IMG/VR virus record: IMGVR_UViG_3300030616_000081
Location: 1 to 23,954 of that record
Direction: 5' to 3' (one strand)
Source of the DNA: a virus
Length of the DNA: 23,954 nt
How positions within the stretch are numbered: position 1 is the stretch's first letter; each line of letters starts with the position of its first letter. Below are positions 1 through 23,954 of this stretch, in pieces. Made by a program: the position numbers and the translations under genes. The notes under the pieces were generated by a model that was not told where the DNA came from, did not search any database, and saw only the letters and a program-made list of their open reading frames with translations.

Positions 1-69
1 AAAAACTTATTATTTAATAATCAAGATGATAAATTGATTAGAATTACGGAGGTGCGTCACAATGACTAA
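1..69 (+). CDS. 3' end of an upstream gene (partial)
   Basis: The first frame is open from the left edge to a TAA at 67-69, giving 22 residues that end in the residues EVRHND. The other two forward frames close within about 40 bases. The stop lies just inside the next gene, which starts at 62, as expected for tightly packed phage genes. The fragment is too short to assign a function, and it could be a chance open stretch. Confidence 0.45.
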   Translation, partial: KNLLFNNQDDKLIRITEVRHND

Positions 70-223
70 AGAAGAATTAAGAGCGTTGCATGTAGCCATA
101 GGATGCGTGGCTGGCGATAAAGAGTTAGATTATGTTACTAAAGCGCAAACATTAAGAATTTTAGAGAATGTAGAGCGCGAAGTAAGTAAATGGCATGAAG
201 AACAGGAGGGAATTAAATGTTAA
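62..223 (+). CDS. small hypothetical phage protein, 53 aa
   Basis: The ATG at 62 is preceded by a good ribosome binding site (ACGGAGGTG). The frame closes at TAA 221-223, overlapping the next start at 217 by 7 bases. The product is charged and probably all helical (begins MTKEELRALHVAIG), with no cysteine pair or membrane segment. It belongs to the same tightly packed unit as the nucleoid-associated protein that follows. The family is not recognised; small helical proteins of this sort are common in early phage modules. Confidence 0.65.
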   Translation: MTKEELRALHVAIGCVAGDKELDYVTKAQTLRILENVEREVSKWHEEQEGIKC

Positions 224-1260
224 GAGGATGTGAAGATTTAGCAATTATTAAGACTGTTGTACACGTTATTGATGGTAACGGAGAAGAACCTATTTTAGGA
301 ACTAATTTACTTGAGCTTGATGAAGAAACTTATATGTATTTACATAACCACATTAAGAAAGCTCTTTGTAACGAAGGAAATTTTAGGGGTGAGTTTCTTA
401 TTGAGAACAGTTGTGTAAAAGTTAATACTGAAAGTAATTTTGAATTTGAAGAAGATTATTTCGTAGAATCATCAAAAGATATAGCGGACCACATGTTTAA
501 AGTTGTAAAAAATACACTTGGAGCGCCGTCAGGTGATTTGGTGGTAGTTGAGATAATAGCAGATGGAAAGAAAGCTATTGGTATGATGTTTATGGACTAC
601 AAGACTTCTTTTGTCCATGATATTAAATTTGAGGATAAAGAGTTCAAAGTTGAACTTAAGCCTAATACAATCTCATTACCTCAAAAAGGTAGAAAATTAA
701 GCAATTTTGCTTTTTATGGTAAATCAACCGATCCTGATTGTAATTATGAATTAATTATGGCTGAAAAACATTCGATTGACGAAAACGGAGAAAAAGTAGA
801 ATTTTTTATCAGCGACTTTCTTCAAGCAACAGTCGTTCTTGATTCTTCGGATATAACGAGATTGTTTAGAAATCAAACGGAAAAATGGCTGCGTAAGAAT
901 GTGAAAGAAGATATCGGTAAAGCGATTGATTGTAGAATGGAAATAGACGAGCGATATATTAACAATGCTCAAATTGACATTAAAGAAACTGTAAATGATT
1001 TTATTGATAGCATTGAGGAACGAGAAAAATTCTTAATGAACTTAGAAAAAGCTGGCGTTGACACGGACCAACCTTTTGAAGTTGATAAGAAATGGGTTGG
1101 CAGCAAGTTTAAATCTAAGCAAATTAAAACGGATACAGGGTTTTCAATTAAAGGTGACTTTGATGTTTTTGAAGATTCTTCTAGGTTTGAAATTCAATAC
1201 AACGGCGATGGTACTATTAACTATATCATTAAGCAAGTAAGAAACATTTATCAGAGTTAG
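217..1260 (+). CDS. nucleoid-associated protein, NdpA/YejK-like
   Basis: This 347-residue protein resembles the 37-kDa nucleoid-associated family (NdpA/YejK). The N-terminus has the family pattern of a hydrophobic strand with a histidine and aspartate (IKTVVHVIDGNGEEPIL) followed by a helix, and the overall length matches the family. Known members bind DNA and associate with the nucleoid. Phage copies are thought to act on phage or host DNA during replication, but that role is inferred here. It sits between a small unknown gene and a RusA-like resolvase, so a DNA-metabolism setting fits. The AGGAGG at 204-209 precedes the ATG at 217 with normal spacing. There is no sign of truncation. Confidence 0.75.
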   Translation: MLRGCEDLAIIKTVVHVIDGNGEEPILGTNLLELDEETYMYLHNHIKKALCNEGNFRGEFLIENSCVKVNTESNFEFEEDYFVESSKDIADHMFKVVKNTLGAPSGDLVVVEIIADGKKAIGMMFMDYKTSFVHDIKFEDKEFKVELKPNTISLPQKGRKLSNFAFYGKSTDPDCNYELIMAEKHSIDENGEKVEFFISDFLQATVVLDSSDITRLFRNQTEKWLRKNVKEDIGKAIDCRMEIDERYINNAQIDIKETVNDFIDSIEEREKFLMNLEKAGVDTDQPFEVDKKWVGSKFKSKQIKTDTGFSIKGDFDVFEDSSRFEIQYNGDGTINYIIKQVRNIYQS

Positions 1261-1262
1261 TT

Positions 1263-1712
1263 ATGATTAAAATGAAATTAATAGACAAACAACCATCTTT
1301 AAACGAATTAATATCGAAAATAAACCACAATAGGCACACTGGAAACAAATTTAAAAAGGATACTGAATACTCGATAGGTTGGCAATTAAAAAGTCAGCAC
1401 AGTGGAAGTTTTGAGCGAATAGGAATTATATTTATTTGGAAAGAACCAGACAACCGCCGTGATGATGATAATGTGGCAAGCGCCCATAAATACATTTTAG
1501 ATTCAATGCAATCCTTAGGAATGATATCTGGCGATGGAAAAAAACAAATTGCTGGAATTGAAGATGTGTTTTTATTGGATAAAAAATCTCCAGGAGTCGA
1601 GCTGCATATATATGAGTATCCTAAAGTTAAGAATGAGAAAGACCGGCTTAACCAGCGTTTGGATTTAGCCAAAAAGAGCGTTGAAGTGTACGAAAGTTTA
1701 ATTAACGTATAA
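1263..1712 (+). CDS. RusA-like Holliday junction resolvase
   Basis: This 149-residue protein carries the RusA-family signature: an acidic cluster RRDDDN at about residues 65-70, a helix ending at D80, then the glycine-aspartate turn ISGD near residue 91. The matching aspartates in E. coli RusA bind the catalytic metal. RusA enzymes are dimeric nucleases that cut four-way DNA junctions; phages use them to resolve recombination intermediates or debranch DNA before packaging. The start is not certain. An ATG at 1263 and another at 1272 are both possible and neither has a strong ribosome binding site, so translation may be coupled to the gene ending at 1260. A terminator follows at 1729, ending this unit. 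Confidence 0.82.
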   Translation: MIKMKLIDKQPSLNELISKINHNRHTGNKFKKDTEYSIGWQLKSQHSGSFERIGIIFIWKEPDNRRDDDNVASAHKYILDSMQSLGMISGDGKKQIAGIEDVFLLDKKSPGVELHIYEYPKVKNEKDRLNQRLDLAKKSVEVYESLINV

Positions 1713-1728
1713 TTGCATACAATTATTA

Positions 1729-1757
1729 TAGAGTCTATAAAAAGACTCTATTTTATT
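1729..1757 (+). terminator. rho-independent terminator after the RusA-like gene
   Basis: A perfect 8-bp stem (TAGAGTCT at 1729-1736 with AGACTCTA at 1743-1750) closes a 6-base loop and runs into TTTTATT. It lies 17 bases after the RusA-like stop and ahead of a new promoter at 1788, so it separates the replication unit from the small-gene operon. Confidence 0.82.
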
Positions 1758-1787
1758 ATAAAAAAGCCTTTTAAAAGTCTTAAAAAG

Positions 1788-1796
1788 TGATATAAT
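1788..1796 (+). promoter_or_regulatory. extended -10 promoter for the small-gene operon
   Basis: The sequence TGATATAAT is a perfect extended -10 element (TGn plus TATAAT at 1791-1796). No good -35 box lies 17 bases upstream, which is usual for extended -10 promoters. The predicted transcript would begin near 1803 and reach the ATG at 1831 with an AAAGGGG ribosome binding site. Confidence 0.7.
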
Positions 1797-1830
1797 ATAA
1801 TTAAGTTATAAAATGAAAGGGGATATAAAG

Positions 1831-1983
1831 ATGAGTAAAATAACAAAAACAGGACCAAAAAATCACGAGTCTTACAAAATAGTAATACCTAAAGTACTAG
1901 CGGAAGATTTTGTTGAGGAACACGGCAACGATGTAAAAGTGAAGAAAAAAGGTAAAAAACTAATTATTGAGGCGGTGGAATAA
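1831..1983 (+). CDS. AbrB/MazE-like small DNA-binding protein, 50 aa
   Basis: The start at 1831 follows AAAGGGG. The product has the layout of a swapped-hairpin AbrB/SpoVT/MazE domain: a strand reading YKIVIPKVLAEDFVEEHG, a turn, then VKVKKKGKKLIIEA. These proteins bind DNA as dimers and act as transition-state regulators or as antitoxins. It is the first gene after its own promoter, so self-regulation is plausible. No toxin gene is recognisable beside it, which favours a regulator over an antitoxin, though the next small genes are unassigned. The family call rests on pattern alone. Confidence 0.6.
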   Translation: MSKITKTGPKNHESYKIVIPKVLAEDFVEEHGNDVKVKKKGKKLIIEAVE

Positions 1984-2145
1984 ATGACAAGCGAAAATGA
2001 CAGAAAGCGCGTTAATAGATGGAAACAACAGCACAAAGAACTTGGTTTATGTGTAGATTGTAACGAAAAAGCCGTTGATGGATACATCAGATGCCAAAAG
2101 CATTTAGATGATAGAGAAGCAAGAAGAAAAAAAGAGGTGAGGTAA
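1984..2145 (+). CDS. small zinc-knuckle protein, 53 aa
   Basis: The ATG follows the previous TAA without any gap. The product contains LCVDC, then about 12 residues later C and a histidine (IRCQKH), a Cys-Cys...Cys-His arrangement that could hold one zinc ion. Both ends are rich in arginine and lysine. Similar short proteins are frequent in phages of Gram-positive bacteria and are usually left as hypothetical; nucleic-acid binding is a reasonable inference. The stop at 2143-2145 overlaps the next start by one base. Confidence 0.6.
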   Translation: MTSENDRKRVNRWKQQHKELGLCVDCNEKAVDGYIRCQKHLDDREARRKKEVR

Positions 2146-2264
2146 TGTCTTGGGAAACAACAACATTTATATCCAACATCATAATAACTTTATGCGTAAT
2201 TTACGTTATTTATGCAGTTAGACAAATTTATTACGACGTTATAAGAAAGAGGTGTAAACGTTGA
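2145..2264 (+). CDS. single-span membrane peptide, 39 aa
   Basis: The ATG at 2145 overlaps the previous stop and is preceded by AGAGGTGAGG. Residues of about 8-25 are hydrophobic (FISNIIITLCVIYVIYAV), followed by a basic tail RKRCKR, predicting one membrane span with the C-terminus in the cytoplasm. The function is unknown. Overlapping starts and stops with both neighbours, each with its own ribosome binding site, argue that it is really translated despite its size. Confidence 0.55.
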   Translation: MSWETTTFISNIIITLCVIYVIYAVRQIYYDVIRKRCKR

Positions 2265-2377
2265 AAGATATTGCGATTTTTGGAGCGTTTTGTTTTATGC
2301 TTGGTGTCGGCATAACAATGTGGTTTTGGTACATATCTGAAATTAGGAGGGTTAAGAATGAGTTGTCTAAGCGGTGA
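2261..2377 (+). CDS. single-span membrane peptide, 38 aa, TTG start
   Basis: The TTG at 2261 overlaps the previous stop by 4 bases and follows AAGAGGTG. Residues of about 4-25 form a hydrophobic span (IAIFGAFCFMLGVGITMWFW) followed by a charged tail. It is the second tiny membrane protein in a row. The two could act together or be unrelated; the sequence does not decide. The next gene begins inside this one, at 2358. Confidence 0.5.
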   Translation: MKDIAIFGAFCFMLGVGITMWFWYISEIRRVKNELSKR

Positions 2378-2516
2378 TGCAGTTGTAGAAGAAATGAGAA
2401 ATCAAGTTGAGTTATACCGATCTAAAATAAAGAAAAAAGCCGAACAAGATTGTAAATCGTTAAAGTGTGATGCTGTGAACAGAAATTTAAAGCGTAGCAT
2501 GAATAGGAGGCGTTAA
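2358..2516 (+). CDS. small basic hypothetical protein, 52 aa
   Basis: The ATG at 2358 has a strong ribosome binding site (TTAGGAGGG) lying inside the preceding gene, which this gene overlaps by 20 bases in another frame. The product is rich in lysine and arginine with three cysteines (C3, C32, C37) and a basic C-terminus. No family is recognised. The AGGAGG near its end serves the gene at 2518. Confidence 0.5.
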   Translation: MSCLSGDAVVEEMRNQVELYRSKIKKKAEQDCKSLKCDAVNRNLKRSMNRRR

Positions 2517-2517
2517 T

Positions 2518-2898
2518 ATGATATTTAAATGTGTAAAAGCATCTAAAACACTCACTTTCGGTAAAATGTATTCAGGTACGGAAAACAGTTGTGCTTACTA
2601 CGTCAAAGGCGACGACGGTGTAAAAAGGATGTATGACAAAAGCAGGTTTGAGATTAAAAAAACAAAAACAGAACCACAAGATGATACTAAAGTTTATGAG
2701 TTTGAAGATAAACTACCGTTAGGACCAAGACCAAAATTTATTTTAGTACAACAAAGAATTCAAGAACTTTGTGAAGCTATTATCGAATATGCATCGTTTG
2801 GTAAAACCGCACCAAAAGAATGGATTTATGAGGTATTAGAACTTAATGAATGGAATGAGCGCAAACAAGGCGTTATTTACACTATGCCTAAAGAATAG
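2518..2898 (+). CDS. hypothetical phage protein, 126 aa
   Basis: The AATAGGAGG at 2502-2510 gives the ATG at 2518 a good ribosome binding site. The first 45 residues look like a small beta barrel (FKCVKASKTLTFGKMYSG then a tyrosine-rich strand). A charged linker follows, then a helical C-terminal part (residues 75-125) with FILVQQRIQELCEAIIEYA. A tandem of beta domain plus helix is common in phage accessory proteins, but I do not recognise this one. It is the last gene before a structured non-coding stretch. Confidence 0.65.
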   Translation: MIFKCVKASKTLTFGKMYSGTENSCAYYVKGDDGVKRMYDKSRFEIKKTKTEPQDDTKVYEFEDKLPLGPRPKFILVQQRIQELCEAIIEYASFGKTAPKEWIYEVLELNEWNERKQGVIYTMPKE

Positions 2899-2910
2899 AT
2901 TGAATCCCTA

Positions 2911-2987
2911 CCAAGCTAACGGAACCGGTCACTGTTGGTTTGGATAGCGGTTTAATAATCTGTGTTTTCTCCAAAATACAACCGCTA
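2911..2987 (+). ncRNA. two tandem hairpins, candidate structured RNA or mRNA leader
   Basis: The 236 bases between the stop at 2898 and the ATG at 3135 hold no long gene but strong potential structure. Hairpin one pairs CCAAGCTAAC (2911-2920) with GTTGGTTTGG (2934-2943): ten pairs, two of them G-U, which suggests RNA rather than DNA function. Hairpin two pairs TAGCGGTT (2945-2952) with AACCGCTA (2980-2987) and holds an inner stem GTGTTTT/AAAATAC (2962-2979) capped by CTCC. A third perfect hairpin with a GAAA loop lies at 3079-3092. I recognise no known family. Confidence 0.4.
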
Positions 2988-3075
2988 AAAAGTGGCAAAC
3001 AATAAAAAAGAAAAGAGGTGAATCACTCCTTACAATTCATTGAAAGTCCACTTAATAATTAACAAGGTGGTGGTA

Positions 3076-3123
3076 ATGCCCCGGAAACGGGGATGTCTTA
3101 TAAAAGGAACTAATAAAATTTAG
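3076..3123 (+). CDS. possible 15-residue leader peptide
   Basis: An ATG at 3076 follows AAGGTGGTGG and encodes MPRKRGCLIKGTNKI, ending at TAG 3121-3123. The stop touches the AGGAGG ribosome binding site of the gene at 3135, so translation could be coupled. The first codons form a GC-rich perfect hairpin (CCCCG-GAAA-CGGGG, 3079-3092) in otherwise AT-rich DNA, which could instead be the real functional element. It is short enough to be chance. Confidence 0.25.
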   Translation: MPRKRGCLIKGTNKI

Positions 3124-3134
3124 GAGGAATAATT

Positions 3135-3320
3135 ATGGTGGTTACAAAGAAAATGAGACGATCTAGCAGAAAAAGAAACATTGATAGTTTTAGAGTTACA
3201 AGAATGAGCAGAACAGAAAACAAGTACGCAGGAGTTAAGCAAGCTAACAGTATGAGGCGAAGAGCAAAGAGAGTTGCTGAAATGTTAGGTCTTGGGAATC
3301 TTGTAAAAGGTAATAAATAG
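3135..3320 (+). CDS. very basic small protein, 61 aa
   Basis: The TTAGGAGGAAT before the ATG at 3135 is an excellent ribosome binding site. About a third of the residues are lysine or arginine (for example KKMRRSSRKR near the N-terminus and MRRRAKRVAEML near the C-terminus), with few acidic residues, so binding to nucleic acid is likely. It is bounded by the structured stretch upstream and a terminator downstream, immediately before the terminase operon. Many phages have an HNH nuclease at this place, but this protein lacks the histidines and is too short. Function unknown. Confidence 0.65.
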   Translation: MVVTKKMRRSSRKRNIDSFRVTRMSRTENKYAGVKQANSMRRRAKRVAEMLGLGNLVKGNK

Positions 3321-3328
3321 ATTAAACT

Positions 3329-3355
3329 AAGCCACTTATAACAGGTGGCTTTTTT
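3329..3355 (+). terminator. rho-independent terminator before the terminase operon
   Basis: The stem AAGCCAC (3329-3335) with GTGGCTT (3345-3351) and a 9-base loop is followed by a run of T to 3355. The extended -10 promoter at 3357 begins right after the T run. Confidence 0.85.
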
Positions 3356-3356
3356 A

Positions 3357-3365
3357 TGTTATAAT
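3357..3365 (+). promoter_or_regulatory. extended -10 promoter for the terminase operon
   Basis: TGTTATAAT is a perfect extended -10 element placed directly after a terminator. The nearest downstream gene is terS at 3504, leaving an AT-rich leader of roughly 130 bases that holds direct repeats and a palindrome (3421-3477). Confidence 0.6.
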
Positions 3366-3420
3366 AAGGTATAAGCATAAATTAAACACAAACTTTATTT
3401 TAACTTTTTGTTTATAAAGC

Positions 3421-3477
3421 TTGTAAAAATTAAAAATATTTCGAGTTGTCGACAAAGATTGTAAAAAAATAATTCGG
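3421..3477 (+). repeat. imperfect direct repeats around a palindrome upstream of terS
   Basis: TTGTAAAAA begins two similar blocks, 3421-3443 (ending ATTTCG) and 3459-3477 (ending AATTCGG). Between them is the 10-base perfect palindrome TTGTCGACAA (3446-3455). In many phages the packaging start (cos or pac) and terminase binding sites lie just upstream of or within terS, so this is a candidate recognition region; an operator is the alternative. The repeat similarity partly reflects AT-richness. Confidence 0.4.
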
Positions 3478-3503
3478 AATAGATGCGAACAATGGTGGTG
3501 TAT

Positions 3504-4010
3504 ATGGCTAATAAAGTTGGAAGAAAAAGCAATTATTATACATTAGTAGAACCAAATTTGAAAATAATTGAATATTGGTGTAGGGATGGCGCTATTGATG
3601 AAGAAATATGGAATAGATTAGGAATAAGCAAAACGTCTTTTTATAAATATCAAAATGAGCACGAGGAATTTGCAAACGCCTTAAAAAAAGAAAAGGAACT
3701 TGTAGATTATAGTGTTGAAGATTCACTTTTAATGAGTGCTAGAGGTCATGTTAAAGAACTAAGAAAGCCTTTTAAACTAAAAGAAGTTTACTATGATGAT
3801 AAAGGTAAGCGATGCGAAAACGAAAGAGTTGCATATGGTATAGAAGAAGTATATTATCCACCTGTGCCTTTATCAATAATATATTGGTTGAAGAACAGGA
3901 TGAAGGGTAAGTGGAGAGACAAGCCTGTTTTTAGCGATGAAGAAAAAGAAACGATAGAAAAGCTTGATAAAATACTAGAATCTCTCGACAATCAGGCAGG
4001 TGATGAATAA
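3504..4010 (+). CDS. terS: terminase small subunit
   Basis: The small subunit recognises phage DNA at the packaging site and hands it to the large subunit. The protein (168 residues from this start) has a helix-turn-helix near the N-terminus (IDEEIWNRLGISKTSFYKYQ), a helical middle, and an acidic C-terminal helix rich in D and E, the usual layout of the family. I chose the ATG at 3504 because GGTGGTG lies directly upstream; an in-frame ATG at 3483 lacks a ribosome binding site. Its stop overlaps the first base of the large-subunit gene (TAATG), which is the main evidence for the call along with size and domain layout. Confidence 0.85.
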   Translation: MANKVGRKSNYYTLVEPNLKIIEYWCRDGAIDEEIWNRLGISKTSFYKYQNEHEEFANALKKEKELVDYSVEDSLLMSARGHVKELRKPFKLKEVYYDDKGKRCENERVAYGIEEVYYPPVPLSIIYWLKNRMKGKWRDKPVFSDEEKETIEKLDKILESLDNQAGDE

Positions 4011-5266
4011 TGATAATGTCACCTAAACAAAAGATATTTTGGCGCGAAGCTGTACTGAAATATCGCAGATGGAATATATGTAGCGGTGCTACTCGCTCGG
4101 GTAAGACTTACTTAAGTTACTGGTATATACCAAGAAAAATTAGAGAATTGTCAGAAAAAGAAGGTCTTGCGGTGTTAATAGGTTGCACTCATACAACTAT
4201 TGAAACTAACCTACTAGAACCAATGAGGGAAATATGGGGCGATGATTTAGTAGGAACTATTAACTCAAAAAACAAATTAGTGATGTTTGGTCAATTGTTT
4301 CATGTTGTTGGCGCAGAGAAAAAAACTGGCGTTAATAGAATAAGGGGTCAATCAATAAAATTATGCATAGGTGACGAAGTTGCTACTTGGAATAAAGAAG
4401 TATTTCAAATGCTTAAATCGCGTTTAGATAAAGAATATTCTTGTTTTTATGGTACGTGCAATCCGGAACATCCTGATCACTGGTTTAAAGAATTTATTGA
4501 TTCAGATGCCGATATATTTCACCAACATTATACAATTGATGATAACCCTTATTTATCTATTGGATTTGTCGAAGCGTTAAAAAAAGAATACGCCGGAACG
4601 GTTTATTGGTTTAGATTCATCTTAGGTCTATGGGTAAGGGCTGAAGGTGTAATATACTCTAAGTTTTCGGCTGACCCTAAGAAATATTTTAAGCCATATG
4701 AACAAATATTAGATATAATGTCTAAAAAGAGGTTTATAGAGATAAATATAGGCGTTGACTTTGGAGGCACCAAGTCTGGACAAGCGTTTGTTGCTACTGG
4801 AATAAAAGCTGGTTATAGCGGTATTACCGGCTTAGGTTCTGAAAGGCACTTTGGCGACATTGACCCTGATGATTTGGGACAACTGTTTGTTGAATTTACA
4901 GAAAAGATAATTTCTAAGTACGGACGTGCTGATTATGCATTTTGTGATAATGCTGAGCCTGTGTTAATACGCGGAATAAAAAACGCATGTGAAAAGGCTA
5001 GATTGCCTATAACCGTTAAGAATGCTATAAAAAAACCTATTAATGATAGAATACGTGCTGGTAATGCTATGATAAACCGAGGCATGTTTGATTACACGGA
5101 AGACTGCGAAACATTGGAAAGCGCTATAGCTGATGCGGTATGGAACGAAAACGTATTGCATGACGAACGTCTTGACGATGGAACAACAGATATTGACACA
5201 ATGGATGCGTTTGAATATAGCTGGGAAAAAGACATTGTTTATTTGATGGATTACAAGGCGAGGTGA
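4010..5266 (+). CDS. terL: terminase large subunit (PBSX/phage_term_2 type)
   Basis: This is the ATP-driven packaging motor and nuclease. The Walker A motif GATRSGKT is at about residues 26-33 and Walker B (IKLCIGDEV) has D122-E123. A coupling motif (GTCNP) is near 148-152. The C-terminal nuclease shows the three expected acidic positions: D250 in IGVDFGGT, D313 in AFCDNAEP, and D397/D399 in DIDTMDAFEY. At 418 residues it has normal family length. The start at 4010 overlaps the terS stop; an in-frame ATG at 4016 is also possible. The portal gene follows after 5 bases. Confidence 0.97.
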   Translation: MIMSPKQKIFWREAVLKYRRWNICSGATRSGKTYLSYWYIPRKIRELSEKEGLAVLIGCTHTTIETNLLEPMREIWGDDLVGTINSKNKLVMFGQLFHVVGAEKKTGVNRIRGQSIKLCIGDEVATWNKEVFQMLKSRLDKEYSCFYGTCNPEHPDHWFKEFIDSDADIFHQHYTIDDNPYLSIGFVEALKKEYAGTVYWFRFILGLWVRAEGVIYSKFSADPKKYFKPYEQILDIMSKKRFIEINIGVDFGGTKSGQAFVATGIKAGYSGITGLGSERHFGDIDPDDLGQLFVEFTEKIISKYGRADYAFCDNAEPVLIRGIKNACEKARLPITVKNAIKKPINDRIRAGNAMINRGMFDYTEDCETLESAIADAVWNENVLHDERLDDGTTDIDTMDAFEYSWEKDIVYLMDYKAR

Positions 5267-5271
5267 TATAA

Positions 5272-6648
5272 TTGTTTGGAAATATAAAAAATTTCTTTGT
5301 GGGGGTGTGGAATAAATTGTTTAATAAAGACCAATTGGCCAACAAACTAGGTGCAACTATCAATGTATCGGATAAAATGACAAAAGCTATACAGGATTGG
5401 GATGCTATTTATAAAAATCAATCATCGTGGCTTAATAGTCAAGTTAAATCATTGGGTCTCGGGGCATCAATTTCAAGTGAATTCGCTAGACTTGTTACTC
5501 TTGAATTAGAATCGGAGGTTTCCGGGTCTGTTAGGGCAGAATTTTTAAATGTTCAATACTCAAAGCTACTTGAAAACCTAAGACAGCAAACTGAATACGC
5601 TTTGGCAAAAGGCGGAATGGTATTTAAACCATACGTTGCGGATGGAGAAATCAAAATTGATTATGTTCAAGCTGATTGTTTTTATCCGATATCTTTTAGT
5701 GATAACGGATATGTTACAGAGGGATTTTTTGTAGATCAGATAAAAAAAGGCAATTATTATTATAACAAAATTGAATACAGAAAGTTTGAAAATGGCGCGG
5801 AGACTATAAAAAACATGGTCTTTAAGTCAACTACTTCAAACGACATCGGTAATCAAATATCATTAGAAAGTGTAAACGAATGGGCGTCTTTGGTGCCTGA
5901 AATAACATTCACTGGCTTAAAAATGCCACTGTTTGCTTATTTTAAAAACCCAATGGCTAACACAATAGAACCTGGTAATCCAATCGGCGTGTCTGTATTT
6001 TCAAGAAGTGCTGAATTGATTGAAGAGGCTGATAAGCAATGGTCAAGATTTTTGTGGGAAAACGAAAGCGGCGAGCGGGCAATTGATGTTGATAGCGGGG
6101 CCTTTAAAAAAGATGAATATGGCAACATGGTTATACCTAGTGGGAAAGAAAGGCTTTACAGAACATTAGAAAGCACAGATAATACACCAATGTACCACGA
6201 TTGGTCGCCAGAGTTTAGAAACGATCCTTTATTGGCTGGGCTTGATGCCATACTTAAAAAGATAGAGTTTAACTGTGGCCTTGCGTACGGCGCTTTGTCT
6301 GACCCTCAAACAGTAGATAAAACAGCAACGGAAGTAAAACAAGCAAGACAACGCTCTTATTCAACCGTAAAGGATATTCAAAACGCATTAAACAGAGCAC
6401 TTGAACATACGGTTTACATCATGGATGTGTTATCGACGCTTTATAAGTTGTCACCACTAGGCAGCTATGAAGTAACATCAACGTGGGACGATTCTATAAT
6501 TGTTGATGCAGAGCAAGAAAGGCTTAGAGATATGCAAGAGGTAACGATGGGACTTATGAAAAACTGGCAGTATAGAATGAAATGGTATGGCGAAACAGAA
6601 GAAGAAGCGAAAAAGAATTTTCCCGATACAACAGAAGACATCTTATAG
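5272..6648 (+). CDS. portal protein, A118-like
   Basis: The portal forms the dodecameric ring through which DNA enters and leaves the head. At 458 residues, with conserved features of the A118-type portals (SEFARLVTLELESEVSG early; ADCFYPISFSDNG in the middle; SDPQTVDKTATEVKQARQR near residues 343-361; a C-terminal acidic helix), the call is secure with its place after terL. Translation begins with TTG at 5272 after GAGGTGATATAA; no ATG fits. A terminator overlaps the last codons. In related phages the minor capsid gene follows directly, but here a non-standard 1.4-kb island intervenes. Confidence 0.93.
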   Translation: MFGNIKNFFVGVWNKLFNKDQLANKLGATINVSDKMTKAIQDWDAIYKNQSSWLNSQVKSLGLGASISSEFARLVTLELESEVSGSVRAEFLNVQYSKLLENLRQQTEYALAKGGMVFKPYVADGEIKIDYVQADCFYPISFSDNGYVTEGFFVDQIKKGNYYYNKIEYRKFENGAETIKNMVFKSTTSNDIGNQISLESVNEWASLVPEITFTGLKMPLFAYFKNPMANTIEPGNPIGVSVFSRSAELIEEADKQWSRFLWENESGERAIDVDSGAFKKDEYGNMVIPSGKERLYRTLESTDNTPMYHDWSPEFRNDPLLAGLDAILKKIEFNCGLAYGALSDPQTVDKTATEVKQARQRSYSTVKDIQNALNRALEHTVYIMDVLSTLYKLSPLGSYEVTSTWDDSIIVDAEQERLRDMQEVTMGLMKNWQYRMKWYGETEEEAKKNFPDTTEDIL

Positions 6649-6658
6649 GTGTCTTTTT
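6636..6658 (+). terminator. terminator overlapping the end of the portal gene
   Basis: AGACATC (6636-6642) pairs with GGTGTCT (6648-6654, one G-U pair) around the loop TTATA, which carries most of the portal stop codon; five T residues follow. It would end or weaken the terminase-portal transcript. Confidence 0.78.
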
Positions 6659-6659
6659 C

Positions 6660-6673
6660 TGCAAGAATTTGCA
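6660..6673. repeat. inverted repeat TGCAA-N4-TTGCA (copy 1)
   Basis: TGCAA, four bases, TTGCA; flanking C and G extend the match to six pairs per arm. The same 14-base pattern with the same spacing occurs at 9187-9200. This copy lies just upstream of the promoter at 6675-6703. It is a candidate protein-binding site or a small RNA hairpin. Confidence 0.5.
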
Positions 6674-6674
6674 G

Positions 6675-6703
6675 TATACAACATATAAATAAATGGTTAT
6701 AAT
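6675..6703 (+). promoter_or_regulatory. promoter for the structured RNA / tRNA unit
   Basis: TATACA at 6675-6680 and a perfect TATAAT at 6698-6703 are separated by 17 bases, the ideal spacing. The predicted start, about 7 bases further at 6710, coincides with the 5' end of the 9-bp helix that opens the tRNA-like element. It follows the portal terminator, so the RNA is probably made from its own promoter. Confidence 0.65.
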
Positions 6704-6708
6704 TAATA

Positions 6709-6852
6709 TATAAGTTGTGTCGGAATAGGTAGACGGATGATAGGCTAAGTCAAAAGCAGTGAAATTAGATTAGGTAAATGATCATTACCTTTTAAGTCTA
6801 AAAGTAATGTTGAAGCTAGACGTTGTTAGGTGCAAATCCTAACCAACTTATA
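6709..6852 (+). ncRNA. tRNA-Leu-like domain, atypical
   Basis: TATAAGTTG (6709-6717) pairs perfectly with CAACTTATA (6844-6852) like an extended acceptor stem. After TG comes a D-arm that looks leucine-type (TCGGAATAGGTAGACGG, 6720-6736). The T-arm GTTAGG-TGCAAAT-CCTAAC is at 6825-6843. However, D-arm and T-arm are about 88 bases apart where a tRNA-Leu has about 50, the T-stem has six pairs, T55 is G, no CCA follows, and no canonical anticodon arm can be placed. The spacer instead folds as GGTAA/TTACC (6773-6789) or, alternatively, as ATTAC(C)TTTT/AAAAGTAAT (6784-6808). It may be a degenerate tRNA, one with an insertion, or a tRNA-mimicking domain of a larger RNA. Confidence 0.5.
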
Positions 6853-6919
6853 AGTAATTGCAGTCAGATCTGCTAACTGTCGGTGGTGTGGTGAGCCAAG
6901 TTATAAATCACTGATACAT

Positions 6920-6995
6920 GCTTTTGTAGCTCAGAAGGTCGAGCAGATGTCTGTTAACCATTGTGACGTAGGTTCGAATCCTACCAAAAGCGCCA
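6920..6995 (+). tRNA. tRNA-Asn (anticodon GTT)
   Basis: A full 76-base cloverleaf with encoded CCA: acceptor GCTTTTG/CAAAAGC with discriminator G; D-stem GCTC/GAGC; anticodon loop CTGTTAA with GTT at positions 34-36; five-base variable region GTGAC; T-arm GTAGG-TTCGAAT-CCTAC. Oddities are a T-C mismatch at pair 31-39 at the base of the anticodon loop, a G-T pair at 27-43, and C instead of A at position 21. It could still charge and read AAC and AAT codons, which are very common in these genes. Confidence 0.9.
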
Positions 6996-7136
6996 TGTGT
7001 AGTGCAAGTGGGTGCTACAAAGTCCTGTGTAAGGCGTTGAAGTCGGTTAGACGTAGCTGACACCACAACAACAGAGGTCAAGGCTTGTCGTGAGATAACC
7101 CCTCTGACCTCTCAATATTATTTGGGAGGTTTTTTA
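6996..7136 (+). promoter_or_regulatory. structured leader with alternative hairpins (attenuator candidate)
   Basis: Downstream of the tRNA are successive hairpins. TGTAG/CTACA spans 6998-7019. GTCGGTTA/TAGCTGAC spans 7042-7061, with eight pairs including two G-U and a GACG loop. A long hairpin pairs AGAGGTCA (7073-7080) with TGACCTCT (7105-7112) and ends in TTGTC-GTGA-GATAA, a GNRA-type tetraloop. The 3' arm of that hairpin (7107-7112) is also the 5' arm of the terminator at 7107-7136, so the two cannot form together. CACCACA (7061-7067) can also pair with TGTGGTG (6887-6893) across the tRNA. The pattern resembles a switch or attenuator; no known family is recognised. Confidence 0.45.
7107..7136 (+). 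terminator. terminator / ribosome-site sequestering hairpin
   Basis: ACCTCTC (7107-7113) pairs with GGGAGGT (7124-7130, one G-U) around a 10-base loop and is followed by six T. The 3' arm GGGAGG is also the only ribosome binding site for the ATG at 7139, so forming this hairpin would both stop transcription and hide the site. Confidence 0.75.
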
Positions 7137-7138
7137 TT

Positions 7139-7465
7139 ATGGACAAGTTTATAAAATTAGTAGTATGGGGTGAAAATTGGTGTGATGATGTGTGCAATAT
7201 TCAAAATTCTTATGGCTACTCGCTTGATGTTTTAAATCAAATAGATAAGCAGTTTAAGGAATCAGATTATGATTTAAGTGAGTATTATGAATCAGAGATA
7301 ACGTTAGAAATGAAATATATAGAAGCGCAAATAGGTGACTATCCACCACCAAATGTAGAAGTTGAAGCTTATTGGGATTGGAAAGTTGTAAAAGTTGAAC
7401 GTTTCAAAGATGACCCAAATTATACTGAAAGTGAGTTTAAAAAACAATTCGAAGATATTTTTTAA
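7139..7465 (+). CDS. acidic hypothetical protein, 108 aa
   Basis: The product starts MDKFIKLVVWGENWCDDV and is strongly acidic, with many aromatic residues (six tryptophans and eight or more tyrosines) and no membrane segment. Its ribosome binding site lies in the arm of a terminator hairpin, so its expression depends on read-through and on how the upstream RNA folds. A second terminator follows at 7472, isolating it as a single-gene unit inserted between portal and minor capsid genes. I do not recognise the family. It is not an expected structural protein at this position, so an accessory (moron-type) role is likely. Confidence 0.62.
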   Translation: MDKFIKLVVWGENWCDDVCNIQNSYGYSLDVLNQIDKQFKESDYDLSEYYESEITLEMKYIEAQIGDYPPPNVEVEAYWDWKVVKVERFKDDPNYTESEFKKQFEDIF

Positions 7466-7471
7466 TCACTT

Positions 7472-7496
7472 AAGCTACTCCACAAAGGTAGCTTTT
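7472..7496 (+). terminator. rho-independent terminator
   Basis: AAGCTAC (7472-7478) pairs perfectly with GTAGCTT (7488-7494) around a 9-base loop. The T run is short (TTTT, 7493-7496, then C). It closes the transcript carrying the 108-residue acidic protein. Confidence 0.72.
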
Positions 7497-7528
7497 CACT
7501 TTACTGTCACTTTGCAAACGCTTAAAGA

Positions 7529-7537
7529 TGTTAAAAT
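7529..7537 (+). promoter_or_regulatory. extended -10 promoter for the secreted protein gene
   Basis: TGTTAAAAT (TGn plus TAAAAT) lies 18 bases before the ATG at 7556. A weak TTTGCA (7511-7516) could serve as -35, with a 15-base gap. The AGAGGTGAT ribosome site starts only 7 bases after the -10, so the transcript would start at or in it. Confidence 0.55.
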
Positions 7538-7555
7538 AAAGCAAGAGGTGATAAC

Positions 7556-8023
7556 ATGAAAAGATTATTTGCAATTATGCTCATTTTAGCTTTAACGCTT
7601 AGTTTTTCTTTTGCAGATACCAAAGTAGTACATGTGTATTTTGATGTACTAGCAAACGAAATAACGGATTTACAAGGTGATTACTTTGTAGATGAACAAA
7701 AAGAATTGTTACTCATGGAAGTAAACACCGATAGCATACAAGATGGATTTATAGTCGATTATGAAAAGAAAAGCAATATTTTAACATTTAAACCACCTGA
7801 TTTATTCGATGGTCAGACAACGTTTGAATATTATTTTCTTGATGAAGATTTTGGAAGTTACAATGTATTTGCGCATGTGAATGTTGAATACTTGGAAGTT
7901 GATGTAGTGAACCAAAGAATAAAAGAAGAGGCCGAAAAGCTAATTTTGAGCGATATAAAAGAAGAATACAAAGTTATATATAAACAGATTATTGAATTAA
8001 TAATGCAGATAGAGCCTGAGTGA
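7556..8023 (+). CDS. secreted protein with signal peptide, 155 aa
   Basis: The N-terminus MKRLFAIMLILALTLSFSFA is a clear Sec signal peptide, with cleavage likely after FSFA before DTK; there is no lipobox cysteine. The mature part (about 135 residues) is acidic, with alternating strands up to about residue 115 and a helical C-terminus. A phage protein sent to the cell surface in the midst of head genes, with its own promoter and terminator, fits a moron such as a superinfection-exclusion or lysogenic-conversion factor. That is inferred from position and secretion only; no family is recognised. Confidence 0.7.
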   Translation: MKRLFAIMLILALTLSFSFADTKVVHVYFDVLANEITDLQGDYFVDEQKELLLMEVNTDSIQDGFIVDYEKKSNILTFKPPDLFDGQTTFEYYFLDEDFGSYNVFAHVNVEYLEVDVVNQRIKEEAEKLILSDIKEEYKVIYKQIIELIMQIEPE

Positions 8024-8037
8024 TTAGGCTCTTTTTT
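8011..8037 (+). terminator. terminator overlapping the end of the secreted protein gene
   Basis: AGAGCCT (8011-8017) pairs with AGGCTCT (8026-8032) around an 8-base loop containing the stop codon, followed by six T. A promoter begins 2 bases later. Confidence 0.87.
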
Positions 8038-8038
8038 A

Positions 8039-8047
8039 TGGTATAAT
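8039..8047 (+). promoter_or_regulatory. extended -10 promoter for the minor capsid gene
   Basis: TGGTATAAT is a perfect extended -10 element, immediately after a T run and only 16 bases before the ATG at 8064, with GAGGTGAT between them. Confidence 0.62.
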
Positions 8048-8063
8048 TAACTGAGGTGATAAT

Positions 8064-9185
8064 ATGCTAACTGCTGATTATTTAGATCGCGTGCCAGATG
8101 ATGTTGTTGAGTTATACGCAGAACTTGAAATTTTAATAATACAGGACATTTCTAGGCGTATATCAAAGATGAATTATTTAACGCCTACCGCAGAGTTTCA
8201 ATTTAAACAACTTATTGAAGCTGGAAAAGTGTATGAAAACGCCATAAAACAAATAGCGTTAATAACCGGCAAAAGCGAAAAAGAAGTAAGGGCCACTTTT
8301 GAATCATCTTCTTTAAAATCACTTAGATTTGACGACTCAATAGCAATTAACGCAGGTTTACAACCGATACCGCTTGCCAAAAGCGTGGCAATGATACAAA
8401 TAATTAATGCAAACATACTAAAGACAAACAACAATTTAAAAAACTTGACAATGACAACCGCGTCAACTTCGCAGCAGTTATTTATACAATCATCAACGCT
8501 TGCTCAAATGCAAATACAAAGCGGTGCTTTCCCGGCTGATATTGCCATAAGAAATGCTGTTAAGAATGCAAGTACAGAAGGATTAAGAGTTATATATCTG
8601 ACCGGAGAAAGTAGAACCATAGAAAGCGCTGTGAGGGCGAATGTTTTGACAGGTGTTAATCAAACAGCAGCAAAACTAACTGAAATGAGAGCACAAGAAC
8701 TTGGATTTAAGCATTATGAAACATCAGCACATTCTGGTGCAAGAGAAGGCGAAGGGTACAAAGGGCATGTTAATTGGCAAGGAGAACGCTTTTTAATTAA
8801 TGGTAGTGATAAAAAGTATAGAAATTTCAAAGAAGCTACCGGTTACGGATTGATCCAAGGGTTATGTGGGACAAATTGTAGGCACTCTTTTTATAGTGTT
8901 CCTGAATCTGCGCCGCTTGCATATACTCAAAGTATACTCAAATCATTAGATAAACCCGACGTAAAATACAAAGGAAAGACTTACAGCTATTATGAAGCTA
9001 CTCAAAAACAACGCTATATAGAGCGAAATATAAGAAAATGGAAACTGGAATCAAAAGCCATGGAATCGGCAGGCGTTGATAACTCTATTGCAAATGCTAA
9101 AGTAAAAGAATGGCAAAAAAAAGCTAGAGAATTTACAATAGCAACCGGGGTTAAGCGCGATTATACGAGAGAGCAAATAGCATAA
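8064..9185 (+). CDS. minor capsid protein (Phage_min_cap2 / head morphogenesis)
   Basis: This 373-residue protein matches the minor capsid protein 2 family found after the portal in A118-type phages. The N-terminal half is helical. A central conserved core has an HSGAREG stretch (about 222-228) and the hallmark GLCGTNCRHSFYSV (about 267-280), the Cys-Gly-x-Asn-Cys-Arg-His signature shared with head-morphogenesis proteins. The protein is thought to sit in the capsid near the portal and help assembly. It has its own promoter and a GAGGTGAT ribosome site, unlike relatives in which it is read through from the portal. Confidence 0.88.
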   Translation: MLTADYLDRVPDDVVELYAELEILIIQDISRRISKMNYLTPTAEFQFKQLIEAGKVYENAIKQIALITGKSEKEVRATFESSSLKSLRFDDSIAINAGLQPIPLAKSVAMIQIINANILKTNNNLKNLTMTTASTSQQLFIQSSTLAQMQIQSGAFPADIAIRNAVKNASTEGLRVIYLTGESRTIESAVRANVLTGVNQTAAKLTEMRAQELGFKHYETSAHSGAREGEGYKGHVNWQGERFLINGSDKKYRNFKEATGYGLIQGLCGTNCRHSFYSVPESAPLAYTQSILKSLDKPDVKYKGKTYSYYEATQKQRYIERNIRKWKLESKAMESAGVDNSIANAKVKEWQKKAREFTIATGVKRDYTREQIA

Positions 9186-9186
9186 G

Positions 9187-9200
9187 TGCAAAACTTTGCA
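9187..9200. repeat. inverted repeat TGCAA-N4-TTGCA (copy 2)
   Basis: TGCAAAACTTTGCA repeats the arm sequence and 4-base spacing of 6660-6673. Its right arm overlaps the -35 of the scaffold-capsid promoter (9196-9201), a position at which a bound protein would block or alter polymerase. Confidence 0.5.
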
Positions 9201-9224
9201 GTCAAAAACATACTGTGATATAAT
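9196..9224 (+). promoter_or_regulatory. promoter for the scaffold and major capsid genes
   Basis: TTGCAG (9196-9201), a 17-base gap and TATAAT (9219-9224) preceded by TGA make a well-formed extended -10 promoter. The leader to the ATG at 9302 is about 70 bases. Placing a good promoter right before the most highly expressed head genes makes biological sense. Confidence 0.68.
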
Positions 9225-9301
9225 ATATTTGACAAGGCAAAAGTCGTAAAAACCTAACTCATGGCTAAGAAAAAGCCGTAATAAAATCGTAGGAGGAAAC
9301 T

Positions 9302-9868
9302 ATGAAAAGAGAAGAACTTGAAGCATTGGGTCTGGAAAAAGAAAAGATTGACGCAATTATGAAAATTAATGGCGAAGATATTGAAGCCCAAAAGAAAAAA
9401 GTTGAAGCTGCTGAACTCGATAGAGACAACGCTCAGAAAGCTTTGAAAGAAACGCAAGATACTTTGAAGAGTTATGAAGGCGTAGACGTTAAAGAACTTA
9501 CCGGAAAAATCGAAGAGTTAAATAAGCAGATTGCTACAACTACAGAAGCAAGTCAAAAAGAAATGGATCAACTTATTAATAAGCACGCGGCTGAGAAATA
9601 CCTAGGTACGTATAAATTTTCTAGCGAATCTGCCAAAAAGCAAGCGTTAAGAGATTTTCTTGATGCAGGATTGACTCGCGACAAAAAAACAGAAACTTTT
9701 GTAGGGGCTGATGATTTTATGAAAAAAATGAAAGAGTCCGACCCGGCTGCATTTGTTGCAGAAGACACACCAACACCTCCTGGATTTACGACAGGCCAAA
9801 CAGGAAAACCTGATACTGGCGGTATGTCGTTCAGTTTTAATGGTGTTAGAGAGAAACCTAAAGAATAG
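9302..9868 (+). CDS. capsid scaffolding protein (Phage_GP20 family)
   Basis: A 188-residue protein that begins MKREELEALGLEKEKIDAI and then forms a long coiled coil (about residues 25-90, rich in K, E, A and Q). A conserved block follows at 92-130 (KYLGTYKFSSESAKKQALRD, then the DAGLTRD turn), with a proline/glycine-rich tail. This is the layout of GP20 scaffold proteins, which shape the procapsid and then leave it. TAGGAGGAAACT gives a strong ribosome site. The gene precedes the major capsid gene by 11 bases, as in related phages. Confidence 0.92.
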   Translation: MKREELEALGLEKEKIDAIMKINGEDIEAQKKKVEAAELDRDNAQKALKETQDTLKSYEGVDVKELTGKIEELNKQIATTTEASQKEMDQLINKHAAEKYLGTYKFSSESAKKQALRDFLDAGLTRDKKTETFVGADDFMKKMKESDPAAFVAEDTPTPPGFTTGQTGKPDTGGMSFSFNGVREKPKE

Positions 9869-9879
9869 GAGTGAATTGA

Positions 9880-10779
9880 ATGACAGCATTAAACTATGCA
9901 AAGCAATATAGTGACGCACTAGCGCAAGAATTTCCTTTCGTGTTGTACTTTGGTGCATTGTACGCAACACCAAACAACGGACGTTACAGAATTACTGGAG
10001 CGAAAACAATTGAAATCCCTGTAATTTCTACAACTGGTAGGGTAGATGCTAACAGAGATACAATCGGATCTAAAGCGAGAAATTACAACAACACTTGGGA
10101 AACAAAAGTGTTATCAAACGAAAGAAAATGGGACACTCTTGTGCATCCTATGGATATTGACCAAACAAATTATGTTGCGTCTATCCAAAACATTACACAA
10201 GTGTACAACGAGGAGCAAAAGTTCCCCGAAATGGATGCTTACACAGTATCGAAGATTTATGCTGATTGGGTAACTGCTGGTGGTACTGCTGATGATACTG
10301 TACCAAGCGTATCAAACATCCTTACTTTGTTTGACACTTACATGCAAGCGTTTGACGAAGCTAGAGTGCCGGCGAACGGTAGAATTTTATACGTGACGCC
10401 ACCTATTCACACGATTATTAAAAATGCTGAAAAATTGTCAAGAAGCATTGATGTACAGAATAGAAGCGAAGAGGTCAATAGACTTGTTGGGCTTTTAGAC
10501 ATGGTGAAGATTGAAAAAGTGCCATCTTCATTGATGAAAACTTTGTTTGATTTCACAAGCGGATGGACTGCCGGCGTTGGTGCTAAACAAATTAACATGA
10601 TGCTTATTCACCCATTAGCGGTTATTACGCCTACCAGTTATGAATTTGCTATGTTAGACGAGCCAAAAGCGTCAACAGACGGAAAATACGTTTACTATGA
10701 AGAATCTCATGAAGATGTATTTATTTTAAACAACAAAAAAGGCGCAATTATGTTCAACGTTGAGCCTGAAGGAGAATAG
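9880..10779 (+). CDS. major capsid protein
   Basis: This 299-residue protein is the main shell subunit, by position directly after the scaffold and by sequence character: an N-terminal arm (MTALNYAKQYSDALAQEFPF), a strand-rich region with IEIPVISTTGR, a helical stretch around residues 110-160, and a C-terminal beta part ending in FNVEPEGE. This resembles HK97-fold coat proteins of A118-type phages. Codon use here is more regular, with GCG and TTC more frequent than in neighbours, as expected for a highly expressed gene. The ribosome site is AGGAGTG. Confidence 0.92.
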   Translation: MTALNYAKQYSDALAQEFPFVLYFGALYATPNNGRYRITGAKTIEIPVISTTGRVDANRDTIGSKARNYNNTWETKVLSNERKWDTLVHPMDIDQTNYVASIQNITQVYNEEQKFPEMDAYTVSKIYADWVTAGGTADDTVPSVSNILTLFDTYMQAFDEARVPANGRILYVTPPIHTIIKNAEKLSRSIDVQNRSEEVNRLVGLLDMVKIEKVPSSLMKTLFDFTSGWTAGVGAKQINMMLIHPLAVITPTSYEFAMLDEPKASTDGKYVYYEESHEDVFILNNKKGAIMFNVEPEGE

Positions 10780-10791
10780 GAGGTATAATTT

Positions 10792-11109
10792 ATGTTGATT
10801 GCACAAAAAGGTAACAAACAACTTAAAATTCAAGACCTCGCCAAAGACTCCTATGTTGCTAACGGATGGGACATTATGGACGAAAAAGGCAAGATTCTTG
10901 TATCGGCCACAAGCAAAGATGTTAAAATGAATGACGCTCAAAAGAAACTTATTGGTGCGCTTGCGACTTTAAATGTTGCTGACGATTTAACGGTTGGAGC
11001 TGCAAAGGCTATGTCGGAAGTATTGGGCGTAGAATTTGAAAGTAAAGAAAAAAGTTCAGAAGCACTACAAAGTGCTTATGATTCTGTAATGAAAAGCATT
11101 AAATTTTAA
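10792..11109 (+). CDS. hypothetical head protein, 105 aa
   Basis: It starts after a strong AGGAGGTATAA, 12 bases past the major capsid stop. The N-terminal third looks beta (MLIAQKGNKQLKIQDLAK, then a GWDIMDEKGK turn); the rest is helical. Its position between coat and connector genes, and the strong ribosome site, suggest a structural part such as a head decoration or connector-associated protein. No family is recognised with confidence. Confidence 0.68.
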   Translation: MLIAQKGNKQLKIQDLAKDSYVANGWDIMDEKGKILVSATSKDVKMNDAQKKLIGALATLNVADDLTVGAAKAMSEVLGVEFESKEKSSEALQSAYDSVMKSIKF

Positions 11110-11123
11110 TTTAGGAGGGTGTC

Positions 11124-11477
11124 ATGGATTACGTTGATTATGATTATTACCAAAATAGTTACAAAGGGTTCACGACACCCTCTGAAAAATTTCCTTATTA
11201 TTCAGAACGTGCGTATGAAAAAGTAGACGCTATGACTCAAACCTTAACGGATGAGATTAAAGCGTCTGATAGCTTTAAAAAATGCTTATGCGCGGTTACT
11301 GATATTTTGTACAAGGAAGAAAACGAACAAGAAGTTTCTAGCGAGAAAGTGGGTCCGTATACACGCCAGTTTAGAGAGAAAAAGGTCACTATAGTTAATA
11401 ATCAGATATCTGAAAAATTAGCGATATACCTATTTGATACTGGCATATGCTATAGGGGTGTTTTCGATGTATACTAA
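11124..11477 (+). CDS. head-tail connector / adaptor protein
   Basis: This 117-residue protein (DYDYYQNSYKGFTTPSEKFPYYSERAYEKVD at the start, about 35 aa) is a helical protein of the neck-adaptor type (Gp6/Gp15-like, first minor capsid connector in A118-like phages). Adaptors bind the portal ring and receive the next neck proteins. TTAGGAGGGTGTC is a strong ribosome site. The gene overlaps the next one by 11 bases. The assignment rests on size, helical character and exact place in the gene order. Confidence 0.75.
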   Translation: MDYVDYDYYQNSYKGFTTPSEKFPYYSERAYEKVDAMTQTLTDEIKASDSFKKCLCAVTDILYKEENEQEVSSEKVGPYTRQFREKKVTIVNNQISEKLAIYLFDTGICYRGVFDVY

Positions 11478-11865
11478 TTCAGATTGCACCATATTTCACA
11501 AGTATTATGATGCTGAAACAATGCAAAATGACAAAATCTCAGTTTTTTATATCACAAATTGTTTTTGGTCTGATGCGCGTAGAATTAACAGGATATCAAC
11601 AGGCGTTGAAAGTTCGGATTCTGCTATGATTGTTATTAACGACATATCAAATCAGATCAAACCAAAGGCTTGGGAAACATTAGAAGATAAAGGCGATTAT
11701 TGGACCATAGGAAGCCAAGACAAAATAGTCAAAGGAAACATCCCGTCAGATACGCCTTTTAAAGATTTAGAGGACTTATACGACGATGTTTTGAATGTTA
11801 TATCAGTCGATTATAACATGTATGGCAGCCAAGATATGTGGAACATCGAGGTAGGTGCTAAGTGA
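11467..11865 (+). CDS. neck / minor capsid protein (head closure, DUF6751-like)
   Basis: From the ATG at 11467, after AGGGGTG, this encodes 132 residues with the pattern TNSDCTIFHKYYDAETMQND, often seen in Firmicutes phages immediately after the connector (a family usually named DUF6751 or minor capsid 1). An upstream in-frame ATG at 11434 lies inside the previous gene without a ribosome site, so I reject it. Such proteins form the head-closure ring. The stop overlaps the next start (TGATG). Confidence 0.72.
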   Translation: MYTNSDCTIFHKYYDAETMQNDKISVFYITNCFWSDARRINRISTGVESSDSAMIVINDISNQIKPKAWETLEDKGDYWTIGSQDKIVKGNIPSDTPFKDLEDLYDDVLNVISVDYNMYGSQDMWNIEVGAK

Positions 11866-12224
11866 TGATTAAACAGCCTAAAAGCGTAAAGTCAGGAAAC
11901 ATATTATTTAAGTTTAATCCTAGATTTTCAAGAGCGAGAAGCAATCAGTTTGCTAGTGCTCAAAAAGTTGTTGACTCTGAAGTTTTGCGTCTAAATACTC
12001 CGCTTATACCATTTGACAAAGGTATTTTGAATGAAAGCGGTATACTCCATACGGTAATTGGCAGTGGAAAAGTCACTTACAAAACGCCATACGCTAGAAA
12101 AATGTATTATAACCCACAACTCAATTTTCAAGGTGCGCCGCTTAGAGGTGCGTTTTGGTTTGAACGAATGAAATCGAGTAACAAAGAGTATATTGAAAAG
12201 TTGGCAGGAAGGAAATTAAAATGA
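11865..12224 (+). CDS. minor capsid / tail-completion protein (Minor_capsid_2, gp10-like)
   Basis: The 119-residue product has SEVLRLNTPLIPFDKGILNESG followed by a strand and turn (GSGKVTYKTPYARKMYYN), then GAFWFERMKSSNKEYIEKLAG. This is the HK97-gp10-type or Minor_capsid_2 pattern of a neck-tail protein that works at the head-tail joint. I start at the ATG 11865, one base overlapping the upstream stop, although a GTG directly before it at 11862 is in frame. GAGGTAGGTG lies upstream. It overlaps the next gene by 4 bases. Confidence 0.82.
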   Translation: MIKQPKSVKSGNILFKFNPRFSRARSNQFASAQKVVDSEVLRLNTPLIPFDKGILNESGILHTVIGSGKVTYKTPYARKMYYNPQLNFQGAPLRGAFWFERMKSSNKEYIEKLAGRKLK

Positions 12225-12658
12225 CTTTATTGGAATCAGTAAAAGCATACATGACGTCATATCCAAATTTAACCGATCTAACTTCTAGGCCGGTAATGAA
12301 CGTGGATAAAATAGACGAAAAAACCGTTAATTATTCAATTAGCCCCGTGCCAATATCTCCGGTACTTAAAGAATACATTAACGGAGATAAGCAAAAAGCC
12401 TATCAATTTCTTTTTTTATTGCGTGGCAGTACTGATGTGCTTCAAGAGTACATCGAAAACCATAGCTTTTACGAAAAGTTATCGGATTGGCTCGAAGAAC
12501 AAACAGAAAACGAAAACTTTCCTACTTTATCATTCGACAAAACGCCTGAAAAAATTGAAGCGTTAAACATCGCTTATTTATCTGCAACAGATGAAAGTGG
12601 AGAAAGTGCTGTGTATCAAATAACTTGCCAATTAACATACAGGCAGAAAGGAGAATAA
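12221..12658 (+). CDS. minor capsid protein 3 / tail terminator
   Basis: This 145-residue protein, overlapping its upstream neighbour at ATGA, has the alpha-beta features of tail terminator or Minor_capsid_3 proteins: an N-terminal helix, DKIDEKTVNYSISPVPISPV, a strand giving FLFLLRGSTDVLQEYIENH, and a C-terminal strand QITCQLTYRQKGE. This protein caps the tail tube and sits directly before the tube gene in nearly all siphophages, which is the main support here. Confidence 0.8.
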   Translation: MTLLESVKAYMTSYPNLTDLTSRPVMNVDKIDEKTVNYSISPVPISPVLKEYINGDKQKAYQFLFLLRGSTDVLQEYIENHSFYEKLSDWLEEQTENENFPTLSFDKTPEKIEALNIAYLSATDESGESAVYQITCQLTYRQKGE

Positions 12659-12660
12659 AT

Positions 12661-13134
12661 TTGAAAATTAAACGTAAAGAAAGCACGCTTTTTATTAACG
12701 TAACACCAAGTGCAGCTGCTAGTTATGAATTGATTGGCAGTGATTTGGAAGAACTGGTGAATGCTCTTAACATGAATGTTGATTCAGCAACAAATATTCT
12801 TGGCGAAAGCAAAATCACAATTACGTCAGGAAACAAACAAGCGTCAGTCGACCCTTATTTAGCTGATTCTGAAGACGGACTTTTTACATTGCTCGAAGGA
12901 TTCATCGACAATAACAGTGAACTTGATGATTTGAAAACCGACGTTGTAAGAGTTAAGGCTTGGGAAACTCCAACAGAAGGCGCATACCCGGCAGTTAAAG
13001 AAGAATGTTACATCGAAATCGTTTCGTACGGTGGCGGCACAGATGGCTATCAAATCCCTTATAACATCCATTACACTGGCGAAACAACTGCCGGTACGTT
13101 CAACCCAACAACCGGTACATTTACTGCATCGTAG
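12661..13134 (+). CDS. major tail (tube) protein
   Basis: I start it at the TTG 12661, 2 bases after the previous stop, because AAAGGAG is ideally spaced; the in-frame upstream extension lacks a ribosome site. The 157-residue product is almost entirely beta, begins MKIKRKESTLFINVTPSAAAS and ends in a glycine/threonine-rich strand (TGETTAGTFNPTTGTFTAS). The size, beta content, place after the tail terminator and the strong terminator right behind it fit the tube subunit, which is made in many copies. Confidence 0.85.
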   Translation: MKIKRKESTLFINVTPSAAASYELIGSDLEELVNALNMNVDSATNILGESKITITSGNKQASVDPYLADSEDGLFTLLEGFIDNNSELDDLKTDVVRVKAWETPTEGAYPAVKEECYIEIVSYGGGTDGYQIPYNIHYTGETTAGTFNPTTGTFTAS

Positions 13135-13142
13135 GCACATAG

Positions 13143-13166
13143 CCCGCTCGAAAGGGCGGGTTTTTT
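13143..13166 (+). terminator. strong terminator after the tail tube gene
   Basis: CCCGCTC (13143-13149) pairs with GGGCGGG (13154-13160), one G-U, around a GAAA tetraloop, followed by six T. It is the most GC-rich hairpin in the window and would make the head-and-tube genes more abundant than the tail genes behind it. Confidence 0.95.
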
Positions 13167-13184
13167 GTATGAAAGGATGATATT

Positions 13185-13637
13185 ATGAAAAACTACAATT
13201 TTAGTACAGAAACAGGAATACCGGTAACTTTAGACGGCAACACGGAGCCTGCGTTTTATTTTTACCCTGATGATTTAGACTTTATTAAAAAAGCAAGCAA
13301 GTTGTATTTTGATCTAAATAAATACTCTGAAGAAGTTGCAAAAAAATACAAAGGTATTGACATTGAAATTGACGAAGAAGGCGTGCCTAAAAATACAAAT
13401 GCGATTATCAGCGTTATGGAAGAAGAATTTAACATGCAGCTTAAAGCTATCGATGAACTATTAGGCGATGGTGTAAGTGAAAAGGTTTTTAAAGGCAAAG
13501 TCAATTTTGTTCTATTTTCTAAGTTTTTAGGTTTTTTATCTCAAATTATTGAAGAAAACAGACAAAGCACCATTAACAATTATATTAAACCTAAAAACAG
13601 AGCAGAGCGCAGAGCCATGCAAAGAGTAATGGAATAA
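13185..13637 (+). CDS. tail assembly chaperone (gpG-like)
   Basis: The 150-residue product lies exactly where the first tail chaperone is found, between tube and Gp15. It begins with a small beta part (YNFSTETGIPVTLDG, then an AFYFYPDDLDF strand) and continues as helices, ending in a basic stretch (KPKNRAERRAMQRVME). Chaperones coat the tape measure during tail building. In many phages the two chaperones are joined by ribosomal slippage, but here the next gene has its own start overlapping this stop (TAATG) and I see no standard slippery heptamer, so reinitiation is more likely. Confidence 0.8.
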   Translation: MKNYNFSTETGIPVTLDGNTEPAFYFYPDDLDFIKKASKLYFDLNKYSEEVAKKYKGIDIEIDEEGVPKNTNAIISVMEEEFNMQLKAIDELLGDGVSEKVFKGKVNFVLFSKFLGFLSQIIEENRQSTINNYIKPKNRAERRAMQRVME

Positions 13638-14227
13638 TGAATGTATTAACTAATGAGTTTCCTGAAGCTATAAAAGTAGGTGACCAAATATTAAACGTAG
13701 ACTTCGATTGTAGAAATTGCATACGAATAATACTGGCGTGGGAAGATGAAGCGCTCACAGAGCAAGAAAAAGCTTATATAACGCTTAACAGATTATATGA
13801 AGATGACATAGAAAATATAGAAAATATTGATTTAGCGTTAGAAAAAGCCTTAAAATTTCTTAATTGTGGGGAAGAGTCCGATGAAGCTAGTACAAAGCCA
13901 AAAAAGCGCGTATATTCTTTTGATAAAGACTCAAAATTTATCTACACGGCTATAGATTCTGTTTTAGATGGTAGACTTAGCGAAGGAAAAACAATTCACT
14001 GGTGGCTGTTTTGCATGGCGTTTATGGAAATACCAGAAGATTGCATGTTGTCTAAGATAATAAATTTGAGAACAAAGAAAAACAAAGGAAAATTGTCAAA
14101 AGACGAACTTAGAATATACAAGGATATGATTGATATACTTGAATTAGAAGTTGACAAAGAGTCTATTATGAGTGATGAAGAACTCAAAAACATGGAAGAG
14201 TTTAAGAAAGCGTTAGGTGTAAAATGA
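13637..14227 (+). CDS. Gp15-family tail chaperone
   Basis: The 196-residue protein resembles phage Gp15 proteins: PEAIKVGDQILNVDFDCRNCI at the start, a helical middle with a charged linker (residues about 75-90), and the conserved tryptophan-rich block DGRLSEGKTIHWWLFCMAF (about 113-131) followed by a helix with LRTKKNKGKLSKDE. Gp15 is the second tail chaperone in A118-type and clostridial phages. Its start overlaps the previous stop, and its stop overlaps the start of the next small gene. Confidence 0.87.
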   Translation: MNVLTNEFPEAIKVGDQILNVDFDCRNCIRIILAWEDEALTEQEKAYITLNRLYEDDIENIENIDLALEKALKFLNCGEESDEASTKPKKRVYSFDKDSKFIYTAIDSVLDGRLSEGKTIHWWLFCMAFMEIPEDCMLSKIINLRTKKNKGKLSKDELRIYKDMIDILELEVDKESIMSDEELKNMEEFKKALGVK

Positions 14228-14472
14228 TAGTAGAACTTAATCAATGCATTTATGAAATGAACGGAAAACAATTTATAGAACTTGTAAAAGCTGCTAAAAA
14301 AACATTTGATTGCTATGCTATTGTATCTGTAGAAAAAGATGGCTTGGCTACAATGACAAAAGACGCATATGAAAACTTAGATAGCCTTAAAGAAGCTATT
14401 AAAGAGTATAAATCAAACGGATTTAAAGTGTATTACACTGTACCGAAAAGAGGCAAACGTGAAAAAAGTTAA
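14224..14472 (+). CDS. hypothetical protein, 82 aa
   Basis: The ATG overlaps the Gp15 stop (ATGA). The product has one alpha-beta fold worth of sequence: a helix (FIELVKAAKKTFDCYAIVSVEK), a strand, a second helix (NLDSLKEAIKEYKSNGF) and a closing strand, ending in a basic tail. Small genes between chaperone and tape measure are common, with no known role. It overlaps the following zinc-finger gene by 14 bases. Coupled translation supports its reality, but I do not recognise the family. Confidence 0.62.
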   Translation: MIVELNQCIYEMNGKQFIELVKAAKKTFDCYAIVSVEKDGLATMTKDAYENLDSLKEAIKEYKSNGFKVYYTVPKRGKREKS

Positions 14473-14593
14473 ATGCCCTTATTGTGGGTATGAAATGCCT
14501 ATCAAATATGATGAAAAATCAAAGTGTGAAGGCGTTTGGGTCCGCTGCAAAGGTAGGCATTGCAAAAAGTTATTTGAAATTAAAGTAAATTAG
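14459..14593 (+). CDS. small zinc-ribbon protein, 44 aa, GTG start
   Basis: A GTG at 14459 after AAGAGGC gives a 44-residue product with CPYCG at residues 6-10, C23, C30 and C35 (RCKGRHC), a four- or five-cysteine zinc-binding pattern resembling Mu Com-type zinc fingers, ending LFEIKVN. Com binds RNA and boosts translation of its partner; whether this one acts likewise is a guess. Comparable tiny zinc ribbons occur between chaperone and tape measure genes in other low-GC phages. Confidence 0.62.
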   Translation: MKKVKCPYCGYEMPIKYDEKSKCEGVWVRCKGRHCKKLFEIKVN

Positions 14594-14654
14594 AATATTA
14601 AAGTTAAGTAGAGCCATTGAGCCGATAACTTCTTAAATAAAGAGAGGTGAAATT

Positions 14655-16856
14655 ATGGCTTACGATGGCTCGCTTAATTTTGATACCAGGATAAACACAA
14701 AAGGATTCAACCAAGATATAGGATTAATGCAAAAGTCCGTAAAAAAACTTGGCAAAACACTTGCGCTTGTTTTTGGTACTAGAGCATTAATTAATTTTGG
14801 TAAAGAAGCCTTGCAAGTGGCGTCAGACTTGCAAGAAGTACAAAACGTTGTTGATGTGTCATTTGGCGCAATGGCTAACGATATTAATAATTTTGCAAAA
14901 ACTGCACTTGAACAATTTGGACTTTCTGAGTTATCCGCTAAAAGATATGCAAGTTCTATAGGTGCTATGGGTTCATCAATGGGATTTGCGGCAGAACAAA
15001 ACGCGGAAATGTCTAAAACTGTGACAGGATTAATTGGTGATTTTTCTTCATTTTATAATGTTCAACAAGATATGGCGGCAACTGCATTAAGTGCTATTTG
15101 GACCGCTGAAACCGAAACTCTTAAAAGATATGGTATTTTAATCACTGAAGTAAACCTTCAAGAATATGCACGCAGACAAGGCATAACTAAATCAATTGCT
15201 AAAATGACTCAGCAAGAAAAAGTAATGCTTAGATACAACTATGTTCTTGAAGCAACTAAGAACGCTCAAGGTGACTTTTTAAGAACACAAGACTCTTGGG
15301 CTAACCAAACTAGAATATTAACCGAGCGCTGGAAACAATTCTTAGGATTGATCGGTAACAATTTGATATTGGTATTTACACCAGCTATAAAAATGCTTAA
15401 TAATTTATTATCATTGCTTATTTCAATCACAGAGCAATTTAACGCATTTTACAGTCAAGTTACTGGCCAGCAAATCACTCAGCAAACAGAAGTGACATCA
15501 AGCATATCTGATAGCGTATCAGAACAAGAAGGTCTTACAGATGCTGTAAAAGATACAAATGCAGAATTAAAACGTTCCGTCGCTGGATTTGATGAACTTA
15601 ACGTGCTTCAGAAAAAAACCGCAACAGGCGTATCAACAAGTGGAATAAGTCAATTTGCTAATCTTTCGACTGTATCAACCGCTTTAGAACCTAGCGAAGT
15701 ACAACAAATAAATCCTATATTCCAAACTTTACTAGACATACTTCAACCATTAAGAGATATTGATTTTAGTAACCTTAATAACTCTTTGAGCAATTTAAAG
15801 CAATCGCTAAAACCTTTTACAAAAAATATATTTGACGGTTTATATTGGTCTTACAATAATTTATTTGTGCCTTTATCAACTTGGAGTATAGAAGATTTGT
15901 TGCCTGCGTTTTTAGATTTATTGGCAAGCGTTATAGATAATCTAAATATCAATTTAGAAATTCTTAAACCTTTAGGTACTTGGCTATGGGAAAACTTTTT
16001 AAAACCTTTGGGTCAATGGACTGGCGGCATGTTAATTCGAGTTTTAAAGCAAATGAACAAAGATTTAGAAGAGTTTAACAGATGGTTACAAGGCGAAGAT
16101 GTAAAGCAAGAAAACGTATTTACAACTGCAAAAACAGACGCTAAAAACTTAGAAGAATTGCTAGGTCCTCTTGGAACGGCAATAAAAGAAGATATAAACT
16201 GGCTTAAAGGTGAAGATTACAAAGAAAATGTATTTACAACCGCTAAGACAGACGCTAAAACGTTTAGCGAATTTTTACAACAAGCAACTAAAGACTCAGA
16301 AGTGATGTTCGGGAAATTTACAACATGGATTGAAAACAACGTCACAAAACCCCTCGATGATGCATTTTGGAATCTTTGGGACGCTGTGTTTATTAATCAA
16401 GATAGTTCGTTTGTAGCAATGAATAAAAGTATTACAAATTTCTTGAATAACTGGATTGGTAAATTTGAAAATTTCTTTAACTTGATTACACGTGGCCTTA
16501 ATAGCTTAGTTGATAAATTAAATTCATTAAGTTTTGATATTCCTGATTGGGTTCCTGAAATTGGTGGAAAAGAGTTTAGCTTGAATCTAAGAAAGTTCTC
16601 TGAAATTACATTACCTAAACTATCAACCGGTACGGTAATACCTTCTAGCGTAGAGCTTAAACGTTATTTATCTAATGATAAAAGCACTACTCAAAGTGAT
16701 TATAACGAATTACTAAACGAAATAAGATTGTTGAGACAGCAGGAAACAACAATAAAATTCACAGGAGAATTGTCAGAACTTGCACGAATTTTAAAACCAC
16801 AAATTGATAAAGAAAATAATAGGCGCGGTAAATCTATGAAGGTGGTGACTGAATAA
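14655..16856 (+). CDS. tail tape measure protein
   Basis: At 733 residues this is by far the longest tail-module protein until the fiber, and it follows the chaperones, as tape measures do. It sets tail length and enters the cell with the DNA. The first 240 residues hold the conserved helical core (FGTRALINFGKEALQVASDL; TERWKQFLGLIGNNLI). Hydrophobic stretches occur around residues 225-260 and a coiled, Q/S-rich region around 265-300. A 26/27-residue motif occurs twice (477-503 and 516-541). Length suggests a tail of roughly 100-110 nm at the usual 0.15 nm per residue. GAGAGGTGAAATT precedes the start. Confidence 0.93.
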   Translation: MAYDGSLNFDTRINTKGFNQDIGLMQKSVKKLGKTLALVFGTRALINFGKEALQVASDLQEVQNVVDVSFGAMANDINNFAKTALEQFGLSELSAKRYASSIGAMGSSMGFAAEQNAEMSKTVTGLIGDFSSFYNVQQDMAATALSAIWTAETETLKRYGILITEVNLQEYARRQGITKSIAKMTQQEKVMLRYNYVLEATKNAQGDFLRTQDSWANQTRILTERWKQFLGLIGNNLILVFTPAIKMLNNLLSLLISITEQFNAFYSQVTGQQITQQTEVTSSISDSVSEQEGLTDAVKDTNAELKRSVAGFDELNVLQKKTATGVSTSGISQFANLSTVSTALEPSEVQQINPIFQTLLDILQPLRDIDFSNLNNSLSNLKQSLKPFTKNIFDGLYWSYNNLFVPLSTWSIEDLLPAFLDLLASVIDNLNINLEILKPLGTWLWENFLKPLGQWTGGMLIRVLKQMNKDLEEFNRWLQGEDVKQENVFTTAKTDAKNLEELLGPLGTAIKEDINWLKGEDYKENVFTTAKTDAKTFSEFLQQATKDSEVMFGKFTTWIENNVTKPLDDAFWNLWDAVFINQDSSFVAMNKSITNFLNNWIGKFENFFNLITRGLNSLVDKLNSLSFDIPDWVPEIGGKEFSLNLRKFSEITLPKLSTGTVIPSSVELKRYLSNDKSTTQSDYNELLNEIRLLRQQETTIKFTGELSELARILKPQIDKENNRRGKSMKVVTE
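16083..16277 (+). repeat. duplicated motif inside the tape measure gene
   Basis: Two copies of a segment, 16083-16163 and 16200-16277, encode WLQGEDVKQENVFTTAKTDA and WLKGEDYKENVFTTAKTDA, followed by KNLEELL and KTFSEFL. The block NVFTTAKTDAK is identical in both while many third codon positions differ, so the duplication is old or selected at protein level. The copies are 39 codons apart. Confidence 0.8.
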
Positions 16857-17236
16857 TGACCGTATGGGAAATGGATGATAAAACTTACAATGTAAATATC
16901 ATGGAATATGTTCCGGATGGAGAATTTTTATACAAGTATGCCGAAAGAGTAGAAAACGGTGATTTAAAAAGCGAAGCAATCGGATTTTTTCAAAATTTAA
17001 CAGTCACTTTTAAAGGAGGCAGTGATACTGATTTCGCGCAACTTTATGCCGACTTAAAAGAAGTTCAAGAAGATGGTACTTTTAACCATACTATCAACTT
17101 TATAAATCCAGCAGAAACTGTAAATCAATTAATGTATCCTGACAAATTACAAGTACCTATTATAAGGCTCAGTGAGGATGGTTTGTCTTACTGGGGCGAA
17201 ATGACAGTTAAATTTATTGCAGTTAGTAAACTGTAG
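16856..17236 (+). CDS. tail protein, 126 aa (small distal-tail-like)
   Basis: Its start overlaps the tape measure stop (TAATG). The product is beta-rich with paired aromatic positions (TVWEMDDKTYNVNIMEYV; DGLSYWGEMTVKFIAVSKL), resembling small tail proteins that precede the baseplate hub in clostridial and enterococcal phages (DUF6711-like pattern). It may take the role of the distal tail protein that joins tube to baseplate. The name is inferred from position and beta content only. Confidence 0.62.
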   Translation: MTVWEMDDKTYNVNIMEYVPDGEFLYKYAERVENGDLKSEAIGFFQNLTVTFKGGSDTDFAQLYADLKEVQEDGTFNHTINFINPAETVNQLMYPDKLQVPIIRLSEDGLSYWGEMTVKFIAVSKL

Positions 17237-17245
17237 GGGGTAATT

Positions 17246-18886
17246 ATGGCTAAAACTAAAACAGAATTAGATCTTAGATTGTTTGATGACACAATTGAAC
17301 AAGATGCAGAATACGCAGTAACAGATATACAGCCATTTTCAGATTTAGACGATTTGAAAATAGATTTTGACGCGCCTACAAACTATGCAACATTAGAAAA
17401 TAATCAATGGAGATTAGACGGAACCATGTCGTTATTTCCTGTTGATATGACAGAATTAAAGTATGGTTACTGGTCTCAATCTCAATCAGACGAAAACAGA
17501 AACATAAATGTAGGCTTTGTAATTGATTTTACTGAGCCTCATTCAAGTATTGGAATTACGTTTATATTTTATGCGGGAGATTACGCAACAGATATTAACA
17601 TTAAATGGTATGACGCTTCTGATGTTCTTATTCTTGATGAAACTTACACAAATGACAGAAATATTTGCTATATAGACGAAGAGGTTTCAAATTATCAGCG
17701 AATTGAAATTGAATTTCTAAAAAACAACAAAGCTGGACATTACATTAAAATCCAAGAAATTGGGTTCGGTGCAGATATATTGTTTACCGATGAAGATATA
17801 CAAACTTGTTCGATTGTAGAAGAACTTGACAGTATTTCTGAAGAAATAAGCATAAATAAAATGGATGCTAGTGTTTTCATAAAAGATACCGAATACATCA
17901 ACAAGATTTATAAGCTACTTACAGAGCAACAAAAGATAATAGCTTATGAGTATGTAGACGAAGCAAAGCAAGAAATGGGTACTTTTTACTTAAAGAGCAG
18001 AAGCAATCCAAACGAAAATACAATAAAATTTTCAACTGAAGATATTTTAAGTGCTTTATCTTCTCAAACTTATTACGGCGGAATGGTAAACGATACATTT
18101 GAAAACGTCATTTCTTCTATTATGAGCGATTTTGGTACAACGCTATACGAAATATCAGACGAACTTAAAACGTTAAACGTAAAAGGATATTTGCCCGTCT
18201 CGGATTACAGAAGGGCAATACAGCTATTAGCTTTTGCTGTTAATGCGGTTGTTGATTGCTCAAGAAGTAAAAAAATCAAGTTTTACAAGTTATCAACAAC
18301 AAATCCACAATCTGTTGATAACTCTAGATATTTTTTAGGCAGCGGTCAATCTGAACTAGATAGAGTCACCGGTGTGTCTTTAAACATCAAATCTTATACT
18401 GCCGAATCTATATCGGAAGAAATTTATAACGTAGAGCATACTTCTGGTACGTATATAGCAGTTTTTACAGACCCGTTTACCAATTTGTCTATACAAAATG
18501 GTACAATTATAGAGAGCAATGAAAATTATGCAAAATTTTCAACGAGCGGAGGAACCGTGATTATAAGTGGAAAGCCGTATAAAGTATCTGTACAAAATTT
18601 TTTAATAGAAACAGATAATTTGCCGGTAAATGTTACAAAAAATGTTTTGGAGTTTGAAAACAGTATTTTATGGGACGGTGAACAAAACGCTCAAAACTTA
18701 TACAATAAATCTATAAACCTTAACGAAAGAAGCGTAAGAATATTGCTTAATACCGAAAAGGTTGGTGATTATGTTGAGGTAGATGCTTTGTACAACGAAA
18801 AAATAAAAGGTTATATTAATTCAGTGACAGTGGATATGACTGGTGGATTTATAGGACAAGCTAAAATAAACGGGGTGATTGTTTGA
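17246..18886 (+). CDS. baseplate hub / tail-associated protein, 546 aa
   Basis: It follows after 9 bases with GGGGGTAAT as ribosome site. Residues about 30-175 form a beta sandwich of carbohydrate-binding type (INVGFVIDFTEPHSSIGITF; HYIKIQEIGFG). Residues about 180-546 resemble hub domains, with an acidic strand pair (CSIVEELDSISEEISINKMDA), FSTEDILSALSSQTYYGG, and a C-terminal oligosaccharide-fold-like end (VGDYVEVDALYNEKIKGYI). Hubs close the tail tip. No peptidase or lysozyme motif is visible, so it appears to be a hub without cell-wall hydrolase activity. Confidence 0.75.
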   Translation: MAKTKTELDLRLFDDTIEQDAEYAVTDIQPFSDLDDLKIDFDAPTNYATLENNQWRLDGTMSLFPVDMTELKYGYWSQSQSDENRNINVGFVIDFTEPHSSIGITFIFYAGDYATDINIKWYDASDVLILDETYTNDRNICYIDEEVSNYQRIEIEFLKNNKAGHYIKIQEIGFGADILFTDEDIQTCSIVEELDSISEEISINKMDASVFIKDTEYINKIYKLLTEQQKIIAYEYVDEAKQEMGTFYLKSRSNPNENTIKFSTEDILSALSSQTYYGGMVNDTFENVISSIMSDFGTTLYEISDELKTLNVKGYLPVSDYRRAIQLLAFAVNAVVDCSRSKKIKFYKLSTTNPQSVDNSRYFLGSGQSELDRVTGVSLNIKSYTAESISEEIYNVEHTSGTYIAVFTDPFTNLSIQNGTIIESNENYAKFSTSGGTVIISGKPYKVSVQNFLIETDNLPVNVTKNVLEFENSILWDGEQNAQNLYNKSINLNERSVRILLNTEKVGDYVEVDALYNEKIKGYINSVTVDMTGGFIGQAKINGVIV

Positions 18887-19263
18887 TATTTGTAACAGAT
18901 AGAAAATCAGGGTCTTATTACAACATATCCGACTTAAATAGAGTAGAGAGTAATGTAAAAACACTTTCAGATCTACTTAATACAGCTGGATATATTAACA
19001 CGGTTGATACAAAATCAAATTGGAACGTAACAGAGTTTTTTAATGTAAACGATGATGTAAGGTATATAGGCAATATAAATGAACTTATAGATGTATTTTA
19101 TACAACTGCAGAGTATATGCCGGACACGTTATTCAAAATGGATTATAAAGACGCAAATGCAATTGAAGAAAATCTTGAATCTATAAATACATTGCTTGAA
19201 AATATGATAGCTATGTATAAGCAATACGGAACATTTAGTTTTGGAGAAAATTTCTTATTTTAA
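18883..19263 (+). CDS. small baseplate-associated protein, 126 aa
   Basis: The TTG at 18883 overlaps the upstream stop by 4 bases (TTGA) and is preceded by GGGGTGATTG. It begins MIFVTDRKSGSYYNISDLNRVE and is helical further on, with a WNVTEFFNVNDDVRYIGNIN middle section. Proteins with this start (a short strand, then NISDLNRVE) follow the hub in many low-GC phages and are thought to be baseplate parts or fiber attachment factors. Function not established. Confidence 0.7.
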   Translation: MIFVTDRKSGSYYNISDLNRVESNVKTLSDLLNTAGYINTVDTKSNWNVTEFFNVNDDVRYIGNINELIDVFYTTAEYMPDTLFKMDYKDANAIEENLESINTLLENMIAMYKQYGTFSFGENFLF

Positions 19264-19272
19264 GGAGGATTT

Positions 19273-21696
19273 ATGGGATTTGTTAAACGAGATATAAAAG
19301 ATAGAGTTGTACAGTATCCATATGACGCGACTATAGAAGATGCACCGGGCAGACCAGGTGTTAAACGTATTATTAGGTCACCTGGTAAAATAACAGAATC
19401 CGGAACAGACGCAAACAAAGCACAACAACAGCCTATTGAAGATGCTTTGCACGAATTGTACGGTGAAAGCGTTGCGCCTATAGCGGTCACTTTAGAATCA
19501 GGAGAAACCGTTAAATCAACAAATGAAACGTTATTTAATACACCGGCCTACTACACACAAAAAGGTTTAACACTTGTTAATAGTGTGGTTAATGGTCAAT
19601 TTAAAGATGGAACTAGTGACTGGGTAGAGTCTGGTGGCTCTGTTGAAATTGTTGACGGGGAAGTCATAGTAACTACTACTACTACTGGTGGGCTTAGACA
19701 AGATTTATCAGCTAATGTGGGCGATGAAATAGTAATTGTCACTAGGTCTAAAAGTACAGGTAATTATTTTCATGCTTTATATTCATCGTCCGGCAATGTT
19801 GTATCTTCAACATATTCAAATAGTGAGTATGAAATACGATGTTCGACATTAACTGTTGAATATACAGATAACTTAATGACATATCTTAGACAGGGTGAAA
19901 GTGTGACAACCCATGATGCGGATTTTGGTGTTTTTGTTATTAATAAAACTCAGTCTGGGCTAGGCGATTATCTTGCTTCAATTGGGTTAGTTTCTGACGA
20001 GCAACAAGAAGAATGGATAATAAATGTAGCTAAAAGAGGTTACTTTGAAGGTATGCAATCTAGTCAAGGCGTGAAGGTTGAGAGTAAAAACGATGCAACT
20101 ACACCAACAGAGCAATCATACCACGTACTACCACACAAACTAGCATCATTACAAAATTTAGTATCCGATGAATATGATAGTCGCACTGGTATTATTACTG
20201 CTAATACCGTAGTAGGATTAGATGGTGACTTTTATGCGTTGAAAGAAAGTGATATAACCGCAATTACAGATTTAGACAATGTACAACGTATTGAAATATC
20301 TAAAAAGACAAACGACATTGTGTATAACCAAGCAATTATAAGTAATTCATATATTTTAGCTGGATATAAAACGCATACTGATGGAACTTTTGATTCTGTT
20401 GATTCGTATAATACTTTATTTTCAAACCAATCTACAACTAAATACAGACTTGCTGTACCTCTTGGTACTTACGCATCACTAGGAGAAGTACAAGCAGACC
20501 TAGTAGGAACAAAATTAATCTACCAAATAGCAACGCCAGTAACAATAAACACTGGTCTTGTTGGCACAATCTCATCATACACTGACTATACGCAGTTTAG
20601 TGTAGAGAGTGGTGTTATTGAGGGTGAGTTGGTTATATTGTCAGAAAGTGCTACAACATATTACTTAAACATTGTTGGGCATTCCACAATTCCAGACTCA
20701 CCTTTAAATAGTAAAGTTAGAAAAATTAATAGTATTGTGTTTGATGGTGTAGATATAAAAGATTTAGGAACAATTACAAATGATGATTTGGCTTATGGCG
20801 ACGAACGTTGGTATATTCAAAAGTCTGTAATCGAAACAAACAACATCGACATTAACAACATTCGAGTAGACTACATAACTCTAGAAACGTGTCCTGCTGG
20901 AGATATTGTGATTGAATGTTCTAATTCTCTAGCAGAAGCACATAATGATACTGTGCAAGAGCATACTAAGATATCAAAACAAGTTGACGTAAACACAAAG
21001 TCAATACAGAATTCTATCGGATATCTTGGCGCAAAAGCAATTGAAGAATTAAGTGTAACTACTGCGGGGTATACAAATTGGAGTAACCCTGTAGGAATTA
21101 CACGTACTGAAATTTATCAATCGAGATTTGATATGACTGGTTTGAATTACCAACAACTAAAAAATAGTTGTACACTATACAATGCTGGAACAAACGAATA
21201 TCAACAACTTACAGTTGATTCGGACACAACTTATTTTGCAATACCTGTTACAATTTACACTGTAGGGGGTAAAGAATATAAAGCAATTGGAAAAGTTGTA
21301 AGTTTTACAACCCCAAATGAACAATTTTTATATAACAATGGTACGCAAGTTGTTGATTGGTTTGTAAGTGGTAGTGCTAGTTTTGAATCAACTTACATGC
21401 GTATTACAAATACTGGTGGAATTGTTTATTCTGAAATTGTGAACTTTACACCATACAATAACATGGATGTTCAAATTGAAATAACAGGTACCGGTACCGC
21501 TGGTGTTACTTACAAAGTAACAAGCACTCCTAATGGTGGTTCTACATTATTGTCAGATACAGAAAGTTTAAGTGCTGGAACCAGCAAAACTAAAACTATT
21601 GACATTTCAGCATTAACTTCCGGTTCTTTTAATTTTGAAATGACAAGTCGTTCAGATAATCCAATAATTGAAATATTTGTAGTAAGATTATATTAA
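19273..21696 (+). CDS. tail fiber / receptor-binding protein, 807 aa
   Basis: This is the largest protein here and the likely host-recognition device. A conserved N-terminal anchor (about 1-80: GFVKRDIKDRVVQYPYDATIED) is followed by modules: a lectin-like or CBM_4/9-like domain (about 100-220, beginning VNSVVNGQFKDGTSDWVESG), a linker typical of phage tail proteins (YLASIGLVSDEQQEEWI), a region with LVGTKLIYQIATPVTIN (about 410-430), and a C-terminal threonine-, glycine- and serine-rich beta domain ending IEIFVVRLY. Codons include a perfect ACT run (19672-19686). Ribosome site AAGGAGGATTT. Confidence 0.85.
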   Translation: MGFVKRDIKDRVVQYPYDATIEDAPGRPGVKRIIRSPGKITESGTDANKAQQQPIEDALHELYGESVAPIAVTLESGETVKSTNETLFNTPAYYTQKGLTLVNSVVNGQFKDGTSDWVESGGSVEIVDGEVIVTTTTTGGLRQDLSANVGDEIVIVTRSKSTGNYFHALYSSSGNVVSSTYSNSEYEIRCSTLTVEYTDNLMTYLRQGESVTTHDADFGVFVINKTQSGLGDYLASIGLVSDEQQEEWIINVAKRGYFEGMQSSQGVKVESKNDATTPTEQSYHVLPHKLASLQNLVSDEYDSRTGIITANTVVGLDGDFYALKESDITAITDLDNVQRIEISKKTNDIVYNQAIISNSYILAGYKTHTDGTFDSVDSYNTLFSNQSTTKYRLAVPLGTYASLGEVQADLVGTKLIYQIATPVTINTGLVGTISSYTDYTQFSVESGVIEGELVILSESATTYYLNIVGHSTIPDSPLNSKVRKINSIVFDGVDIKDLGTITNDDLAYGDERWYIQKSVIETNNIDINNIRVDYITLETCPAGDIVIECSNSLAEAHNDTVQEHTKISKQVDVNTKSIQNSIGYLGAKAIEELSVTTAGYTNWSNPVGITRTEIYQSRFDMTGLNYQQLKNSCTLYNAGTNEYQQLTVDSDTTYFAIPVTIYTVGGKEYKAIGKVVSFTTPNEQFLYNNGTQVVDWFVSGSASFESTYMRITNTGGIVYSEIVNFTPYNNMDVQIEITGTGTAGVTYKVTSTPNGGSTLLSDTESLSAGTSKTKTIDISALTSGSFNFEMTSRSDNPIIEIFVVRLY
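19672..19686 (+). repeat. trinucleotide repeat (ACT)5 in the fiber gene
   Basis: Five ACT codons in a row encode five threonines in the putative carbohydrate-binding module. Slippage would add or remove threonines without shifting frame. Confidence 0.9.
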
Positions 21697-21707
21697 GGGG
21701 TGATTAA

Positions 21708-22304
21708 ATGAAAATTTATTGCAAACCATTCGAAACAAAAAATAGATTACATGGTACAGTTGAAGATTTGCTTACAAATACAACTGATTTACCAATTGAA
21801 TATGTTGATAATTTGTATTACGACTATGAATATCAATTACCTCGTCTGACAGAAAAGTTAGACGAAGAAGGTAATGTTGTGTACGAAACAAAATTTATTG
21901 ATGATGTTGAAACACAAGTACCTTTAATGATACAAGCCACAGAAACAATTAAAATCCCAAACGAACAAAATGTTTATGACGAGGAAGGTAATATTATAGG
22001 TGTAGAAACAGTATACGCTTACGAAGAAAAACTCTTGTTTGACACATTAACTGAACCTAGGCTTAAAGAATGTGTTGTTGAGTTTGAAGTGACAGATGAA
22101 AACTTTTTAAGTCGTTCTATTGAAGAAATGTTGACATCAACTTACTGGCAAGACGGTGAAAATGTAAAATTTGGCATTCGGCGTGATTTCGGAAAAGTTA
22201 CGGATAAATCCAAAGAAGTTAAATTAAAATTTGAAAATCAAGAAATCAAAGAAACGATTGATTATTTAATGATGGAAAACCTGAAAGCAAAGGGGGTAAT
22301 CTAA
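21708..22304 (+). CDS. tail-associated hypothetical protein, 198 aa
   Basis: It follows the fiber by 11 bases with AAGGGGTGATTAA as ribosome site. The product is strongly acidic with an extended central region containing VPLMIQATETIKIPNEQNVYDEEGN (25 aa region, about 70-94) and a more conserved C-terminal half (FEVTDENFLSRSIEEMLTST, then a YLMMENLKAKGVI helix). It may be a fiber chaperone or accessory tail protein, as often follows fibers, but the family is not recognised. The next gene overlaps its stop (TAATG). Confidence 0.65.
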   Translation: MKIYCKPFETKNRLHGTVEDLLTNTTDLPIEYVDNLYYDYEYQLPRLTEKLDEEGNVVYETKFIDDVETQVPLMIQATETIKIPNEQNVYDEEGNIIGVETVYAYEEKLLFDTLTEPRLKECVVEFEVTDENFLSRSIEEMLTSTYWQDGENVKFGIRRDFGKVTDKSKEVKLKFENQEIKETIDYLMMENLKAKGVI

Positions 22305-22471
22305 TGAACATTACTTATATTTTTCTTAAAAAAAAGATTGAAATGGGTGAATTATCTCAAGAGCAAATGACTAAATTATTTTCAGAAGGCATACAAAAGT
22401 TAGAAACTGATGGCGATATAACTTTTTATGAAGCTAAAGAACTTTCAAACTTGATTAAAAATATGATATAA
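22304..22471 (+). CDS. small helical protein, 55 aa
   Basis: The ATG overlaps the upstream stop, and GGGGGTAAT supplies the ribosome site. The product (MNITYIFLKKKIEMGELSQE, then GIQKLETDGDITFYEAKELS) has two or three helices. Small proteins in this position in related phages are often called XkdX-like; the similarity here is only of size and place. Its stop codon lies inside the -10 element of the promoter at 22464. Confidence 0.6.
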   Translation: MNITYIFLKKKIEMGELSQEQMTKLFSEGIQKLETDGDITFYEAKELSNLIKNMI

Positions 22472-22472
22472 T
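22464..22472 (+). promoter_or_regulatory. extended -10 promoter for the 22490 gene
   Basis: TGATATAAT is a perfect extended -10 whose TAA is also the stop codon of the preceding gene. The ATG at 22490 lies 17 bases after it, with AGAGGTGATG between. Confidence 0.62.
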
Positions 22473-22489
22473 TTACCAGAGGTGATGTT

Positions 22490-22819
22490 ATGGGCGAAGA
22501 AAGTTTTGCAAAAGAATTGCTCGAATCTATGAAAGCTTCAAATGAACGTCAAAACAATAGACAACACATAATTATTTTAAACTTAATCATTTTGGCTTTA
22601 GTTTTAATAATTGCGTTGGTTGGATCTAATTGTTACTGGATTTGGTATAATTCTCAATGGGAATACGAAACTGTATATGTAGAATCCGGGGAAGGGATAG
22701 CAGTGTACAACGAAGAAGGGATGGTAGATGTAAATGGCGAGAGTAATTGTCAAGAAGCGCAAACCGAAAACAAAGAAACCGAAAGGCACGAAGAAAAAAA
22801 CCAAAGTAAGATAGAGTGA
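22490..22819 (+). CDS. single-span membrane protein, 109 aa
   Basis: A charged N-terminus (about 1-25, with FAKELLESMKASNERQNNRQ) is followed by one strong membrane span (about 26-51: IIILNLIILALVLIIALVGSN) and a long acidic, glutamate-rich tail (EAQTENKETERHEEKNQSKIE at the end). This type of protein is widespread near the lysis genes of clostridial phages. It could help lysis or act as a membrane anchor, but it lacks the features of a standard holin. It has its own promoter. Confidence 0.65.
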   Translation: MGEESFAKELLESMKASNERQNNRQHIIILNLIILALVLIIALVGSNCYWIWYNSQWEYETVYVESGEGIAVYNEEGMVDVNGESNCQEAQTENKETERHEEKNQSKIE

Positions 22820-22826
22820 TAAAATC

Positions 22827-23027
22827 ATGTTTAAATTTGATTTTACAAAGGACGAATACGATTACTTTATTGAGCAATGCCCTTTTACAGAAGAAGAACT
22901 CAAAGTATTTGAAATGAGAAGAAGAGGAAAAAGCGTATGCTATATGGCACAACAATTAAATGTGTGCGAGCGTACGGTTAAGAGAAGAATTAAATCAGTA
23001 CATAGAAAGATTATGAAATTGCTATAA
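22827..23027 (+). CDS. sigma region 4-like HTH regulator, 66 aa
   Basis: A helix-turn-helix fills the second half: TEEELKVFEMRRRGKSVCYM, then AQQLNVCERTVKRRIKSVHR. This is the layout of sigma-70 region 4 and of phage ArpU/RinA-type late regulators, which contact -35 DNA. There is no region 2, so it could not replace a full sigma factor. The ribosome site is poor (GAGTGATAAAATC). It lies just upstream of a cluster of promoters at 23020, 23298 and 23705, and so may control late or lysis genes; that link is inferred. Confidence 0.72.
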   Translation: MFKFDFTKDEYDYFIEQCPFTEEELKVFEMRRRGKSVCYMAQQLNVCERTVKRRIKSVHRKIMKLL

Positions 23028-23028
23028 T
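23020..23028 (+). promoter_or_regulatory. extended -10 element at the end of the regulator gene
   Basis: TGCTATAAT is a perfect extended -10; its TAA is the stop codon of the sigma-like gene. Transcription would begin near 23035 and first meet the irregular hairpin at 23044-23085, then the gene at 23121. Confidence 0.45.
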
Positions 23029-23043
23029 CCTCCTTTCTATATA

Positions 23044-23085
23044 AAGGCACTTAGTGGGCACTTAATTGTCACGCTAGGTGTCTTT
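23044..23085 (+). terminator. irregular hairpin, possible terminator or leader structure
   Basis: AAGGCAC (23044-23050) pairs with GTGTCTT (23078-23084, one G-U), and TAG-TG within can pair with CA-CTA. Only three T residues follow, so termination would be weak. It contains the direct repeat GGCACTTA twice (23047-23054 and 23058-23065). Confidence 0.42.
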
Positions 23086-23120
23086 AAATTTAGTAGTATT
23101 AAACTAGGAAGGTGGTATTT

Positions 23121-23288
23121 ATGAAACTTGTTCAATACGAAAACAACGGATTTGTTACCGATAATGGAAATTTTATATACAAAAGCGACATTTTAGGTTG
23201 TCCTTGCGTTGGATGCAATGTTTTTGAAGTTGATGACGGTAAATACCAAACTGCTAGATTTGATTATGCAGAAGTTAATGACGATTAA
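23121..23288 (+). CDS. small hypothetical protein, 55 aa
   Basis: A GGAAGGTGG site precedes the ATG at 23121. The product begins MKLVQYENNGFVTDNGNFIY and carries three cysteines in the stretch GCPCVGC (about residues 27-33), followed by acidic residues. It is probably a small beta domain and may bind metal. No family is recognised. It lies between an irregular hairpin and the promoter at 23298. Confidence 0.6.
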   Translation: MKLVQYENNGFVTDNGNFIYKSDILGCPCVGCNVFEVDDGKYQTARFDYAEVNDD

Positions 23289-23297
23289 TATTTAATG

Positions 23298-23306
23298 TGG
23301 TAAAAT
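23298..23306 (+). promoter_or_regulatory. extended -10 promoter for the holin candidate
   Basis: TGGTAAAAT lies 20 bases before the ATG at 23327, with AGAGGAAAAT between. No clear -35 is seen. Confidence 0.5.
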
Positions 23307-23326
23307 ATAGAAAAGAGGAAAATAAA

Positions 23327-23659
23327 ATGAATGCAGAGGTATTGAGAATGATAGACGTTGGCAGTCAAATTGTTGTAGGTGTTTCTTCTCCGCTTATTTT
23401 ATTAGGCATCCACAAAGTATGGTCTTTAATCAAAAAAGAACGGTTGGTTAATAAAAAATTAGAAGGCGGTCTTAGAAGCATGCTCAGATCGCAAATTGTA
23501 CAAATGTATGAGTTTGGTAAATCGAACAAAGGCATGACACTTATGCAAAAATCAACCGCTGAGGAGTTGTACATGGATTATAAAAATCTTGGCGGAAACG
23601 GATTTATTGAAGAAGTTATGGAAAAAATACATAAAATGGACGAGATACAAGAAGTATAA
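23327..23659 (+). CDS. holin-like membrane protein, 110 aa
   Basis: I start at the ATG 23327 after AAGAGG; an in-frame GTG at 23297 is inside the promoter and is rejected. One membrane span (about 12-33: GSQIVVGVSSPLILLGIHKVW) is followed by a conserved cytoplasmic part with LRSMLRSQIVQMYEFG, MQKSTAEELYMDYKNLGGNG and a closing helix. This pattern (LLR-x-I, then LYxxYxxLGGNG) marks a common small phage membrane protein encoded next to endolysins and often annotated as a holin. The lysis gene itself is outside the window. Confidence 0.7.
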   Translation: MNAEVLRMIDVGSQIVVGVSSPLILLGIHKVWSLIKKERLVNKKLEGGLRSMLRSQIVQMYEFGKSNKGMTLMQKSTAEELYMDYKNLGGNGFIEEVMEKIHKMDEIQEV

Positions 23660-23680
23660 GTCACTTTTAAGACACTTAAC

Positions 23681-23702
23681 AGACACGTTATGTGTCTTTT
23701 TT
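23681..23702 (+). terminator. rho-independent terminator
   Basis: AGACAC (23681-23686) pairs with GTGTCT (23692-23697) around GTTAT, followed by six T. A second GACAC at 23671-23675 offers an alternative upstream arm. An extended -10 follows within 3 bases. Confidence 0.82.
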
Positions 23703-23704
23703 AC

Positions 23705-23713
23705 TGCTAAAAT
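23705..23713 (+). promoter_or_regulatory. extended -10 promoter for the last gene
   Basis: TGCTAAAAT directly follows the terminator and lies 20 bases before the TTG at 23734, with GAGAGGTGATTAA between them. Confidence 0.52.
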
Positions 23714-23733
23714 TAAGTTGAGAGGTGATTAAT

Positions 23734-23954
23734 TTGAAAAAGATACTTGTTATACCTAAAGACTCAACTGGAATTATAGACGTAAGAAAAACTGACTATT
23801 TTATTATAGAAGTTGCTAATACAGTTGAAGAAATTGTGCAAAGATTATCAACCGCTGGGCGCAAACACACAAAATATAAATTTTGCCAATTTGAAGTAGG
23901 TTCAAACATACCTATTTTTATCAAAATTAACGATATGATTTCAAATACTATAAT
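23734..23954 (+). CDS. hypothetical protein, 5' part (runs off the window)
   Basis: A TTG start at 23734 has an ideal GAGGTGATTAA site. The frame stays open for 73 codons to the edge. The visible part begins MKKILVIPKDSTGIIDVRKT and contains a beta strand, a helix with VEEIVQRLSTAGRKHTK and further strands. There is no signal peptide and no endolysin motif. It is incomplete, so the function is left open. Confidence 0.6.
   Translation, partial: MKKILVIPKDSTGIIDVRKTDYFIIEVANTVEEIVQRLSTAGRKHTKYKFCQFEVGSNIPIFIKINDMISNTI

Follow-up and report, generated by a model that had tools for sequence, protein, structure and literature searches.

A tRNA-like RNA element without an anticodon arm in a phage head gene cluster belongs to a widespread, uncatalogued class of phage RNAs

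RESULTS

An inserted block between the portal and minor capsid genes

The DNA studied here, referred to as the window, is the whole of a 23,954-base IMG/VR phage record (IMGVR_UViG_3300030616_000081) that carries a packaging and head gene cluster. The genes for TerS (3483-4010), TerL (4010-5266), and the portal protein (5272-6648) are followed by the minor capsid (8064-9185) and scaffold (9302-9868) genes. The annotated phages closest to the window infect Ruminococcus gnavus, Clostridioides, and Faecalibacterium. Because the portal and minor-head genes are adjacent in all four related phages examined, we consider positions 6649 to 8063 to be an inserted accessory block. It consists of a non-coding stretch and two orphan ORFs (7139-7465 and 7556-8023, together 7139-8023 on the plus strand, with a terminator after each), for which we found no PHROG, Pfam, phage, or IMG/VR relative. 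The gap free of protein genes described in a first-pass annotation of the sequence is real, as no ORF of 60 or more amino acids occurs on either strand from 6649 to 7138. In order, the non-coding stretch contains a terminator, a tRNA-like fold, two hairpins, a tRNA-Asn, further hairpins, and a terminator, all on the plus strand. Elsewhere in the window, a gene-free region upstream of TerS (2899-3134) folds well (z of -3.3 at 2881-3020) and yielded no Rfam match above chance.

Both terminators that had been annotated are present. The one at the end of the portal gene is a terminator-like hairpin at 6635-6659, with the stem AAGACA/TGTCTT followed by a T-run (-11.4 kcal/mol for the stretch). The intrinsic terminator previously placed at 7107-7136 was found at 7106-7131 plus its T-tail (feature 7106-7136), and its 3' arm holds the motif GGGAGG (7124-7129), likely the Shine-Dalgarno sequence of ORF 7139-7465. 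Three terminator-like sites occur in 6400-8100, compared to 0.4 expected. The annotated promoter fared less well: TATACA-17-TATAAT (6675-6703) does match a sigma-70 promoter at 10 of 12 positions, but the region has four promoter-like sites versus 7.0 in shuffles, so this possible promoter does not stand above chance for the region. An inverted repeat (ACAACATATA ... TATATAAGTTGT, 6678-6717) flanks the putative -10 box and is possibly an operator, or a product of chance. The strongest z score of a fold scan in 120-nt steps (-6.1, at 6601-6740) falls around this repeat.

A tRNA-like element whose anticodon arm is replaced by an insert

Positions 6711 to 6850 encode a tRNA-like RNA element of 140 nt that has no anticodon arm. 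Its acceptor pairs 6711-6717 with 6844-6850 and is followed by a D-arm of the tRNA-Leu type (TCGGAATAGGTAGACGG, 6720-6736), the stem pairs of which covary in the class described below. An 87-nt lineage-specific insert without a homologue (6738-6824) replaces the anticodon and variable arms, and folding together with the class alignment places the T-arm, GTTAGG-TGCAAAT-CCTAAC with a 6-bp stem, at 6825-6843. The 9-bp opening helix and the leucine-type tRNA-like fold of the first-pass annotation were thus borne out: the helix pairs 6709-6717 with 6844-6852, with acceptor pairing probabilities of 0.98 to 1.0, and a first descriptor (a 7-bp acceptor and a T-arm at variable distance) matches 6711-6850 and had no match in a 4-Mb Markov control. 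All 16 class pairs form in the window (including 7/7 in the acceptor and 6/6 in the T-stem), so that the element, row 1 of the class alignment, has the paired 7-bp acceptor, the D-arm GGAAUAGGUAGAC, the 6-bp T-stem, and the loop UGCAAAU by which the class is recognized. The same positions gave no match to the Rfam tRNA model (RF00005) at E values up to 10 and no ARAGORN call. The insert ends in GTT and has neither the (C)AU linker nor the insert-closing helix of other members. Its apical hairpin (6771-6790) has a 7-nt loop, AUGAUCA, holding the self-complementary UGAUCA, through which, as modeled, two copies of the RNA might pair.

The conserved RNA is the element rather than the whole unit

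Downstream of the element lie a spacer with two hairpins (6860-6873 and 6878-6916; spacer 6860-6916), a tRNA-Asn (6920-6995), and a 3' region with hairpins (6996-7104). The tRNA, a cloverleaf with a GUU anticodon and an encoded CCA, had been recognized earlier and is found by both ARAGORN and Rfam (62.5 bits, anticodon GTT); likewise, one GNRA-type loop (GUGA) is present near 7090-7100. Spacer and 3' region are defined by folding, and neither has a recognizable homologue among the matches listed from 50,697 phage records or in the genomes of Clostridia and of the Erysipelotrichaceae type that were searched. When the whole unit was compared by BLAST to the same phage records, all 50 of the matches listed fell within the tRNA. 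Exact patterns from the window had no counterpart in viral or genome collections, and tRNA-masked nucleotide searches of host genomes returned mostly chance matches; one, L128, falls inside a 462-amino-acid ORF and was rejected. The useful exception was L136, discussed below.

The annotated gap had been read as a single structured RNA of about 425 bases, either new or derived from GOLLD or ROOL. That the element, spacer, tRNA, and 3' hairpins act as one large ornate molecule of this kind is, in our judgment, quite unlikely. The 431-nt whole fold does score well against shuffles (z of -3.4), tRNAs can occur in GOLLD linkers (PMC12286853), a homologous element lies beside a ROOL RNA in L136, and related phages have a conserved multidomain RNA upstream of terS with a similar layout (tRNA-like element, core, tRNA, and 3' stem). 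However, the whole-fold score arises from the tRNA (z of -2.9), the terminator (-3.3 for the 3' part that bears it, -0.9 without it), and partly the tRNA-like element (-2.2), whereas the unit with tRNA and terminator removed folds like shuffles (-1.3). The spacer and 3' part have no homologue among the matches listed, and a model of the related terS-upstream RNA fails to match the window. A derived GOLLD or ROOL is likewise contradicted, as the Rfam search returned tRNA matches only and none for GOLLD (E values up to 5), ROOL, or tmRNA, even at permissive thresholds; ARAGORN also called no tmRNA in the window, and matches to manA-II, RefA9, SraG, and AgvB scored far below gathering and were dismissed as chance. 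The ~425-nt unit is therefore unsupported as a conserved RNA. We give still less credence to the stretch being a 5' leader (attenuator) that controls ORF 7139-7465. GGGAGG does sit in the terminator stem and would be released by a competing 8-bp helix (7073-7080/7105-7112), but that helix is unfavorable by 6.2 kcal/mol, the ORF is an orphan, and class members elsewhere precede no common gene. What survives of the proposed new phage non-coding RNA is its novelty, with no counterpart in Rfam 15 and strong compensatory change, and what does not is its extent, since the conserved RNA is the 140-nt element.

Covariation in a class of phage RNAs

L136 is a prophage element and the only 24-nt match among 391 genomes of the class to which the host of L051 belongs. 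It shares the D-arm and the 6-bp T-arm of the window's element, yet its acceptor is wholly different and fully paired (TGTGTAG/CTACACA in L136, TAAGTTG/CAACTTA in the window). A class search pattern spanning D-arm to T-arm, GGAATDGGTAGAC-N80-110-GGTGCAAATCC, matched at least 120 stretches in IMG/VR and, in the 391 genomes, only the one holding L136. Among the matches listed, the acceptor is fully paired (7/7) in 100 of 122 elements and the T-stem has 6 bp in 103 of 122.

The first-pass annotation had proposed a covariation analysis of homologues, and compensatory changes were indeed found, for the class of the tRNA-like element. Because the pattern itself fixes the sequences of D-loop and T-loop, only the pairs that it leaves free count as evidence; all 13 of these change on both sides in 85 non-redundant members (among the matches listed). 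In the same members, 97.2% of pair cells are paired, compared to 71.1% after shuffling (0/500) and 36 to 45% when the registers of the alignment are slid. This covariation is decisive evidence for a selected RNA fold in the class. Sequence comparison thus establishes the structure, conservation, and phage occurrence of a widespread, uncatalogued RNA class. The class itself appears to be new, as it lies outside Rfam 15, none of its elements is called by ARAGORN (0 of 121 among the matches listed), and no description was found in open-access PMC literature.

From its 5' end, a class member comprises a 7-bp acceptor, UG, a 3-bp D-stem with the loop GAAUAGGUAGA, about 10 nt, and the insert, then usually CAU, the 6-bp T-stem with the loop UGCAAAU, and the 3' strand of the acceptor. 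The insert spans 80 to 110 nt by the pattern, but the members seen extend this range to between about 60 nt (SPP1 and H1-Guo) and about 160 nt (VEsP-1); its sequence is not conserved among members. A helix closing the insert ends 2 or 3 nt upstream of the T-stem; in the best register, with 2 nt between them, 21 of 85 members have such a helix versus 2.5 expected (among the matches listed), making it a feature of a large minority and no strict criterion of the class. Among the matches listed, an anticodon arm was detected in 2 of 85 members (3 in shuffles) and CCA is encoded in 1 of 85; the discriminator base is mixed.

Occurrence and genome context

The class is present in well-studied phages. 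The copy in SPP1 (L259, X89721) lies at about 2497-2605, where nothing is annotated between head genes 9 and 11, and further unannotated copies occur in phi3T, Enterococcus VEsP-1, Weissella WC29P3, and Lactiplantibacillus H1-Guo. Directly after the SPP1 element, at about 2615-2670, is a minimal hairpin pair (ACGGAC...CGGGTTCAATTCCCG...GTCCGT) that, from its sequence, resembles a tRNA of which only acceptor and T-arm remain; a second RNA class, described below, has hairpins of this kind. Several members lie downstream of a RinA/ArpU-type late activator (L147, L150, L159, L172, and L136 by PHROG match; VEsP-1 by annotation), some precede HNH genes, and others adjoin genes for DNA polymerase, thymidylate synthase, or integrase. 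With such unrelated neighbors, genome context varies. A tRNA occurs within 800 nt of 26 of 121 elements (among the matches listed), some members (L157 and L210) sit within tRNA arrays, and in L136, a Clostridia prophage, a ROOL RNA (326 bits), a tRNA-Met, and the element lie in a row. A promoter at the 5' end was rejected as a general feature of the class, having been found in only 3 of 83 members (0.6 expected).

In a Listeria phage locus (L198), the Rfam small RNA rliG ends inside the start of the element's 5' acceptor and D-arm, a positional hint, not proof, of transcription of the element. More broadly, rliG and mcrA (Rfam) adjoin the tRNA-like element in Listeria-type phage loci (L151, L164, L170, and L198), and these known small RNAs may be parts of the same transcript.

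DISCUSSION

Mimicry of tRNA is already known from tmRNA, YrlA, and viral tRNA-like structures. With tRNA-Leu the class shares a 7-bp acceptor and a D-arm of the type GCGGAAUNGGUAGACGC; it differs from tRNA-Leu in having no anticodon arm, a 6-bp T-stem, the T-loop UGCAAAU, a long insert, usually no encoded CCA, and a mixed discriminator, and in being uncalled by Rfam and ARAGORN. Like tmRNA, it has tRNA-like ends and an insert in the place of the anticodon arm; unlike tmRNA, the insert is much shorter, the acceptor is fully variable rather than carrying the Ala-type G-U pair, and neither Rfam nor ARAGORN makes a tmRNA call. YrlA, a bacterial Y RNA that occurs in phages too, has a non-decoding domain that mimics tRNA, whereas the element has no Rfam match, and a chance-level YrlA match of 16.5 bits in the window (6961-7021) overlaps the real tRNA. 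A group I intron in a tRNA-Leu anticodon was dismissed, as the insert is far too short. Species 1 and species 2 RNAs of T4 (rnaC and rnaD) are, like the class, small stable phage RNAs beside tRNA genes, and rnaC has a T-arm-like hairpin near its own 3' end; the D-arm and T-loop sequences of the class are absent from both, and they were rejected as members. GOLLD and ROOL are non-coding, phage borne, and often near tRNAs (PMC12286853). The class differs from them in sequence, size, and fold, with one member adjoining a ROOL RNA.

The retention of acceptor, D-arm, and T-arm and the loss of the anticodon suggest that the factors involved recognize tRNA by its upper half, as do RNase P, RNase Z, the CCA-adding enzyme, EF-Tu, and tRNA-targeting toxins. 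We infer the transcription, processing, partner, and function of the element as follows. It probably mimics tRNA: cut out of the phage transcript by the host's RNase P and RNase Z, it would engage factors that bind tRNA while not decoding, a reading to which we assign a probability of roughly 0.6. The element and the downstream tRNA-Asn would be made in one presumed late-region transcript closed by the terminator. Host RNase P would cut at 6711, and RNase Z or exonucleases would trim near 6850, leaving a stable RNA of about 140 nt. Through its acceptor/T-arm helix, this RNA would occupy a tRNA-binding partner, undecoded, with a processing enzyme, EF-Tu, or a tRNA-targeting defense factor as candidates, and the variable insert could be an effector or specificity module. 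Two features are unlike normal tRNA, the change of U55 to G in the T-loop and the 13-bp stack of acceptor and T-stem, and they make cleavage by RNase P and RNase Z less than certain. For the class as a whole, we tentatively propose a tRNA scaffold, matured by the host and carrying an interchangeable effector insert, that may disable or redirect a tRNA-dependent host or defense function during infection.

The main alternative to a tRNA mimic, and one we regard as unlikely while giving it more weight than the others, is that the element punctuates processing. In that case it would have no function as a free RNA, and cuts by RNase P and RNase Z would split a polycistronic transcript, separating mRNA segments and freeing neighboring RNAs such as the tRNA-Asn. 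Acceptor plus T-arm is indeed a minimal RNase P substrate, the elements lie between genes with a tRNA within 800 nt in 26 of 121 (among the matches listed), and most have no promoter at their start. But a short hairpin would suffice for this purpose, and minimal acceptor/T-arm hairpins exist beside such elements (SPP1); moreover, the nearly invariant D-arm and the retained long insert, often with its own closing helix, are left unexplained. It is far less probable that the element is a decayed tRNA-Leu gene, debris in an accessory block beside a working tRNA-Asn. The tRNA-Leu-type D-arm and the missing anticodon arm and CCA would fit such decay, yet the stems of acceptor, D-arm, and T-arm have undergone compensatory changes in a diverse set of 85 members, the T-loop is unusual but invariant in the class, and the window's own element pairs perfectly in acceptor (7/7) and T-stem (6/6). 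As an origin of the class, a decayed tRNA is refuted by covariation.

This class of structured RNA, present in at least 120 phage contigs and in well-studied phages such as SPP1 and phi3T, appears to have escaped Rfam, tRNA finders, and the phage annotations examined. With this genetically tractable system one can ask why phages encode tRNA mimics that do not decode, and since one of its members adjoins a ROOL RNA and a tRNA, it also provides a lead on the puzzle of ROOL and GOLLD. Were the inserts effectors, the class would constitute a natural platform for RNAs on a tRNA scaffold.

Other RNAs were met in related phages. In R. gnavus-type phages, the multidomain RNA that precedes terS, here termed class A, is a second uncatalogued RNA, with a RinA-type activator on one side and the late genes on the other (L004, L011, L014, L015, L019, L032, L035, L036, L038, L039, L042, L046, L047, and L132-L135; for example, L011:4058-4540). 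Its 5' part is a minimal acceptor/T-arm hairpin or a tRNA-Ala-like element, its conserved core has two hairpins with loops complementary over 7 nt (ATCCGCA/TGCGGAT), and its 3' part comprises a swappable tRNA (Asn, Ile, or Trp) and a 10-bp 3' stem, in most cases with a terminator. Class A lies outside Rfam and shows a few compensatory changes. R1, a covariance model of its core, had no match in the window or in 299 genomes of one family, the latter a search without a positive control. Three further elements (L086:3538-3672, L085:4090-4200, and L092:2550-2628) have acceptor, D-arm, and T-arm, with a long or irregular region replacing the anticodon arm; their T-loops are normal (TTCRANN), and they thus form a subtype different from the window's. 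Finally, as judged by eye, several Clostridia prophages (L022, L063, L068, L092, and L105) have a recurring hairpin of the form stem-GGGUGUCACAGCC-stem upstream of their tRNA or tRNA-like element.
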